This document shows positions 1 through 64,000 of a stretch of DNA of 64,000 nt, one piece after another. This stretch comes from Methylocystis echinoides (GTDB lineage: Bacteria > Pseudomonadota > Alphaproteobacteria > Rhizobiales > Beijerinckiaceae), in the NCBI RefSeq assembly GCF_027923385.1, contig NZ_BSEC01000001.1:2120501-2184500 (forward strand), written 5' to 3'. Under the pieces are notes generated by a model. It was given only the letters and a program-made list of their open reading frames with translations, did no database searches and had not been told where the DNA came from. The position numbers and the translations under genes were made by a program. Every line of letters begins with the position of its first letter. The stretch's first letter is position 1.

Positions 1-3
1 CGG

Positions 4-936
4 ATGGAGCCACCGGGGGACGCCGAGGTGTTGATCCTCTTCTACAATATGTTCTTTGATTCACATCCTGACGTGTCTTTGATCGACGCAGCGGTCCGGG
101 GATTCTTCACAACGGACCGTTCGCTCTACGACCGGGCCGACGCCGTTGTCTTCCACATCCCGGACTTGACCTTTGGCGAACCTTCTCTGGAGGATATCGC
201 AGCCCTGCAAAAGCCCTCGGGTCAGCTTTGGGTCGCGTGGTCCATGGAGAGCGGCGTGAATTACCCCGCGCTGAACGATCCGGGGTTCATGAAGCACTTC
301 GACCTCGTGATGAGCTTCAGCCGGTCGGCCGATATCTGGACGTCCTACTGCCCCTCCAAAGATATTTGGCGCCGCGCGCTCGAAAAGCCTGTTGGCGCCA
401 AATCGGCGCAGGCGCCGCTGGTGATGTTTCAGTCGTCGGGTTTCAATAGATCGGCGCGCCGGGAGTTCGCGCTGGAGATCATGCAGGAATTGCAGGTCGA
501 CTCCTTTGGCCGAAGTCTCAACAACAAGCAGCTCTCCGAGGATCGGGGCAGGGAAACCAAACTCGAAACCATCTCGCGCTACAAGTTTTGTCTGGCGCTC
601 GAAAATGCAATTGAGGATGATTACGTCACCGAGAAGTTTTTCGACCCGCTGCTCGTTGGCGTCGTGCCGGTTTATCGCGGCGCGCCCAATGTCGCAGACT
701 TCGCGCCCCGAAAGCAATGTTTCATCAACACCCACGATTTTTCATCTGTGCCCGCGCTCGTGGCCTATCTCAAACATCTGATCGCCGATGAGCATGCCTA
801 CAAGGCGTATCTGAGCTGGCGCGATGCGCCTCTCGCGACGCCCTTCGTAGAACGCATCCTGGAGCGTCAACGCGACCCGTTCACCGATCTTGTTGCGCGT
901 CTTCACAGCAGGGAGAAGCAAGCCGCGCCGCGTTAA
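4..936 (+). CDS. Family GT10 (alpha-1,3-fucosyltransferase-like) glycosyltransferase
   Basis: The protein probably transfers a deoxyhexose, fucose in the characterised members, from a nucleotide sugar to a surface glycan in the cytoplasm. The GT10 signature is clear in the C-terminal half: a KFCLALEN block near residue 194, then DDYVTEKFFDPLLVGVVPVY at about 205-224, which is the nucleotide-sugar binding region of this family. The 310-residue length suits a bacterial GT10. There is no signal peptide or membrane segment. The ATG lies three bases inside the window, so no ribosome binding site can be seen and the true start could lie upstream. It converges on the ATP-grasp gene, leaving only 23 bp between the two stops. 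Donor and acceptor cannot be deduced from sequence. Confidence 0.85.
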   Translation: MEPPGDAEVLILFYNMFFDSHPDVSLIDAAVRGFFTTDRSLYDRADAVVFHIPDLTFGEPSLEDIAALQKPSGQLWVAWSMESGVNYPALNDPGFMKHFDLVMSFSRSADIWTSYCPSKDIWRRALEKPVGAKSAQAPLVMFQSSGFNRSARREFALEIMQELQVDSFGRSLNNKQLSEDRGRETKLETISRYKFCLALENAIEDDYVTEKFFDPLLVGVVPVYRGAPNVADFAPRKQCFINTHDFSSVPALVAYLKHLIADEHAYKAYLSWRDAPLATPFVERILERQRDPFTDLVARLHSREKQAAPR

Positions 937-959
937 GCGCGAGGGCATTTTGCGACGGT

Positions 960-1892
960 TCAGGCGGCCTCGGCGCGTGTTCGTTCGATCAGGAGACGCG
1001 CACATGTTGTGAAGGCGTCGAATTCTCGAGCGAGATCTTCCGTGTTTAGCGCACGGCGGTAGCCGGGAGCGCTCTTGTTCGAAAAGGCCCAGGTGCCGCC
1101 GCCTGGGTTGATCTCGATTACATAAAGATCGCCATTCCTGTCGCGAAGAATATCGCATCCCTGAAGCGCGACATCGGGCATGGCGCGATAGATTCTGGCG
1201 GCGAATGCGAGAAGTTCCGGATCATGCGACGCGTAGAGCTTCACATCGGGCGGCGCCGGCATGAAATCGCCTGGTTCGAAGGTCTCACGTTCAGGATCGA
1301 GCTGGAGCGGCTTCGTCGATTCGCGGACGAAGGTAAAAATTGGTTCCCCGAACAAGGTGAGCACCCGCGCCGTCATGGCGTGTCCGCAATCGATGAATTT
1401 CTGCGCAATCATCGGCCCCCAGCGACCGGGATGATGCTCTGGATAATCCTCGAGCGGGCGGTATCGCACCGTCTCGGTTCGCCGCAATTCGACGCCTTGC
1501 CCCCAGGACGCGAGCGCGAATGATGGTTTGACCAGCACGAGCGGTCCGTAAATCGCAGGGTCCAGACGCGTTTCCGGGACGATTTCTTCGAATGGCGGAA
1601 CCGCGACACCGCCAGCCGCAAGCGCGCGTATCTCTTCGAGCTTGGAGATCTGCCGGCCTTGGTAGATTTTGCCGCGGTCCGGCTGGAAGGAAAGGAGACA
1701 GATGGGCGAGAAGACGAGGGTTGGTCGCCGCGCCGCCTTTTTCCGTGTCGCGGAGGATCTGGTCGCATTTGACGCGATGAACACTTCTATGTCTGGAGCG
1801 GCCGCTTCGACGAGCGACTTTATCGCATGGAAATCGCCGATATCCTGCCAGCCCTCCGAATGCACCAGCACGAGATTTCTGGTCGGCTCCAT
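960..1892 (-). CDS. ATP-grasp-like ligase domain protein
   Basis: A 310-residue soluble protein with the C-terminal features of ATP-grasp enzymes: a lysine-containing strand (LVLVKPSFA, about residue 140), a QKF strand near 185, and a terminal metal-binding motif YVIEINPGGGTW at about 256-267. ATP-grasp enzymes activate a carboxylate as acyl phosphate and join it to an amine or thiol. Some act on ribosomal peptides, as in microviridin and pearlin pathways, and others act on small molecules. It is the last gene of the minus-strand operon, 27 bp after the GT2 gene, with AGGTGG upstream of its ATG. Its place behind a PqqD-like/HprK-like/peptide cassette suggests peptide or glycan modification. 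The fold is fairly secure; the substrate is unknown. Confidence 0.65.
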   Translation of the reverse strand: MEPTRNLVLVHSEGWQDIGDFHAIKSLVEAAAPDIEVFIASNATRSSATRKKAARRPTLVFSPICLLSFQPDRGKIYQGRQISKLEEIRALAAGGVAVPPFEEIVPETRLDPAIYGPLVLVKPSFALASWGQGVELRRTETVRYRPLEDYPEHHPGRWGPMIAQKFIDCGHAMTARVLTLFGEPIFTFVRESTKPLQLDPERETFEPGDFMPAPPDVKLYASHDPELLAFAARIYRAMPDVALQGCDILRDRNGDLYVIEINPGGGTWAFSNKSAPGYRRALNTEDLAREFDAFTTCARLLIERTRAEAA

Positions 1893-1919
1893 TTCAGTCC
1901 ACCTGGCGCTGCTGTCTTG

Positions 1920-3026
1920 TCACGAGGCTCGAGCGCCCAGCGCTCTTGCTTTCAGCCCGTAATGCGTTTCGTCAGGCGCGAAGCGGGCCGCATCTGCGAA
2001 GTGAGCCGCCGCCTCCTGCTTGCGGCCGAGACGCAGACAGGCAATTGCGGCCAGTTCGCAGGCCTTTTCACGAAAGACGGCATAATCGAACGCAAGCAAG
2101 CCATCCTGCAGCGTCGACTCGTCTATTTGTCGCAATCGAGTGGCGATTTGTATGGCTTCATCGGGCCGTCCCGTGTCCAGCAGGGCGCGGCCCAGGAAGA
2201 ACAGCAGGGCATGATCCTCTGGAACGCGCGCGAGCCCACGCCGGATTATGTCGATGGGGCTCTCACCCCGCTGCATCTGCAAGCGGACCAGCGTTTGCAC
2301 CAGCAGGCTCGCGTCGGCGCGCTGCTTGACCGAGATATCCGCCTCCGCGCGTCCGAGACCTTGCAGCGCGACCGCCTCCGCCTCCTTCAGGCGCCCGAGC
2401 GCGGCGAGCGTTTCAGAGAGATGATGCCAGTAATAGACACGATCGGGCTCCTCGCGGACGGCTCTCTCGAGAAGCGGCAGATTTCGCGGATGCTTATGTG
2501 ACTGGTCGCCATCATAGCCAAGATGATCGATTTCGACCGAGGTGTTCGCGAGCAGAGACGGGGCGTCGCCGATGATGCGCCATATGGACGGCCAGATCGT
2601 CTCATGGATGCGACCGCGAAACCTTATCCTCGGATCGCTGCGAAACAGCCGGAGTTCACGGTAACGCGTATAACCGGTTTTCGGACGAAAGCGCACGAAT
2701 GCGCCAATCGCCTCCGGGTCGATTTTTTCGCCGAGAGTCTCGCCCTCTCCCAGGCGAAGCCGTTCATCCGCGTCGATATATAAGACCCAATCGCAGGCAA
2801 CAGCATCGAGCGCCGTATTGCGCGCTTCGGAGAAGTCGTCGCGCCATGCCCGATGCAAGAGCTTTACACCGGCCTGCTCGGCGATCGTCACCGTGGCGTC
2901 CGTCGATCCCGTGTCGACGATGATGATCTCATCGACGCGTCCCTGAAGGGACTCGAGACATCCTTCAAGGAAGCGCGCCTCATTTTTGACGATCAGCGCC
3001 GCAGCGACTGTAACCGCGCGGCGCAT
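1920..3026 (-). CDS. Glycosyltransferase family 2 with C-terminal TPR-like helical repeats
   Basis: Residues about 1-110 form a GT-A (family 2) domain: the opening AALIVKNEARFLEGCLESL, the DTGSTDAT motif and the metal-binding DAD of LYIDADERL are all present. From about residue 190 the protein changes to helical repeats rich in L-x-x-A-E and GRxDEA patterns, typical of TPR modules. GT2 proteins with this layout (SunS-like or WaaE-like) modify peptides or cell-envelope glycans. There is no membrane segment. The start is supported by GGAGG six bases upstream of the ATG. The gene begins 44 bp after the stop of the 63-residue peptide gene, so peptide glycosylation is a reasonable but untested idea. 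Confidence 0.85.
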   Translation of the reverse strand: MRRAVTVAAALIVKNEARFLEGCLESLQGRVDEIIIVDTGSTDATVTIAEQAGVKLLHRAWRDDFSEARNTALDAVACDWVLYIDADERLRLGEGETLGEKIDPEAIGAFVRFRPKTGYTRYRELRLFRSDPRIRFRGRIHETIWPSIWRIIGDAPSLLANTSVEIDHLGYDGDQSHKHPRNLPLLERAVREEPDRVYYWHHLSETLAALGRLKEAEAVALQGLGRAEADISVKQRADASLLVQTLVRLQMQRGESPIDIIRRGLARVPEDHALLFFLGRALLDTGRPDEAIQIATRLRQIDESTLQDGLLAFDYAVFREKACELAAIACLRLGRKQEAAAHFADAARFAPDETHYGLKARALGARAS

Positions 3027-3070
3027 GTCGCCTCCGTTGTGCCAGATGTTCCGACGCAGCGGCCCGGTCG

Positions 3071-3262
3071 TCAGCCGCCGGTATTGCCAGCCATGGTGAC
3101 GGGGCCGGAAATCTTCATGCCATCGATCGGGAAGGTCGCAACCTCCGGTCTCCTGTAACGCCCCTTGCTCGCCAAAGCGAAAACGCGACGCCTGGACGCC
3201 GAGACGACGGACGCCTTCGGCTCCGTCTTGGCGGTCGAGACGGCAGTCAAGCTTGCGGTCAT
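3071..3262 (-). CDS. Small peptide, candidate RiPP-type precursor (63 aa)
   Basis: The start is well supported: GGGAAGGA sits about seven bases before the ATG at 3262, and the reading frame fills the gap between the kinase and GT2 genes. The N-terminal half is Ala/Ser/Thr/Lys-rich with an RRR patch near residues 24-26. Then comes Y-R-R-P at residues 36-39 followed by E-V, resembling the YxxPxL leader motif that PqqD-like domains (RREs) bind in lasso-peptide precursors. The C-terminus is short and Gly-rich (GPVTMAGNTGG at 53-63). It follows a PqqD-like gene and an HprK-like kinase gene, the setting of a modified-peptide precursor. No Cys residues are present, which argues against thioether or thiazole chemistry. 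I recognise no named family; the precursor role is inferred. Confidence 0.6.
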   Translation of the reverse strand: MTASLTAVSTAKTEPKASVVSASRRRVFALASKGRYRRPEVATFPIDGMKISGPVTMAGNTGG

Positions 3263-3320
3263 TTCAAATTCCTTCCCAATTATGAGATTGCACTTGAGTT
3301 TATAATAAATGCGCAGACGG

Positions 3321-4160
3321 TCAAACACCTTCTGCCGGTTTTCCGGCGATGACGGCTTCCAGCAGAGGGACGGCGTCCGCGGGATTTCCCAGCCGCAGGC
3401 GATAGGCCGCTCCGTTGCAAACCGCGCTGTGTAATTCAATGAGCGATCTGCCCGCAGGGCGTCCGCGACACACAGCCAGCGCCCGTCCAAGCGCCAGCTC
3501 CGGGCTCAATGCCCGCAGACGACCGAGGCCGCCAGGGTTCAGCTCCAGAAAGAAGACGCGTGCGACCGGCCCCGACTCCACTCGCCAGTCGCCGGAGAGA
3601 CTGCGCGGATCAATGGCGAAAATCTTCCCCTGAGCGCCAATCGAGAAGGTCGGCGCCGCGTCGATGCGATTTCGGAGCGCAGGCGATAAATGTGGCGGGA
3701 CCGCGGCTATTCGGATGCTGTGGGGCAACGGCGTCAAGCCTCCTTCCTGCGCCACCGCCCAACCGTCCCCTTCGAAGCGCCATCCTGCGTCGATGAGCGA
3801 GAGGGAAAGCCATGTCTTGCCGGAGGCGTGTGCGCCGATGAAGGCGCAGCGCTCGCCTGCGGGCGCGCGCAAGATCGCGGCGGGGAGCAAGAGAGAATGT
3901 GCGACCTCAGCCCTGAAGCCCTGTTCCGCTATTCCCCTGTCGATACGCGCTGCAAGATCGGGAAGGGTTCCTACGGCGATCTGTCCTGCAGGCGTCCGCG
4001 CACGGAAAAAATGCCCCTGATGCGCGATCTCGATCGTTTCGGGCAGCGGCGCGGGGCCAGCGATATCAGGTTCTGTCGCAAGCGCCGCCAGAGGCGAGCG
4101 CCACCATAGAGGAGCGATTGAAAAACTGCGACGCAACCCCCGGATCAGGATTGGCCGCAC
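3321..4160 (-). CDS. HprK-like P-loop kinase (PqqD-associated)
   Basis: About 279 residues with a single P-loop, GAHASGKTWLSLSLIDAGW, at about 109-127, followed by F-E-G-D-G-W, matching the HPr kinase pattern of a nucleotide-binding loop and then an acidic metal site. It lacks the N-terminal domain of true HprK/P. Family knowledge: such kinases pair with PqqD-like proteins in several peptide loci, and relatives in lasso-peptide clusters phosphorylate the precursor. The start is uncertain. GTG at 4160 is chosen because it overlaps the PqqD gene by only 16 bp, whereas the longer frame up to 4289 would overlap by more than 140 bp. The peptide gene follows after 58 bp. Confidence 0.7.
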   Translation of the reverse strand: MRPILIRGLRRSFSIAPLWWRSPLAALATEPDIAGPAPLPETIEIAHQGHFFRARTPAGQIAVGTLPDLAARIDRGIAEQGFRAEVAHSLLLPAAILRAPAGERCAFIGAHASGKTWLSLSLIDAGWRFEGDGWAVAQEGGLTPLPHSIRIAAVPPHLSPALRNRIDAAPTFSIGAQGKIFAIDPRSLSGDWRVESGPVARVFFLELNPGGLGRLRALSPELALGRALAVCRGRPAGRSLIELHSAVCNGAAYRLRLGNPADAVPLLEAVIAGKPAEGV

Positions 4161-4429
4161 ACCCTGATCAGCCCCTGAGACAGGAGCACGGTCACACATT
4201 CGTTCACCTCCTCGACCGGGGGCGCCGGCAAATCGAAAGCCTCCTGCATGATATTGGTCATATCCTCGACGTCGGTCTCGCCGTCGCACAGTTCCAGTAT
4301 TGCGCTCGCCGTGAGATTGACGAAATGCACTTTCTCGCCGGTTTCGTCGTAGACCAGCATGCCATCATGGGTCTCATTGAACTCGACACCCTCAACTCGC
4401 TTGTAGACGCGCTTGCAATCGGGCTGCAT
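4145..4429 (-). CDS. PqqD-like peptide-binding protein (RRE)
   Basis: A 94-residue protein with the PqqD fold signature: an N-terminal beta hairpin (VEFNETHDGMLVYDETGEKV, about 15-34), the HFVNLTASAILELCDG core at about 35-50 and a C-terminal helix pair. PqqD-like domains are RiPP recognition elements that hold the leader peptide for modifying enzymes. No PQQ biosynthesis genes lie nearby, so it is unlikely to be PqqD itself. The ATG at 4429 is preferred because GGAGG lies seven bases upstream; an ATG at 4450 has no clear site. The gene starts 32 bp after the GT4 stop and overlaps the kinase gene, indicating co-expression. Confidence 0.75.
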   Translation of the reverse strand: MQPDCKRVYKRVEGVEFNETHDGMLVYDETGEKVHFVNLTASAILELCDGETDVEDMTNIMQEAFDLPAPPVEEVNECVTVLLSQGLIRVCGQS

Positions 4430-4461
4430 TTCCCGGCCTCCGACACTCATCAGGAGAGAAT

Positions 4462-5700
4462 TTAACCTCGTTGCAGGGTGGCTTTCAATGTGCCTGCGAG
4501 GGTGCAGACAATATGATCCCGCGCATGCCGCCGCCTTACCCAATGGCGCGCAGCCATGGCGCGGCGCCTGCGCTCCGCCGGGTTTCCGAGGCCCGCAAGG
4601 CAGGCTGTCGCGAATTCCCGCGCATCTCCGGCGCGCCAGCCGCCGGAGTCGAGCGGCCATTCCAGCCCTTCTGCCGCCGCCTCGGTATAGACGCTGGCGA
4701 CGCCGTATGCGGCGGCTTCCAGCAGCTTGATGCGCGTCCCGCCGCCGCTGCGCATTGGGGCAAGCGCGAGCGTAGCCTCTGCGTAGAGTCGGGAAAGATC
4801 CTCGACGCGACCGAGAAGGCGAATGCGCGAATGCCTCGAGAGCGCCAACAGGTCGCGGCGCGCGCCGGCGCCGGCGATCAGCAACCGCGGTACACCGCCC
4901 CTCATCGCTTGCAAGCGCGGCAGGACCTGATCTGCAAACCAGAGCAACCCTTCACTGTTTGGCGCATACCCAAGGGCGCCAACGAACAGAAGCGTCGAAC
5001 CGTCGTCCCGACGTATTGGACGCGAGGGGATGTCGACGGCGTTTTCTATTCGCGTAAAGGCCATGTCCGGTCGCCGCCGCGACAGGAGACGCGCATCACG
5101 ATCGCTGGCGATGCAGACCCTGTGAAACATGTGGCCGAAGCGCTCGATCATCATGTCGCAAGCGCGACCCTCCTGCACGAGCCAGTCGGCCCTGTCGCCG
5201 TCGCCTTGCCGTCGCGCGAGCGCGGCCTGAGAACTGAAGCTCGAGAGATCATCCTCGTCGAGATCGAGGGTGGCCACTGCGCCCGCAGGCGCCAGCGTCA
5301 CGACCTCCGATAGATAGGAGCGTCCGACATGCAGGATGTCCGGCTTGCAGTCTCCGATAATCCCGGCAATGCTGTCCAGCACGCGCGGCGAAAGCCCGCT
5401 CGACAGACTTGGGCGCCCATAGGCTCGGAACGCCGCGAGGCGCATATTCGGATCACGCATGCGCATGAGCAGGGAGTAGCGCGTGTCGATGAACTCATGC
5501 GTCGGCACGACATGCCGCCTGGCGCCGACGGCCTCGATCAGCGATCCGCCCGTTTGGCCAGCAACCACTGGCACGACGATCACGTCAACCGTCGCGAAAC
5601 GTGACAGCGCCGAGAGAAAGAGCCCCATGCGCATGGCGAGGCCGTTTCCCGTCATCGCAGGCTCGACCGGCGTCACGAAAACCGCGCGCGCATCCGTCAT
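4462..5700 (-). CDS. GT4-type (GT-B fold) glycosyltransferase
   Basis: A 412-residue GT-B protein. The N-terminal Rossmann part begins VFVTPVEPAMTGNGLAMRMG, a Gly-containing loop typical of the acceptor domain. The C-terminal part has LLFVGALGYAPNSEGLLWF (about 240), LGRVEDLSRLYAEATLALAP (about 300) and GTRIKLLEAAAYG (about 330), the donor-binding block of GT4 enzymes with its conserved E. It probably transfers a hexose from a nucleotide sugar in the cytoplasm. Its ATG overlaps the TGA of the upstream GT71-like gene (ATGA), so the two are translationally coupled. Donor and acceptor are unknown. Confidence 0.85.
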   Translation of the reverse strand: MTDARAVFVTPVEPAMTGNGLAMRMGLFLSALSRFATVDVIVVPVVAGQTGGSLIEAVGARRHVVPTHEFIDTRYSLLMRMRDPNMRLAAFRAYGRPSLSSGLSPRVLDSIAGIIGDCKPDILHVGRSYLSEVVTLAPAGAVATLDLDEDDLSSFSSQAALARRQGDGDRADWLVQEGRACDMMIERFGHMFHRVCIASDRDARLLSRRRPDMAFTRIENAVDIPSRPIRRDDGSTLLFVGALGYAPNSEGLLWFADQVLPRLQAMRGGVPRLLIAGAGARRDLLALSRHSRIRLLGRVEDLSRLYAEATLALAPMRSGGGTRIKLLEAAAYGVASVYTEAAAEGLEWPLDSGGWRAGDAREFATACLAGLGNPAERRRRAMAARHWVRRRHARDHIVCTLAGTLKATLQRG

Positions 5701-7010
5701 CAGAGGTCCAGCACTTGGCTATCGTAGCGACCCGGCATCGGCCATTTCCGCCACGCGCCGGCCGCTTCAAGCGTCGCTTTGCTTCCAATGAAGCCGGTGG
5801 CGGCGAAGGCCTCTATTTGTGGGTGAACAACCGAACGCCCGTACCAGCGTCCGCCGGCTTGTTCGGCAAGGCGCCATGTCGGACCGAAGGCGTCTGAAAT
5901 GAGGAGGCTGATTTCTCCCCGTTCTTCCTCGCAGCGCCAGTTCATCCGATCCGCGGAACGGCCGGCGCCAATGTCGCCTTCAGCGAAAAACTCGAGCTGA
6001 ATCGGCGCCTCTCCGGGAACGAGGAAGGTCACGCCGCCCGCGGAGACGAGACGCTCTTCCGCGCGTTGCGCGGCGTCACTGCGGGAAGGCGCGTCAAAGA
6101 TGAGGCCATTCCATTTGCGTCTCAGATTGTTCAGGGCGACAAGACAGGCGTCCATTCCGACGAATCCCGGCAAGTCATCCTGCTCTCCAGCATAGCGCCA
6201 CTTCGCGCCCGTCCTGTGCTGAAAGAGCGGCGCTCCCTGAAAATCATGCTGATAGAGGCACATTCCGCGATCGGTCGCGGGCCGATGCGGCACGAGTTCA
6301 AAGGCGGAGTCAGTCAAGAGCATCGCAAGCAGGAACGTGTCCTTGTCGCCATAAAGCATGTTGTAATAATAGTGAGCGCGTTCATTGAGATGACGGGCGA
6401 CGCTGAGCGCGCCCCATTTGCGTGACTTGTCGATGAGAATCTGGCCGGATTCGACGGACGTCGCCCGGCGCGGCGCGAGGCCGCAGGCCGCCCATATCGG
6501 ATTTTCCGGAAGTAGATCGACAGCATCGGGCCAGAGCACCGCGCCGACTCGCTCGAACTCCGGCCAGCAGGCAAGAGAGGCGGGGTCCCGCGTCGGGATT
6601 TGATCGGCGTCGAGGAGCAGCGCCTTCTCGAAGCGACACCACATCAGCGCGAAAGACTTGAGCTGCCATCCATCCACGATGTCAGCGGCATGCGCGGACG
6701 GTTCATCCGTCGCATCCACCACGCGGACATCGAGCTCTTCCAGCAGAAACGACATGCGACGAGACATCTCCCGCTTGCCGAGATGCCAGACCTCGATCGG
6801 CAGCGTGCAACCCAGGTGATGACGCAGCACGTGGATGAGAACGTAAGCATTGGTGAAATATGCCGCGCCACCGGCGCAGATCACGATGCCGAAGCCTGAA
6901 AAACTTGACTTGGGAAAGGGGGCGAGGCTGGATAAGCGTTTGGCGAGTTCACGCGCGAAGCGTGCATCCTCTGTCATGACGACTTCACTCTTGCTGGCGC
7001 CCAACCTCAT
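5700..7010 (-). CDS. MNN1/GT71-like alpha-mannosyltransferase-type protein
   Basis: A 436-residue protein similar to the fungal MNN1 (GT71) family: GIVICAGGAAYFTNAYVLIH near residue 46, LPIEVWHLG near 75, a D-A-D metal site in ALLLDADQIPTRDP near 155, and GQILIDKSRKWGAL near 210. Fungal relatives add terminal alpha-mannose in the Golgi. Here there is no signal anchor, so it would be cytoplasmic. The last ~110 residues look like a separate module of unknown role. The start could also be an internal ATG at 6977. The gene diverges from the GT62-like gene across 20 bp and leads the minus-strand operon. The family is fairly secure; the sugar is not. Confidence 0.75.
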   Translation of the reverse strand: MRLGASKSEVVMTEDARFARELAKRLSSLAPFPKSSFSGFGIVICAGGAAYFTNAYVLIHVLRHHLGCTLPIEVWHLGKREMSRRMSFLLEELDVRVVDATDEPSAHAADIVDGWQLKSFALMWCRFEKALLLDADQIPTRDPASLACWPEFERVGAVLWPDAVDLLPENPIWAACGLAPRRATSVESGQILIDKSRKWGALSVARHLNERAHYYYNMLYGDKDTFLLAMLLTDSAFELVPHRPATDRGMCLYQHDFQGAPLFQHRTGAKWRYAGEQDDLPGFVGMDACLVALNNLRRKWNGLIFDAPSRSDAAQRAEERLVSAGGVTFLVPGEAPIQLEFFAEGDIGAGRSADRMNWRCEEERGEISLLISDAFGPTWRLAEQAGGRWYGRSVVHPQIEAFAATGFIGSKATLEAAGAWRKWPMPGRYDSQVLDL

Positions 7011-7030
7011 CAGGATATGGCGGGACGATC

Positions 7031-7807
7031 ATGAATGCAATTGATGGCGACCGGAAGAGCGTGCTCATTCTCACGCCGATCAAGGATGCGGCAACGTATC
7101 TGGAAAATTATGTGGCGCGCATCGAGGCGCTGACCTATCCGCGCGAAAATCTTTCGATCGGTCTGCTCGAAAGCGACAGTCGGGACGAGACCTGGGCTCT
7201 TCTCGCCAGATTGCGACAAAGGCTCGACGCGCGTTGTCGTCGTGTGGCGCTCGTGAAGAAGGATTTCGGCTTTGCAATGCCGCCCGGAACGCCACGCTGG
7301 GCTCCAGCCTATCAATTGACCCGACGCACGATCCTCGCGCGCGCCCGTAACCAGCTGCTATTTCGCGCGTTGAAAGACGAAGATTTCGTCTTGTGGCTCG
7401 ATGTCGACGTTATTTCCTATCCGGCTGACCTCATCGAACGCCTTCTCGACGTCGGGCGCGACATTCTACATCCGCATTGCGTCACCGCGCCCTCGGGCGC
7501 GACCTTCGACCGCAATGGATGGGCTGAACATGGAACGAAATTCCTGAGCGACTATCGCGGGTCCGGCCGGCCGGTGCGCCTCGACGCGGTTGGCGGAACC
7601 GTTCTGTTCATTCGCGCCGACATTCACCGCGAGGGGCTGATCTTTCCGCCATATCGATACGGCGTTGAAAATTCCGCGATACGGCCGCGTCACGACGTTT
7701 GGGGCAGGGGCGAGGTGGAGACGGAAGGCCTCGGCGTGATGGCGCAGGACATGGGCTATCAGTGCTGGGGCTTGCCGGACCTGGAGGTCATTCACGCATC
7801 GGAGTAA
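7031..7807 (+). CDS. Anp1/Mnn9 (GT62)-like glycosyltransferase
   Basis: A 258-residue protein with the layout of the fungal Anp1/Mnn9/Van1 family: VLILTPIKDAATYLENYVAR at the start, a GLLESDSRDETWALL segment near residue 45, the acidic D-V-D site in FVLWLDVDVISYP near 122, then VGGTVLFIRADIHREGL near 195 and a terminal ...GLPDLEVIHASE. Fungal members polymerise alpha-1,6-mannan in the Golgi. This copy has no membrane anchor and so resembles the catalytic domain alone. Together with the GT71-like gene it implies a mannan-like or related side chain. It ends just before the terminator of the porin gene. Confidence 0.75.
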   Translation: MNAIDGDRKSVLILTPIKDAATYLENYVARIEALTYPRENLSIGLLESDSRDETWALLARLRQRLDARCRRVALVKKDFGFAMPPGTPRWAPAYQLTRRTILARARNQLLFRALKDEDFVLWLDVDVISYPADLIERLLDVGRDILHPHCVTAPSGATFDRNGWAEHGTKFLSDYRGSGRPVRLDAVGGTVLFIRADIHREGLIFPPYRYGVENSAIRPRHDVWGRGEVETEGLGVMAQDMGYQCWGLPDLEVIHASE

Positions 7808-7810
7808 AAA

Positions 7811-7842
7811 GGAAAGGGCCCGGCAATCTGAGCCGAGCCCTT
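7811..7842 (-). terminator. Rho-independent terminator of the porin gene
   Basis: Read on the minus strand, GGGCTCGGC pairs with GCCGGGCCC around a 7-nt loop, with one G-T wobble, and TTTCCTTTTT follows. It lies just past the stop of the outer-membrane protein gene. Confidence 0.8.
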
Positions 7843-7865
7843 CGCATGGTCGGGTTGCAGGCCGC

Positions 7866-8894
7866 TCAGTGCAGCAACGAACCCCAATTGAAGTGGTAAT
7901 TGACGCCCGCGCGGGCGATAACCCCCGCGTAATTTATGCGTGTGACGCCAATCGAGGAAGCAGGTTCGCCGCCTGCGCCGTAATAAGCGCCAGGGATCGG
8001 CGCGACCGCAAAGCTCGCCGTGGGCACATTCATGTTGCCAAGGTTCCAGTAGAAGGCCTCGGCCTTGACCGACCAGTTCGGCGCAAACATCCATTCCAGA
8101 CCGCCTCCGGCGTTCCAGCCCACGAGCGTCTGGGAGCGCTGACCGCCGCCAAAGAAGGTGTGCGTGCTGCCCGCCGAGTAAGACGAAAGGAAAATGTCTT
8201 GCAGCGGGATCGCCTCGGCGGGATGGCCGAATGTCAGGCTGGTCGTGGAGTAGTTCGTCACATTCGCGTAGACGCCGCCGTAGCTGAGACCGCCCGTCGC
8301 ATAGACGAGCAACGTCGGTGTGAAGAGGTAGCCAATGCGACCGCGCACCGTGCCGAGCCAGTCGACGCCGGCCGTGATATTGTTTGCGCCGACGGAAGTC
8401 GCCGTGGCTGTGTAATAATCGCCGGCAGTGCTCGCGACCCCCGCGCCGATGCTATGGCCGGAGCCGCGGATGCCGGCGCCCTGAATGTCGGCTTCAATGC
8501 CGACCACGAAGCTCGGGCTCCATTGGAAATTATAGCCGATCTGTCCGCCGCCGACGAAGCCGTTCTGGTTGAGGCTCGTGACGCCAGAGTTGGCGGCGAG
8601 GCTCGAGAGGCCGAGAATATTATTGAGCGCGCCGCCATAGACGAGGTCGCTACCGCAGCACGGGCCGTTCTCGGAAGAATTGAAGCTCGAAATCGCCGGC
8701 GAGGAATAAACATTGCCATTGGCGCCAAAGCCATATCCGGCGTTCAGACCGGCATAGAAGCCGGACCAGATCGGCGGCGGGGGCGGCGGTGGGACATAAG
8801 CTTCTTTCCGGCTCGGAAGATCCGCAGCGAGAGAGGAGCCGGTCGACACGATGAGGAGCGCCATTGCCGGCGCGAAAGTAAGCTCCTTGCGCAC
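7866..8894 (-). CDS. Omp25/Omp31-type outer-membrane beta-barrel protein
   Basis: A 342-residue porin-like protein. Residues 1-23 form a Sec signal peptide ending SSLAA, followed by the ADLPSRK sequence that starts the mature form of many Hyphomicrobiales Omp25/31 proteins and then a Pro-rich linker. The WSGFYAGLNAGYGFGANG motif opens the barrel, alternating aromatic/Gly strands follow (for example RGRIGYLFTPTLLVYATGG), and the chain ends NYHFNWG. These proteins are major surface proteins anchoring the outer membrane. It is monocistronic, with its own terminator. Function beyond structural or passive permeability is not predictable. Confidence 0.9.
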   Translation of the reverse strand: MRKELTFAPAMALLIVSTGSSLAADLPSRKEAYVPPPPPPPIWSGFYAGLNAGYGFGANGNVYSSPAISSFNSSENGPCCGSDLVYGGALNNILGLSSLAANSGVTSLNQNGFVGGGQIGYNFQWSPSFVVGIEADIQGAGIRGSGHSIGAGVASTAGDYYTATATSVGANNITAGVDWLGTVRGRIGYLFTPTLLVYATGGLSYGGVYANVTNYSTTSLTFGHPAEAIPLQDIFLSSYSAGSTHTFFGGGQRSQTLVGWNAGGGLEWMFAPNWSVKAEAFYWNLGNMNVPTASFAVAPIPGAYYGAGGEPASSIGVTRINYAGVIARAGVNYHFNWGSLLH

Positions 8895-9563
8895 TGAATC
8901 AATCTCCGTGAAAAACGCGCCGCCAGCGCCGAAATGTTCAAGCCAGTCATGACGCTAGGATGCATGTAATATTTCGTCAAACGGGATTGTTATCAGCAGG
9001 ACCAAGTTATCACGATTCCTGAGCGTATGTGACAAATACAGCACATTCAGGTGAGCCCGCGCGGCTCAGCCAGAGGCTCGCGGCAATGGCTCCGCGAAAA
9101 GCGCGTCTTTGGTTGGTGCGACGAGACGGCCTTTCCCGGAAAGGCGGAAGCTCCGTGAAGCCGAGTCGACGGAGAAGGGCTCTGAACGCGTCTATGTGTG
9201 TTCTCTGATAAGCGTGTCCAGCCGAGCTGAAGGCTTGGGGCGGGTCATCGCGACAAGATGTTCTCAGGGCTTCATGGAGTTGGCCTGACCGGCGCGGAGA
9301 CCGCCGACAAGTTGCCGATGGCGTCGATCGTGCCGGAGTGCGGCTGACCGGTCCATAATATCGAGCTGAAGGTGGACGCCTTCGATAATTACAGGTGTGC
9401 TCAAGCAGCATTTTCATCGCCGGTTTGGCCTACGCTCGACAGGCGCGCGTTTTTGAGAATGATTGGAACGCAAAGGCGCGGCCACGCGTTGAGCTAGTTG
9501 CGACTATTATGGAGGGTGCGGCCCGACGAAGTCATAGAAAAATCACATCAAGGGGAGGGAGCC
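8895..9563. other. Intergenic region between the porin and the epoxide/CoM operon
   Basis: About 670 bp between divergent genes, so it should hold both promoters. The half near the porin is AT-richer. The part from about 9060 to 9400 has coding-like composition and short frames on both strands, but no start, ribosome site or recognisable domain; it may be degraded coding DNA. I see no clear operator repeat. Confidence 0.4.
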
Positions 9564-10694
9564 TTGAAAATTGCCGGGCAGGAGATTTTCATTCCGACCA
9601 GCATGGTCGGCAATTACCCTAATCCACGCTGGTGGGACGCATCCTTCGCCAGACAATTTTGCGGAGACCGCGAACCGCCTGACTCATTGAGCCGGGAGGC
9701 GCTCGAAGACGCGATCTGCGCGATCGCGTCGGATCAGGAAAAAGCTGGCCTCGATATTATCTCCGACGGCCGGGTGCACGGCGATAACTACGCCGATACG
9801 GCGGTCTATCATTATTTCCGCCGGCTTGGTTACGATCTCCACGGCGGCCATCTCGGCTTTCCCATCTACAGCCGCCTGCACGCCGGAACGGTTGAGCACG
9901 AGATCAAACGGCGCGGCGCCATCATGGTGGAGCAGGCACGGGCGCTCAAACGCTCGACGCGCAAGCCGACGAAAGTGCAATACACCGGCGTTCAGGTTCT
10001 CGCCCAATGCACCAACGATCTCTATTACAAGAGTTCGCGCGAACGCGCACTCGCCATCGCCAAAGCGATCAACGAGGATATTCGCGAGGTCGACGCGATG
10101 GGCGTCGATTTCATCCAGCTCGATGAATTCACCTGGCCTTATTTCTTCGAGGACTGGGCGATCGAGGCCTTCAACACAGCCGTGGAGGGCGTGCGCAACG
10201 CTCGCGTCGTCGTGCATGTCTGCTGGGGCAACTGGGGCGGAACGCCGGCCTATTACGCCGACGAGACCGGCAAGCCCGGCGAGGTTTACGATCTGACGCG
10301 GCGCAAGGACAACGCCAATGCGCCGGCGGCGACGCGTGCGATCGTGCCCAAGGCTTATGAAGCAAGGATCGACGTTCTCAATCTCGAGAACTGCGGTCGA
10401 CGGGTTGACGACATGTCCGGCCTCGACGCCTTCCGCCAGTTTCCGCTGCCGGACAATGTCGACTTCTGGGCAGGCGTGATCGATGTGAAGAGCACGATCA
10501 CCGAGACCGCGACGCAGGTCGCGGATCGCATCGAGGCGCTGCTGAAAGTCATTCCGCCCGACCGTCTGGGCGTGACGACCGATTGCGGGCTTATCCTCCT
10601 GCAACGCTACATCGCGCAGGACAAGCTGCGGGCCCTCGTCGAGGGCGTCCGCCTCGTGCGCGACCGGTCGCGGCAGGCCGTCGCCGCCGAATAG
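9564..10694 (+). CDS. xecA: MetE-like zinc enzyme, probable epoxyalkane:coenzyme M transferase
   Basis: A 376-residue single-domain protein of the cobalamin-independent methionine synthase superfamily. It is about the size of epoxyalkane:CoM transferase (XecA) and half that of MetE. Thiol-activating zinc ligands are visible as H218-V-C220 and C341 (the HxCxnC pattern), with E275 in LNLENC. The start TTG at 9564 is chosen because AGGGGAGGGAGCC precedes it; upstream in-frame codons give a poor N-terminus. The enzyme would open an epoxide with CoM thiolate to give 2-hydroxyalkyl-CoM in the cytoplasm. Five downstream genes look like a CoM supply route, which decides between this role and a generic methyltransferase. 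Substrate specificity is inferred. Confidence 0.75.
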   Translation: MKIAGQEIFIPTSMVGNYPNPRWWDASFARQFCGDREPPDSLSREALEDAICAIASDQEKAGLDIISDGRVHGDNYADTAVYHYFRRLGYDLHGGHLGFPIYSRLHAGTVEHEIKRRGAIMVEQARALKRSTRKPTKVQYTGVQVLAQCTNDLYYKSSRERALAIAKAINEDIREVDAMGVDFIQLDEFTWPYFFEDWAIEAFNTAVEGVRNARVVVHVCWGNWGGTPAYYADETGKPGEVYDLTRRKDNANAPAATRAIVPKAYEARIDVLNLENCGRRVDDMSGLDAFRQFPLPDNVDFWAGVIDVKSTITETATQVADRIEALLKVIPPDRLGVTTDCGLILLQRYIAQDKLRALVEGVRLVRDRSRQAVAAE

Positions 10695-10750
10695 ACGCGA
10701 TTTAGGCGTGCGGCGCGCATTACGCGCGCCGCCAGCGACGCGAGGCGACG

Positions 10751-10981
10751 ATGCCGGTCTATGTGATGTGCTGTCCGACATGCGGGCGCGCGGCGCGCAC
10801 GCTTGTGCTCGAAGGCTGCAAGACGCCGGGCGAATGGTTCTGTTCGCACTGCGCGACGGCGCATCCGTGGGGGGCGCCGAAGGAAATCGAAAGCCATCCA
10901 TGGGAGAGCGCGCAGAGCGCCGGCTGTCTGTGTTGCGGCCCGGGGCAGGGCGCGCGATTCACCTGCGCGTCGGCCGGATAG
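10751..10981 (+). CDS. Small Cys-rich, probably zinc-binding protein
   Basis: A 76-residue protein starting at an ATG preceded by GAGG. It contains C-C-P-T-C near residues 7-11, F-C-S-H-C near 34-37 and C-L-C-C near 64-67, enough for one or two zinc ribbons. The remainder is rich in Gly, Ala and Trp. It lies 56 bp after the EaCoMT-like gene and 7 bp before the GMC oxidoreductase gene, so it belongs to the operon. I do not recognise the family. Possible roles are metal delivery to the zinc transferase, an electron-transfer or scaffold partner of the oxidoreductase, or regulation. Confidence 0.6.
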   Translation: MPVYVMCCPTCGRAARTLVLEGCKTPGEWFCSHCATAHPWGAPKEIESHPWESAQSAGCLCCGPGQGARFTCASAG

Positions 10982-10988
10982 GAGGCGC

Positions 10989-12590
10989 ATGCCAAGCCCG
11001 GCGTTCGATTACATCATCATTGGCGCGGGCTCCGCGGGTTGCGTTCTGGCGGGCCGGCTGAGCGAAGACCCCGACTGTCGCGTTCTGCTGCTCGAGGCCG
11101 GGGGCGCGCCGGGCGCAGACTGCCGAATTCCGGGCCTCTATGGCCGCCTGCAGGACAGTCCATGCGACTGGGGCGACCGCACCTTGCCGCAGCGGCGGTT
11201 GAACGGGCGCCGCCTCTATCTGCCGCAGGGTCGCGCGCTCGGCGGGTCGAGCATGCTCAATTACATGATCTACATTCGCGGGCATCGCGGCGATTATGAC
11301 GAATGGGCGGCGTCGGGCGCGGCTGGCTGGTCTTACGAAGAGGTGCTGCCCTATTTTTGCAAGTCGGAACGAAACGACCGGCTGCATGATCGCTATCACG
11401 GCGCTGACGGGCCGCTAACCGTTTCCAGCCACCGGCGCAATCCGCTCGTCGAGCGCTATCTCGCCGCGGGATGCGAGATCGGCCTGCCGTTCAATAACGA
11501 TTTCAACGGCGAGACGCAGGAAGGCTGCGGGCCGCTGCAGGCGACGCTGACGGATGGCCTGCGCTGCAGCGCCGCCGACGCCTTCCTGACGCCGGCGCGC
11601 GAGCGGCCCAATCTCTCCATCCGCACGCATGCGCGCGCGACGCGCATTCTGTTCGACGACAGGCGCGCCATTGGCGTCGACTACATCCACTTGGGCGCGG
11701 CGCAAAAGGCCTATGCTGACGCAGAGGTTCTTCTCTGCGCCGGCGCGCTGCGCTCGCCGCAGCTTCTCATGCTCTCCGGCGTCGGCGCCAAAGAAGCGCT
11801 TGCGGCGAAGGACCTCGAGGCGCGATGCGATCTGCCGGGAGTAGGCAGGAATTTGCAGGATCATCTGCACACGCGTGTGCGTAGCGCGATCACGCAGCCG
11901 ATCGCCTTCGCCGCCGGCTCGGATGCCGAGCAGCAAGCGGCGCGCGCGCAATATGAGGCCGACCGAAGCGGCCCGCTCGCTTCCAATTTCCTCGAAGCCG
12001 GCGCCTTCGTCAGCCTTGCGCCGGGCGAGGCGCGGCCCGCCTTGCAGCTTTTCTTTCTCTCGCAGCTCGCGCCGGATTATCCCGAGGCCGGGCCGCCGGA
12101 GCGGCATGGGATCACTCTTACCGCCTATATCAACCGACCGCTGAGCCGGGGCGCCGTGACGCTCGCCTCCGCCGATCCGCTCGACCGTCCGGTCATCGAG
12201 TTCAACGCGCTCGACGCGCCTGACGATCTGCATTGCGCCATCGAGGGCGTGCGCTGGAATCTGCGTCTGCTTTACGCAAGCGCCTTCGACGACATTCGCG
12301 GGGAGGAGATCGCGCCGGGCGTCGCGCATCGCAGCGACGCGGAACTCGAAAGCTTCGTGCGCCGCACGGCCTCGACGACCTGGCATCCCTGCGGAACCTG
12401 CCGCATGGGCGACGACGACATGGCGGTCGTCGACGCCACGCTGCGGGTGCGGGGCGTCGAGCGGCTGCGCGTCATCGACGCCTCGATCATGCCCCGCATC
12501 GTCGGCGGCAACACCAATGCGCCGGTCATCATGATCGCGGAGAAAGCCGCCGACATGATCAGAGGCAGCAACGCGGGCGCTGCGTCATGA
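10989..12590 (+). CDS. GMC-family FAD oxidoreductase (choline dehydrogenase-like)
   Basis: A 533-residue GMC flavoprotein. The FAD Rossmann motif YIIIGAGSAGCVLAGRLSED opens at residue 8; GRALGGSSMLNYMIYIRGH near 80 is GMC signature 1; GALRSPQLLMLSGVG near 250 is signature 2; and TTWHPCGTCRMG near 465 carries the catalytic His. The C-terminal IDASIMPRIVGGNTNAPVIM block closes the FAD site. GMC enzymes oxidise primary or secondary alcohols. In this operon the obvious substrate is 2-hydroxyalkyl-CoM, giving an aldehyde or ketone. It has no signal peptide. GGAGG precedes the ATG, and the stop overlaps the next start as ATGA. Confidence 0.85.
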   Translation: MPSPAFDYIIIGAGSAGCVLAGRLSEDPDCRVLLLEAGGAPGADCRIPGLYGRLQDSPCDWGDRTLPQRRLNGRRLYLPQGRALGGSSMLNYMIYIRGHRGDYDEWAASGAAGWSYEEVLPYFCKSERNDRLHDRYHGADGPLTVSSHRRNPLVERYLAAGCEIGLPFNNDFNGETQEGCGPLQATLTDGLRCSAADAFLTPARERPNLSIRTHARATRILFDDRRAIGVDYIHLGAAQKAYADAEVLLCAGALRSPQLLMLSGVGAKEALAAKDLEARCDLPGVGRNLQDHLHTRVRSAITQPIAFAAGSDAEQQAARAQYEADRSGPLASNFLEAGAFVSLAPGEARPALQLFFLSQLAPDYPEAGPPERHGITLTAYINRPLSRGAVTLASADPLDRPVIEFNALDAPDDLHCAIEGVRWNLRLLYASAFDDIRGEEIAPGVAHRSDAELESFVRRTASTTWHPCGTCRMGDDDMAVVDATLRVRGVERLRVIDASIMPRIVGGNTNAPVIMIAEKAADMIRGSNAGAAS

Positions 12591-13540
12591 CGGCAGCGCC
12601 CATTCACACGCGGGACGACAAGCGCGTCTCGCTGGACGCGCTGGCGGAGATGGTCCCCGACAACGCCGTCGTGGCCGTTGGCGGCGGTCTTTCCTCGCGC
12701 GAGCCGATGGCGCTCATCCGCGCCCTGCTGCGACGCGGCGTCAAAGGCCTCACCGTTGTCGGCTCGGCGCATGGCGTCGATATCGACCTGCTCTGCGCTG
12801 GCGGCGCCGTGTCACGCTGCGCGGAGAGTTATGTCGGCTTCGAGCAGGATTTTGGCCTTGCGCCCAATTATCGCCGTGCGCTGGAATCGGGCGCGGTGGA
12901 GATGCAGGACAATTGTTGCTACACGCTGGTTCAGCAATTGCGCGCCGCCATCCAGGGCCTGCCCTTCCTGCCGATCCGCTCGCTGCGCGGCACGAGCTTC
13001 CCGACGCTGCACCCCGAATACAAGCGCATGATCTGCCCCTTCACGGGCGAGGAGCTTCTCCTCGTTCCCGCGCTCGCGCCGGATGTTGCGCTCATCCACG
13101 TGCAATGTGGCGACGCCCGCGGCAATCTCGCCATCCAGGGCCCGCCCGTCGCGGACATACTGTTTGCCAAAGCCTCGCGCCTCGTATTGGCGACCGTGGA
13201 AAGGATCGTGCCCAGCGCGACGCTGCGGGAGATGCGCGGCGCGCATGTTCCCTATTTTTATGTCGCCGCGCTCGCGGAAGCGCCTCTGGGCGCGCATCCG
13301 ACCGCCTGCTATCCTTTCTACACTTACGACCGCGCGCATCTGGCGCTCTATCACGACGCCGCCCGTCAGGGGCCGCAGGCCTTCGCGGCCCGCTATCTCG
13401 ACGTGTTCGTGACCGGCGCGCCGCGACACGCGGATTATCTCGCACGCATCGGCGGCGACGCGACCCGGGCGCGGCTCGCCTCCTGGCGAGACGGCGACGA
13501 GGCCTGGCGCAATCTCTATCGTGAGGCGGCGCCGGCATGA
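12587..13540 (+). CDS. CoA-transferase family I-like protein, subunit A
   Basis: A 317-residue protein resembling the alpha subunit of glutaconate-type CoA transferases: VSLDALAEMVPDNAVVAVGGG at the start gives the family Gly-rich turn, and LLLVPALAPDVALIHVQCGDARGNLAIQGPP near 150-180 is the typical central block, followed by KASRLVLATVERIV. Such proteins work as A/B pairs that move CoA between carboxylates or, in the IpdAB branch, hydrolyse C-C bonds of CoA thioesters. The partner gene follows with a 4-nt ATGA overlap. The likely substrate is an acid or keto acid derived from the epoxide. Confidence 0.8.
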   Translation: MTAAPIHTRDDKRVSLDALAEMVPDNAVVAVGGGLSSREPMALIRALLRRGVKGLTVVGSAHGVDIDLLCAGGAVSRCAESYVGFEQDFGLAPNYRRALESGAVEMQDNCCYTLVQQLRAAIQGLPFLPIRSLRGTSFPTLHPEYKRMICPFTGEELLLVPALAPDVALIHVQCGDARGNLAIQGPPVADILFAKASRLVLATVERIVPSATLREMRGAHVPYFYVAALAEAPLGAHPTACYPFYTYDRAHLALYHDAARQGPQAFAARYLDVFVTGAPRHADYLARIGGDATRARLASWRDGDEAWRNLYREAAPA

Positions 13541-14400
13541 TCACGCGCTGCACGACCGGCGAGATGATGATTGCGGCGCTCGCGCGCACAATCGCGGATG
13601 GTGATCTCGTGTTTCACGGCTTCGGCTCGCCGCTCGTGCAGCTCGCGCTGCATGTCGCAAAGCGCACGCGCGCGCCGCATATGGTCCTCGTCGCCGGCGC
13701 CACCTATGGCGTCGATCCCACGCCGCCCTTCCTCGCGCCGACCAGCAATGACTGGGTCATGGATCGCGGGGCCGACTGCTGGCTCGATATCGAGGAACTC
13801 TTCGACCTCGCGGCCGCCGGGCGCATGGGGCGGATGTTTCTGTCCGGTCTCCAGATCGACAGATGGGGCAATTGCAATGTCACGGGGCTCGGACGCGGCG
13901 CCATGACGATGAAGCTGCCGGGCGGCGGCGGCGGCGCCAATCTCTCCTGCGATGCACGGCGCGTGACGCTGTGGACCGCCGCCCATCGCGCGCCGCCCGA
14001 CGCCTCTGGCCGACGCCGCTTTCGTCTTGTCGAGGCGTGCGACTTTATTACAAATCTTGGTCATCGCGGCGCCGATGGAACGCCCCGCGCCCGCTACGGC
14101 CATATCGGCGGGGGACCGGATTGGCTCATCACCGAACTCGGCGTCTTCGATTTCGACGCCGAGGGCCATATGCGGCTGACAGCGCGCTACGCGGACGTCA
14201 GCGTGCAGGAGATCGTCGACAATACGGGCTTGCCGCTTCGCATGGCGGATACAATCGACATCGTCGCGCCACCCGACCGGCGAACGGTCGAATTCATCCG
14301 TGCGCTTGATCCTCTGAACGTCCATGCGCGCGAACTGCGCGCGGAAGATGCGTCGCGCAGCTTTGACCTTGCAGACGCAACCGAGAGGGAGAGAGCCTGA
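13537..14400 (+). CDS. CoA-transferase family I-like protein, subunit B
   Basis: A 287-residue partner of the preceding subunit. MFLSGLQIDRWGNCNVTGLG near 105-124 and LPGGGGGANLS near 127-137 are the conserved B-subunit blocks. The loop that usually carries the catalytic Glu of true CoA transferases reads VAGATYGVDP near 51-60 with no Glu visible, so the pair may be a hydrolase or lyase like IpdAB rather than a transferase. This reading comes from an alignment by eye. The gene overlaps its neighbours by 4 nt upstream and 1 nt downstream, indicating strict co-translation. Confidence 0.75.
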   Translation: MITRCTTGEMMIAALARTIADGDLVFHGFGSPLVQLALHVAKRTRAPHMVLVAGATYGVDPTPPFLAPTSNDWVMDRGADCWLDIEELFDLAAAGRMGRMFLSGLQIDRWGNCNVTGLGRGAMTMKLPGGGGGANLSCDARRVTLWTAAHRAPPDASGRRRFRLVEACDFITNLGHRGADGTPRARYGHIGGGPDWLITELGVFDFDAEGHMRLTARYADVSVQEIVDNTGLPLRMADTIDIVAPPDRRTVEFIRALDPLNVHARELRAEDASRSFDLADATERERA

Positions 14401-15305
14401 TGGGCATGGGGCGCCGCTCGACCGTCAATCTGGTTCCGCTGCCCTATCGCGGCGTCAGTGTGCAGCGGCATGACGGGCCGATGACCGAGGCCGCCCTTGT
14501 CGCGCATTTTCTCGGCCGCGAGGCCTATCGGCGCACCGGCTTCGTCGTGCTCTGTGGGCCAGACGGGGGCCGCGCTGTTATCGCCATCGAGGCGGCGGAG
14601 CGTGAGTCGCTGTTTTCGCCCATCACCTCTGTCGAGGTGCTGGCGCTGCCCGACGCCTGCGTCTTCGTGCGGGACCCGGAAACCGATTGCGGCAACCGTT
14701 CCGCGCTCGCCGCGCTCGCGGCGCGACATGGCGTCGGCGCCGACCGCACGCTGATCTGCGAAGGCATGTTTGATCATGTGAATTTCATTCATCGCCCCGA
14801 TCCGTTGAGGATCACGGTGATCGAAGTCGCGCCGCCCGAGCCGCCCAAGCTCTACGAACTCGTTCGTCATGTTCTCAGCTACGCCGATCTGCCGCCGATC
14901 CTTCCGCGGCTCGAGCGCATCGAGCTGCGCGCGCTCGTTTCCGGGCAAAGGCCCCAGGCCTTTCTCGTTCCCTGCCGGTCGGGCGGGCTCGACGATCTCG
15001 GCGCGCCTGTTCACTATCTCGACGAACGCCCGCCGCGGCGCGAAGCGTGGACGCTCATCGGCTGCGAGCGCAGCCTTCAGTTCCATCGACATTATTACGG
15101 CGACGAACCGCCCAGCGTCGAAATGTGTCCGCGCGTCATCGCCGGCCGGCGCGCCACGCCGACGCTGCTGAAATGCTGCCTGCTCGAATTCGATATCGAG
15201 GCAGATGGCGAGGCGGTCATCGTCCCCTGGGGCGCCGACCTGCCGATGATCGAACGCGCGCTGCGTCTGCTCGTGGACAGGAACCGAATGGAGAGCGCTG
15301 CATGA
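14400..15305 (+). CDS. Uncharacterised protein embedded in the CoM operon
   Basis: A 301-residue soluble protein I cannot assign to a named family. It has no signal peptide, membrane helix, P-loop or obvious Rossmann motif. Features that could be catalytic are a His-rich stretch around residues 125-130 (FDHVNFIH), [11 protein letters not shown] near 228, and paired Cys in [15 protein letters not shown] near 260. It is locked between the CoA-transferase B gene (TGATG overlap) and phosphosulfolactate synthase (ATGA overlap), so it almost certainly serves the same pathway. Candidate roles are the decarboxylation or another late step of CoM synthesis, or cleavage of the oxidised CoM adduct. Confidence 0.7.
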
Positions 15306-16186
15306 GTGACCCGAAATCGGGATGGCGCGGCGTGTGGACGCTGGACGCGATGGTCGACCGGCGCATTCGGCGGCCTCGCGCGACCGGCGTAACGATGGTG
15401 ATCGACACCGGGATTGGCCTCTCCGCCATGGCCGACATACTGGAGCTTTCGGGCGATCACATCGACCAGTGGAAATTCGGATTCGGCACTACCGCGCTGA
15501 TGCCGCGCGCGGCGCTGGAGGCGAAGCTCGCCTTGTTGCGCGCGCGCGACATTCTTGCCTATCCCGGCGGCACGCTGCTCGAGGCGGCCGTGGTGCAGGA
15601 ACATTGTCGCGTCTTCATGCAGCGCGCCGCCGAACTCGGATTCAGCGCAGTGGAAATCTCGGAAGGAACCATCGATCTTCCCGCCGAGCGGCGCCGTCGC
15701 ATGATCGATTGCGCGCGTAACGCGGGGCTTACGCCGATCACCGAAGTCGGCCGCAAGGACCCCAAGCGCCAGCCCGACGCGGAAGAGCTTGCGCAACAGA
15801 CTCTGCGCGATCTCGACTGGGGCGCAGCCTTCGTGATCATCGAGGGCAGGGAGAGCGGCCGCAATGTCGGCATTTATGACAGGAGCGGCGACATTCGCGA
15901 GCCGTTTCTGGAGGATATCGTCCGCCTCGTCGGCGACGCGGCCACGCGGCTGATCTGGGAGGCGCCCGAGCGCGCGCAGCAGGCCTGTCTTATCTGCCGC
16001 TTCGGCGCCAATGTCAGCCTCGGCAATATCGCGCCGCATGACTGTCTTGCGCTCGAGGCGTTGCGCTGTGGCCTGAGATTCGAGACCTTCCAGGCGCTCG
16101 CGCAGAATTTGCAGGATGCCGGCATGTGGGACCCGACTCGCATCGAGGGCGGCGTCGAACACGGTCTTGCGGGACGCGCCAAATGA
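15302..16186 (+). CDS. comA: Phosphosulfolactate synthase (ComA/XcbB-like)
   Basis: A 294-residue TIM-barrel protein of the ComA family, which adds sulfite to phosphoenolpyruvate to give phosphosulfolactate, the first committed step of coenzyme M synthesis. Family blocks are visible: [20 protein letters not shown] near 31-50, [12 protein letters not shown] near 57-68, the [12 protein letters not shown] strand near 120, and the [16 protein letters not shown] block near 180. The start codon overlaps the upstream stop (ATGA). Its presence in a bacterium is the strongest single pointer to CoM production and supports the EaCoMT call for the first gene. The fold also occurs in spore sulfolactate pathways, but the neighbours favour CoM. 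Confidence 0.88.
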
Positions 16187-17688
16187 CCGACGCCCGTGCC
16201 GCCGCGCTGGAAATTGGCGAACGTCTGTCACAGGCGCCGTCCGACAGGCTGATTGACGTCGCCTTCTCGCGCGAACTTGGCGCGCAGACGCGGCTGCGGG
16301 AGGCGGTCGGCTGGGTTGATCTCGCGCATACGCTGTCGCTGGTTGAAACGCGCGTCATCCCGCGCGCGGCGGCGCGGAAACTCGTCGCGGCGCTCCTGGA
16401 ATTGCAAGCGGGGCCCGCGCCTCTCACGCCGGAAAATGGCGATCTCTACACCAATCGCGAAGCCTGGCTGACGGAAAGAACGCCCGCAGTCGGCTGGCTC
16501 GGCGCCGGCCGGGCCCGACGCGAGGCGATCACCACCGCCTTCCACCTCACGCTTTGCAGCACGTTGTGCGAATGCGCCATGGCGCTCATCACTACGCTCG
16601 ACGCGCTCGCTGATCTCTCCGCGCGACACAGCGCCAGCCTGATGCCCGATTACACTTATCTTCAGGCGGCGCAGCCGACGACCTTCGGGCATTATGTGCA
16701 GACATTCGCCTGGCCGATCCTGCGCGATCTCGATCGCCTGGCGGCGCTCTATGCGCGGGTCGATCTGTGCCCGGCGGGGCTTGGCGCCTGCAATGGATCG
16801 ACGCTGCCACAGGACCGACATGGACTGGCCCGCCGTCTCGGTTTCAGCGCGCCCGTGCGCCATGCGCGCGACGCCATGTGGCAGGCCGATCTCGGCATGG
16901 AAGCGTGCAGCGTCGCCGTCGCCGCGATCATCAATCTCGATCGGCTGGCGGAGGATCTGATGATATTCGCCAGCGCCGAGTTTGGCTTTGTGCGATTGGC
17001 GGACAGGCACGCGCGCGCCAGCAAGATCATGCCGCAGAAGCGCAACCCCTTCGCGCTCGTCTTTGTGCGCGCGACCGCCAACCGGCTTATTGGCGTACAG
17101 GCCGGCGTCTCCGCCGCCGGTCGCACGCCCTCGGGTCAGATGGACAACCGACTCTTCGTTTATGACGCGGCGCCTGATTGCGTGATGGCGGTGGGCGAGG
17201 CGGCGGCGCTCTTTGCCGAAGTGCTGCGAGGGCTCGAGTTCGACGCGGCCCGCGCCCGCGAGGCGCTCGCCGATCGCGCCGTCTGTGCAAGCGATCTTGC
17301 CGAAGCGCTCACAGGGCAGGGGGGTCTCGACTATCGACGCGCGCATGGCGTCGTCGGCCAACTCGTCACACAACTGGAAATGGACGGGCGCAGGCTCGCA
17401 CAGGCGCGCGTCGATGATCTCGCCGCCATCATGCGGCGCGCAGAGGCGCCTGTGGAGGCCGGAGCGCTGTCCGACATTCTCACCGCCGCGCTCGACCCCG
17501 CCCGCTGCGTCGCGGCGCGGACGGATCACGGCGGCGCGGCGGCGTCGGAGGTCAAGGCGATGGCGGCGGAGCTGACCGCCGCGGCGCAGACGCGGAAGAC
17601 GCATTTTTTCGCCTTGCAGGACCGCCGTCGGCGCGCAATCGCGGCGCTTCTTGCGGAAACTTCTGATTTCATCTCGGGGGGCGCATGA
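16183..17688 (+). CDS. xcbC: Aspartase/fumarase-superfamily lyase, XcbC-like (argininosuccinate-lyase-like)
   Basis: A 501-residue superfamily member. The signature loop [10 protein letters not shown] is at 280-289 with catalytic Ser280, and [15 protein letters not shown] near 164-178 supplies the His-containing region. Argininosuccinate lyase is the nearest general family, but no arginine gene is nearby. In Xanthobacter autotrophicus the corresponding enzyme XcbC1 eliminates phosphate from phosphosulfolactate to form sulfoacrylate. That assignment is transferred here on operon context: it directly follows the ComA homologue with an ATGA overlap. Which of the two lyases in this operon corresponds to XcbC1 would need alignment. 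Confidence 0.78.
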
Positions 17689-19040
17689 CGGGATGGTCCT
17701 TCGGTTCGGCGGTCTATGGGGGCGCCTGGTCGACGCCGCAGATGCGCGCGCTGTTCGACGATGCGGCGCGCACGCGGCGCTGGATCGATCTCCTTGTCGT
17801 TCTGGCCGAGGTCGAAGCCGAACATGGCGTCATTCCCGCCGAGGCGGCGCGTCAGATCACCGATGCCTGCGCCTCGCTCGTCGTCGATGCGGCCTTTCTC
17901 GAGGAATGCCGCGCGGCTTATGAAGCCACCGCCCATTCTACGATGGGGCTCATCGGCGCCGTCGCGCGCCGGGCGGGGCCGCTCGGCGCGCAATGGTTCT
18001 ACTTCGGCGCCACCGTGCAGGACATCGCCGACAGTTGGCTGATGCTTGCGCTCAAGGATGCGCGCGCGCTGCTCATCGCCGATCTCGACCGCGCCATCGC
18101 CGCCTGCGTGATGCAGTGCCGCCGGCATCGTGATACGCTGGCGCCGGGGCGCACCCATGGCCAGCAGGGGTTGCCGATCACTTTCGGATTCAAGGCGGCG
18201 AGCTGGCTCGCCGAGATGCGGCGCCATCGCGCGCGCGTCGATGAAGCAGCCGCCCGCATGGACATCGGCCAACTTGCCGGCGGCGTCGGGACACTTTCCG
18301 CGCTGGGCCCGCGCGCGCTCGACGTGCAGGCGCGTTTCTTCGCGCGCATCGGCCTGCGCGCGCCGGACATGTCATGGACGGCAAGCCGCGACATCCTCGT
18401 CGAATGGGCGCAGCTTCTCACGCTCGTCGCCGGGACGGCGGACCGGATCGGACACGAGATTTACAATCTCCAGCGCGACGAAATCGGTGAAGCGCGCGAG
18501 CCGGCGCTGGCGCAGGGTGTCGGCAGCATCACCATGCCGCACAAGCGTAACCCCGAAACGGCGGAACATATCGGGACGCTCGCGCGGGTCGTTCGCGCCA
18601 ACGCGGCGCTGTTGAGCGAAAGCGTCGTGCATGACCACGAGCGCGACGGGCGCGCGTGGAAGGTCGAATGGCATGCGGTCCCGGAGCTCACCATGGCGGC
18701 GGGCAAGGCGCTCGCGCTATTGGCGGCGCTTCTCGACGGGCTGGAGATCGACGCGGCGCGCATGTGCGCCAATCTGATGGCGAGCGGCGGCTTCGCGCTG
18801 TCGGAGGGACTCATGCTGGCGCTCGCGCCCCATGTTGGCAAGCAGGCCGCGCACAAGATGATTCAGGCGCTCGCCGAAAGGGCGCGGCGCGACGGTCTGT
18901 CCTTCCCGGAGGCGGCGCGGCGTGATGCGGCCATCGTCGCGCAACTCGGGGCCGGAGAGATCGAGCGGCTGCTCGATCCGCGCGCGCAGATCGGGCAATG
19001 TCAGGCGCTCATTGATCGTCTGCTTGGCGCGCAATCATGA
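17685..19040 (+). CDS. xcbD: Aspartase/fumarase-superfamily lyase, XcbD-like (adenylosuccinate-lyase/CMLE-like)
   Basis: A 451-residue second superfamily member, closer to the adenylosuccinate lyase and 3-carboxymuconate cycloisomerase branch: STMGLIGAVARR near 85, FGATVQDIADSW near 108, GRTHGQQGLPITFGFK near 155-170 with the catalytic His, and the signature SITMPHKRNPE at 281-291. In Xanthobacter, XcbD1 belongs to the same superfamily and is thought to act on sulfoacrylate, perhaps adding a thiol donor; that step is not firmly established to my knowledge. The gene is flanked by 4-nt overlaps. There is no purine or protocatechuate context to suggest the usual reactions. Confidence 0.77.
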   Translation: MTGWSFGSAVYGGAWSTPQMRALFDDAARTRRWIDLLVVLAEVEAEHGVIPAEAARQITDACASLVVDAAFLEECRAAYEATAHSTMGLIGAVARRAGPLGAQWFYFGATVQDIADSWLMLALKDARALLIADLDRAIAACVMQCRRHRDTLAPGRTHGQQGLPITFGFKAASWLAEMRRHRARVDEAAARMDIGQLAGGVGTLSALGPRALDVQARFFARIGLRAPDMSWTASRDILVEWAQLLTLVAGTADRIGHEIYNLQRDEIGEAREPALAQGVGSITMPHKRNPETAEHIGTLARVVRANAALLSESVVHDHERDGRAWKVEWHAVPELTMAAGKALALLAALLDGLEIDAARMCANLMASGGFALSEGLMLALAPHVGKQAAHKMIQALAERARRDGLSFPEAARRDAAIVAQLGAGEIERLLDPRAQIGQCQALIDRLLGAQS

Positions 19041-20023
19041 ATAGCTGGGCGCAAAGGCTCGACGCGCTGCCGCGTCTGGGATTGGTGGAGACGCCAACGC
19101 CGCTGGAGCCTTCGCGGCGGCAATCGCGACTGTGGTTCAAGCGCGATGATCTGATTGCGGCGGGCTTCGGCGGCAATAAGGTGCGGGCGCTCGATCTCGT
19201 CGTCGCCGACGCGCGCCGGCTCGGCGCCGATACGCTCGTCACCGGCGCCGGGCCGCTCTCCAATCACGTGCGCGCCACGGCCGCCGTCGCCTCCCTTTCC
19301 GGTCTGGCCTGCCGCGCCGTCTATTGGGGCGCGCCGCCGCAACGCGTGCAGGGCAACCACCGCTTGGCCGCGCTGTTTGGCGCGGAGATCCATTTTACCG
19401 GCGAGAGCGACCGCGCTTCGGTCGACGCCGTTCTCGAACTAAAAGCGCGCGAGACGACTGCGCGCGGCGGAGCGCCCTACATCATTCCGCGCGGCGGCGC
19501 CTGTCCGCTCGCCGCGCTCGCGCATCTTCGCGCCGTGCAGGAAACGCTGGCGCAATGCGCGGCGCGCGGCGTCGCGCCCGCCTGCGTGGCGATGGCGGTT
19601 GGCGGCGGCGCGACGCTCGCGGGATGGTGGCTCGGCGCCGCGTTGCTTGGCGCGTCCTGGCGCATCGACGCTTTCTCGGTCAGTCGGCCGGCGGCGGAAG
19701 CGCGGATGCGCGCGCGCCGCCTCGCACAGGAGGCGGCTGACATCATTGGCGCGCGGGCGCCGCTCGATGACGTGGAATTATGTCTCTTCGACGATGTGAT
19801 CGGCGCCGGCTATGGCTTGCCGTCGCAAGAAGGGGGGCAGGCGATCCGCGAGATGGCGCGCGCGGAATCCATCCTGCTCGATCCCATTTATACCGGAAAG
19901 GCCATGGCCGGCTGGCTCGCCCGGCGCGCGCATGGCGAGCACGCGGCGCGCGGCGACAGTCTCTTTCTGCATACGGGGGGCGCGCCGGCGCTGTTCACCG
20001 ACGCCGCGCAGGAGGACGCATGA
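19037..20023 (+). CDS. xcbE: PLP-dependent D-cysteine-desulfhydrase-like enzyme (XcbE-like)
   Basis: A 328-residue fold-type II PLP enzyme of the D-cysteine desulfhydrase/ACC deaminase family. The cofactor lysine is Lys48 in GFGGNKVRALDL; GAGPLSNHVRATAAVA near 73-88 is the substrate/PLP loop; the Gly-rich phosphate-binding segment AVGGGATLAGWWLGA lies near 191; and LDPIYTGKAMAGW near 278 is typical of the family. XcbE1 of the Xanthobacter CoM operon has the same family assignment and would release or transfer sulfur to finish the thiol. The gene overlaps both neighbours by 4 nt. Reaction details are inferred from that precedent. Confidence 0.8.
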   Translation: MNSWAQRLDALPRLGLVETPTPLEPSRRQSRLWFKRDDLIAAGFGGNKVRALDLVVADARRLGADTLVTGAGPLSNHVRATAAVASLSGLACRAVYWGAPPQRVQGNHRLAALFGAEIHFTGESDRASVDAVLELKARETTARGGAPYIIPRGGACPLAALAHLRAVQETLAQCAARGVAPACVAMAVGGGATLAGWWLGAALLGASWRIDAFSVSRPAAEARMRARRLAQEAADIIGARAPLDDVELCLFDDVIGAGYGLPSQEGGQAIREMARAESILLDPIYTGKAMAGWLARRAHGEHAARGDSLFLHTGGAPALFTDAAQEDA

Positions 20024-22083
20024 GCGACTGGGCCACGGCGCTGTTCGATCCCGCCCGGGTCGCCATCATTGGCGCGTCGGCGACGACCGGCAAGGTCGGC
20101 GAGGTCTTCCTGCAAAATCTGAAGCGTGATTTCCGCGGCGAAATCGTCGCGATTCATCCATCTGCGAAGGAGCTTCTCGGCGTCGCTTGCTTTCCCTCTC
20201 TCGCCGATGCGCCGGCGCCGGTCGATCTCGCCGTCATTGTGACGCCGCCGGCCGCGCTGTCGGGCCTCGTCGCGGATTGCGGCGCGGCAGGCGTCCCCGT
20301 CGCCGTGGTCATCACTGGCGGCTTCGCCGAGACAGGGCCGGCAGGCGCGACGCTGCAGGCCAGTGTTGTGGCGGCGGCGCGGGACAAGGGCGTCCGCATC
20401 GTCGGGCCGAACTGCTTCGGCGTCGTCAGCACGAGCTGCGGGCTCAACGCCTCGCTCGCCGTCGGCACGCCACGCAGAGGCGGCGTAGCGCTGATCAGCC
20501 AGAGCGGCGCCTATGGCATGGCCGCCTATGCGCGCGCGAGCGAGGAGGCGACGGGCTTCTCGCGCATCGTCGCGCTGGGCAACAAGGCCGATGTCGACGA
20601 ATCCGATATCCTCGCGTTTCTTGGTCGAGATCCGCAGACGCGGGTGGTCGCCATGCTGCTCGAGTCGATCGTCGACGGGCGGCGCCTGTTCGAGACGCTG
20701 GCGGCGGTTGCGCGGATCAAACCGGTCGTCGTGCTGAAGACCGGGCGGCATGCGGCCGCAAAGCGCGCGGCGGCAAGCCACACCGCCGCCCTCGCAACCG
20801 ACGCTGCAATCGTCGACGCCGCCTTGCGGCAGGCTGGCGCGCATGTCGTCGAGGACGGTCTCACGCTGCTCGACGTCGCCGCCGCGCTCGACTGTCAACC
20901 GCCGCTGCAGGGAAGGCGCGTCGCGATCGTCACCAATTCCGGCGGAACGGGCGTCGAATTGACGGATCTCCTCGAAGCGGGCGGCCTCGAGGTCCCTGAA
21001 TTGTCCGGGTCCCTTCAGGCGCGGCTGCGCGAATTGCTGCCGGCGCATGGTTCGCCAGCCAATCCCGTTGACGTCACGACCGACTGGCCGCGCTTTCCAA
21101 CGATGTATGGCGGCGCGGTCGAGGCGCTGATGACAAGCGGCGAGGTGGACGCGGTTGTCCCCGTCCTGCTCCAGCGTTCGGCGATGATCCCGGAGGTCGG
21201 CGCGGCCATCGTCGACGCGCAGACGCGCGCCCGCGCGGCGGGATCGACGACGCCGCTGCATGTCTGCTGGGTCGCGCCGCGCGCGGCCGAGGACAACCGC
21301 GTCCGCCTGCTCGAGGCCGGCGTTCCCTGCCATCCATGGCCGGCGCGCGCGGCGCGGGTTCTGTCAGCGCTGCACGCCAGTCCGGCGGCGGAGACGCCGC
21401 CAACGCCGGAGGCGTCGCCCCGCCCGCCGCTCGCTCCCGGCTGGGCGCCGGCAGAGGCAGTGTTTTCGCTCCTCGCCGACGCCGGCTTCCCGGTGAGCGC
21501 CTTCAATATGGCGACTGACGCCAAAGACGCCTGCGCGAAAGCCCGCGCTATTGGCTTTCCCGTCGCCCTGAAGGCGGAGCGCGCGGGGCTCCTGCACAAG
21601 AGCGACGCCGGCGCCGTTCGGCTTCATCTCGCCGACGCCGGGGCCGTGGAGACGGCCTTCCGCGATTTCGTCCGCACGCTCGGACCCGGCCCGGCGCTCG
21701 TGCAGAAGCAGGCGGCGGCCGGCCTGGAATTGATGCTCGGCGGCCGCCGTGATCCCGCCTTCGGCCCGGTCGTGATGGTCGGGCTCGGCGGCGTATGGGT
21801 GGAAGCTCTGAAGGATGTGGCGCTGCGACTCGCCCCGATTGGCGCCGGGGAGGCGGCCGCGATGCTCGACGAGCTGAAAGGCCGACAGCTTCTCGCGGGC
21901 TATCGCGGCGCCCCGGCGCTCGACATTCGGGCGTTTGCGCAGCTTCTCGCCGATGTCTCGGCCTGGTTCGCCAGCGCAGAGTGGCTGGCCGAAATGGATG
22001 TGAACCCGCTTATTGCGAATAGCGGCAGCTTCACAATTGTGGATGCACGCATGCTCATTGGTCTCCCGCTCGTACAGCCCTGA
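20020..22083 (+). CDS. ADP-forming acyl-CoA synthetase (NDP-forming, fused subunits)
   Basis: A 687-residue fusion of the two acetyl-CoA synthetase (ADP-forming) subunits. The N-terminal CoA-binding domain starts DPARVAIIGASATTGKVGEV. The succinyl-CoA-synthetase-like ligase part contains the phospho-His candidate in ASHTAALATDAAIVDAAL near 248. A linker of Pro/Ala near 475-490 leads to an ATP-grasp domain with PVALKAERAGLLHKSDAGAV near 515-534 and the terminal EMDVNPLI metal motif. The enzyme interconverts an acid, CoA and ATP with acyl-CoA, ADP and phosphate. As the last gene of the epoxide/CoM operon it probably activates the carboxylic acid made upstream or conserves energy from the acyl-CoA. 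Confidence 0.85.
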   Translation: MSDWATALFDPARVAIIGASATTGKVGEVFLQNLKRDFRGEIVAIHPSAKELLGVACFPSLADAPAPVDLAVIVTPPAALSGLVADCGAAGVPVAVVITGGFAETGPAGATLQASVVAAARDKGVRIVGPNCFGVVSTSCGLNASLAVGTPRRGGVALISQSGAYGMAAYARASEEATGFSRIVALGNKADVDESDILAFLGRDPQTRVVAMLLESIVDGRRLFETLAAVARIKPVVVLKTGRHAAAKRAAASHTAALATDAAIVDAALRQAGAHVVEDGLTLLDVAAALDCQPPLQGRRVAIVTNSGGTGVELTDLLEAGGLEVPELSGSLQARLRELLPAHGSPANPVDVTTDWPRFPTMYGGAVEALMTSGEVDAVVPVLLQRSAMIPEVGAAIVDAQTRARAAGSTTPLHVCWVAPRAAEDNRVRLLEAGVPCHPWPARAARVLSALHASPAAETPPTPEASPRPPLAPGWAPAEAVFSLLADAGFPVSAFNMATDAKDACAKARAIGFPVALKAERAGLLHKSDAGAVRLHLADAGAVETAFRDFVRTLGPGPALVQKQAAAGLELMLGGRRDPAFGPVVMVGLGGVWVEALKDVALRLAPIGAGEAAAMLDELKGRQLLAGYRGAPALDIRAFAQLLADVSAWFASAEWLAEMDVNPLIANSGSFTIVDARMLIGLPLVQP

Positions 22084-22322
22084 ATTTCTTTTTGTGGCGC
22101 TGAAACTCACTGCTACCGAGGTCATTCGATACCAGGAAGCGTTCTGGTGAGATTTGCGCGTGTCGACAAAGTCACACAGCGCCCAATTTCCCGGTTGAAA
22201 CATCTCCCTGCGTCGTTTCGCAAGTGACAGCCCCGCAATTGTGAAGATAATGGGGCGTATTATATGGAGCCCGACAAGCGTTGGCTTGCTGTTTCTCCGA
22301 AAATGAGCAGATGGGGCTCATA

Positions 22323-23732
22323 ATGTCTGAGAGTTATGTTGCCCGGCTCTTGAAGTTCAGCATTCTCTGTGTGGCTCTCCTCTGCTTTCCAGCCCTCGCG
22401 ACAGCGGAGGGCGGCGCAGAGCCGCGCGTGACGAACTTCGCCAATGCATTTGACGATAATGCAATAAGCGGCAATCCCGCGTTCACTGAGTTTTCTCCAG
22501 GAAGCGGCGCGCTCTTTCGGCCTGCCGGCCTGACAGATGAATGGGGAATTAGACTCGGGGGCATCGTTTTATCGGATATCAATAATGTTTTTTCGGGAGG
22601 CGCAAAGCCCGGATCGCTGGCGTCGAATAATTTGGTCATCGTCGGCCTTGGCGTCGATGGGGAGAAGAAACTCGGCTGGAAAGGCGGATCCTTCGGCGTC
22701 AATTTCCTGCAGATCAACGGGCAAAACACCAATGGCTACGCTGGCGCTTTGCCGGGCTATAATTCCATCGTCGCGGCGCCGCCTTTCCACCGGACCGAAC
22801 TCTACGAATACTGGATCGCGCAGGAGGTTATCCCGGACACGCTGAAAATTCGGGTTGGCAAGATCATTCCGGCTGTCGATTTCAACAATGTCACCAGAGC
22901 GAACAAGCTTGCCGACCGCAGCCAGAATGTTTCGTCTCTCAGCAGCCTCCTCTACACGTCAATCTTTGTAAACCCGACGCTTCTTGGCGTGATCGGCGGC
23001 TATTATGATTCCGTCTTCGGGACCACGGCGAACATCGCGCTGAACAGGAACAGCTGGCTGAATCTGGGTGTTTACGACGGCAACAGGGCGAGGGGCGTTC
23101 CCACAGGAATACATAATCCCCATTTCAACGAATATGTCTTTGCAATTTCGGAGATTGGAACGGACTGGGTTGCGGGCCCCCAGAAGCATCCTGGCCAGTT
23201 TGGGATAGGCGCCTGGTATCAATCAGGCCGCCTCAACGCCGCCGGTCTCTATAACGATCAGCAACAGACCGGCGCCATGGGGCTTTATCTCTATGGAGGT
23301 CAGCGGGTCTGGGCCGACGTCCCCGCTGCGGCCGATGGGCAAGACAGCCAGACTCAAAAGTCAAAGTCCCTTACGATCTTCTACCAGTTCGGCGTCAACA
23401 ATGCGAAAACACTGCCGGTCAATCAATTTATCGGCGTCGGCGCGACGGCTTTTTCAATTTTCGACAGTCGACCGGACGACAGTTTCGGCGCGGGATTCGG
23501 GCTTTCGTTTCTCAACAGGAATCTGTTTCAGCGATCTTCCGAACTGATGTTTCAAACCTACTATCAGGCCAGCATCGTTCCGGGCGCCCTGTATCTACAG
23601 CCGACTGTGACCTTCATTCCAAATCCCGGCCTGCCGAGCAACTACCCCGGCAATGACGCTCTCCCCCCCGGCATGCAGCCGTTCCTTCCCGCAGCCTTCG
23701 TCGGGACGCTCCGGCTGAGCGCGATCTTCTGA
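22323..23732 (+). CDS. OprB-type carbohydrate-selective porin
   Basis: About 469 residues from the ATG at 22323, which places a Sec signal peptide (KFSILCVALLCFPALATA) correctly; the frame extends to ATG codons at 22281 and 22311, so the start is not certain. The mature part shows OprB-family features: WGIRLGGIVLSDINNVFSGG, LRIGK-like KIRVGKIIPAVDFN near 180, WLNLGVYDGN near 255, and a C-terminal aromatic ending RLSAIF. Such 16-strand porins pass sugars or other small organics through the outer membrane. It follows the CoM operon by 240 bp and may or may not be functionally linked. Confidence 0.82.
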   Translation: MSESYVARLLKFSILCVALLCFPALATAEGGAEPRVTNFANAFDDNAISGNPAFTEFSPGSGALFRPAGLTDEWGIRLGGIVLSDINNVFSGGAKPGSLASNNLVIVGLGVDGEKKLGWKGGSFGVNFLQINGQNTNGYAGALPGYNSIVAAPPFHRTELYEYWIAQEVIPDTLKIRVGKIIPAVDFNNVTRANKLADRSQNVSSLSSLLYTSIFVNPTLLGVIGGYYDSVFGTTANIALNRNSWLNLGVYDGNRARGVPTGIHNPHFNEYVFAISEIGTDWVAGPQKHPGQFGIGAWYQSGRLNAAGLYNDQQQTGAMGLYLYGGQRVWADVPAAADGQDSQTQKSKSLTIFYQFGVNNAKTLPVNQFIGVGATAFSIFDSRPDDSFGAGFGLSFLNRNLFQRSSELMFQTYYQASIVPGALYLQPTVTFIPNPGLPSNYPGNDALPPGMQPFLPAAFVGTLRLSAIF

Positions 23733-23800
23733 TGATGGCGGGCGGCGCGTGTTTTCCAGTGGGCCGCGGTTGACGCGCGCCCACTGGTGGAAGCGCTGTC

Positions 23801-24550
23801 TCAGTAAGGATGTCGATCCTTCTTGTTTTCCCAAGCCTTGAAGGCGGTCAGTCCAACTTCCCGCTCGAAATTGGGCGTCACGGCGATGCGACGCTCCTCC
23901 CACGGCTTCCTGAAGTCCTCATACTGAAAGGCGTCGTCGAAGCCGATCTTGCTCGTGTCTTGCAGGCTGGCCCCGAAATAGACGTGGTCGATACGTGACC
24001 AGTAGATGGCGCTCATGCACATCGGGCACGGGGCGCCATTAATGTAGATTTCGCAGCCCTTGAGCATCTTCGCGCGTTCCGGGACCGGGTCAGGGGAGCC
24101 TGCCTCTCGCGGGATCATTTCCAGAATCGTGCCAGTGGAATAATCACTGCCGAGCAGCGCTTTCGGATTTAGACGCTGCGAAGCGTCAATGATGGCCGTC
24201 ACTTCGGCATGGAACACGGGGCAACCGGTCAGGAGCACGCGGTTCTGACCGCGCCCGATGATCTGCCCGTCCTTCACAATAACCGCTCCGAATGGGCCAC
24301 CCCAACCTTTCTCAACGGATTCGGTCGCGAGCCGCGCCGCCTCCTCCATGAATTTACGATTCCCGGCTGGCAAATCGGCGCTGGACGCAACTGCGGTCTG
24401 AGCGGGGGCAGCAGCTTTTTCCTTGGCCGCGTGGCGTGGCGCTGCGACTGCGCCCGTCGCCGCGGCGCCAAAGGCGACCGCAGTGCAGCGCATGAAATGA
24501 CGACGTCCAAGCGCCGATTGGAAAGATTGCTTGAACAAGGATTCGACCAT
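23801..24550 (-). CDS. Exported nucleoside/guanine deaminase-like zinc enzyme
   Basis: A 249-residue cytidine/deoxycytidylate deaminase-fold protein. H114-A-E116 and P-C175-P-M-C178 are the zinc and proton-shuttle motifs, and the GGPFGAVIVKDG strand near 84-95 matches guanine deaminase/TadA relatives. The N-terminus carries GRRHFMRCTAVAFGAAATGA near 15-34, a twin-arginine-like signal, then an Ala-rich linker. Deaminases of this family are normally cytoplasmic, so the export signal is unusual. It is adjacent to two other proteins with Tat-like signals. Substrate could be guanine, a nucleoside or a pterin-like base. Confidence 0.8.
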   Translation of the reverse strand: MVESLFKQSFQSALGRRHFMRCTAVAFGAAATGAVAAPRHAAKEKAAAPAQTAVASSADLPAGNRKFMEEAARLATESVEKGWGGPFGAVIVKDGQIIGRGQNRVLLTGCPVFHAEVTAIIDASQRLNPKALLGSDYSTGTILEMIPREAGSPDPVPERAKMLKGCEIYINGAPCPMCMSAIYWSRIDHVYFGASLQDTSKIGFDDAFQYEDFRKPWEERRIAVTPNFEREVGLTAFKAWENKKDRHPY

Positions 24551-24696
24551 CTGGATTTCCTTCCCTATTGCCCAGTGCAGGATCAGTTAGTGCAATCGCT
24601 TTACGACTCTTGGCGGCTGGTTGTTTAACTGACAAAAGTCAGCTTAACAGCATTATTGCTCCAGTCACAGAGGACGTAGTTGAAACAATTTGAAAC

Positions 24697-26283
24697 TTAA
24701 CTTAACCCATCCGAGTAATTGAAGAACACACCGGTCGGATCGTATCTTTTACGAAGCTGCTCGATTCTCTTGAAAGTTTCTTCCGAATAGGCGTGTTTCA
24801 CATGAGATGGATAGTGGACGGTGTCGGTTTCGCCGACATAGTGCCTGAAGGTGAAAGGGCGCAGGATCTCAACGCATTTTCTGTGCCAGCGCAGATTCGC
24901 TTCATCGTCGGCGGCGTCCTTCCACAAGGTCCACGGCCCACCGTAAAGATGCGCTTGCGTTGAAAAGGCTGCGTTCGTCACATTCGCGTTTGCGGTTTGC
25001 GGCCCCGTAAAGAAAGCATACATAATCAGACCTTCATGAGACGGCGCATTCCTGTAATGTCCGGCGACTGCCCGAAACAGATTGGCGGGCTTCGAGTTTG
25101 AAAACATGGCTTCGACCGCGTTGCGTCGATCGACCGGCCACAGGGAGCCCGAAATATCGAAGAGCCGCTCGAAATTCATGCGCTCGTTCACTGTTTTCGA
25201 GAGGCATTTCTCAATAATCGGGCATTGATCCAGCGGGGCTGCGGCCTTTCTGGCCTCCTCTTCGGAATCGGCGAAAGTTGTCGCGGTGACGAGCGCAGCC
25301 TTGCCGCCGGGCAACTTTGTTTTTGCGGCGATCTCGGGAGGCGCGTTTACGAGCCAAAGACTGAGTTCCACTTGCGGAGGCAACTCGGGTGCGAGTTTTC
25401 CGAGCCATTCGGCAAGCGTCACCGCGTCGTCGAGATTGTAATAATAGGAGCTTCCTGCAATATGCTTCGGGAGGGGATAGAGCTTGAGGTGGTAGCGCAC
25501 GGCGACCCCGAAAAAGCCGGGCCCCGCGCCACGCGCGGCCCAGAAATAATCCTGGTTCTCGGTGTCGCTCGCGGTGATCAGCTTGCCATCCGGCGTTACG
25601 ATTTCAATGGCTTCGACGCTTGCTGTGCCAGGTCCCCAGACACCCTGGTTCCAGGACATGCCTCCACTGAGAAGATATCCGCTCAATTTCACCTGAGGGC
25701 AATGGCCGCTCGGGTAGGCGAGGCCCAGCGGGTTGAGGAGACGCTGAACGTCGCGATTGCTGATGATGGGCTGAAGAACCGCCTTCCGAGACGCAGGGTC
25801 GACTGAGATCACCTTGTTCAGATTGTGAAGGTCGATCATCAACCCGCCGTGTCGCAGGGCAGGGTTGCACCAATTGTGCCCGCCGCCCCGGACGACCACC
25901 TTCAGTTTGTTTTCCTTCGCGAAAGTGACAGCGCGGCAGACGTCGTCCTCGTCCTGAACCTGGACGAGGATCTGCGGCTTTCGATCCGTGGGAAGAAGCC
26001 GATTGAAGAAACCGTCCATCAGGGCGCTGTTGAAATCAGCGTCCGACTGCGTGAGCGTGCGCCCTTTGAGCTGCTTGCGCAATATCTCCACATCGATCTG
26101 AGCGTTGGTTTCTTTAGGCCTTGCCGTGTGTCGGGCCTTCTTGTCGGGAACCAGTGCGGGCAGTGCATTGGCGACCGCCGTTCCACCAAGCGACACCGCG
26201 CTTGCCAGGACAATTCGGCGGCTCACGTCTCCGGTTCGGCGCCTTTTTGGCCGTGCAGTGAAATCATTATCGTTGACGCTCAT
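24697..26283 (-). CDS. Exported BBE-type FAD oxidoreductase with bicovalent flavin motif
   Basis: A 528-residue VAO/PCMH-type flavoprotein. FAD attachment sites are visible as H136 in VRGGGHNWCN and C195 in YPSGHCPQVKLSG, the pair that binds flavin twice in berberine-bridge-like and sugar oxidases. The C-terminal BBE segment ends RYDPTGVFFNYSDG. The N-terminus has SRRIVLASAVSLGGTAVANA at 21-40, a Tat-like signal, fitting export of a folded flavoprotein. Likely reaction: oxidation of an alcohol, sugar or aromatic substrate with O2 or another acceptor in the periplasm. It reads in the same direction as the deaminase, 146 bp upstream of it. Confidence 0.85.
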   Translation of the reverse strand: MSVNDNDFTARPKRRRTGDVSRRIVLASAVSLGGTAVANALPALVPDKKARHTARPKETNAQIDVEILRKQLKGRTLTQSDADFNSALMDGFFNRLLPTDRKPQILVQVQDEDDVCRAVTFAKENKLKVVVRGGGHNWCNPALRHGGLMIDLHNLNKVISVDPASRKAVLQPIISNRDVQRLLNPLGLAYPSGHCPQVKLSGYLLSGGMSWNQGVWGPGTASVEAIEIVTPDGKLITASDTENQDYFWAARGAGPGFFGVAVRYHLKLYPLPKHIAGSSYYYNLDDAVTLAEWLGKLAPELPPQVELSLWLVNAPPEIAAKTKLPGGKAALVTATTFADSEEEARKAAAPLDQCPIIEKCLSKTVNERMNFERLFDISGSLWPVDRRNAVEAMFSNSKPANLFRAVAGHYRNAPSHEGLIMYAFFTGPQTANANVTNAAFSTQAHLYGGPWTLWKDAADDEANLRWHRKCVEILRPFTFRHYVGETDTVHYPSHVKHAYSEETFKRIEQLRKRYDPTGVFFNYSDGLS

Positions 26284-26711
26284 TGATTAGCCCCCCAACC
26301 GACCGCAAAAAGTTTTGCGTCGCGCCCACTGGGGCGCAGGCCATTATTCTCACGCACGTGTAAGAAAGTGGCAATCACAATAATGAAAGTGGAAATTGGT
26401 CGCTTAGCATAGATCGCATTTGGATACGTGCCGTCACAGGCCGGTCTGGGCTACTGGACGTGCGGCTCACCGCTGCGCCGACTGACCTATTGGGGAAGCC
26501 CTGTGCTGCGATGCAGAAATTGCGATATTCGGTCCCCCGTTCGGATGTCGCCGCCTGCCCCTGCGGGCCTGCTGCGACCCGCTGGTGCAACACTTATGAT
26601 GCTCAATGCCTTGAAAGCGGGCTGCCGGAGCCTTGACCTTTGTGCTGCTGATATTAGGGTGTTAGAAAAATACCACTTGGATGGCTGGTGCAGAGCGACA
26701 GGGGCGGCGCG
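26284..26711. other. Intergenic region between divergent exported enzymes
   Basis: About 430 bp separating the BBE oxidoreductase gene from the CDP-DAG-pyrophosphatase-like gene. The part from 26340 to 26420 is AT-rich and likely carries promoters. Frames of 60-140 codons exist but none has a credible ribosome site or domain. Nothing else is recognised. Confidence 0.4.
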
Positions 26712-27683
26712 ATGGCGACAGGGAAATTGGAAACTGATTTGGTGGAAATGCAGTCGGATAAAGACAACGGAGTTAAAAGAAGAGACTTCATCAAGCTTTC
26801 GGGAGCTGCTGTAACCACCGGACTGACGGGACTGGGCGTCGACGAAGCTGTCGCGGGTCGACGGTCGACATGCAATGACGGGTCGGCGACGGCCTGGTGC
26901 GAGCAAAAAACCTTTCGCCCGAGCCTATGTGGCGACACGCGCGACACCGACACACTTTGGCAAAAGGCGCAAGGTTGCGTGAGCGCGCCTGATCCGAGTT
27001 GCCGCACCGTGCCGGGCTCCAATAGCGATTACGTCGTCGTCAATGGATACGTGAAGGGCAATGATTACCTGCTGCTCGCGCTGTGCAGGGTGACGGGGAT
27101 CGAGTGTCCCATGATCTGGCAGTCATCGGCGCCGAATTACTGGAAGGGCGCCTGGGAAGGCGCGAAGCTCAACGACCCGAAAAATCCCGTGACATTGCGC
27201 TCGCCCTTCGGGTTTGGGATCAACTCTCGGAACGCGCGGTCCTATCAGCAGTTTCACATCCACATGGCGCCGCTTCTCAGAAGCCCCGTCAACATCATGA
27301 ACCAGCTTGCCAGGGTCCATAATGACATCGGGGCAAAGCCGGAGAAGTGGATCAGCACGGTCATCACGCTCGAAGGCAGGGAGCAGACAAAAACCAACCC
27401 TCCCACTTATGAAAACAGGGTGCGTCCGTATCGTGCGCTCTGGGTTCATTCACTCGACGAAAACCCCTTCGGCCTGCTTTATGACTGGATTGCGAAGCCT
27501 CTCGGCGCGCAGGAGAAGGAGGATCCGGCCGACGTGATGGCCTTCGAAAATCTTATTGTCATTCCCGTCGCGCCGCCAAATACGGGGTTTTACCTGTTGA
27601 ACAGCGACAGAAAGCTCAAAGACGCCACCGGAAAAATTCCAGGCATCGGCTCGATCGACCAGCTCTTCTATTGGGGCACGTAG
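26712..27683 (+). CDS. CDP-diacylglycerol pyrophosphatase (Cdh)-like exported protein
   Basis: A 323-residue protein with the core pattern of Cdh: a PNYWKGAW segment near 142-149, GINSRNARSYQQFHIHMAPLL near 176-196 with a HIT-type H-x-H motif, and a later NLIVIPVAPPNTGFYLLNSD strand pair. Cdh hydrolyses CDP-diacylglycerol to phosphatidate and CMP. Here residues about 20-45 contain VKRRDFIKLSGAAVTTGLTG, a twin-arginine signal, whereas the Escherichia coli enzyme is membrane-anchored; the middle is Cys-rich (about six Cys). The start at 26712 is chosen for the GGGGCGG upstream; ATG codons at 26688 and 26748 are alternatives. The real substrate may be a nucleotide-linked lipid or other diphosphate. 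Confidence 0.65.
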   Translation: MATGKLETDLVEMQSDKDNGVKRRDFIKLSGAAVTTGLTGLGVDEAVAGRRSTCNDGSATAWCEQKTFRPSLCGDTRDTDTLWQKAQGCVSAPDPSCRTVPGSNSDYVVVNGYVKGNDYLLLALCRVTGIECPMIWQSSAPNYWKGAWEGAKLNDPKNPVTLRSPFGFGINSRNARSYQQFHIHMAPLLRSPVNIMNQLARVHNDIGAKPEKWISTVITLEGREQTKTNPPTYENRVRPYRALWVHSLDENPFGLLYDWIAKPLGAQEKEDPADVMAFENLIVIPVAPPNTGFYLLNSDRKLKDATGKIPGIGSIDQLFYWGT

Positions 27684-27911
27684 CCGGCTCTCTCGATACG
27701 CTTCGAGCCCGCGTCCTGTTGGGTTGGGCCACGGGCCGGGGCGCTGCGTCGGGCGAAAATTTTCTGAAATCGGGTCGCCTGTCGCGAGGGGCCGGGCAGG
27801 GGGTCGAGGCGCTTCATCGCGCGGGGAGAGCGCCAAGGGCGACCATTGCTGCAGCAGCGGCGGCCAGGAGGCTCGACAGGACCGGCGGGCCTGCGAGTCC
27901 TTTAATTATAA

Positions 27912-27989
27912 TGGTCGGAGTGGCGGGATTCGAACCCACGACCCCTTGTCCCCCAGACAAGTGCGCTAACCGGGCTGCGCTACACTCCG
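27912..27989 (-). tRNA. tRNA-Pro (anticodon GGG)
   Basis: On the minus strand the acceptor arm CGGAGTG pairs with CACTCCG, followed by A and an encoded CCA. The anticodon arm CTTGT-CTGGGGG-ACAAG gives anticodon GGG, reading CCC and CCU proline codons. The T arm contains GTTCGAATC. Confidence 0.95.
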
Positions 27990-28032
27990 ACGTCGCGCCC
28001 TTATAGAGGCGCCTCGGCGCTCTGGCAACGCC

Positions 28033-28662
28033 CTAACGACGGGTGACTTTCAGCAGGCGCCGGCATTCCGCGATCTCGGCCAGAACCTCCCGCAGCGCCT
28101 CGGCTTGCGGGGTGTCCGCTGGCCGCGCGATCACCATGGGCGCGTGAAAGACCGGCGTCGCCGCCGGGACCGGCGGCGAAGCGGGGGGCGAGAGTGCGGC
28201 GTCCGGGTCCGGCGTGACGCTGATCCGCGGTTCGGGGTCCGGGAGGTCGAGAACAATCTGGGCGGCGGGATCGGGCGGCCGCGGCGCGGTCTCGGCGGTC
28301 GGGGCGGGGGCGGCGGCGGGCGATTCGCCGTTCTGGCGGCGGCGCACCTCGGCGATCACCGCCTCGACGCCCTGTTCCTTGAGAATGCGCTGCACGCCCT
28401 TGATCGTGTAGCCCTCGCGATAGAGCAGATGGCGAATCGCCTCCACCAGTTCGATATCGCGCGGCCGGTAATAGCGCCGCCCGCCGGCGCGCTTGACCGG
28501 GTCGATCTCCTTGAAGCGCGTCTCCCAGAAGCGCAGCACATGTTGCGGCAGGCCGAGCGCGTCGGCGACGTCGCCGATCGTGCGCAGCGACGCGATGTCT
28601 TCCCTGGCTGTCGCGCTTCTGCCGGCCAATTTCGACCCCCGACTCAACTTCGACGGCGACAT
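28033..28662 (-). CDS. MerR-family transcriptional regulator
   Basis: About 209 residues from the ATG at 28662. Residues about 25-95 form the MerR winged helix: [21 protein letters not shown], then [22 protein letters not shown] with the wing arginines and the [14 protein letters not shown] helix. The C-terminal half is Pro/Ala-rich and low complexity, without the Cys residues of metal-sensing MerR proteins, so its ligand is unknown. In many Hyphomicrobiales a gene of this kind sits between ihfA and tRNA-Pro. Here tRNA-Pro is downstream, but ihfA is absent and ctaA diverges upstream. Confidence 0.8.
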
Positions 28663-28780
28663 TACATCGCAGCGCGCCGGAAGACGAAAGTTCCGCCGCC
28701 GGCCCCGCCCTGCGGGTGTGGACAAGCCTCGCCTGCATCCCTTAAGTCCGGTCGAAGATTGAAACCCGGGCAAGCGCGAC

Positions 28781-29890
28781 ATGGAAGACTGGCTCTTATT
28801 CCCGCATCCGGCTCCGGAAGTGCGGCGTCACGCCAATGAGGAGAATGCGACCGCCGTCCGCAACTGGCTCTGGGCCGTGGCGGCGCTGGTGTTTCTCATG
28901 GTGATCGTGGGGGGCGCGACGCGCCTCACCGAATCGGGCCTCTCCATCGTCGAGTGGAAGCCCGTCACCGGCGTCATCCCGCCGCTGTCGCAAGGCGAAT
29001 GGTTGCAGGCCTTCGAGGACTACAAGCAGATTCCGCAATACAAGGAGCTGTTTCCGGACATGGACCTCGCGGGGTTCAAGGCCATCTACGCCTGGGAATG
29101 GGCGCATCGGCTGCTCGGCCGGCTGATCGGCGTGGTCTTCGCTGTTCCGCTGATCTGGTTCTGGGCGACGAAGCGCCTTCCCGATTCCGTCAAGCCGAAG
29201 CTTGTCAGCGTTCTGGCGCTCGGCGCGCTGCAGGGCGGGGTCGGCTGGTGGATGGTTTCCTCCGGCCTCGTCCACCGTACGGAGGTGGCGCAGGAGCGCC
29301 TCGCCATTCACCTCATCATCGCCGCCCTGATCTTCTCGGCCTGTCTGTGGGTCGCGGGCGGGCTCGGGCCGCGCCGCGAGTCGAGCGCGCATGATCGGGT
29401 TTTCAGGCTGCGGGCGACGGCGTTCTTCCTTCTCGCGCTGGTCTTCGCGCAGCTTTTCATGGGCGGCATCGTGGCCGGCCTGCGCGCGGGGCTCGTTGAA
29501 AACACCTGGCCGCTGATGAACGGCGCCTTCATTCCGCCGGCGGACGTCCTGTGGCCCAGTGATCCATGGTGGATCAACATCGTCGACACGCCGGTGACCG
29601 CGCAATTCCTCCATCGCATGATCGCCTATGTGATCTTCGTGGTCGCGGCGTTCCATCTCGGCGATGCGATGATGAACGCCGGCGGCCGGGCGCGCTCGGG
29701 GGCGGTCATCGTCTTCGGGCATGTCGTCGCGCAGATCGCGCTCGGCGTCGCGACCCTGCTGCTCGTCGAGGCGCCTTACGCGGGGACGCCGCATCTGCTG
29801 CTGGCGCTGTCGCATCAGGCCATCGGCATGGCCGTCCTTGCGGTCACGACGCTCCAGGCGCGCCGTCTGTTGAACGATCTCGAAGATTAA
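28781..29890 (+). CDS. ctaA: Heme A synthase (CtaA/COX15)
   Basis: A 369-residue integral membrane protein with about eight helices. It converts heme O to heme A for aa3-type cytochrome oxidase. COX15-type features are visible: [20 protein letters not shown] near 43-62, [19 protein letters not shown] near 104 with a heme-ligand His, [20 protein letters not shown] near 160, [17 protein letters not shown] near 275 and [16 protein letters not shown] near 340. The next gene starts 11 bp downstream, so readthrough into the DUF692 cassette is likely. Confidence 0.95.
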
Positions 29891-29901
29891 GGACGTCCCA
29901 C

Positions 29902-30801
29902 TTGCAGAACCTTCCCTTTCTCGATCTTCCGGGGCCCGAGTTTCTCAACGCCTTCGGCGCCGTCGTCATCGTGGTGCTGGCGCTGACGGCGCTCGTGATC
30001 CATTTCGCCGACCGCACGGACCCTACGCCGCCGCCCGTGCCGGAGCATCCGGACGCCATGGAGGTCGCCTTCCTGCAGGGCGGCGTCAATCAGGTCATTC
30101 GCACGGTCGTCTATGATCTGGTGCAGCGCGGCTTTGCGACGCTCGCCACGGACGACCGCGTCGAGCCGACCGGCAAGACGCCCCAGCCCGGCGACCTCGA
30201 TGCGGTGGAAGGCTACGTGTTGGCGCTGCTCGCGTCGAAGCCGAAGGCGCATGAACTGTTCGGTAACAGGGCGCAGCGCAAGGCGCTGCTCGCCTTGCTG
30301 GAGCCGGTGCGCCAGCGGCTTGCGGCGCAGGATCTCGTGAAGCCCGACTCCGTCAAGAACTGGCGCCATCGCATGCAGATCTTCGGCGGGCTCGTGCTGC
30401 TCGGCTTCGCCGGCGCCAAGGTCTATGTCGCGCTGAGCAGCGGCAACGCCGATGTGTCCTATCTCGTTTTCCTTTGCGGCGCGTCGATCCTGTCGCTTCT
30501 CGCGCTCGCCTATGTGATGACGCGCAGTCACGCCAGCCGGCGCGGGCGCGCCTGGCTCGAGGCGATGCAACTGGCCTACCGGTCGCGACTGGATGCGGCG
30601 GTCAGCCAGCTCGGCGCCGGGCCGGCGCCGGCGAAGGCCTTCGAAGGCGCCTCGCTGTTCCTCATCGGCCTTTACGGCTTCGCGCCGTTGCGCGGCACGT
30701 CGGAAGGCGCCTTCGCGCGGCATTTCCGCCGCGCCTCCATCGAGAGCGGCGGAAGCTGCGGGTCGAGTTGCGGCGGCTCCTGTGGCGACGGCAGCGCCTG
30801 A
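29902..30801 (+). CDS. TIGR04222-like membrane protein with Cys/Gly-rich C-terminal tail
   Basis: A 299-residue membrane protein. There is an N-terminal helix (AFGAVVIVVLALTALVIHFA), a cytoplasmic region about 40-150 resembling the TIGR04222 domain, two further helices (FGGLVLLGFAGAKVYVAL and VFLCGASILSLLALAYVM), then a tail ending SGGSCGSSCGGSCGDGSA. The tail's three evenly spaced Cys in Gly/Ser context recall substrates of DUF692 enzymes. The DUF692 gene overlaps its 3' end by 20 bp. TTG at 29902 is chosen as start because AAGGA lies about eight bases upstream and the protein then begins just before the first helix. The assignment to TIGR04222 is from memory of the family. Confidence 0.65.
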   Translation: MQNLPFLDLPGPEFLNAFGAVVIVVLALTALVIHFADRTDPTPPPVPEHPDAMEVAFLQGGVNQVIRTVVYDLVQRGFATLATDDRVEPTGKTPQPGDLDAVEGYVLALLASKPKAHELFGNRAQRKALLALLEPVRQRLAAQDLVKPDSVKNWRHRMQIFGGLVLLGFAGAKVYVALSSGNADVSYLVFLCGASILSLLALAYVMTRSHASRRGRAWLEAMQLAYRSRLDAAVSQLGAGPAPAKAFEGASLFLIGLYGFAPLRGTSEGAFARHFRRASIESGGSCGSSCGGSCGDGSA

Positions 30802-31636
30802 CCTCCTTGCCGGCGCGCCCGCGCTCGGATCGGGGCTCGGTTATCGGCCGCCGTTCCGCGCCGATCTCTTCGCCAATCGCGCGCGCGTCGATTTTCTGGA
30901 GATTGTCGCCGATCATTATTTCGACGCCCCGCCCGAAAGGCTGAAGGAGCTCGATCTCCTGCGCGCGCATTTTCCGCTCGTCGCGCATGGGCTCGACCTC
31001 TCCATCGGCAGCGCCGAGGGCGTCGATGTCGCCTATCTTGAAAGACTCGCGCGGCTCATCGACCGCATCGCGCCGCCGTGGTGGAGCGAGCATCTGTGTT
31101 TCACCCGCGCGGGCGGCGTGGAGATCGGCCATCTCGCCGCCTTGCCCCATACGCGGGAAGCCGTCGACGTCGTCGCGCGCAATGTCGAGCAGGTGCGCCG
31201 GCGCATAAGGGCGCCGCTCATTCTCGAGAACGTCACGACGGTCGTGCGCGTGCCCGGCGCGGAGATGGATGAACCGGCGTTTCTCACCGAGGTTCTGGCG
31301 CGCACCGGCTGCGGCTGGCTCTGCGACGTCGCCAATCTCTACACGAACGCCGTCAATCATGGCGTCGATCTCGATGCGACCTTCGAGCGCTGGCCCTGGG
31401 ACCGGCTCGTGCAAATTCACTATGCCGGCGGGCGGTGGCGCGAAGGCGTGCTGATCGACAGCCATGACGCGGCGACGAGCGACGCCGTGTGGAAGCTCTA
31501 CGACCGCATCGTCGCGCGCGCGCCGGTGAAGGGCGCGATCCTGGAACGTGACGAGCGCCTGCCGCCCTTCGCGCAATTGCTGGACGAAGTTGCGCGCGCC
31601 CGCGCGACCCTGCGGGAGCATCGCAGATGGGCCTGA
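30782..31636 (+). CDS. DUF692 family (multinuclear non-heme iron oxidase, MNIO)
   Basis: About 284 residues with the DUF692 TIM-barrel pattern: LGYRPPFRADLF near 18, VDFLEIVADHYFDAPP near 35, VAHGLDLSIGSAEG near 65, WWSEHLCFTRAGG near 100, PLILENVTTVVRVPGAEMDE near 145, CDVANLYTNAVNHG near 180 and VQIHYAGG near 210; these supply the His/Asp/Glu ligands of the iron cluster. Relatives (MbnB, TglH, BufB) oxidise Cys residues of peptides. GTG at 30782 is the likely start, inside the end of the previous gene. The following gene overlaps by 10 bp. The Cys-rich tail upstream is the obvious candidate substrate. Confidence 0.85.
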   Translation: MATAAPDLLAGAPALGSGLGYRPPFRADLFANRARVDFLEIVADHYFDAPPERLKELDLLRAHFPLVAHGLDLSIGSAEGVDVAYLERLARLIDRIAPPWWSEHLCFTRAGGVEIGHLAALPHTREAVDVVARNVEQVRRRIRAPLILENVTTVVRVPGAEMDEPAFLTEVLARTGCGWLCDVANLYTNAVNHGVDLDATFERWPWDRLVQIHYAGGRWREGVLIDSHDAATSDAVWKLYDRIVARAPVKGAILERDERLPPFAQLLDEVARARATLREHRRWA

Positions 31637-32205
31637 TGCAGACGCAGGCGCTGCTCGCCCGTCTCTTCACCGATGCGCGCCTGCGGCGGGCCTTTTTCGA
31701 GTCGCCCGTCGCGACGGCGATGGATTTCGGCCTTGGCGCCGACGAGGCGCAAACGCTGGCCGGGCTCGATCGGCGGGAGGTGTCGGATTTCGCCCGCAGC
31801 CTTCTCGGCAAGCGGGCGCTCGATGCGCGCAAGGCGCTGCCGGCGACGGCGCGGGCGCTGGGGAAGGACTTCGATGCGCTGCTTTTCGACGCCATCGACG
31901 GGCCGCCGGGGCCGCAGCGTCATCGCGGCGACGCGGCCTCGCTGACGGCCTTGCTGGCGGCGCGGGCAGGCGAGCCGCCCTGGGTCGGCGATCTGGCGCG
32001 CTATGAGATGGTCTTCGTCGACGCCGCGCGGCCGGGCGCGTATTTCCGCATGTGCCGCTTCGACTGGCCGGTCGAGGAAATTGCGCGCCGGCTGATGGGG
32101 GGAGGGCGGGTTGACGCGGTCCCCCGTCGCTGCGTCGGCCTCTGGGCGCGTGTCCCGGGCGGGCGTCTGTGGTGGCGGGTGTTCGTGGCGCCGCAGAGGG
32201 CCTGA
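31627..32205 (+). CDS. Putative partner protein of the DUF692 enzyme
   Basis: A 192-residue soluble protein overlapping the DUF692 gene by 10 bp. The N-terminal part (QALLARLFTDARLRRAFFES, then GLGADEAQTLAGLDRREVSDFARSLL) is helical and resembles the small accessory proteins that accompany DUF692 enzymes, some of which bind the precursor. The C-terminal part contains a strand-rich YEMVFVDAARPGAYFRMCRFDWPVEE segment. I cannot name the family. Its coupling suggests it delivers the substrate or is needed for enzyme activity. Confidence 0.6.
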   Translation: MGLMQTQALLARLFTDARLRRAFFESPVATAMDFGLGADEAQTLAGLDRREVSDFARSLLGKRALDARKALPATARALGKDFDALLFDAIDGPPGPQRHRGDAASLTALLAARAGEPPWVGDLARYEMVFVDAARPGAYFRMCRFDWPVEEIARRLMGGGRVDAVPRRCVGLWARVPGGRLWWRVFVAPQRA

Positions 32206-32327
32206 CCCGCCGGCCATCCGCACAGGGACACTCCAGAAAGGATCGCCGATCGTTCGCGCAGCGCGGGGAATATGCCCGGCGCGCGGCCGGGCATGCGGGA
32301 GAGCCGCGCGGCTCCGGGAGAAGGGCC

Positions 32328-32732
32328 TTACGCGCCCCGACGAAAGGCGTGCGCCTCCGCCTGACGACGCTCGGCCACGATATCGACCATGCGCTCGGCG
32401 CCGCGGTCGCGGGCTTCCTGGTTCTGGACCTTCGCCAGCTCCTCGCTGGCTTCCTTGAACTGGGCTTCCGCCTCTTCGATCTGCCCGCGCAGTTCGCTGA
32501 GCGAGGCGAGGATGTTGTCGCGGCGCGCGCGGGCGGCGCGGGCGTAGGTGGGGTAGGCGAAATGGGAAGGATCGTTGATGTTGGCGCGCTGCTCTTCGGT
32601 CGCGATCTCACGCTCGAGCTCGCTCGACATGCGCGTGAATTCGGCGATCATCGTGTTGAGCTGCATGACGCGCCGGCGTTTCTCCTCCGCTTGGAAACGC
32701 TTCAGGCGGACAAGTGTATCCCGCGACTTCAT
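32328..32732 (-). CDS. fliJ: FliJ-like flagellar export chaperone
   Basis: A 134-residue, almost wholly helical protein starting MKSRDTLVRLKRFQAEEKRR, the typical N-terminus of alphaproteobacterial FliJ, followed by heptad-like stretches (LNTMIAEFTRMSSELEREI and LSELRGQIEEAEAQFKEA) forming a two-helix coiled coil. FliJ recycles export chaperones at the flagellar type III ATPase FliI. No other flagellar gene is in the window, and fliI would normally be adjacent, so this copy is apparently detached or lies at the end of a rearranged locus. A simple coiled-coil protein of other function cannot be excluded. Confidence 0.7.
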   Translation of the reverse strand: MKSRDTLVRLKRFQAEEKRRRVMQLNTMIAEFTRMSSELEREIATEEQRANINDPSHFAYPTYARAARARRDNILASLSELRGQIEEAEAQFKEASEELAKVQNQEARDRGAERMVDIVAERRQAEAHAFRRGA

Positions 32733-32943
32733 CCCTTAGACTCCGTTACGCTACGCACATGAAAAACGAACCGTTAATTTCCGCGAGACCTCTTTACTAT
32801 GCATGCTTTAGGTTGCTCGTTTGTTACCGGACTCAAAAATGGCTCCGCCTGTGGCGCCGATGCTACGCCTTATTGTATAGATCAAGCTTTGCCTGTATCC
32901 TTGACGTGCGCTGCGTATTTGCTGCGCGGTTGTGCGTGTCGTC

Positions 32944-33795
32944 ATGCGTTGGGCGTCTGCGTGTCTTTTTTTATGTTTTTGCATCTGCGCGGACCATCCG
33001 GCCAACGCGGGCGCCTGGGTCTATCCCGAGGGCCGCGGCCAGTTGATCCTCACCACACTGCTGGCCGGCGCGCGCAAGGCCTATGGTCCCGACGGCCGGA
33101 TCGTCGCGACGCCGCCATACCAGAAGCTCGAGGCGCGCGCCTATGTCGAGCACGGCCTGACCGATTGGCTGACCTTCGTCGGCGAGGGAAGCGCGATGCG
33201 ATTCAGCGGTGCCGCCGCGTGGTCCTACGATCCGCTGGAGGCGCTCATTGCGGAGGCGAAGGCGGGCCTGCCCCTGTGGCTGCCGCCGGCCACCGCAACC
33301 CGGTATCAGGGGCTCGGCCTTGGCGCGGCCGGCCTGCGGCTGCGGCTTCTCGATGAGGGCGCCTATGTCGTTTCAGCAGAGGCGAGCGTGCGAACGGCGT
33401 CGCAGGCGGCGCGCCGCTTCCTCGACATGCGCCAGCCGCCGCAGGCCGACGCGCGCCTGCTGATGGGGCGGAAATTCGAGCTGTTCGGTCTCGCCGGCTT
33501 TCTCGACACGCAGCTCGGCTTTCGCAGCGGGGGGCAGAACGGCAATGAGTTTCGGCTGGATCTGACGGCGGGGCTAAGGCCCTTCGAGCGCCTGCTCATC
33601 ATGGGCCAGAGCTTCTCGGCCATCGCGCCGCGCGGCGCCCGGACGGGCGCGATCACGGAGCAGAAATTTCAGCTCAGCGCGGTTTTCGAGGCGACGCCGT
33701 CGATCTCGGTTCAGATCGGCCGCGTCGCCGCGCTCGGCGGCGTCAATGCGCCGGCCGAGCAGGGGATCATCAGCGCCATATGGTGGCGCTACTGA
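32944..33795 (+). CDS. Putative outer-membrane beta-barrel protein, unknown function
   Basis: About 283 residues with a Sec signal peptide (MRWASACLFLCFCICADHPANA) and then alternating amphipathic strands: GQLILTTLLAGARKAY, KLEARAYVEHGLTDWLTFVGEGSA, VSAEASVRTAS, QNGNEFRLDLTAGLRPFERLLIMGQSF and a final SAIWWRY aromatic end, typical of a small barrel. No family is recognised. GTG at 32932 is an alternative start four codons earlier. It ends 7 bp from the convergent RlpA-like gene. Confidence 0.6.
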   Translation: MRWASACLFLCFCICADHPANAGAWVYPEGRGQLILTTLLAGARKAYGPDGRIVATPPYQKLEARAYVEHGLTDWLTFVGEGSAMRFSGAAAWSYDPLEALIAEAKAGLPLWLPPATATRYQGLGLGAAGLRLRLLDEGAYVVSAEASVRTASQAARRFLDMRQPPQADARLLMGRKFELFGLAGFLDTQLGFRSGGQNGNEFRLDLTAGLRPFERLLIMGQSFSAIAPRGARTGAITEQKFQLSAVFEATPSISVQIGRVAALGGVNAPAEQGIISAIWWRY

Positions 33796-33802
33796 GTCTC
33801 GA

Positions 33803-34150
33803 TCAGCGCGCCGCGACGGAAAGCGGCTCGACGCGAACATGCGCGACGCCCGCCGAGCGGAAGCCCAGCGCGTCCGCCGCCGTCGTCGACACGTCGATCA
33901 CCCGGCCGCCAATGAAGGGGCCCCGGTCGTTGATGGTGAGGACCACCGAACGATTGTTATGCAGATTGGTGACGCGCACCTGCGAGCCAAAGGGCAGGGT
34001 GCGATGGGCCGCCGTATAGGCGCCGACCCGGCCGCCGCTGGCGGTGCGACCGCCGCTATAATAGGAAGCCTTGCCAACCCAGTCAGCCTGAGCGTTGCAG
34101 GTCATGGCGACAAGCGCGGCGGCGGCCAGAACAGTCTTCACATTCTTCAA
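33803..34150 (-). CDS. RlpA-like double-psi beta-barrel protein
   Basis: About 115 residues: a signal peptide (VKTVLAAAALVAMTCNAQA) followed by the RlpA domain, with WVGKASYYSGGRTASGG, LPFGSQVRVTNLHNNRSVVL, INDRGPFIGGRVIDVSTTAA and an Asp that matches the catalytic aspartate of RlpA lytic transglycosylases (NDRGPF). RlpA cleaves naked glycan strands at the septum in Pseudomonas. The SPOR domain is missing, so this is a short secreted variant. TTG at 34150 is taken as start because AAGGAG lies seven bases upstream. Confidence 0.85.
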   Translation of the reverse strand: MKNVKTVLAAAALVAMTCNAQADWVGKASYYSGGRTASGGRVGAYTAAHRTLPFGSQVRVTNLHNNRSVVLTINDRGPFIGGRVIDVSTTAADALGFRSAGVAHVRVEPLSVAAR

Positions 34151-34554
34151 CAGCACTCTCCTTCTGCGCGCGCGAGCATGCGCGCGTTCCGGCGCGGGTT
34201 CGTGACGTCCGCGCAGCAGGCCTAGTAGAGGCGAGCTGAGGCGAAATAAAGGCACGAAATTTCTTGCCGATCGTGAATATAAACAGTCCGATTTGATCGA
34301 TAAATGGGCGCTATGGTTGTGTGTCTATTGCTGTATGACTTGATTGCCTGGAAGGCGAGTCTATTCAATACCTAAGTTTTCGCGAAAGCGATTACTTCAT
34401 TATCAAGTATTGCTGAAAAATTCGATCGTTATTGCGGCCGTGACAATGCATTCCAGAGCCGTAGGCTTGGCTCTGGATTGTCTGGTCGTTCCGTTTCTCG
34501 CGATGATGGCGAGCGGGGCCGGACGGCGCGGCGCGCGCGCCGATGGGCGCCTCG
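34151..34554. other. Intergenic stretch upstream of the RlpA-like gene
   Basis: About 400 bp. The segment from 34250 to 34460 is clearly AT-richer than the surroundings and probably contains the promoter of the RlpA-like gene. No frame, RNA or repeat stands out. Confidence 0.4.
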
Positions 34555-35133
34555 TCAGGCGGCGGCGGCCGTATGGGCGTGAACGTCCTGACCGCCGTTG
34601 CGCTCCATGATGCTGATGGCGGTCTTTTCCTTGGCGTCGTCCCAGACGCGCGCCCACAGCAGCAGGCCGCCATGCGACATCTGCTCCCTGAGCCATTTGG
34701 CCTCGCGCGCCCCGACGAGCTGGGCGAGGGTGGCGCCGATGAGGCCGCCGCCGCCGCCGATCACAAGCGCCGCCGCGATCGCCGCGCCGAGCGCGCCGCC
34801 GGCCGCCATCACCATGCCGGCGCCGCCGACGGCGCCGATATAGATGAGCGCGCCGATCAGCCCGGCCTTGGCTTCGTTGCGGGCTTCGGGATCGACATAG
34901 ACGCCGCGCGGCGTCGCCGGATTATCCTCCAGCGTCGCGGCGGGCGTGGGCTCGCCCCCCAGTTTCTCGCGCACCGCCCTTTCGGGCGCGAGCAGGCTGA
35001 TGGTCGTCTGGTCGAAACCGTCGGTCAGAAGATCGTCGATCGCGGACTGGAGCTTTTCGAGATTGTCGAAGACGCCGACGACCTCGCGCACCTGCCCGCG
35101 CTGCTCCGGTGTCAGGGCTTGCTGTGTTTCCAT
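34555..35133 (-). CDS. Glycine-zipper membrane protein related to general stress proteins
   Basis: A 192-residue protein. Residues about 15-60 (VREVVGVFDNLEKLQSAIDDLLTDGFDQ...ISLLA) match the N-terminal fold of general stress protein 17M-type domains. The centre has two Gly/Ala-rich membrane segments (IGALIYIGAVGGAGMVMAAG and ALVIGGGGGLIGATLAQLVG). The C-terminal part ends in a His/Ala tail. It is probably an inner-membrane protein linked to stress; no precise function is known. GAGCATCGGCC precedes the ATG without a strong ribosome site. Confidence 0.55.
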   Translation of the reverse strand: METQQALTPEQRGQVREVVGVFDNLEKLQSAIDDLLTDGFDQTTISLLAPERAVREKLGGEPTPAATLEDNPATPRGVYVDPEARNEAKAGLIGALIYIGAVGGAGMVMAAGGALGAAIAAALVIGGGGGLIGATLAQLVGAREAKWLREQMSHGGLLLWARVWDDAKEKTAISIMERNGGQDVHAHTAAAA

Positions 35134-35339
35134 GGCCGATGCTCCCGCGAGCGCGTGGCAAGCGGGCCCGTCCCGGCCGACCGCGCTCCCGCTTTGTTAA
35201 AGGGAGCGGCGCGGCAGCGGTTCAAGCCCTGCAAAGAGTTTAGGCGGCGCGCGGCCAAGCCTTGCGGTCACGGCGCCCCGTCCTCATCTGTGGAGGCTGT
35301 CCGGCGCATGCCCGGCGACGCTTCGATGGAAAGGCCCCC

Positions 35340-36500
35340 ATGACCATGTTCGACAGTTTCGTCGCCGCGCTCGCGACGAACCAGCTTCTCGCGGGCGGCG
35401 TCGGCACGCTGGCCTTCGGCGCGCTGATGTACCTGTTTCGCGCCGTTCCCGAGAAGGGACTGGAGTTGTTGGAGAAAACGCTCTGGACGAAGGTTTTCGT
35501 CGAGAGCATGTCCAATGAATACGCCGACGTCGACGCCTTCATCGAAGGCCGGCGGCTGAATTTTTTCAGCCGCTCGCTGGAGATCAAGGACGGGAGCCTG
35601 AAGACGGGCTTTGGCGGCGGCTGGGGCGTTTATGACGGCGTGCTGTTCCACTACGCCAAGACGAAATCGACGCAGGCCGTCGCGCCCTTCGAGACGATCG
35701 CGATCTCCTTCCTGACGCGCGACCGCCGCGTGGTGGAGCGCTTCATGCGCGACTGCAAGCCCGAGGAGCATCGCAACGCCATTTTCATTTCCAGCTTTTC
35801 GGCGAGCGGGAGCGACGGCGGGTTGCGGCGGCGCAAGCGCGGCCTTCATACGGTTTTCGTCGATCAGGCGATCAAGGACCGTCTGGTCGCGCGGCTGAAA
35901 TGGTTCCAGGGCGCGGAGGCCTGGCATATGTCGCGCGGCATTCCTTGGAAACTCGGCGTCGTCCTTCACGGCCCGCCCGGCACCGGCAAGACGAGCCTGA
36001 TTCACGCGCTCGCCTCCGACTTCGGCTTCGACATCAAATACATCAAGTCCCTGCACGGCCTCGCCGCGGCGTTCCGGACCGGAATGGCGCGCGACCTCTT
36101 CGTGATCGAGGACATCGACACCATCGCCGGCGGTCTCAGCCGCGAGGGGGCGAAGCCCCGCGAGGAGGAGACGCGGGCGGCGCCCCTGCATGAGATATTG
36201 AACGCCATGGACGGCATGCAGACGCCGGACGGTCTGAAATTCATCGTGACAACGAACCATCTCGACCGGCTCGATCCGGCGATCGTGCGGCCGGGCCGCA
36301 TCGACGAGGTGATCGAAGTGGGGCCGCTGTCGCTGGAGAGCGCGCGGGCGATGTTCCGGGCGTTCTATGGGCGCGAGGGGATCGAGGGATATTCGCCGCG
36401 CACAGGGGCGGAGTTGCAGCAGATGTTTTCGACGATGCGTGCGGAAGAGGCGGAGCGGGCGCTGGGGAGGAGCGTCGAGCGGATGCGGGAGGTGGCTTGA
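35340..36500 (+). CDS. BCS1-like AAA ATPase
   Basis: A 386-residue AAA protein with one N-terminal membrane segment (LLAGGVGTLAFGALMYLF, about 16-33), then the BCS1-type middle domain, Walker A GPPGTGKTSLIHALA at 211-225, Walker B LFVIEDIDTIAG at 253-264, and the second region of homology TTNHLDRLDPAIVRPGRIDE. Mitochondrial BCS1 moves the folded Rieske protein across the inner membrane. Bacterial relatives are of unknown role. The ATG at 35340 follows GGAAAGG. It stands alone, followed by a palindromic repeat. Confidence 0.85.
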   Translation: MTMFDSFVAALATNQLLAGGVGTLAFGALMYLFRAVPEKGLELLEKTLWTKVFVESMSNEYADVDAFIEGRRLNFFSRSLEIKDGSLKTGFGGGWGVYDGVLFHYAKTKSTQAVAPFETIAISFLTRDRRVVERFMRDCKPEEHRNAIFISSFSASGSDGGLRRRKRGLHTVFVDQAIKDRLVARLKWFQGAEAWHMSRGIPWKLGVVLHGPPGTGKTSLIHALASDFGFDIKYIKSLHGLAAAFRTGMARDLFVIEDIDTIAGGLSREGAKPREEETRAAPLHEILNAMDGMQTPDGLKFIVTTNHLDRLDPAIVRPGRIDEVIEVGPLSLESARAMFRAFYGREGIEGYSPRTGAELQQMFSTMRAEEAERALGRSVERMREVA

Positions 36501-36513
36501 CCTCAACAGTAAG

Positions 36514-36564
36514 CAGTCCTCATCCTGAGGAGGCCCGAAGGGCCGTCTCGAAGGACGAGGACTG
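36514..36564. repeat. Palindromic intergenic repeat, copy 1
   Basis: Imperfect palindrome bounded by CAGTCCTC and GAGGACTG, containing CATCCTGAGGAGGCCCGAAG. It ends two bases before the GIY-YIG start codon, so its GAGG may act as the ribosome site. The same core recurs at 36877 and 36968. Confidence 0.85.
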
Positions 36565-36566
36565 CG

Positions 36567-36866
36567 ATGTCGAACGAAGGCGCGAGCGTCTACATCCTTT
36601 TATGCGCCGATGGCAGCTATTACACCGGCCTGACGCGCAAGGAAGTTGAAACGCGAGTTGGTGAGCACAATGCGGGGATCAACGCGGAACATACCTCGAA
36701 GCGGCGTCCTGTATCCCTGCTTTGGTCCGCGCATTTCGAGCAATTGACTGACGCGATCGTTACGGAGCGACGCATCAAGGGCTGGAGTCGCGCAAAGAAA
36801 GAGGCGTTTATGCGCGGGGATTTCGAGACGCTCTCGTCGCTCGCCTCGCGAAAAAGGCCGAGTTAA
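36567..36866 (+). CDS. GIY-YIG family nuclease-like protein
   Basis: A 99-residue stand-alone GIY-YIG domain: VYILLCADGSYYTGLTRKEV gives the Y-I-L...Y-T-G pair, followed by the conserved Arg/Glu region (VGEHNAG, about 32-38) and ERRIKGWSRAKKEAFM near 67-82. Such small proteins (UPF0213/YhbQ group) are widespread in Hyphomicrobiales next to palindromic repeats, as here, which suggests they travel with the repeats. The target nucleic acid is unknown. Confidence 0.85.
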   Translation: MSNEGASVYILLCADGSYYTGLTRKEVETRVGEHNAGINAEHTSKRRPVSLLWSAHFEQLTDAIVTERRIKGWSRAKKEAFMRGDFETLSSLASRKRPS

Positions 36867-36876
36867 CTGGAGGCGG

Positions 36877-36925
36877 CCCCTCGTCCTTCGAGACGCGTGC
36901 TTCGCACGCTCCTCAGGATGAGGGG
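36877..36925. repeat. Palindromic intergenic repeat, copy 2 (inverted)
   Basis: Bounded by CCCCTCGTCCTTCGAGACG and CTCCTCAGGATGAGGGG. It is in the opposite orientation to copies 1 and 3, with the centre GCGTGCTTCGCACGC forming a hairpin. Confidence 0.85.
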
Positions 36926-36967
36926 CCTTGGTTGCGGGCCTTCTCTTCGAAGCAACAACGACGAGCG

Positions 36968-37015
36968 GTCCTCATCCTGAGGAGGCCCAAAGGGCCGTCT
37001 CGAAGGACGAGGGCT
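36968..37015. repeat. Palindromic intergenic repeat, copy 3
   Basis: Nearly the same as copy 1 with one visible change (CCCAAAGGG for CCCGAAGGG). It ends 15 bp from the nrdJ stop and could act as its terminator or mRNA-stabilising hairpin. Confidence 0.85.
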
Positions 37016-37029
37016 GCGGCGCCCGCCTG

Positions 37030-40000
37030 TCAGCTGCACCCCGTCGTCGACCCGCACGTCTCACACTTCAGACACGTCCCATTCCGCACCAGCGTGAAAT
37101 TCGCGCATTCCGGGCACGCTTCGCCAACGTATCCCTTCATCCGCGCTTCGGCGCGCTTCTCGGCCACCCCCTGCACGGATTTCGTCGGCTCGGTCCAGCC
37201 GAGCGTCGACAGCGGGTCCTCCTCATGCACGACTTCCGGCGTCTCGCGCAGCGCGACCGCGCCGCCCTGGACCACCATCAGCTTGTCGGTCTTGGAGCGC
37301 AGCAGGCCGCGCGAGACGATGCTGTTCGCCTCCGGCGCCTTGCCCTCGTGCTCGCCCTTGCCGAGCACGTCGTGGCCGATGTCGTCGGGCGAGACATGCG
37401 CCAGATCGTTGCGGCCGAGATAGGAGACCGCCAGCTCGCGGAACACATAGTCGAGGATCGACGTCGCGTTCTTGATCGCGTCATTGCCTTGCACCGGGCC
37501 CGCCGGCTCGAAGCGGGTGAAGGTGAAGGCGTCGACATATTCCTCGAGCGGCACGCCATATTGCAGGCCGAGCGAGATCGCGATGGCGAAATTGTTCATC
37601 AAGGAGCGGAAGGCCGCGCCTTCCTTGTGCATGTCGATGAAGATCTCGCCCAGACGCCCGTCGGCGTATTCGCCCGTGCGCAGATAGACCTTGTGGCCGC
37701 CGACCGCCGCCTTCTGCGTATAGCCCTTGCGGCGATCCGGCAGCTTCTCGCGCTCGCGCACGAGCTGGTGAATGACGCGCTCGACGATGCGCTCCGCCAC
37801 ATTGGCGGCGCGCGCCGGCATGCTTTGCGCCACGAGCTCCTCGACCTTGTCCTCTTCCTCCTCGTCGCCCTGAATGAGCTGCGACGAGAGCGGCTGCGAC
37901 AGTTTCGAGCCGTCGCGATAGAGCGCATTGGCCTTGAGGCCGAGACGCCACGAGAGGAGGTAAGCCTGCTCGCAATCCTCCACCGTCGCGTCATTCGGCA
38001 TGTTGATGGTCTTGGAGATCGCGCCCGTGATGAAGGGCTGCGCCGCCGCCATCATTCGGATGTGCGAGTCGACCGAGAGATAACGTTTACCCGTGCGGCC
38101 GCAAGGATTGGCGCAGTCGAAGACCGGATAATGTTCGCGCTTCAGGAAGGGCGCGCCCTCGAGTGTCATGGCGCCGCAGACATGCACATTGGCCGCGTCG
38201 ATCTCCTGGCGCGAGAAGCCGAGATGCGTCAGCAGATCGAAATTGCGGTCGTCGAGCTGCTCCGGCGAGACCTTCAGCGCGCCGGTGAGGAAGTCCTGGC
38301 CGAGCGTCCATTTGTTGAAGACGAATTTGATGTCGAAGGCCGAGGGCAGAGCGGCTTCGAGCGCCGCGATCTTCTCGTCGCTGAAACCTTTGGCGCGCAG
38401 CGACGCGGTGTTGACGCCGGGCGCATTGGCGAGCGACGCATGGCCGACGGCGTAGGCCTCGATCTCGGCGATCTCGCTCTCGCGATAGCCGAGTGTGCGC
38501 AGACCTTCCGGCACGGCGCGGTTGACGATCTTCAGATAGCCGCCGCCGGCGAGCTTCTTGAACTTCACCAGCGCGAAGTCGGGCTCGATGCCGGTGGTGT
38601 CGCAATCCATCACGAGGCCGATGGTGCCCGTCGGCGCGACGACGGTGACCTGCGCGTTGCGATAGCCGTAGAGCTCGCCCTGCGACAGCGCCTTGTCCCA
38701 GGCGGCGCCGGCGCGTTCCATCAGCAGCGGATCGGGGCAGGCGGGGTAGTCCAGCGGCACCGGCGCCACATGCAGCGCCTCATAGCCCGCGCGTTCGCCA
38801 TGCGCCGCGCGGCGATGGTTGCGGATGACGCGCAGCATCGACTCGCGGTTCTCCATGAAGCGCGCGAAGGGGCCGCGTTCCTTCGCCATTTCGGCGGAGG
38901 TCGCGTAGCAGACGCCGGTCATGATCGCCGAGAGCGCGCCGGTGATGGCGCGGCCGGCCTCGCTGTCATAGGCGACGCCTGACGACATCAGCAGGCCGCC
39001 GACATTGGCGTAGCCGAGGCCGAGCGTGCGGTATTCATAAGAAAGCTGCGCAATCTCCTTCGAGGGGAACTGCGCCATCAGCACCGAGATTTCCAGCACG
39101 ACGGTCCACAGCCGAACGGCGTGCTCGTAAGACTCGACGTCGATGCGCTTCGTGACCGGATCGCGGAACTGCAACAGGTTCAGCGAGGCGAGATTACAGG
39201 CCGTGTCGTCGAGGAACATATATTCCGAGCACGGATTGGAGGCGCGGATGTCGCCGCCCGCCGGGCAGGTGTGCCAGTCGTTGATCGTGGTGTGGAACTG
39301 AATGCCCGGATCGGCCGAGGCCCAGGCGGCGTAGCCGATCTTGTCCCACAGCGCGCGCGCCTTCAGCGTGCGCGCCACCTTGCCGTCGAGACGCTTGATG
39401 AGGCTCCAGTCGCCGTCATTCTCCACCGCACGCAGGAATTCATCGGTCACGCGCACGGAATTGTTCGAGTTCTGGCCCGAAACGGTCAGATAGGCCTCGC
39501 TGTCCCAGTCCGTGTCATAGGTGTCGAACTGGATTTCCTTGTAGCCCTGCTTCGCGAACTGAATGACGCGCTTGATGTAATTGTCGGAGACCTCGTTCTT
39601 GCGGGCGAGCTTGATCTCCCGCTTCAGCGCCGGGTTCTTTTCCGGGTTGAAGCAGTCGTCGCCGGGGCCTTCGCAATTCACGCAGGCGCGCAGGATCGCC
39701 TTCAGATGCTTCTTGACGATCTTGGAGCCGGTGACGAGGGACGCGACCTTCTCCTCTTCCTTCACCTTCCAGTCGACGAAGGCTTCGATGTCGGGATGGT
39801 CGATGTCGACGACGACCATCTTGGCCGCGCGGCGCGTGGTGCCGCCCGACTTGATCGCGCCCGCCGCGCGGTCGCCGATCTTGAGGAAGGACATCAGGCC
39901 CGACGAGGAGCCGCCGCCCGAGAGCTTCTCCTTCTCGCCGCGCAATTTCGAGAAATTGGTGCCGGTGCCGGAGCCGTATTTGAACAGGCGCGCCTCGCGC

Positions 40001-40656
40001 ACCCACAGATCCATGATGCCGCCGTCGTTGACGAGGTCGTCCTCGATCGACTGGATGAAGCAGGCGTGCGGCTGCGGATGCTCATAGGCCGACTTGGACT
40101 TGACCATTTTGCCATTGGCGTAGTCGACGTAGAAATGCCCCTGGCTCGGCCCGTCGATGCCATAGGCCCAGTGCAGGCCAGTGTTGAACCATTGCGGCGA
40201 ATTGGGCGCCGCCATCTGCATGGCGAGCATGTAGCGCAGCTCGTCGCTGAAGGCCTGGGCGTCTTCTTCCGTGTCGAAATAGCCGCCCTTCCAGCCCCAA
40301 TAGGTCCAGGCGCCGGCGAGACGGTCGAAAACCTGACGCGCGGAAATCTCGGAAGCGTAACGCTCCGCCTTCGGCAGTTCGGCGAGCGCTTCCGCATCGG
40401 CGACCGAGCGCCACAGGAAGGAGGGGACGCTATTCTCCTCGACCCGCTTCAGATGCGCGGGAACGCCGGCCTTGCGGAAATATTTCTGCGCCAGCACGTC
40501 GGCCGCGACCTGGCTCCACTGGGCCGGGACCTCGATATTGTCGAGCGAAAACACGACGGACCCATCCGGATTGCGGATCTCGCTCTTCGTCGTCTTGAAC
40601 TCGATAGACGCGTAAGGAGACTCGCCCGCCGTGGTGTAGCGCCGCTCGATCTTCAT
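37030..40656 (-). CDS. nrdJ: Adenosylcobalamin-dependent (class II) ribonucleotide reductase
   Basis: A 1208-residue class II ribonucleotide reductase making deoxyribonucleotides with B12. Recognisable parts: the [14 protein letters not shown] segment near 155, [14 protein letters not shown] near 200, [22 protein letters not shown] near 233, the [17 protein letters not shown] block near 490 and the [21 protein letters not shown] block near 680. The C-terminal zinc ribbon [22 protein letters not shown] ends the protein. The long form with this zinc ribbon is typical of alphaproteobacteria. Two NrdR-box-like sites lie about 270-310 bp upstream of the start. Confidence 0.97.
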
Positions 40657-40889
40657 CTCTTCAATCTCCTCAAGACGCGGGGTTCAAAGCCCGCGCAAAG
40701 CCATTCGCCGGCCCGGCGACGCTGATGACCGTCAATGCAGACTCGAAAGAGGCGCCATCGGCGCGCGACGGAAAGCGAACGCGCGACAGTAACGCCGAAA
40801 CCGAGGATTACGCTCAGGACCGTGGGCGCAGACGCCCGACTCACGACGCGGGCGGCGGCACGTTGGGAGAACGTTCGCCGTCGCGTCAT
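40653..40889 (-). CDS. Possible leader ORF upstream of nrdJ (78 aa)
   Basis: An Arg-rich 78-codon frame in the nrdJ leader. GGAGGGACAGGA lies directly before its ATG, and its TGA overlaps the nrdJ ATG as ATGA, so the two would be translationally coupled. The protein has no recognisable domain and an unusual composition (many Arg and Val). It may be a real coupled leader or a chance frame. Confidence 0.3.
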
Positions 40890-40926
40890 TCCTGTCCCTC
40901 CAAACTGCGCGAGTCTCGCTCGGCCG

Positions 40927-40968
40927 TCAAGATATTGTGTCGGATATTAACAGACAGACAATATGTGG
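40927..40968 (-). promoter_or_regulatory. Two NrdR-box-like operators upstream of nrdJ
   Basis: Two AT-rich near-palindromes, ACACAATATCTTG (minus strand, about 40928-40940) and GACAATATGTG (about 40957-40967), with centres 30 bp apart, close to three helical turns. They match the NrdR pattern ACAnTATATnnTGT-like spacing seen upstream of ribonucleotide reductase genes. Confidence 0.7.
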
Positions 40969-41081
40969 AGAAACTAGTGGATACTGGGGACAATTCCAGA
41001 TGTAGACAGACAGGAAGGCTCCACCCAACCGCGAGATTCGGCAAGCCTCCTTTTTCGGCGAAAAGCGCGGATTTTGCGGGC

Positions 41082-41642
41082 CTAGCGGCAGGCCGCGGGC
41101 GCCGCCGGCTGGAGCAGGAAGGCCCGGTTCTCGGCGTTGTCGGGGCTCAGATAGAGGAAGGTCCGGCCGTCGGCGGGCCCCGGAAGCTCCAGCCGCTCCC
41201 GCACCGTCAGCATGAGCCCCGCGCTTTTCTGGGCGATTTCAAAGACGCCGGGGTTGCCGTCGGGAAGGCGGCAGGCGCGTGGTCCGTCGACGCCGCTTTT
41301 GCACAGGGGCGCCTTGACCTCGGAGAGCGAGGCGTTGCAGGCGAGCCCGACCTTGTCCCAGTAACAGGCGCCGATGGTGCTGAACGCCATCTCATTGGCC
41401 CAGATGACGAGCATGCCGTCGGCGCGAATCGGGTCTTTTTCGCCCGGCGTCTCGGGCACGCTGGTCCGGGTCACGAGCAGGGTGACGCGGCCGACGAACT
41501 GGCCGGGATGGGTCTTCAGCCAGGCCGCGTCATAGACGTGTTCGTAGCAGCCGGCGAGGGGCACGACCTCCTCGGCGCCACAGGGCGCGGCCCAGCAACC
41601 AAAACACGCCGCAACCAGAATCGCGCGCCGCCGCACACCCAT
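41082..41642 (-). CDS. Hypothetical exported protein
   Basis: A 186-residue protein with a signal peptide (RRAILVAACFGCWAAPCGA) and seven Cys in the mature part, including GACYWDKVGLACNAS and PRACRLPDGNPGVF, suggesting disulfides in the periplasm. The body alternates beta strands (VGRVTLLVTRTS, GMLVIWANEMAFS). No family is recognised. It lies upstream of the nrdJ leader in the same orientation and is probably independent. Confidence 0.6.
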   Translation of the reverse strand: MGVRRRAILVAACFGCWAAPCGAEEVVPLAGCYEHVYDAAWLKTHPGQFVGRVTLLVTRTSVPETPGEKDPIRADGMLVIWANEMAFSTIGACYWDKVGLACNASLSEVKAPLCKSGVDGPRACRLPDGNPGVFEIAQKSAGLMLTVRERLELPGPADGRTFLYLSPDNAENRAFLLQPAAPAACR

Positions 41643-41765
41643 CGCCGCCTCCGAATCGGCGCGAAACTAGAGGCTTGATCGGACGCTGTCGACCGCCGCC
41701 GGCGTCACAAAAGCTTCGCCCCGCCGTGTTCATCCTGCGCCGAAAGCCGTGGAGGAACAGCGCGA

Positions 41766-42653
41766 ATGTGGACGGGCTCGGAGGTGAACCGGACGATTGC
41801 CGCTTTGACGAATCTGCAACCGCCGTCGCCGCAGGCCGACGTTCCAGGCGAGACGCTCGGGCGGATGGGCTCGCTCGAAGCGCGACTGGCGCGCGGCAAG
41901 AAGGAGATCCGCAAGGCGCAGCGGCTGCGCTTCGAGGTCTTCTATAAGGAGGGCGGCGCGATTCCCGACGCCCGCACCGCCTTCACGCGCCGCGACGCCG
42001 ATAAATTCGACAAATATTGCGATCACCTCATCGTGATCGACCACGCCTGGAAGAACAGGTTCGGCAAGGTGAAGCCGAAGATCGTGGGCGCCTATCGCCT
42101 GCTGCGCGGCGACATGGCGCAACAGGCCGGCGGCTTCTATTCGGCCGGCGAGTATGACATCGCCCCGCTGCTGGCGCGTCACGACGGCAAGCGGATTCTC
42201 GAGCTCGGCCGCTCCTGCGTGCTCGATACCCATCGCAGCAAGCGCGCCATCGAGCTCCTGTGGCGCGGCCTGCTGGCCTATATCCGCGCGCACCGCGTTG
42301 AGGTGCTGATCGGCTGCGCGAGCTTCCCGGGCGTCAGTCCGCGCGCCCATGCGGCGGCGCTGAGCTATCTCGCCCATTACGCCGGCGCCGAGGGCGAGTG
42401 GCGCGTGCGCGCGCACAGCGATCTCTATCTGCCGATGGCCATGATCGCCAGGGACGCGCTCGACGAGAAGAGCGCGCGCGACTCGCTTTCGCCGCTGATC
42501 AAGGGCTATCTGCGGCTCGGCGCGCGCTTTGGCGACGGCGCCGTGGTGGACATCAGGTTCAACACGACAGATGTGTTCGTGGTGATGCCGGTGGCGCGGA
42601 TTGGCGCGCGCTACATCGAGTATTTCGGCGGTTCCGAACGCCGCGCCGCATAG
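41766..42653 (+). CDS. olsB: Ornithine-acyl-ACP N-acyltransferase (OlsB-like)
   Basis: A 295-residue GNAT-fold protein of the OlsB family, which N-acylates ornithine with 3-hydroxyacyl-ACP to form lyso-ornithine lipid. Blocks seen: AQRLRFEVFYKEGGA near 58, FDKYCDHLIVID near 83, GAYRLLRGDMAQQAGGFYSA near 105, ILELGRSCVLDTHRS near 140 and LLIGCASFPG-like VEVLIGCASFPGVSP near 178. A convergent acyltransferase gene just downstream would supply the second acylation. Ornithine lipids replace phospholipids under phosphate limitation. The start at 41766 is the first good ATG. Confidence 0.88.
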   Translation: MWTGSEVNRTIAALTNLQPPSPQADVPGETLGRMGSLEARLARGKKEIRKAQRLRFEVFYKEGGAIPDARTAFTRRDADKFDKYCDHLIVIDHAWKNRFGKVKPKIVGAYRLLRGDMAQQAGGFYSAGEYDIAPLLARHDGKRILELGRSCVLDTHRSKRAIELLWRGLLAYIRAHRVEVLIGCASFPGVSPRAHAAALSYLAHYAGAEGEWRVRAHSDLYLPMAMIARDALDEKSARDSLSPLIKGYLRLGARFGDGAVVDIRFNTTDVFVVMPVARIGARYIEYFGGSERRAA

Positions 42654-42678
42654 GCGGCGCCGCGTCGGCCGCCGCCTG

Positions 42679-43446
42679 TCACGCGCGCAGCGCGGCGTGC
42701 AACTGGCGCACCTGCGTTTCCGCGTCAGAGGCAAGCGTCTTGCGATCCTTTCCCGTCGCCGGAATCGGCGCGCCGAAGGCGATGCGGCAGATCACGCCGC
42801 CGCGTTTCATCAGGCCCCACAGATGCGGCAGGAAGGTCATCTCGCCATACCAGCCGACATCGACCGGCCCGGCGCCGTCCTTATAGAAAATGGCGGCCGG
42901 CGCGAGGATCGCCGCGCCGTCGAGAAGCCGAAGCGCCTCGAAATGCGCCGGCTGGAAGGCGAGCACGCCGCGCCCGTCGCTCGATGTTCCCTCCGGAAAG
43001 ACGATGACGTCGCGGCCCGCGCGCAGCGTCCCGCACAGATCGGCGTTGACGCGGGGGATGTCCTTGCGGGAGCCGCGCGGGACGAAGATCGTGCCCTGCA
43101 GGCGCGCGAGAAATCCCAGCGCCGGCCAGTGCGCGACCTCGCTCTTGGCGAGAAAGACGGCGGGGGTGACGCTCGCAAGCGCGATGATGTCCGTCCAGGA
43201 CACATGATTTGCGACGACGAAGCGCGCCGCCGTCGCGGGCAGGGGGGCGCCCTGAGTCTCGACGCGAATGCCGATCACCGCGCAGATCGCGCGGCAGAAG
43301 CCTTTCTGTATGGCGTGCTGCATCTCCCAGCCTCTTCGCCGCGCGAGCGCCTGAACGGGAACGAGGAAAAGGAAGGCGGCCGTCATGGCGGCGAGGAAGG
43401 CGAGGGCGCGCAGATAGGGCATGGAAGGCGGATGGCGGGCCAGCAA
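42679..43446 (-). CDS. olsA: 1-acyl-glycerol-3-phosphate/lyso-ornithine-lipid acyltransferase (OlsA-like)
   Basis: A 255-residue PlsC-type acyltransferase with an N-terminal membrane helix (LAFLAAMTAAFLFLVPVQAL). The NHVSWTDIIAL motif (H-x4-D) near 80, the FVPRGSRKDI block near 121 and VFPEGTSSDG near 150 are the catalytic and binding motifs. In this setting it probably O-acylates lyso-ornithine lipid made by the neighbouring OlsB-like enzyme, though a plain PlsC role is possible. The two genes converge, 25 bp apart. Confidence 0.85.
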   Translation of the reverse strand: MLARHPPSMPYLRALAFLAAMTAAFLFLVPVQALARRRGWEMQHAIQKGFCRAICAVIGIRVETQGAPLPATAARFVVANHVSWTDIIALASVTPAVFLAKSEVAHWPALGFLARLQGTIFVPRGSRKDIPRVNADLCGTLRAGRDVIVFPEGTSSDGRGVLAFQPAHFEALRLLDGAAILAPAAIFYKDGAGPVDVGWYGEMTFLPHLWGLMKRGGVICRIAFGAPIPATGKDRKTLASDAETQVRQLHAALRA

Positions 43447-43578
43447 GACGGCCGTGTGACAGACATGCGCGGCCGCGCGCCCAATTCCCCTTGCGCCCTT
43501 GACGCCCGCCCATCGGGCGCCCTTATGTGCACAGCCGCCGCGCTGGCGGCACGATGAAGAGGTTCAGGAGATTTTCCC

Positions 43579-44130
43579 ATGTCCTTTGTGATTGCGCGCC
43601 GCGCTGTCGTCGTGGCGGCCCTGTCGCTCGTTTCCGCCGGGCTCGCGTCGGCCCCGGCCCTCGCGCATGGCCCCTCGCGCCAGAAGGTCGTCGAAAAGAT
43701 CGAGATCGACGCGCCGGCCGACAAGGTCTGGGCCATCGTCGGCAATTTCCAGGACATGAGCTGGCTGCCCCCGGTGGCCAAGACCGAAGGCGCGGGCGGC
43801 AATGACGTCGGCGCCAAGCGGACGCTGACGCTCAAGGACGGCGGCAAGATCGAGGAATCGGTCACGAAATATGACGCCGCAGCCAAGTCCATCGCCTACA
43901 AGATCGACAACGTCGACGTGAAGGTTCTGCCGGTGAACAATTACGCGGCCACGATCACGGTGAAGGACGTGGGCGGCAAGAGCGAAGTCGAGTGGAAGGG
44001 CGCCTTCTACCGCGGCTTCATGAACAACGACCCGCCGCCGGAACTCTCCGACGAGGCGGCGCTGAAGGCCGTGACCGACGTCTACAAGGCCGGCCTCACG
44101 GCGCTCAAGGCCAAGGCCGAAGGCAAGTAA
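43579..44130 (+). CDS. mxaD: MxaD-like SRPBCC periplasmic protein (first copy)
   Basis: A 183-residue protein with a Sec signal peptide (VVVAALSLVSAGLASAPALA) and a START/SRPBCC fold: VVEKIEIDAPADKVWAIVGN at 38-57, GAKRTLTLKDGGKIEESVTKYD near 85, and VEWKGAFYRGFMNNDPPPEL near 137. MxaD in methylotrophs is a periplasmic helper of methanol dehydrogenase and its cytochrome cL. There is no mxaFJGI nearby, so this copy is detached from the main cluster. A near-paralogue follows 21 bp downstream. Confidence 0.8.
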   Translation: MSFVIARRAVVVAALSLVSAGLASAPALAHGPSRQKVVEKIEIDAPADKVWAIVGNFQDMSWLPPVAKTEGAGGNDVGAKRTLTLKDGGKIEESVTKYDAAAKSIAYKIDNVDVKVLPVNNYAATITVKDVGGKSEVEWKGAFYRGFMNNDPPPELSDEAALKAVTDVYKAGLTALKAKAEGK

Positions 44131-44151
44131 TATTTCGCGGGGAGAAAGGTC

Positions 44152-44700
44152 ATGACCGTTCTGGCGCGTCGCGCCTTTCTCCTTGCCTCCGCCTGCTTCT
44201 GCGCGGCCCCGCCGGGCGTCGCCCGCGCCGCGCATGCGGCCTCGGTGCTGAAAGCCGTCGAGGAGGGCCCCATTGACGCGCCCCCTGAAAAAGTCTGGAC
44301 GATCCTCAGCAATTTTGCGCATGCCGAGTGGCTCCCGGGCGTGACGCGCGTCGAGGCCGAGGACGGCAATACGCCTGACAAGGCGCTGCGCCGCCTGTTC
44401 ATGGCCGATGGCGGCGTCGTCGCCGAGCGGCTGACCCGCTGGGACGCCGAGAAAATGATGCTGGGCGTTCATCGCGAGGGCGATGACGTGAAACGTCTCC
44501 CGGCCGTGAATGTCACCCATATCGCGACGCTGCGTCCCGCCGAGGGTGGGAAAACGGTCGTGGAGTGGAAGGCCCGCTTCTATCGCGGCTATCCGAACCC
44601 CAATCCGCCGCCGGAGCTCAACGACGATGTCGCCATCGCCGCCGTGACGGCGCTGCTGAAAGCGAATATCGCGGCGTTGAAGGCGAGGGCGACGCCCTGA
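44152..44700 (+). CDS. MxaD-like SRPBCC periplasmic protein (second copy)
   Basis: A 182-residue paralogue of the preceding protein with the same layout: a signal peptide (RRAFLLASACFCAAPPGVARA), then GPIDAPPEKVWTILSNFAHAEW, and the shared end motif VEWKARFYRGYPNPNPPPEL. About a third of positions differ by eye, so this is an old duplication. It has one Arg pair ahead of the hydrophobic stretch but not a full Tat motif. The tandem arrangement implies co-transcription; both may serve alcohol oxidation. Confidence 0.75.
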   Translation: MTVLARRAFLLASACFCAAPPGVARAAHAASVLKAVEEGPIDAPPEKVWTILSNFAHAEWLPGVTRVEAEDGNTPDKALRRLFMADGGVVAERLTRWDAEKMMLGVHREGDDVKRLPAVNVTHIATLRPAEGGKTVVEWKARFYRGYPNPNPPPELNDDVAIAAVTALLKANIAALKARATP

Positions 44701-44702
44701 TT

Positions 44703-45079
44703 CCCTCTCCCTGCGAAGCGGGGAGAGGGTTAGGGTGAGGGGCAAGCAGACACACACATATGTTTCCACATCTCCCCGCCGCCGCCACGCACGGCCTTGC
44801 CCCCTCCCTGTCCCTCCCCCGCTACGCGGGAGAGGGGACGCTCCCGATCAGCAAATCTGATGAAGGCCCGGGCCTACCCCCTCTCCCTGCGAAGCGGGGA
44901 GCGGGTTAGGGTGAGGGGCAAGCGGACATACACAAATGTTTCCACATCTCCCCGCCACCGCCACGCGCGGCCTTGCCCCCTCCCTGTCCCTCCCCCGCTG
45001 CGCGGGAGAGGGGACGCTCGCGATCAGCAAATCTGATGAAGGCCCGGACCTGCCCCCTCTCCCGCGAAGCGGGGGAGGG
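44703..45079. repeat. Tandem repeat, 176-bp period, two copies plus partial third
   Basis: The unit starts at 44703, recurs at 44879 with few changes and again partially at 45055. Each unit contains a CCCTCTCCCTGCGAAGCGGGG hairpin-like element, a GTTTCCACATCTCCCCGCC stretch and an AGCAAATCTGATGAAGGCCC stretch. The second copy contains an ATG in frame with the following gene. Confidence 0.9.
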
Positions 45080-46021
45080 TTGGGGTGGGGGCGCGCGCCG
45101 CTTCTCCTGTCCCTGTTTCTCCTCCTCGCCGCCCCGGCGCTGGCCGAGGAAGCCTTCGTCACCGCGCAGAGCGCCGACGCCGTCAGCGTCGTCGACCTCT
45201 CGGCCATGACGACCGTCGCGACGCTCTCCATCGGCGGCAAGCCGGCGGGCGTCGCCGTCAGCCCGGACGGCGCGCGGGTCTATGTGTCCAGTCCCGACGG
45301 CCAGTTCGTCACCGTGATCGACGCCCGCAAGCGGACGATTGTGAAGAAAATCCCCCTGAAAGGCGCGCCGCTCGGCGTCGCGGCGTCCCCGGACGGCAAG
45401 CGGCTCTACGCCACGCTCGCCTATGACCGGCTGCTGGTCGAGATCGACCCGGAGAGCGGCGCGACCCGCGAGGCGCCGGTGGGCGCCATGGCCTCCGGCG
45501 TGGCGGCGACCCCGGACGGCAGGACGATCCTCGTCGCCGACCGCGACGATAACGCCGTCTCCTTCATCGACGCGGCGACCTTCGCCCGCGTCGCGACGCT
45601 GCCGGTGGGGAAGCACCCCTTCGGCGTCACCATCGACGCCGCCGGCGCCCGCGCCTATACGGCGAATGTCGAATCGGACGACGTCAGCGTCATCGATCTC
45701 GCGGCCCGCAAGGTGGTGGGGACGCTGAAGACCGCAAGCCGCCCCTATACGGTGGCGCTGGCGTCCGGCCGCATCTTCGTGGCCGACCAGCACGCCGACG
45801 CGGTCAGCGTCTTCGATGCGGCAAGCCTTGCGCCGGCCGGCGAGGTCAAGGTGGGGGAATATCCGGAGGGGATCGCCGCGAGCCCCGACGGGACGCGGGT
45901 TTACGTCGCCAACTGGTTTTCCAACGAACTCTGGGCGATCGACGCCAGAACCCTGCAGGTGACCGGCAAGGCGGAGACGGGCGACGGGCCGCGCGCCTTT
46001 GGCGCCTTCGTCACCAGATAG
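45080..46021 (+). CDS. YVTN/YncE-like beta-propeller periplasmic protein
   Basis: About 313 residues. After a signal peptide (APLLLSLFLLLAAPALA), seven blades repeat the pattern G-x-x-P-x-G-V/I-A-x-S-P-D-G-x-x-x-Y-V/A, for example SIGGKPAGVAVSPDGARVYV and KVGEYPEGIAASPDGTRVYV, each with a D-A/L-A (x) V or VIDAR strand. This resembles the propeller proteins found beside PQQ-dependent alcohol dehydrogenases. The end is certain. The start is not: the frame runs to an ATG at 44936 inside the tandem repeat, but TTG at 45080 places the signal peptide at the N-terminus and follows GGGGAGGG. Confidence 0.82.
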   Translation: MGWGRAPLLLSLFLLLAAPALAEEAFVTAQSADAVSVVDLSAMTTVATLSIGGKPAGVAVSPDGARVYVSSPDGQFVTVIDARKRTIVKKIPLKGAPLGVAASPDGKRLYATLAYDRLLVEIDPESGATREAPVGAMASGVAATPDGRTILVADRDDNAVSFIDAATFARVATLPVGKHPFGVTIDAAGARAYTANVESDDVSVIDLAARKVVGTLKTASRPYTVALASGRIFVADQHADAVSVFDAASLAPAGEVKVGEYPEGIAASPDGTRVYVANWFSNELWAIDARTLQVTGKAETGDGPRAFGAFVTR

Positions 46022-46113
46022 ACTGGACTTCGCCGCGCGGCGACGCCATAAGGGGCGCAGCGACGCCGACGGGCCGGCGCGCCGCGCGCCGCAAGCAAGA
46101 GGCCGATAACCGC

Positions 46114-46521
46114 ATGTCCTATATCGTCCGTTTCTTCACCTGGTGGAACAAGGCGACCCTCTCCACAGGGCTTTGGACCATCCTGTATGGCGAGCGCGTC
46201 GGGACCGACGAATTCGGCAATGTCTACTACCGCCGCCGCGGCGGGAAGAAGGACGGGGCGCTCGGCTTCGAGCGCCGCTGGGTCATCTTCAACGGCTATT
46301 GCGAGGGCTCAGCGGTTCCGCAGGGCTGGTATGGCTGGCTTCACCACACGGTCGACACGCCGCCGACCCAGGAAAGCTACGTCCGCCGCGAGTGGGAGCT
46401 GCCGCATCAGCAGAATCTGACCGGCACGCCGCTGGCCTGGCGCCCGCCGGGATCGCAGCTCTCCACCGGCGAGCGCACGCCGACCGGCGGCGATTACGTG
46501 GCCTGGCGTCCGGAAGGCTGA
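46114..46521 (+). CDS. NADH:ubiquinone oxidoreductase accessory subunit (NDUFA12 family)
   Basis: A 135-residue protein of the B17.2/NDUFA12 family, an accessory complex I subunit shared by mitochondria and alphaproteobacteria. Signature parts are FFTWWNKATLSTGLWTILYG near 7-26, VGTDEFGNVYYRRRG near 29-43, RWVIFNGYCEGSAVPQGWYGWLH near 55 and TPLAWRPPGSQ near 108. It sits directly ahead of a DUF2155 gene, a common arrangement in the order. Confidence 0.95.
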   Translation: MSYIVRFFTWWNKATLSTGLWTILYGERVGTDEFGNVYYRRRGGKKDGALGFERRWVIFNGYCEGSAVPQGWYGWLHHTVDTPPTQESYVRREWELPHQQNLTGTPLAWRPPGSQLSTGERTPTGGDYVAWRPEG

Positions 46522-46610
46522 TCTTCCTGCGTCCTTGGAAAGGCCTTTGTTCTCTGATTTACAATCGCCAGCTTTTTCCTCTGGCCGCCGTCGCGCGGCG
46601 CGGTGAATCA

Positions 46611-47390
46611 ATGGTCTCGACGTTCCGTTACGGTCTGGCGCTCGGCGCCTTGGCGGCGGCGCTTTCCGGCGCCGCCTTCGCCGATCCGATCCGCCATCCC
46701 ACAGCGGTCTTCGCCGGTCTCGACAAGACGACCGGCCGCATCATCAATTTCGACGTCGCCATCGACGAGACCGTTCAGTTCGGCTCGCTGAACGTGACGC
46801 CGCGCGTCTGCAATACGCGCCCGCAGACCGAGGCGCCGCAGACGACGACCTTCGTCGAAGTGGACGAGGTCATCCCCAGGCAGGACCGTCAGGCGAAGGT
46901 CGAACTGAAGGCGCAGGGCAAGCCGGACCCCTCGAAGCAGGAAGCCAAGCGGATTTTTTCCGGCTGGATGTTCGCCGCGAGCCCGGGCCTGCATGGCGTC
47001 GAGCATCCGGTCTATGACGTGTGGCTGATCGACTGCAAGGGCGGCAAGGAAGCCGCGCCTGTCGCCGCCGCGCCGGCGGCCCAGCCGACCGACGCCGCCG
47101 CCGCGGCGACGACCCCTGCGGACGCCGCCGCCGCGACGCCGGAGACCGGCAAGAAGAAGAAATCCCGCAAGGTCGAGCCCAAGGCCCCGGCGCCTGTCGA
47201 GAACGCGCCCATCGGCCCCTCCGACGCCGCGCCGGCGCAGCCGGCCGCCGAGGCGCCGGCAGCAGACGCCGCAGCCCCGGCCGACGCGGCGCCCGCGCCT
47301 GCAAGGAAGAAGAAGCGCAAGCCATCGGCCGCCGCTCCCTCGGCGCAGCCGGCCGAGCCGCAGGGCGGCGGGGGACTTTTCCCGTTCTGA
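46611..47390 (+). CDS. DUF2155 domain exported protein with Ala/Pro/Lys-rich tail
   Basis: A 259-residue protein: a signal peptide (RYGLALGALAAALSGAAFA), then a DUF2155 domain at about 28-145 (HPTAVFAGLDKTTGRIINFDVAIDETVQFGSLNVTPRVC, ending GVEHPVYDVWLIDCKGGK), with two Cys likely to form a disulfide. The last ~110 residues are a low-complexity Ala/Pro tail with KKKKSRK and RKKKRK patches. DUF2155 proteins are conserved next to NDUFA12 and aat genes but lack a known function. The ATG at 46611 is the only start that keeps the signal peptide intact. Confidence 0.9.
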   Translation: MVSTFRYGLALGALAAALSGAAFADPIRHPTAVFAGLDKTTGRIINFDVAIDETVQFGSLNVTPRVCNTRPQTEAPQTTTFVEVDEVIPRQDRQAKVELKAQGKPDPSKQEAKRIFSGWMFAASPGLHGVEHPVYDVWLIDCKGGKEAAPVAAAPAAQPTDAAAAATTPADAAAATPETGKKKKSRKVEPKAPAPVENAPIGPSDAAPAQPAAEAPAADAAAPADAAPAPARKKKRKPSAAAPSAQPAEPQGGGGLFPF

Positions 47391-47423
47391 TTGGTTTTTG
47401 ACGGCGGCTTGCCCTCAGCCGGA

Positions 47424-47449
47424 CCTTCTCCCCACAAGCGGGGAGAGGG
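47424..47449. repeat. Short palindromic element between convergent genes
   Basis: TCTCCCC and GGGGAGA pair around ACAAGC. The same type of CTCCCC/GGGGAG hairpin occurs near 44710, 44890 and 57412. It may serve as terminator for the DUF2155 and aat genes. Confidence 0.6.
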
Positions 47450-47473
47450 GCGGGGCAAGAAAAGCCTGGCGCC

Positions 47474-48142
47474 TCAGTCCTCCAGCGCGTCCAGCGCCTG
47501 CCGCCCGCTGATCCGCGCTTCCTTTTCCCACACATGAAAATCCGCATGGATCACCAGCGCCTCCTCGAGCGCGCGGTGATAGGCCTCGCGAGAAATCTCG
47601 ATCGCGCCGAGCGAGGCGAGATGGTTCGTCATGAACTGGGTGTCGAGCAGTTGGAAGCCGCCCGCCCGCAGCCGCGCCACGAGATGGGTCAGCGCCACCT
47701 TGGAGGCGTCGCGTTCACGGTGAAACATGCTCTCGCCGAAAAAGGCGCCCCGCAGCGCCACGCCGTAGAGACCGCCGACCAGTTCGCCGTCCCGCCGGCA
47801 TTCGACCGTATGGGCGAAGCCCATTTCGAAGAGGTCGCGGTAAAGGCGCCGGATTTCCTCATTGATCCAGGTCTTTTCGCGATCCGGCGCGGGCTGGGCG
47901 CAGGCGTCGATGACCGCGTCGAAGTCACGGTCGACCACGACCTCGAAACGATCCGAGCGCACGGTCTTGGCCAGCGAGCGCGAGACGATGAAGGTGTCGA
48001 GCGGAAAGATCGCGCGCTTTTCCGGGTCAACCCAGAAAAGCTGATCGTCCTCGGCGCTCTCCGCCATCGGGAAGAGCCCGATGGAATAGGCGCGCAGAAG
48101 AAGATGGGGCGTGATGGCGTAAGGGGCGCCGGGACGTGACAT
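47474..48142 (-). CDS. aat: Leucyl/phenylalanyl-tRNA-protein transferase
   Basis: A 222-residue L/F-transferase of the N-end rule pathway. Family blocks: [20 protein letters not shown] near 10-29, [14 protein letters not shown] near 36, [24 protein letters not shown] near 92, [17 protein letters not shown] near 125 and [21 protein letters not shown] near 170. The start at 48142 is taken because the known N-terminus follows it; the longer frame upstream has no family similarity. It is the same strand as accC but 145 bp downstream of it. Confidence 0.95.
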
Positions 48143-48287
48143 AAGACAAGGATAGCGCCGAACCGGACGAAAAGCAGCCGCAAACCTTGTCTTTGACTGG
48201 AACGCGCCTGTCGACGGCCGGCTGGCCTCTCGCCCGCCTCCCGTCCCGCGCGCGGGATTGGGAGGAGGGGCAAGGCGGCCCGGACCT

Positions 48288-49646
48288 TCAGAAGCCGGGC
48301 TCGATCCCGCCCGTGGCGAGGAAATGCTCCAGCCAGTGAATATCGTAAACGCCATTCTGAACGTCGGCGTTGCGGACCAGCGTCTGGAACAGCGGCAGCG
48401 TCGTGTCGATGCCGTCGACGATGAACTCGTCCAGCGTCCGGCGCAGGCGCATCAGCGCCTCGGTGCGGTTGCGGCCATGCACGATCAGCTTGCCGATCAG
48501 CGAGTCGTAATTGGGTGGGATCGAATAGCCCTGATAGACGGCCGAATCCACGCGCACGCCCACGCCGCCGGGCGGATGATAGTAGGTGATGCGGCCCGGC
48601 GAGGGCCGGAAGGTCGAGTGGTGTTCGGCGTTGACGCGGCATTCGATGGCGTGGCCGTAGAAAACGATGTCTTCCTGTTTCATCGACAGCGGCGACCCGG
48701 CCGCCACGCGGATCTGCTCACAAACCAGATCGACGCCGGTGATCGCTTCCGTCACCGGATGCTCGACCTGAATGCGCGTGTTCATCTCGATGAAATAGAA
48801 CGCGCCGTTCTCATAGAGAAACTCGATCGTGCCGGCGCCGGCGTATTGCAGCTCCTGCATCGCCTTGGCGCAGACCTCGCCGATCTCGCGGCGCTGCGTG
48901 TCGTTGAGGGCCGGGGAGGGGCTCTCCTCGAAAACCTTCTGGTGGCGGCGCTGGAGCGAACAGTCGCGCTCGCCAAGATGAATCGCGCCGCCCCTGCCGT
49001 CGCCAAACACCTGGATTTCGATGTGGCGGGGCTTTTCGAGATATTTCTCGATATAGACCGTGTCGTCGCCAAAGGCGGCCTTGGCCTCTGTGCGCGCGGT
49101 GGCCAAAGCGACGCCGAGATCGGCCGCGTCGCGCGCGACCTTCATGCCGCGCCCGCCGCCTCCGGAAGCCGCCTTCACCAGAACCGGGAAGCCGATCTTC
49201 TGTGCGACCTTCAGCGCTTCCTTCTCGCCGAGCACAGGGCCGTCGGAGCCCGGCACGCAGGGAATGCCGAGGCGCTTCGCCGTGGCCTTGGCCTCGATCT
49301 TGTCGCCCATCAGACGGATGTGCTCGGACTTCGGGCCGATGAAGGTGATGTTGTGCTCTTCCAGAATTTCCGCGAAGCGGGCGTTCTCGGAAAGGAAGCC
49401 GTAGCCGGGATGCACGGCGTCGGCGCCGGTGATCTCGCAGGCGGAGAGCAGCGCCGGGATGTTGAGATAGGAGTCTCGCGCGGCCGGCGGACCGATGCAG
49501 ACCGACTCGTCCGTGAGCTTCACATGTAGAGCGTCGGCGTCGGCCGTGGAATGCACGGCGACGGTCGAGATGCCCAGCTCTTTCGCGGCGCGCAGGATGC
49601 GCAGTGCGATTTCGCCCCGATTGGCGATGAGGATCTTGTCGAACAT
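48288..49646 (-). CDS. accC: Acetyl-CoA carboxylase, biotin carboxylase subunit
   Basis: A 452-residue biotin carboxylase that carboxylates biotin on AccB using ATP and bicarbonate. Typical parts: [19 protein letters not shown] at the start, [20 protein letters not shown] near 73, the ATP-binding [13 protein letters not shown] near 158, [18 protein letters not shown] near 280 and RVNAEH near 338. The gene starts 7 bp after accB. Confidence 0.98.
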
Positions 49647-49653
49647 CTGACCC

Positions 49654-50256
49654 TTATTCGATCACGAGGAGGGGCTCGCCATATTCGACCGGCTGTCCGT
49701 CCTCGACCAGTATGGTCGTGACGACGCCCGATTTCGGCGCGACGATGTCGTTGAAGGTCTTCATCGCCTCGATGAGCAGCAGCTTGTCGCCGGCCGACAC
49801 GCGCGCGCCGATCTCGATGAAGGGCTTGGCGTCCGGGTTGGGGCGCAGATAGGCGGTGCCGACCATCGGCGATTTCACGGCGCCCGGATGATCCGAGAGC
49901 GACTCTTCGACCGCCGGGGCGGCGGGGGCGGGCTGCCGTGCGGGGGCCGCCGGCGCGGGAGCGGCAGGCGGCGGCGCGTAGGACGGGGCGACCGGCGGCG
50001 CGGCGATGGTGACGGTCGCCGGCAGGGCGGGCGCCGGCGTGCGGGCGGCGCGAATGCGCAGATCGCCCTTTTCGACCTCGAATTCGGTCAGATCGCTGGA
50101 GGCGACGAGCTCCGCGATGGTCCGCAGCAGATCGCAGTCGATCAGCGGCGCGATGGCCCGCGGCGCCTGGGCGGCGGCGGGCGCGTCGACGGCGCGGGTT
50201 TTGGCCGGGGAGCGGCCGCGCGGGGCTTTGGAGGACGTTTGTGCTTTGCGCGCCAT
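49654..50256 (-). CDS. accB: Acetyl-CoA carboxylase biotin carboxyl carrier protein
   Basis: A 200-residue AccB. The N-terminal part ([34 protein letters not shown]) is the AccB helix-strand module; a Pro/Ala linker follows at about 75-120; the C-terminal biotinyl domain has the acceptor lysine in [10 protein letters not shown]. The ATG at 50256 is chosen because the upstream extension overlaps aroQ. It is co-transcribed with aroQ (19 bp upstream) and accC (7 bp downstream). Confidence 0.97.
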
Positions 50257-50275
50257 GGCGTTTCTCAAGTCTTTC

Positions 50276-50707
50276 TCAGATGCTGGCGAGAACGGCCTCG
50301 AGGGCCAGAAAATAGGAAAGGGGGCCGAAGCCCGCGATGATTCCCCGCGCCGCGGGGGACACATAGGAGTGATGCCGGAAGCTCTCTCTCGCGTGGATGT
50401 TAGAGAGATGCACCTCGATCACCGACGCCTCGGCGCCCTTGATGGCGTCATAGAGGGCGATCGACGTATGGGTGAGGGCGCCGGGATTGAGGATGACCGG
50501 CGCCCGCGCGGCGCCCGCCTCCTGTATCCAGGTGATCAGATCGCCCTCGAAATTCGACTGTCGGAAGACGAGATCGACGCCGCGCGCCTTGCAGCGCTGG
50601 TCGAGTTCCGTGCGGATGTCGTCGAGGGTCGCCGTGCCGTAGATGGCGGGTTCGCGCTTGCCGAGGAGGTTGAGATTTGGACCGTTGAGGACGTGGACGG
50701 CTGGCAT
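50276..50707 (-). CDS. aroQ: 3-Dehydroquinate dehydratase, type II
   Basis: A 143-residue type II dehydroquinase of the shikimate pathway. Signature: [21 protein letters not shown] at 4-24 with the catalytic Tyr, [17 protein letters not shown] near 48, [18 protein letters not shown] near 72 and [20 protein letters not shown] near 97. It forms an operon with accB and accC, an order common in alphaproteobacteria. Confidence 0.97.
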
Positions 50708-50846
50708 TGCGTTCCTGAAAAACGATCGACAAACCCCGAAGCGCGGCGCGCCGTCTCTCTTAGCGTCATTACGCGCGCAAAGAAAGCCCGCCGCGCGTTT
50801 CCGCGGGCGGGCTCGATCAGGAAATCCTTGAGGATTTTGGCCGGAC

Positions 50847-51644
50847 TCAGCAGGCGGTCTTGCCGCATTTGCGCAGGTTGTCGATCTTCGCCTTGAGCTG
50901 GGCGTAAGGAAGGCCGCCGACCACCGCCTCCTTGCCGATGACCCAGGACGGGGTGCCGTCGAATTTGAGCTGTTCGGCCTGAGTGGCGACGTCCTTCAGC
51001 GCGGCCTGGGTTTCGGCGCTGTTGGCGTCCTTCTCCAGCCGGTCCATGTCGGCGCCGACTTCCTTGGCGGCCGCGAGCGCCTGCGCCTTGCCGATGTGGC
51101 CGCGCGTCGACAGCAGCTTCTTGTGGAACTCCCAGAATTTCTCGCGCGACAACTGGAGGCGGGCGGCGGTGGCCACATGCGCCGTCTCGACCGAGTCGGG
51201 TCCCAGAATCGGGAAGTCCTTCAGCACCACGCGCAGCTTGGGATCGCCCTCGATGAGCTTCTGCACGGAGGCGAGCGACTGCTTGCAGTAACCGCAGTTG
51301 TAGTCGAAGAATTCGACGAGGGTCACGTCGCCGTCGGGATTGCCGACCACCGCCTGATTGGCCGAATTGCCGATCTTGTCGCCGAGGTCGTTGACGGCCT
51401 TTTCGCGCATCGCCAGTTCCGCGGCTTCCTCGCGCTTCTTGAGTTCGTCGATGGCCTCGCGGATCACTTCGGGATTGGCCAGGAGATAATCGTGGACGAT
51501 TTTCTCGACGCCCGCCTTCTGCTGGGCCGTGAAGGCGTCGGCGGCAAGCGGGGCGGCGGGTGCGGCGAACACGACGCCCGCGACGGCAAGCGCGCGCCAG
51601 GCGGCGGCCGGGAAGAGAGCAAGGCGCATCATTTTCTCCTTCAT
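50847..51644 (-). CDS. DsbA-family periplasmic thiol-disulfide oxidoreductase
   Basis: A 265-residue exported thioredoxin-fold protein. Signal peptide ends about residue 35 (APLAADAF). A helical N-terminal extension rich in Lys/Glu (LKKREEAAELAMREKAVNDL) precedes the DsbA domain with active site CGYC in VEFFDYNCGYCKQS, and the cis-Pro region FDGTPSWVIGKEAV lies near 225. It probably oxidises or isomerises disulfides of envelope proteins, perhaps LptD encoded upstream. It is 80 bp after lptD on the same strand. Confidence 0.9.
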   Translation of the reverse strand: MKEKMMRLALFPAAAWRALAVAGVVFAAPAAPLAADAFTAQQKAGVEKIVHDYLLANPEVIREAIDELKKREEAAELAMREKAVNDLGDKIGNSANQAVVGNPDGDVTLVEFFDYNCGYCKQSLASVQKLIEGDPKLRVVLKDFPILGPDSVETAHVATAARLQLSREKFWEFHKKLLSTRGHIGKAQALAAAKEVGADMDRLEKDANSAETQAALKDVATQAEQLKFDGTPSWVIGKEAVVGGLPYAQLKAKIDNLRKCGKTAC

Positions 51645-51724
51645 GCGCGGTCACATGGTCACGCGCTTCTAGCAGACGCGTCGGCCGCTGTCATTGAGGG
51701 CTGCCGAGGCGGCACGCAGGGGGA

Positions 51725-54325
51725 TCAGCGGGCGGAGGTGCTGGTGGTCGTGGTGGTCGCGCCCGCGCCGATGTTGCGGACGCCGTCGTTAACCAGCGTG
51801 GAGCCGAGGCCGTAATTGAAGCGCGCTTCGCCCAGCGTGCGGAAATTGAGCGACACCATCACCGTCTGATTGCGCGCCGGCAGGCCGGTCGACGCCTGCG
51901 GCTGGTAGAGCTGCGTGTAGTTGACCGCGAAGGTCGCGCATTCATCCTGATAGCCCACGCCGGCGCCCAGCGCCGCGACCGAGAAGACGGGCGCCGTGCC
52001 GGTCGTATTCGCGCCCGTGACGGTGTTGAACAGGATCGGGTTCGCGGTGAGGCCGTTATAGAGATAACGGCTCATGTCGAAAGTGACCGTGCCGGTCGCG
52101 AAGTAATTCTTGGTGAGGTCGTAGCGGCCGCTCGCCGAGAGGCCCTGCCGCCGCACGTCGAAGCCGATCGCCGGCTGAGACGCGTAATTGGCGTATTGGA
52201 ATTGCAGCGTCAGCGGATCGAACTTGATCGTCGAGACGAGGTCGATGCGCTTGGCGGTCAGAGTCGTATTGTCGAAGCGGCCCTTGGCGATGAAGCTGAT
52301 GCGCGCCGTCGGCGCAAAGGCGAAGCGGCCGACAATGTCGGACACGCGGGAGTTCAGGCCCGAATTCAGGCCGACATTGGCGGCGTCGGCGGTCGAATAG
52401 GGGTTGGCGCCGGCGAGCTGGCTCGACTGGCCGACCATGGCGTTGACGAAGCCGCCGTTGGAGAAGGACATCGTCGCCTGTCCGCCGTAATTCAGGCGGG
52501 TGCCGGTCTCGAAGCGGTCGTAGCCGGAATATTTGCTCCATTCGAACAGGGTCGAGTCGTCGAAGACGAGGCTCTGCGCGTCCATGTTGACGAGCGAGGG
52601 GATCGACGTCTGGTTCGGCCGGGCGACGACCTGCACGATGGGCTCCACCACCACGCCGCCGAGCGGCGTGGCGGCAAGGATCGGGTAGCGCCATTCGGCG
52701 CCCATGCCGGGCAGCGCCTGACCGCGGAAGCGCTGGTCCTGTCCGTCGAAGAAGAGACCCTGATTGATGTTGGGGATCGGCTCCCAGGCGGCGTTGTAGA
52801 TCGGATAGAGGCCCGTGCGGTCGTAATCGAGATAGCTGCCGACGAAACGCGCGAAGGCGAAGGCCGTCCAGACGCCGCCAACCGGATCGATGACCTTCCG
52901 CTTCCAGGCGCCGCTGACCGTCGCATGCTGGTAATCGCCGCCGACGCCGCGCAGCAGACACTGGCTGTTCGCCGGAATGGTGCTGCGCTGATAGAGCTGA
53001 CAGACGTTGTAGAGGCCGTAGACGCTGTCGAGCGTGCGCGGATTGATCGACTCATACATTGCGACGGAGGCGGAGGTGCTCGTCACATTGGCGTCGAGTT
53101 CGACCTGTCCGCCGACGCCGGCGGTCTTCGCGGGGTCGATGTCGAAGACGCGGTTGTAGTCGGCGACCGGATGCACGACCGGCTGCTGCGCCTGCACGTC
53201 GCTCGGCGACAAGACCTGGAAATAGTAGCTGCGCAGATCGAAGAAGCTGCGCGGCCCCTGGCCGGTCAGGAAGATGGTCGACGACGACTCGCGGAAATAA
53301 TAGTTCTGAAGCAGATAATTGTACTGCTTGTAGTCCTGCAGGTAGAACCGATCGGACAGCGCGGTGATGTCCCAGCCGGCGCGCCAGCGGTCGTTGATCG
53401 AGAAGTCGCCCGTCGTCTGAAGCGCGCCGCGCCAGCGGCGGTCGCCGGCGCCATAGGGCGCCACGGCGAAGGCCCCCGGATCGCCGACATGCGTGCCTTC
53501 CGCGCGGAAGGTCATGACGCCGTTTTCGAAACGCTTGCGGAATTCGCCCGTCAGATAGGGGCCCTGACGCGAGAACCAGGTCGGCGTGATCTGCAGGTCC
53601 GAATCGGGTGAAATCGCCCAGAAGAAGGGCAGGCCGACGCCCGCGCCGAGCGCCTGACGATAGCTCAGGACCGGCGTGAGAAAGCCGGTCTTGCGCTTCA
53701 CCGTCGGATCGGCGGACGACCAGAACGGCACATAGGCGACCGGAACGCCGAGCAGCTCGAAGGTCGCGTCCTCGTAATAGATCGTCTTCTCGGTGCTGTC
53801 GTGAATGATCCGCTTGGCCTTGAGCTGCCAGGTGCGGGGCTTCGACGGGTCGTCCTTGCAGGCCTCGCAGGCCGTGTAGGAGCCCATGTCGAAGGTGGTC
53901 ATGTCGTCGGCGCGTTCGGCGCGCGGCGCGCTGAAATGCGTGTCGTTGGCGGCGTCGACCTGAAGGCTTTCGATGAAGCCGTTCTTGAAGTCGTCTGTCA
54001 GGTCGAAGCGGTCGGCGCGGGCCACCGTGCCGTCGCGCTCGGTGAGCTGGGCGTGACCCTCTGCGTAGACGCGCGACGTGTTGCGGTCATAGACGACGCG
54101 ATCCGCCTCCAGCAGCCGGCCCTTGTAGACGATCTGGACCTGGCCCTCCGCGGTGACGATGTTCTTCTTCTCGTCGTAGACCATCTCCTTGGCCTCGACG
54201 ACCATGCGCGCGCCCGGCTCCTGCGGCGCCACGCTGGCGGGCGCGGCGAGCGCCGTCGTCGCGCCGACGATGGCCGCGGCGCTGGACATGAGGAGGGAGA
54301 GGTAACGGAGGCGGCGATACTGCAT
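51725..54325 (-). CDS. lptD: LPS-assembly outer-membrane protein LptD
   Basis: An 866-residue LptD. The signal peptide ends near residue 28 (TTALAAP). The periplasmic OstA-like beta-jellyroll follows (MVVEAKEMVYDEKKNIVTAEGQVQIVYKGRLLEADRV), then the large barrel with blocks such as VPVAYVPFWSSADPTVKRKTGFLTP near 195 and RYPILAATPLGGVVVEPIVQ near 530. Cys residues in CEACKD near 145 may form part of the disulfides LptD needs. Its ATG overlaps the stop of lptG. Confidence 0.96.
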   Translation of the reverse strand: MQYRRLRYLSLLMSSAAAIVGATTALAAPASVAPQEPGARMVVEAKEMVYDEKKNIVTAEGQVQIVYKGRLLEADRVVYDRNTSRVYAEGHAQLTERDGTVARADRFDLTDDFKNGFIESLQVDAANDTHFSAPRAERADDMTTFDMGSYTACEACKDDPSKPRTWQLKAKRIIHDSTEKTIYYEDATFELLGVPVAYVPFWSSADPTVKRKTGFLTPVLSYRQALGAGVGLPFFWAISPDSDLQITPTWFSRQGPYLTGEFRKRFENGVMTFRAEGTHVGDPGAFAVAPYGAGDRRWRGALQTTGDFSINDRWRAGWDITALSDRFYLQDYKQYNYLLQNYYFRESSSTIFLTGQGPRSFFDLRSYYFQVLSPSDVQAQQPVVHPVADYNRVFDIDPAKTAGVGGQVELDANVTSTSASVAMYESINPRTLDSVYGLYNVCQLYQRSTIPANSQCLLRGVGGDYQHATVSGAWKRKVIDPVGGVWTAFAFARFVGSYLDYDRTGLYPIYNAAWEPIPNINQGLFFDGQDQRFRGQALPGMGAEWRYPILAATPLGGVVVEPIVQVVARPNQTSIPSLVNMDAQSLVFDDSTLFEWSKYSGYDRFETGTRLNYGGQATMSFSNGGFVNAMVGQSSQLAGANPYSTADAANVGLNSGLNSRVSDIVGRFAFAPTARISFIAKGRFDNTTLTAKRIDLVSTIKFDPLTLQFQYANYASQPAIGFDVRRQGLSASGRYDLTKNYFATGTVTFDMSRYLYNGLTANPILFNTVTGANTTGTAPVFSVAALGAGVGYQDECATFAVNYTQLYQPQASTGLPARNQTVMVSLNFRTLGEARFNYGLGSTLVNDGVRNIGAGATTTTTSTSAR

Positions 54326-55410
54326 CAGCCATCCTCCGAATAGAGCAGAGTAAGCGTGCCCAACATGCTCCCGACAAGCGCAGGCGACCAGGCGGCGACA
54401 AAGGGACTGATCATTCCTGCGCCGCCGAGATCAGAGAGGACTTTCGTGACAATGTAGAGCACGAACCCTGCCACGACGCCACCTGAAAGGGTCTTGGCCA
54501 CCCCACCGAAACGAAAGAACCTTAATGAAAAGCTAGCAGACACCAGCACCATGGCGATCAGCAGCAACGGACGCGCGAGAAGCGTCTGAAACTGCAACCG
54601 ATACTCGGTGGCGTCGAGGCCCGCCTCGGCGGTGCGCTTCGCGACTCCCGGAAGATCCCAGAAGGGCGTGCCCTGCGGCGGCGTCGCGGCGGCGGCGGCC
54701 TGTTCCGGGGTCAGATCGGTCGCGAGCAGATAGGAGCCCACCTCGCGCGTCGGCTCGCCGGGCGCGCTGACGACCGCGCCTTCCAGCACCCAGACCCCGG
54801 GCTCGAGATGCGCCTTGGCGGCCTCGATGCGCTCCACGAAGAGGCCGCTCGCCGAATAGAGATTGACGCTGACGCCGCTGAGATTGGTTCCGCCATTGGC
54901 GGCTTCCATGGCGTGGAGGACGGCGGCGCCGTCGACGCCATGCTGGCGCAGCCAGACGCCGTGATCCATGCGGACGCTGCCCGGCCGCCCGAACAGTTCG
55001 AACTCCATCTGGTCCGAGCGCATCTTCATGATGGCGGAGAGCGGATTGTAGACCGTGACCGAAACGAGGCCGATCAGCAGCGCGGTGAGCGCGGCCGGCA
55101 TGATGAATTGCCAGACCGACATTCCCGCCGCCCGCGCCACGATCAGCTCGAGCTTGCGGGTGAGGTCGACGAATGTGGCCATTGAGCCGAACAGCACGGC
55201 GAAGGGCAGAATCATCTCCGCCGCCGCGGGAACCTTCATGGCGGTCATCAGCGCCACCGCGCCCGCGCCGGCGGCCGGATTGTCGCTGGCGCGGCGCAGC
55301 ATCTCGACGAAGACTACGACGAAGGTCAGGCAGAAGATGGTGAAGAAGATGGCCAGGATCGTACGCAGGAAGCGCAGCGCGAAATAGCGCGTGATGGTCA
55401 CGCCGATCAT
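54325..55410 (-). CDS. lptG: LPS export ABC transporter permease LptG
   Basis: A 361-residue YjgP/YjgQ-family permease: three N-terminal helices (RTILAIFFTIFCLTFVVVFV, AAEMILPFAVLFGSMATFVDL, ARAAGMSVWQFIMPAALTALL), a periplasmic jellyroll about 130-260, then three C-terminal helices. The C-terminus MISPFVAAWSPALVGSMLGTLTLLYSEDG is typical of LptG. The usual partner lptF is not present at this locus; only 363 bp separate this gene from divergent pepA. Confidence 0.93.
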   Translation of the reverse strand: MIGVTITRYFALRFLRTILAIFFTIFCLTFVVVFVEMLRRASDNPAAGAGAVALMTAMKVPAAAEMILPFAVLFGSMATFVDLTRKLELIVARAAGMSVWQFIMPAALTALLIGLVSVTVYNPLSAIMKMRSDQMEFELFGRPGSVRMDHGVWLRQHGVDGAAVLHAMEAANGGTNLSGVSVNLYSASGLFVERIEAAKAHLEPGVWVLEGAVVSAPGEPTREVGSYLLATDLTPEQAAAAATPPQGTPFWDLPGVAKRTAEAGLDATEYRLQFQTLLARPLLLIAMVLVSASFSLRFFRFGGVAKTLSGGVVAGFVLYIVTKVLSDLGGAGMISPFVAAWSPALVGSMLGTLTLLYSEDG

Positions 55411-55773
55411 GGCCGTGTTCCGGCGGCGGAAGGGCCCGGACCGGGCGGCGCGCAGCTTCGCGTCATCGTCGCCATCGGCCTCAGGCTATCCCTTTCAAAA
55501 GACTGTGAACCCAAGGTGGCCGCTGGCCGCCTTCAGCTTTCCTTAACGGATGGCTAGACGTTTGCGGCGGCACAGGCAAGCGGCGGATGCGTCCCGAGCC
55601 CGCCCGCGGCGCACTCAGTCGGCAAGCGTTGCTTTCGGGCAACGCCGCATTTATCCGTCCGATTCCGGCGATTTGGCGGCGTCATTTGACCCGCGCCCTT
55701 GGCCGGGATATTGCGCGCCCAATGTCCCTGTAGCGCGGCCAAACCGCTGGCTCGCCCCTGACGAGGCTACTTC
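55411..55773. other. Intergenic region between lptG and pepA
   Basis: 363 bp between divergent genes. No frame with similarity to lptF or other proteins is visible. Both promoters should lie here; a recognisable operator is not seen. Confidence 0.5.
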
Positions 55774-57318
55774 ATGTCGCTCAACGCCAAATTCGAGGTG
55801 ATCTCCTTCGACGACGCCGAGGCCGCGCTGGCCGCCCCGGAGACGGAGGGCAAGCCGCGCACGCTCGTCCTCTTCGCCGGCTCCGATCTGGCGATGGGCG
55901 CCCGCGCCAAGGCGCTGCTCAAGGACGCTCAAAGTCAGCTCGAAAGGGCCGCGAGCGCGGCCAAGTTCAAGGGCAAGGCCGGCTCCGCGCTGGAAATCCT
56001 CGCCCCGCTCGGCCTGCCGGTGAGCCGGCTCGTCATTCTGGGCGTCGGCGCCGGGAATGGCGACGACGCCGACAAACCGGCGAAATTCGAGGATTACCTC
56101 GCGCTGGGCGGGCAGTCGGCGGCCAGGATCGAGGCCGGCGCTGAAGCTTTCGTCCTCCTCGATCTGCCCGAGTCCCCGGCTGAACCGGCGGAGGCCGCGG
56201 CCCAGTTCGCGCTGGGCGGCTGCCTGCGCAGCTACAAATTCGATCAGTACAAGACCAAGAAGAAGGATGACGATAAGGGCGGGGCCATCGAGGCGAAGCT
56301 CGCGGTCGCCGACGCGGACAGCGCCCGGGCGCTCGTCGCCGGGGCGGCCCACACCGCCGAGGCGGTGATTCTCGCCCGCACGCTGGTCAATGAACCCGCC
56401 AATGTGCTGTCGCCGGCCGAATTCGCCCGCCGCGCCTCGGAGCTGATGAAGCTCGGCGTCGAGGTCGAGATTCTCGACGAAAAGGCCATGGCGGAGCTTG
56501 GCATGCGCGCGCTGCTCGGCGTCGGGCAGGGGTCCGAGAACGAGAGCCGGCTGGTCGTTCTGCGCTGGAACGGCGGCGCGCCGGACGCGGCGCCAGTGGC
56601 TTTCTTGGGCAAGGGCGTCGTCTTCGACACCGGCGGCATCTCGATCAAGCCGGCGGCCTCCATGGAGGACATGAAGGGCGACATGGCCGGCGCCGCCGCC
56701 GTCACCGGCGCGCTCTACGCCATCGCCGCGCGCAAGGCGAAGGCCAATGTGGTTGGCGTGCTGGGCCTCGTCGAGAATATGCCCGACGGCAAGGCGCAGC
56801 GCCCCGGCGACATTGTCAAGTCGATGTCCGGCCAGACCATCGAGGTCATCAACACGGATGCGGAAGGCCGGCTCGTCCTCGCCGACGCGCTCACCTACGT
56901 CATCGAGAAGCACAAGCCGGCGGCGATCGTCGATCTCGCGACGCTGACCGGCGCGATTCTCGTTGCGCTCGGCCAGGAATATGGCGGCCTCTTCTCCAAC
57001 AACGACGAATTGTCCGAGCGCCTGACAAAGGCGGGCACAGCCACCGGCGAGAAGCTCTGGCGCTTCCCGATGGGGCCGGCCTACGACAAGATGATCGACT
57101 CGCGCTTCGCCGACATGAAGAACACCGGCGGGCGCCATGCGGGCTCGATCACCGCCGCGCAGTTCCTCCAGCGCTTCGTCGGCAAGACGCCCTGGGCGCA
57201 TCTCGACATCGCCGGGACCGGCATGAGCTCGCCGGCCAACGACATCAACCAGAGCTGGGGCTCGGGCTGGGGCGTGCGGCTGCTCGACCGGCTGGTGAAG
57301 GACAATTACGAGGGGTGA
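55774..57318 (+). CDS. pepA: Leucyl aminopeptidase (M17)
   Basis: A 514-residue M17 aminopeptidase. The N-terminal regulatory domain is followed by the catalytic domain with [20 protein letters not shown] near 205, the metal and catalytic lysine in [15 protein letters not shown] near 280, and [16 protein letters not shown] near 362 carrying the metal ligands and catalytic Arg. It releases N-terminal amino acids in the cytoplasm. In this order pepA commonly diverges from the lpt operon, as here. Confidence 0.97.
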
Positions 57319-57406
57319 GCGGGGCTGCCGGTCGCGCGCTCATCCTACCCGCCTTTACGGGCTAGGGTGGGATCGCCCTGGTCACAGTGACGGCGGCGAG
57401 AACCTC

Positions 57407-57431
57407 ATGCCTCCCCGTGAAGGGGAGGCAG
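57407..57431. repeat. Palindromic element upstream of surE
   Basis: GCCTCCCC and GGGGAGGC pair around GTGAA. It lies between pepA and surE and may end the pepA transcript; the same hairpin type occurs near 44710 and 47430. Confidence 0.6.
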
Positions 57432-57462
57432 GGGCGCCGCTAGATCGGAGAAAACTGTCCGA

Positions 57463-58236
57463 ATGCGCATCCTCATCACCAATGACGACGGCATACACGC
57501 GGAGGGGCTCAGGGTCGCCGAGGAGATTGCGCGCACGCTGACCGACGACATCTTCGTCATCGCGCCGGAATTCGAGCAGTCCGGCGTCGCGCATTCGCTC
57601 TCGCTCAATGATCCGCTGCGCCTGCGCGAAATCTCGCCCCGCCATTTTGCGGTGAAGGGAACGCCGACCGATTGCGTCATCATGGGCGTGCGCAAGCTGA
57701 TGCTCGATCATCCGCCCGATCTCGTGATCTCGGGGGTCAACAGCGGACAGAACATCGCCGAGGATGTGACCTATTCCGGCACCATCGCCGGCGCCATGGA
57801 GGCGACGATTCTCGGCATTCCCGCCATTGCGCTGTCGCAGGTCTACGATTTCTTCGCGGGCCGGCGCACGATCCACTGGGAATGCGCGCAGGCGCATGGC
57901 GCGGCGATCGTGAAAAAGCTGCTCGACGCGGGCATTCCGCGCAATGTGCTGATGAATGTGAATTTCCCCAATTGCCTTCCGCAGGAGGTCACGGGCGTCG
58001 CCGTCACCATGCAGGGCCGGCGCAGCAACGATCTCATGAAGATCGAGGATCGCAAGGACGGGCGCGGCAACGCCTATCACTGGATCGCGTTTCAGCGCGG
58101 CAACTTCACGCCGGGGCATGGCACCGATCTCCTCGCGGTGGACGAAAACAGGATTTCCGTCACGCCCTTGCAGCTTGATCTCACCGATCATCCGACCGTC
58201 ACGCGGCTTGCCGCCTTTTTCGAGGAAAGCCCGTGA
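57463..58236 (+). CDS. surE: 5'/3'-nucleotidase SurE
   Basis: A 257-residue SurE. The metal site opens the protein in MRILITNDDGIHAEGLRVAE with the N-D-D triad; SGVNSGQNIAEDVTYSGTIAGAMEA near 92-116 is the second conserved block; and NVNFPN near 165 follows. It hydrolyses nucleoside monophosphates and short polyphosphates. pcm starts inside its stop region (ATG at 58233 overlapping the TGA), the widespread surE-pcm pair. Confidence 0.97.
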   Translation: MRILITNDDGIHAEGLRVAEEIARTLTDDIFVIAPEFEQSGVAHSLSLNDPLRLREISPRHFAVKGTPTDCVIMGVRKLMLDHPPDLVISGVNSGQNIAEDVTYSGTIAGAMEATILGIPAIALSQVYDFFAGRRTIHWECAQAHGAAIVKKLLDAGIPRNVLMNVNFPNCLPQEVTGVAVTMQGRRSNDLMKIEDRKDGRGNAYHWIAFQRGNFTPGHGTDLLAVDENRISVTPLQLDLTDHPTVTRLAAFFEESP

Positions 58237-58913
58237 ACCCATCCTCCGCCGCCACAGCCGCCGTCGAGGAGCGCGCCGCGCTTCTGCTCGCGGTGCGGCG
58301 GGCGGGGGTGCGGGATATTTCCGTCATGCGGGCTTTCGAATCCGTGCCGCGCGAGGCCTTCGCGCCGCATAAGTTCCGCGATCTCGCCAATAACAACATG
58401 GCGCTGCCGATCGGCTGCGGGCAGACGATGTCGCGCCCGTCGGAACTCGCCAGGCGCATCGAGGCGCTGCGCGTGGGCCCGGCGCATCGCGTGCTGGAAG
58501 TCGGCGCGGGCTCCGGCTATTGCGCCGCGATCCTTGCGCGGCTGGCGCGAGAGGTCGTCACGCTCGAACGCTTCGCGACGCTCGCCACGGAAGCGCGTCT
58601 GCGCCTCGAGGGACTGGCCGTCGACAATGTGACCGTCCGTCATGGCGACGGGCTCGCGCCCGATCCCGAACTCGGCGATTTTGACCGTATTCTCGTCGAG
58701 GCGGCGCTCGCGGAGCGGCCCGTCACGCTGGCCCGGCGCCTCGCGCCCGGCGGGGCGCTCGTTTACGTTTTGAGCGAGAAAAAGGCGGGTGAGAAGCGTC
58801 CGCGGCAACGCCTGATTAAGCTTGATTTCAGCGAAACGGGGGAGCTGCGCGAGACCGATCTGGGCCCGCAGAGCCTTGGCTTTGCTGCCTTCGGCGTTGC
58901 GCAGGCGCTTTAG
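58233..58913 (+). CDS. pcm: Protein-L-isoaspartate O-methyltransferase
   Basis: A 226-residue SAM methyltransferase that repairs isoaspartyl residues. ISVMRAFESVPREAFAP near 26-42, IGCGQTMSRPSELAR near 63 and the SAM motif VLEVGAGSGYCAAILARLA near 90-108 are visible, as is the D-G motif HGDGLAPD near 138. Translationally coupled to surE. Confidence 0.95.
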   Translation: MNPSSAATAAVEERAALLLAVRRAGVRDISVMRAFESVPREAFAPHKFRDLANNNMALPIGCGQTMSRPSELARRIEALRVGPAHRVLEVGAGSGYCAAILARLAREVVTLERFATLATEARLRLEGLAVDNVTVRHGDGLAPDPELGDFDRILVEAALAERPVTLARRLAPGGALVYVLSEKKAGEKRPRQRLIKLDFSETGELRETDLGPQSLGFAAFGVAQAL

Positions 58914-59037
58914 GACGGCTTGCCGGCGCGCCGAAATTTTTCGCGAATGCGGGAAGCGCGGATTCATCTTAAACGGCTCCTTAACCCCCCTTGCGTAGAA
59001 AGGAGTCCGTTCAAGGTGCGTTCGAGTGGGTCGCGTC

Positions 59038-60570
59038 ATGTTTACTCAGCGTCAGATTGCTTTTTCGCGGGTCGCGGTGCGACTCATGCTGGCCGCCGGC
59101 GCCGCCGCACTCATGGCGGGTTGTTCGGACGCCTCGCGTTTCACTGATCCCTTCTCGGATCCGTTCTCGTCCGGCTCCGCGCCCAAGATCGCGCGGCAGG
59201 GCGTCGATCGCGCGCCGACCGGATCGATTGGCGGCGCCTCTGACGTCAACGGGCCCGCGCCCTTGCCGGGCCGCGTCGAATCCCGTCCGCTTCCCGGAAC
59301 GACCGCTCCGGTCGCCGCCGCCCAGCCGTCGGCTCCGCGCCCCGCGCCTGTCGCTTCGGCTCCGGCCGCCGCGGCCTCGACGGGCGGCGCCGGCCTCTCG
59401 CACTGGACCGCCGATGGCGGCACGCCGGTCACCGTCGGCTCCGGCGAGACCGCCGCCATGCTCGCGACACGCTATGGCGTGCCCGCCGACGCGCTGCTGC
59501 GCGCCAATGGCTACAGCAATGCGGCGCAGGTCCAGCCGGGCGCGAGACTGATCATTCCGGTCTATCGCGCTGGCGCCACCGCCGCCGCCGCTGCTGCGCC
59601 CGTCGCGGCGCCCGCGCCGAAAGTCGTCGAGGCCAAGGTCGATCCGAAAACGGCCGCCGCCGACAAGGCGAAGGCCGAGCGCGAGGCGAAGCTTGCCCGC
59701 GAGCAGGACGCGAAGGCCAAGAAGGCCGAGGCGCTCGCAAAGGAGCAGGACGCCAAGCGCCTGAAGAAGGCCGAGGCCGACAAGGCCGCCGAGGACGCGC
59801 GCGTCGCCGCCGCCGCCAAGGCGACGGACGCCAAGAAGCTCGCCGAGGCGAAGCAGGCCGAGGCGAAGAAGGCCGCCGAGGCCAAGGCCGCCGAAGCCAA
59901 GCTCGCCGCCGAGAAGGCGAAACTCGCCAAGGCCGAGGCCGCGAAGTCGAAGGCCGACGCCACCGCGAAGGCGGAAGCCGCCAAGGCGGCGAAGGAAGCC
60001 AGGCTCGCGCAGGCCGAGGCCGCCAAGGCGGCGCAGGCCGAGAAGCAGGCGAAGGCCGAGGAGGCCGCCGCCGCCAAGGCCGAGAAGAAGATCGCCGCCA
60101 TTGAAAAACCGGCGGAGCCCGTGAAGCCGGCTGAAAAGGCGGTCGCCGCCACCCCGGCCGCTCCCGCGGCGGAAGAGGCGACCAAGGTCTCGACCAGCGA
60201 CGCCGACAAGTTCCGCTGGCCGGCGAAGGGCCGCATCATTCAGGGCTTCTCGTCGGGCGGCAACGACGGCATCAACATCGCTGTGCCCGAAGGCACGCCG
60301 GTGAAGGCCGCCGAGGACGGACAGGTCGCCTACGCCGGCAGCGAGCTGAAGGGCTATGGCAATCTCGTGCTGATCCGCCATCCCAACGGCTTCGTCACCG
60401 CCTACGCCCATAATGGCGAGCTGGACGTGAAGCGCGGCGACACGGTCAAGCGCGGTCAGACGATCGCCAAGTCCGGCCAGAGCGGCAATGTCGGCTCGCC
60501 GCAGCTCCACTTCGAGCTGCGCAAGGGCGCCACGCCGGTCGATCCGACGAATTATCTCGCCGGACTGTAG
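59038..60570 (+). CDS. LysM/M23 lipoprotein (NlpD-like murein hydrolase or activator)
   Basis: About 510 residues from the ATG at 59038 (GTG at 59026 is an alternative). The lipobox LMAGC lies near residue 29. A LysM domain follows (VTVGSGETAAMLATRYGVPADALLRANGY). Residues about 210-370 are an Ala/Lys/Glu coiled coil of AEAKKAAEAKAAEAK type, and the C-terminal M23 domain has RWPAKGRIIQGFSSGGNDGI, RHPNGFVTAYAHNGEL and QLHFELRKG. The first zinc His of the H-x3-D motif reads N-D-G-I, so catalysis may be lost, as in NlpD-type amidase activators. Likely role: cell separation at the outer membrane. Confidence 0.88.
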   Translation: MFTQRQIAFSRVAVRLMLAAGAAALMAGCSDASRFTDPFSDPFSSGSAPKIARQGVDRAPTGSIGGASDVNGPAPLPGRVESRPLPGTTAPVAAAQPSAPRPAPVASAPAAAASTGGAGLSHWTADGGTPVTVGSGETAAMLATRYGVPADALLRANGYSNAAQVQPGARLIIPVYRAGATAAAAAAPVAAPAPKVVEAKVDPKTAAADKAKAEREAKLAREQDAKAKKAEALAKEQDAKRLKKAEADKAAEDARVAAAAKATDAKKLAEAKQAEAKKAAEAKAAEAKLAAEKAKLAKAEAAKSKADATAKAEAAKAAKEARLAQAEAAKAAQAEKQAKAEEAAAAKAEKKIAAIEKPAEPVKPAEKAVAATPAAPAAEEATKVSTSDADKFRWPAKGRIIQGFSSGGNDGINIAVPEGTPVKAAEDGQVAYAGSELKGYGNLVLIRHPNGFVTAYAHNGELDVKRGDTVKRGQTIAKSGQSGNVGSPQLHFELRKGATPVDPTNYLAGL

Positions 60571-60581
60571 CCGGTCAGGAA

Positions 60582-60618
60582 TTCTCCGGACGTTCGCGAG
60601 ACACTTACGTCCGGAGAA
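60582..60618 (+). terminator. Perfect 12-bp stem inverted repeat after the LysM/M23 gene
   Basis: TTCTCCGGACGT and ACGTCCGGAGAA pair perfectly around a 13-nt loop, 12 bp after the stop. No T tract follows, so it may be a Rho-assisted terminator or an mRNA-stabilising hairpin. Confidence 0.6.
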
Positions 60619-60815
60619 AGCAGGGCGACGGGTCCCAGGAAAGGCCCGCCGCCCGTTTCCATTTGCGGGCTCAGTTGGAGCCTTTGAAATTTATTTGAAA
60701 ACACTTTGCTGCGTCCCACCTGTAGGCGTTGTGAGCGCCAGGGATCGCGCGTCGCGCATCCCGTCTGTCTGCCCCGCGCACAGGGGTCGAGGCGCAACAG
60801 CGAAAGGAACCTCCC

Positions 60816-61226
60816 ATGGAACGCAGCTTTGCAACGAGCGGCTGGAACGCCGACGCCATCGCGAAAATACTTGGCGTCGTCTTCATCATCGTCGGCATAC
60901 TCGGCTTCATCCCCAATCCGCTCGTCTCCGCGCGCGGATTCTTCGAGGTCAACACCTTCCACAATATTGTGCACATCGTCTCCGGCGGCATTCTGCTGGC
61001 GAGCCCCTATTACAATGCGCCGGTGATCACGCTCCGTGTGTTCGGCGTCATCTATGCAATCGTCACGATACTCGGCTTCGTCTCGCTGAACGCGCTGGCG
61101 TCGATGGGCATGGCCGTCAACCACCCCGACAACTGGCTGCATCTCCTGCTTGCGGTGATCCTGCTTTGGGCCGGCTTCACCCTTCCGGCGGAAGACACGG
61201 ATCGCATCACGACCGCGCATATGTGA
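60816..61226 (+). CDS. DUF4383-like small membrane protein
   Basis: A 136-residue protein with four membrane helices: AKILGVVFIIVGILGFIP, IVHIVSGGILLASPY, VFGVIYAIVTILGFV and LLLAVILLWAGFTLP. The H-x-x-H pattern (FHNIVHIVSG) and the NHPDNWLHLLLA segment are typical of DUF4383 proteins. Function unknown. AAAGGAACC precedes the ATG, giving a strong ribosome site. Confidence 0.82.
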   Translation: MERSFATSGWNADAIAKILGVVFIIVGILGFIPNPLVSARGFFEVNTFHNIVHIVSGGILLASPYYNAPVITLRVFGVIYAIVTILGFVSLNALASMGMAVNHPDNWLHLLLAVILLWAGFTLPAEDTDRITTAHM

Positions 61227-61302
61227 CGAACGCGGGAAACGAAGCGCCGCAGCCCGTCCGCTGTGGCGCTTTTCCAGCGGGAAAGGGACCAGGGAAACAG
61301 CC

Positions 61303-61602
61303 ATGAGCGCGCTGCCCGCCGACGTGGAGACGGCCATTCGGGAAACCCTGCAGGAGAGCGGCGTCGACCTCTCGCGCGTGTTGATCGAGAGACACGGTCA
61401 GGATGTCGTCGTGAAGGGCGCCGTGAACACCGCAGCGGAAAAGGCGCTGGCGGAAGCCGCCGCCGCGCGGCTCTCGCGCCGGGCGCGCATTTTCTGCGAG
61501 ATCGAGGTCGCGCTGATCTACGAGGCCGCTGAGGATGTGGTCTATGAGGCCGGGATCGAATCCTTCCCCGCAAGCGATCCGCCCTGCTGGGCCTCGCGGT
61601 AA
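61303..61602 (+). CDS. BON-like domain protein
   Basis: A 99-residue protein whose first ~65 residues read as a BON fold: VETAIRETLQESGVDLSRVLIERHGQDVVVKGAVNTAAEKALAEA, i.e. helix, strand, a Gly turn, strand and helix. There is no signal peptide, so it is cytoplasmic unlike most BON proteins. The tail is acidic then Ser/Pro-rich. It follows the DUF4383 gene by 76 bp and may be co-expressed; role unknown. Confidence 0.6.
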   Translation: MSALPADVETAIRETLQESGVDLSRVLIERHGQDVVVKGAVNTAAEKALAEAAAARLSRRARIFCEIEVALIYEAAEDVVYEAGIESFPASDPPCWASR

Positions 61603-61777
61603 GATTACAACCCTCTCCCGCCGCGAGTGATCTCCAAAGATCCCGCTTGATCCCCCATGAACCTGATCCGGCCTCCTGCCGCCTGCGGGGTGAGAGGCTC
61701 ATCCCTCATCTTCGCCTCTTGCGCGAGCGGTCGAGATTGGCCATCACAGGTTTCGCCGCCATGGGGAGGGCGCGCCG

Positions 61778-62263
61778 ATGGTCGAAATCTCCTTTTTCCA
61801 CCTCAAGACGCGCAGCGTCGAGGAGGCGCTTCCCAAGCTCCTCGAACTGTCGCTGTCGCGCGGCTGGCGGGTTGTGGTGCAGACGGCGACCGAGAGCCGG
61901 CTGCGGGCGCTCGACGATCATCTGTGGCGCTATCGCCCGGAGAGTTTCCTGCCGCATGGAACAAGGGGCGACGCCGCGCCGCAGACGCAGCCCGTTTACC
62001 TGACCGTCACCGACGAAAATCCAAACGGCGCCGATGTGCGCATTTTTGTCGAGGGCGTGGAAATGGCGCCGCTTCTCGCCGGCGACGCGGCACCGCGTCT
62101 GCGCGCCGCGCTGCTCTTCAACGGCGACGACGAAGAGGAATTGCAGAACGCCCGCGCGCAATGGAAAACGCTGCGCGACGCCGGCCAGACGCTCGTCTAC
62201 CAGCAGCAGGACGAGAGCGGACGCTGGGTGGAAAAGGCGCGCGAACCGAAGGCCACATCATGA
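61778..62263 (+). CDS. holC: DNA polymerase III subunit chi
   Basis: A 161-residue HolC, which links the clamp loader to single-strand binding protein. Typical parts: VEISFFHLKTRSVEEALPKLLELSLSRGWRVVV, LDDHLWRYRPESFLPHGTRG near 47-66, QPVYLTVTDENPNGADVRIFV near 73, and LRAALLFNGDDEEELQNARAQWKTLRDAGQ near 107. The following gene overlaps its stop as ATGA. Confidence 0.92.
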   Translation: MVEISFFHLKTRSVEEALPKLLELSLSRGWRVVVQTATESRLRALDDHLWRYRPESFLPHGTRGDAAPQTQPVYLTVTDENPNGADVRIFVEGVEMAPLLAGDAAPRLRAALLFNGDDEEELQNARAQWKTLRDAGQTLVYQQQDESGRWVEKAREPKATS

Positions 62264-62964
62264 CGCAAGACGATTTCGGCGACCGCCGCGCCCGCGCGCG
62301 GGCGCGTCTCGACGCCATCGATCCGCACAAGCGCCCCGGCGGCGCCGAGGCTGATCCTTTCCGGCGCGACTGGTTCGAGGCGGTCTATGAGCTTGCCGGC
62401 GACGATCCGGCGGGCGTGCCCTGGGCGGGACTCGCGCCGCATCCGCTGCTGGCGCAATGGCTCGCGGGCCGCTCGCTCGCCGGGCTGCGCGCGCTCGACG
62501 TCGGCTGCGGACTTGGCGACAATGCCGAGGCGCTCGCGGCGGCGGGCGCGCATGTGACCGCTTTCGATCTCGCGCCGCGCGCCATCGCTTGGGCGCAGCG
62601 GCGTTTCCCGCAAAGCGCGGTGACCTGGCGCGCCGCCGATTTGTTTCAGCCGCCGCCGGAGTGGCGCGGCGCATTCGATCTCGTGCATGAGTTGTACACC
62701 CTGCAGGCCCTGCCGGATGCGCTGCTGCCCGACGCCGCGCCGGCGCTCGCGTCCTTTGTCGCGCCCGGCGGCGCGCTGCTGGTGATCTCGCGGGCGCGGG
62801 ACGCGGGGGAGAGCGTCGCCGGCCCGCCCTGGCCGCTGACGCGCGCGCAGATTGAGGCGCTCGCGGTCGATGGGCTGCGACTCGAGACGCTGGAGGACAT
62901 TCCAGCAAATGAGGGGCTCGTGCGCCACTGGCGCGCGTTGTTTCGACGCGAGGGCGATAAGTGA
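62260..62964 (+). CDS. Class I SAM-dependent methyltransferase
   Basis: A 234-residue methyltransferase. SAM motif I is ALDVGCGLGDNAEALAAAGAHVTAFD near 77-102; the acidic loop end and the LVHELYTLQALP segment near 143 follow the type-11/12 layout. Substrate unknown; small-molecule relatives are common. The ATG at 62260 overlaps the holC stop, and the next gene's GTG overlaps its own stop, so all three are coupled. Confidence 0.8.
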   Translation: MTQDDFGDRRARARARLDAIDPHKRPGGAEADPFRRDWFEAVYELAGDDPAGVPWAGLAPHPLLAQWLAGRSLAGLRALDVGCGLGDNAEALAAAGAHVTAFDLAPRAIAWAQRRFPQSAVTWRAADLFQPPPEWRGAFDLVHELYTLQALPDALLPDAAPALASFVAPGGALLVISRARDAGESVAGPPWPLTRAQIEALAVDGLRLETLEDIPANEGLVRHWRALFRREGDK

Positions 62965-64000
62965 ACGCGCCGCTTCTCAGCGTCAGCGACGCGCGCAAGC
63001 GCTACGGCCCCGTCGCCGCGCTGGATGGCGTCTCGCTGGAGGTTCGGGCGGGCGAGTTTTTCGCGCTGCTGGGGCCTTCTGGCTGCGGCAAGACCACGCT
63101 GATGCGCTGCATCGCCGGTTTCGAGACGCCTGACAGCGGGCGCGTGACGCTGAACGGCGCGGACCTTTCCGGCGTGCCGCCCTATCGGCGCCCGGTCAAT
63201 ATGATGTTCCAGTCCTACGCCTTGTTCCCGCATCTGAATGTGTTCGACAACATCGCCTTCGGCCTGCGCCGCAAGGGCGAGGCGGCGGAGGCCATCGCCG
63301 CGCGCGTCGGCGAATTGCTGGAGATGACGCAGCTTTCGCCTTGCGCGACGCGGCGTATCAATGAATTGTCGGGCGGCCAGCGTCAGCGCGTCGCGCTCGC
63401 CCGCGCTCTGGCGCCGCGTCCCGCGCTGCTGCTGCTCGATGAGCCGCTCGGCGCGCTCGATCGCAAGCTGCGCGAGGAGACGCAGTTCCAGCTCAAGGAA
63501 ATCCAGCGAAAGACGCAGACGAGTTTCGTCATCGTCACCCATGATCAGGACGAGGCGCTGGCGCTCGCCGACCGCGTCGCCGTCATGCGTGCGGGCAAAG
63601 TGGAGCAGATCGCGTCGCCTGTGGAGATCTACGAGAAGCCGGCGACGCGTTTCGTCGCCGGCTTCGTGGGCGAGACGAATTTTGTCGATGGGGTGGTGCG
63701 GGGCGGCGCGCTGGATACGGCTTTCGGCCTGCTGCCGCGCGCTCGGTGCGACTTGCCGGAAGGCGCGCGCGCGACATTGAGCATTCGGCCCGAGCGTATC
63801 GGCGTGGCGCGGGCGGGCCATGGCGTTGCGGGGCTGGTGGAGGATTTCGTCTTTCGCGGCGAATATACGCTGCTGCGCGTGCGCGTGGCGCCGGATGTGG
63901 TGCTGCGCGTCGGCGCCTATGAGGGCGGTTTCGCGCAGGGCGAAGAGGTACGGCTGAGCTTCGCGCCGGACGCGGGCGTACTTTTCGCGGAGGCGGCATG
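62961..64000 (+). CDS. PotA-like ABC transporter ATP-binding subunit (runs to window edge)
   Basis: A 346-codon frame from GTG at 62961, overlapping the methyltransferase stop, to the last base; the final TG is probably the start of a TGA stop, which would also give an ATGA overlap with a permease gene outside the window. Walker A GPSGCGKTTLMR near 39-50, Q-loop MMFQSYALFPH near 82, signature LSGGQRQRVALARAL near 136, Walker B LLLLDEPLGALD near 157 and H-loop VTHDQDEALALADRVAVM near 191 are complete. The C-terminal TOBE-like part with the VGETNFVDG and LSIRPERIGV blocks matches spermidine/putrescine importers. Confidence 0.92.
   Translation, partial: MNAPLLSVSDARKRYGPVAALDGVSLEVRAGEFFALLGPSGCGKTTLMRCIAGFETPDSGRVTLNGADLSGVPPYRRPVNMMFQSYALFPHLNVFDNIAFGLRRKGEAAEAIAARVGELLEMTQLSPCATRRINELSGGQRQRVALARALAPRPALLLLDEPLGALDRKLREETQFQLKEIQRKTQTSFVIVTHDQDEALALADRVAVMRAGKVEQIASPVEIYEKPATRFVAGFVGETNFVDGVVRGGALDTAFGLLPRARCDLPEGARATLSIRPERIGVARAGHGVAGLVEDFVFRGEYTLLRVRVAPDVVLRVGAYEGGFAQGEEVRLSFAPDAGVLFAEAA

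Follow-up and report, generated by a model that had tools for sequence, protein, structure and literature searches.

The window analyzed here (64,000 nucleotides of Methylocystis DNA, C1:2120501-2184500) contains an operon of 11 genes on the + strand at positions 9564-22083, and its contig continues beyond the operon on both sides. Seven of the 10 joints between these genes are 4-nt ATGA overlaps and one is a 1-nt overlap, with the remaining 2 being gaps of 56 and 7 nt at the operon's 5′ end. This agrees with a preliminary description of the locus as one 12.5-kb run with ATGA overlaps, and the genes named in that description were recovered at their coordinates and in their families by Pfam and NCBIfam matches, but it had overlooked two genes, XcbA/DUF7714 and a small zinc-ribbon gene. 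Reading frames are unbroken in 11/11 genes. Compared with 3 other Methylocystis loci, codons differ at 0.43-0.56 of third positions versus 0.04-0.29 of first and second positions, with a large excess at third positions in each of the 10 genes measured (zinc ribbon left out), so the operon genes look held by selection.

Genes for probable epoxide capture and for coenzyme M synthesis

The first gene (9564..10694, + strand, TTG start; Pfam Meth_synt_2) encodes what we read from its sequence as an epoxyalkane:CoM transferase (EaCoMT) of the XecA type. The protein shares 75.4% identity with a protein of Xanthobacter autotrophicus Py2 annotated as 2-hydroxypropyl-CoM lyase, 48.5% with the enzyme of Nocardioides JS614, 44.8% with that of Mycolicibacterium chubuense NBB4, and about 30% with the other matches listed, including those named methionine synthase. 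H218, C220, and C341 are invariant in all 4 aligned EaCoMTs (window, Py2, JS614, and NBB4) and form the His-x-Cys...Cys motif that we take to be the zinc ligands of these enzymes. The preliminary description had proposed an EaCoMT-like zinc enzyme.

The genes assigned to CoM synthesis all (5/5) score above curated NCBIfam cut-offs. They encode the CoM-biosynthesis-associated protein XcbA/DUF7714 (14400..15305, +; NF052538, 470.4 versus a cut-off of 150), the phosphosulfolactate synthase ComA/XcbB (15302..16186, +; TIGR03849, 307.6 versus 280), which is the sole ComA match of the whole genome, the aspartase/fumarase-superfamily lyase XcbC (16183..17688, +; NF052535, 714.6 versus 575), the aspartase/fumarase-superfamily enzyme XcbD (17685..19040, +; NF052536, 629.1 versus 600), and XcbE, a PLP enzyme of the D-cysteine-desulfhydrase family that is only narrowly over its cut-off (19037..20023, +; NF052537, 453.4 versus 450). 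XcbB, C, D, and E share 65, 55, 63, and 55% identity with their Py2 counterparts, confirming the suggested family match to the xcb B-E genes of X. autotrophicus. The coupling of EaCoMT to CoM biosynthesis in one operon likewise holds, with a set that is complete once XcbA is included. The predicted XcbA structure (pLDDT 92.7) gave no clear fold match in structure comparison.

The suspected methanotroph host is in line with 4 pmoA-family matches in the genome, which point to a particulate methane monooxygenase (pMMO). No Phenol_Hydrox match indicative of a di-iron monooxygenase (SDIMO) was found in the genome by a search that had been verified by its matches on the Py2 and JS614 plasmids.

Accessory genes of the operon

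Downstream of EaCoMT lies a gene for a small Cys-rich zinc-ribbon protein of 76 aa (10751..10981, +) that is similar to Xaut_4866, the small zinc-ribbon gene directly 3′ of EaCoMT in Py2. The window protein has the four-Cys ribbon pattern, though none of its Pfam or NCBIfam FmdB-type scores exceeds a cut-off and they are lower than those of its Py2 homologue, which itself falls below the cut-offs of Pfam Zn_ribbon_8 (32.1 versus 34.4) and of the NCBIfam FmdB zinc ribbon (23.2 versus 31.3). We find such a gene at 56 of 63 XecA-type loci versus 0 of 23 EtnE-type loci, counts for which Fisher tests ignore kinship; 2 of the 7 XecA-type loci where it was not found have less than 500 bases downstream. 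Because the search pattern itself included the Trp and the first four Cys, their 100% conservation is by construction. Among 39 Methylocystis genomes, the zinc ribbon is present in exactly the 5 that carry EaCoMT. Speculatively, this small protein might serve XecA-type EaCoMT, e.g., in zinc delivery.

The preliminary description also listed a GMC dehydrogenase and an ADP-forming acyl-CoA synthetase, and Pfam supports both. The former is a choline-dehydrogenase-like, FAD-dependent alcohol dehydrogenase of the GMC family (10989..12590, +; Pfam GMC_oxred_N/C) and the sole dehydrogenase of the operon. It occurs in the same 5/39 Methylocystis genomes as EaCoMT and at 10 of the best 80 EaCoMT loci (the survey covered the best 80 of 101 relatives, 50 of which were taken into further runs). 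Among these 80, it was not seen at 6 of 13 loci with a Tyr506-type reductase (see below), 2 of which have less than 5 kb downstream. Given that few loci have it and that it was not seen at some Tyr506 loci, the pathway does not depend on it. The acyl-CoA synthetase (20020..22083, +; Pfam CoA_binding_2, Succ_CoA_lig, and ATP-grasp_5) is of the acetate--CoA ligase type and scores below cut-off with all 6 NCBIfam models that it matches.

The pair described as CoA-transferase-like indeed has that fold in both subunits, but subunit B does not carry the catalytic Glu. The best solved relative of subunit A (12587..13540, +; Pfam CoA_trans) is 5mzw_A, a glutaconate CoA-transferase family subunit A (AibA per literature; 9.3e-35), and those of subunit B (13537..14400, +) are AibB entries (5n00_B, 6e-28), so that both window subunits have their best solved relatives in the 3-methylglutaconyl-CoA decarboxylase AibA/AibB. 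The catalytic Glu of glutaconate CoA-transferase (GCT) subunit B is given as Glu54 (PMC5380842). A Class I (glutaconate-type) CoA-transferase would be expected to have this Glu, but no Glu is present in the corresponding loop of the window protein (APHMVLVAGATYGVDPTP), in a register to GCT that was inferred from the spacing to AtoA (MAFFT put the AtoA Glu one column off). Instead, Ala53 in VAGATYG occupies the position where actinobacterial homologues have Glu in VEGATYA, suggesting that the window pair may not be a true transferase. AibB of Myxococcus xanthus is reported to share this CoA-transferase fold without the catalytic Glu, which is replaced by Cys56 rather than Ala, and its Ala variant is described as still active (PMC7756340). 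Glu72 of AibB, its proposed proton source, aligns with Asn in subunit B of the window (PSSED versus PTSND).

The reductase and dehydrogenase of known epoxide pathways

Neither a 2-KPCC-like reductase nor an SDR accompanies EaCoMT at this locus. In Py2 (pXAUT01), with XcbA 60-72% identical in two pieces, 2-KPCC and two SDRs adjoin EaCoMT with a monooxygenase upstream, and the GMC dehydrogenase, CoA-transferase-fold pair, and acyl-CoA synthetase of the window are unmatched in its 35-kb stretch. The etn clusters of JS614 and NBB4 resemble the window in joining such a pair and an acyl-CoA synthetase to EaCoMT and CoM genes, but their EaCoMT is of the EtnE type (45-48% to the window enzyme), their subunit B has Glu instead of Ala, no zinc ribbon was found there, and they include an SDR, an FAD oxidoreductase, and an alkene monooxygenase. 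Within Methylocystis, 4/39 genomes have a 2-KPCC-like reductase. They are the four EaCoMT carriers besides this strain, and in each of them the reductase adjoins the operon together with an SDR that occurs in the same 4/39 genomes. In this assembly, neither of these components of a Py2-type epoxide carboxylase system was found when queried with the Methylocystis reductase (1e-30) and the Methylocystis SDR (hydroxyalkyl-CoM dehydrogenase; 1e-60). Given that four close relatives all keep both genes beside the operon, it may be crippled here. Together with the CoA-transferase subunit B lacking Glu, these absences leave the idea of a self-contained epoxide-to-acyl-CoA pathway unsupported.

It seems unlikely that the pathway is nonetheless complete, with the recycling reductase either missing from the assembly or encoded at another site as a divergent protein that escaped recognition. 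The assembly is not closed (10 contigs, 99.09% completeness), the four sister genomes hold both genes, and four generic disulfide-reductase-like genes of this genome matched Py2 2-KPCC, but the best of these matches is partial and reaches 32%, and the contig extends well clear of the operon's borders in both directions, with DNA similarity to relatives ending at 9510-9582. Nor is this strain the only one showing no 2-KPCC-like gene near EaCoMT: 37 of the best 80 EaCoMT loci have none in the fetched stretch (limited flanks), including five from gammaproteobacterial methanotrophs (L024, L046, L047, L063, and L064). These five encode a different FAD oxidoreductase, which resembles the JS614 protein at 31-37% and could take this role. 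Matches of the JS614 protein to the four 2-KPCC matches of this genome and to the window are partial at 23-42%. Slightly less probable still is a decaying remnant, in which the recycling half of the cluster is already gone and the other genes are being lost as well. The absence of reductase and SDR and of any window match to the one MEDS regulator query would fit this scenario, but the intact frames, the codon pattern in all genes measured, and a 94%-identical GMC dehydrogenase in another data set (P0001) argue against it. Finally, CoM serving something besides epoxide capture, with the MetE-like enzyme being a methyltransferase, is hardly credible: although this enzyme shares its Pfam family with cobalamin-independent methionine synthase and its nearest solved relative bears the name methionine synthase, it is far closer to the Py2 enzyme than to methionine-synthase-named matches, scores far below cut-off with all 7 methionine-synthase models that it matches, and has relatives that usually adjoin epoxide or CoM genes (best 80 of 101; L070, for example, shows none in the fetched stretch).

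The 2-KPCC-like proteins at 15 methanotroph loci have Tyr where Py2 has His506, a state that arose at least twice (AU p = 0.001, an optimistic value because the grouping was defined only once the alignment had been seen). Tyr506 does not extend to every pMMO carrier, since His506 is retained in a USC-alpha genome (L011) and in four other pmoA-positive genomes (L013, L015, L031, and L049). A change from His to Tyr takes one base.

Proposed epoxide detoxification in methanotrophs

We consider it very likely that the operon makes CoM and uses it in EaCoMT to capture epoxides made by pMMO. These epoxides would be accidental products of the monooxygenase from ambient alkenes, chiefly ethylene, and would be opened by EaCoMT with CoM supplied by XcbA-E. 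The later steps are more tentative and, as drawn here, may well prove different: the GMC dehydrogenase would oxidize 2-hydroxyalkyl-CoM, probably to carboxymethyl-CoM in case of ethylene, the acyl-CoA synthetase would activate the resulting acid, and the AibAB-like pair would act on the CoA thioester. CoM itself might be released by another enzyme that cleaves the C-S bond, or it might be consumed as a detoxifying thiol and made anew. The purpose of epoxide capture and oxidation would be detoxification.

Epoxide/CoM clusters in methanotrophs have already been published in kind, with 14 of 150 methanotroph genomes reported to carry them (Toppings et al. 2024, PMC11507031). According to this study, EaCoMT, the CoA-transferase pair, acyl-CoA synthetase, and CoM genes are clustered in Methylohalobius crimeensis and 13 other methanotrophs, pMMO is the epoxide source in such systems without an alkene monooxygenase, and the M. 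crimeensis cluster is upregulated by ethylene as seen by RT-qPCR and proteomics. That cluster also has an SDR, E3-like and dienoyl-CoA-reductase-like enzymes, and a MEDS regulator, none of which was matched in the window (one query for MEDS). The window operon differs further by its GMC dehydrogenase, and the main text of PMC11507031 makes no mention of GMC or choline dehydrogenase, nor of zinc, ribbon, FmdB, tyrosine, or histidine. New patterns are the association of the zinc ribbon with XecA-type loci, the co-occurrence of EaCoMT, GMC dehydrogenase, and zinc ribbon, and Tyr506 in methanotroph 2-KPCC-like proteins.

A joint reading of these patterns, which we regard as doubtful but worth stating, is that methanotrophs run a chemically distinct CoM epoxide pathway. 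In their 2-KPCC-like reductase, His506 would have changed to Tyr at least twice, which would point to a new reaction in which a CoM thioether derived from ethylene is reductively cleaved, in place of the carboxylation of 2-ketopropyl-CoM. The proteobacterial CoA-transferase-fold pair would no longer transfer CoA, a GMC dehydrogenase would have been added in some, XecA-type EaCoMT would require a zinc-ribbon partner of its own, and the pathway of the window strain would operate without 2-KPCC via another C-S cleaving enzyme or CoM as a sacrificial thiol. Ethylene is reported to inhibit methane oxidation via the epoxide formed, and whether a methanotroph tolerates ethylene may depend on such clusters (PMC11507031). 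If XecA-type EaCoMT truly needs a zinc-ribbon partner, this would also matter for producing the enzyme in other hosts.

Gene content and precedents of the operon

The operon comprises 11 genes on the plus strand (9564–22083) in the order epoxyalkane:CoM transferase (EaCoMT), small zinc-ribbon gene, GMC dehydrogenase, two CoA-transferase-fold subunits, XcbA, ComA/XcbB, XcbC, XcbD, XcbE, and ADP-forming acyl-CoA synthetase. Seven of the ten gene joints are ATGA overlaps and one is a 1-nt overlap, with the two gaps (56 and 7 nt) at the 5' end. All five Xcb proteins exceed their NCBIfam cut-offs, and EaCoMT is 75.4% identical to the enzyme of Xanthobacter Py2. By profile matches and comparison with Py2, the genes listed in the preliminary description were found as named, while XcbA and the zinc-ribbon gene had been overlooked; the observation is confirmed and extended, and its interpretation is partly supported.

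Of 150 methanotroph genomes, 14 (including 2 of 16 Methylocystis) have EtnE homologues according to Toppings et al. 2024 (PMC11507031), who also describe similar clusters around them and induction of the M. crimeensis cluster by ethylene. Clusters bearing CoM genes have also been published for vinyl chloride and propylene degraders (PMC8727900, PMC6440738). At gammaproteobacterial methanotroph loci (L014, L017, L020, L024, L039, L041–L047, L051, L063, and L064), we observed an aldehyde dehydrogenase 65% to 75% like that of Nocardioides JS614, of which XcbA, also present at many of these loci, is a functional analogue according to PMC11507031.

The divergent reductase arm

The closest named loci to this operon belong to Methylocystis. 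Among 39 genomes of the genus, EaCoMT occurs in 5, and the GMC and zinc-ribbon genes in the identical 5. Four of these (loci L009, L010/L100, L098, and L099) also encode a 2-KPCC-like reductase (63.5% to 64.7% identical to Py2) and an SDR (55% to 58% identical to Py2 XecE), forming an arm oriented divergently from EaCoMT; M. echinoides is the sole EaCoMT-bearing Methylocystis of the 39 genomes without both. The pathway had been called self-contained, which is unsupported because our searches of the M. echinoides assembly did not reveal the enzyme credited with freeing CoM. Similarity to relatives by blastn begins at 9510–9582 and ends at 22016–22054, with only a dispersed repeat outside. Because it is thus confined to roughly the operon, the surroundings are different in M. 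echinoides, and the operon arrived, or remained, without the divergent arm. A 176-bp unit at 44703–45092 (2.2 copies) is perhaps a dispersed repeat, around 120 bp of it (85% to 89%) recurring in another Methylocystis at L099:17714–17834, ca. 1.7 kb past the SDR gene.

Alternatively, the pathway could be complete, with its reductase outside the assembly or diverged elsewhere in the genome. For 37 of the best 80 of 101 related loci, the stretch fetched contains no 2-KPCC-like gene; five of the 37, all from methanotrophs (L024, L046, L047, L063, and L064), instead encode an FAD oxidoreductase 31% to 37% like that of JS614. The JS614 protein has no match in the window, and the four generic 2-KPCC matches of M. 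echinoides are 23% to 42% like it over parts only. Because methanotroph clusters with other reductase types exist, we raised our estimate for a complete pathway, which we still consider improbable, and lowered that for a decaying remnant, now slightly less probable still.

Active-site variants

The alignment of 2-KPCC-like proteins has 49 rows. In the 45 whose identity is at family level and whose site can be read, position 506 is His in 29 and Tyr in 16, and Phe501 is retained throughout. We take 506 and 501 to be the Py2 residue numbers, the Py2 protein having His and Phe there, and histidine residues reportedly form a catalytic dyad (Kofoed and colleagues in 2011, by title). Tyr506 is found in Methylocystis and gammaproteobacterial methanotrophs. 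In a tree of 44 rows (leaving out duplicate L100, 2 partial rows, and 2 outside the family), the 15 Tyr506 rows (15 methanotroph loci within L009–L088) occupy two places, and forcing them into one group lowers the likelihood by 60 log units (AU p 0.001). The pmoA search covered 13 loci with Tyr506, 11 of which were positive, and 18 with His506, of which 5 were. This pattern points to a possible change in the chemistry of the methanotroph enzymes, perhaps a loss of carboxylation.

In subunit B of the CoA-transferase-fold pair, Ala53 occupies a loop position that is Glu in actinobacterial homologues and in two from Chloroflexota, and one change (support 99/97) separates 29 Ala from 32 Glu rows in a 61-row tree (matches >200 columns; shorter ones and L100 left out). 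In the corresponding region, a Glu of GCT forms an anhydride with CoA and the hydrolase subunit IpdB has Gly (PMC5380842); the decarboxylase subunit AibB has Cys at the site, and its Ala version is functional (PMC7756340). Given Ala for Glu, these precedents, and AibA/AibB as the best solved relatives, we infer that the proteobacterial pair is probably not a classical transferase. Our guess is a malonyl-CoA decarboxylase, in line with an older ethene scheme summarized in PMC8727900.

Accessory genes and epoxide source

The zinc-ribbon protein (ca. 60 to 100 aa, CPxC...WxCxxC...CC) is encoded beside or near EaCoMT at 56 of 63 XecA-type versus 0 of 23 EtnE-type loci (Fisher p 4e-15, kinship uncorrected; duplicate L100 left out): after EaCoMT at 37, before it at 11, and 3.4 to 5.3 kb away at 8. 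The Py2 copy is the unnamed Xaut_4866. Beyond the search pattern, V19, P26, H48, P49, and a C-terminal Cys pair are 86% to 100% conserved. That it delivers metal to, or stabilizes, XecA-type EaCoMT is a fair hypothesis from these sequence patterns and no more. Three Burkholderiales loci (L036–L038) have two such genes each, the first immediately following EaCoMT and the second in opposite orientation, ca. 1.35 to 1.45 kb before the EaCoMT end.

The GMC gene occurs at 10 of the best 80 of 101 related loci (cut by the locus end at L063, in two pieces at L064), always in genomes named after methanotrophs, 9 of 10 with pmoA. Since its relatives are abundant (7512 of the 7997 database proteins scored reach 1e-100), it is tied to CoM by co-occurrence, not by family.

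M. echinoides has four PmoA/AmoA-family matches, two with equal score (C1:661762–662463 and C1:1964621–1965322, on contig C1) and two of differing score on contigs C1 and C3; its assembly has no match to the di-iron monooxygenase family in a search that does find this family on the Py2 and JS614 plasmids. For these reasons, pMMO is the likely epoxide source, in agreement with the earlier suggestion that methane monooxygenase makes the epoxides and as Toppings et al. (PMC11507031) argued for M. crimeensis. At its core, the finding is an already known type of operon, here in a variant form with several testable oddities.
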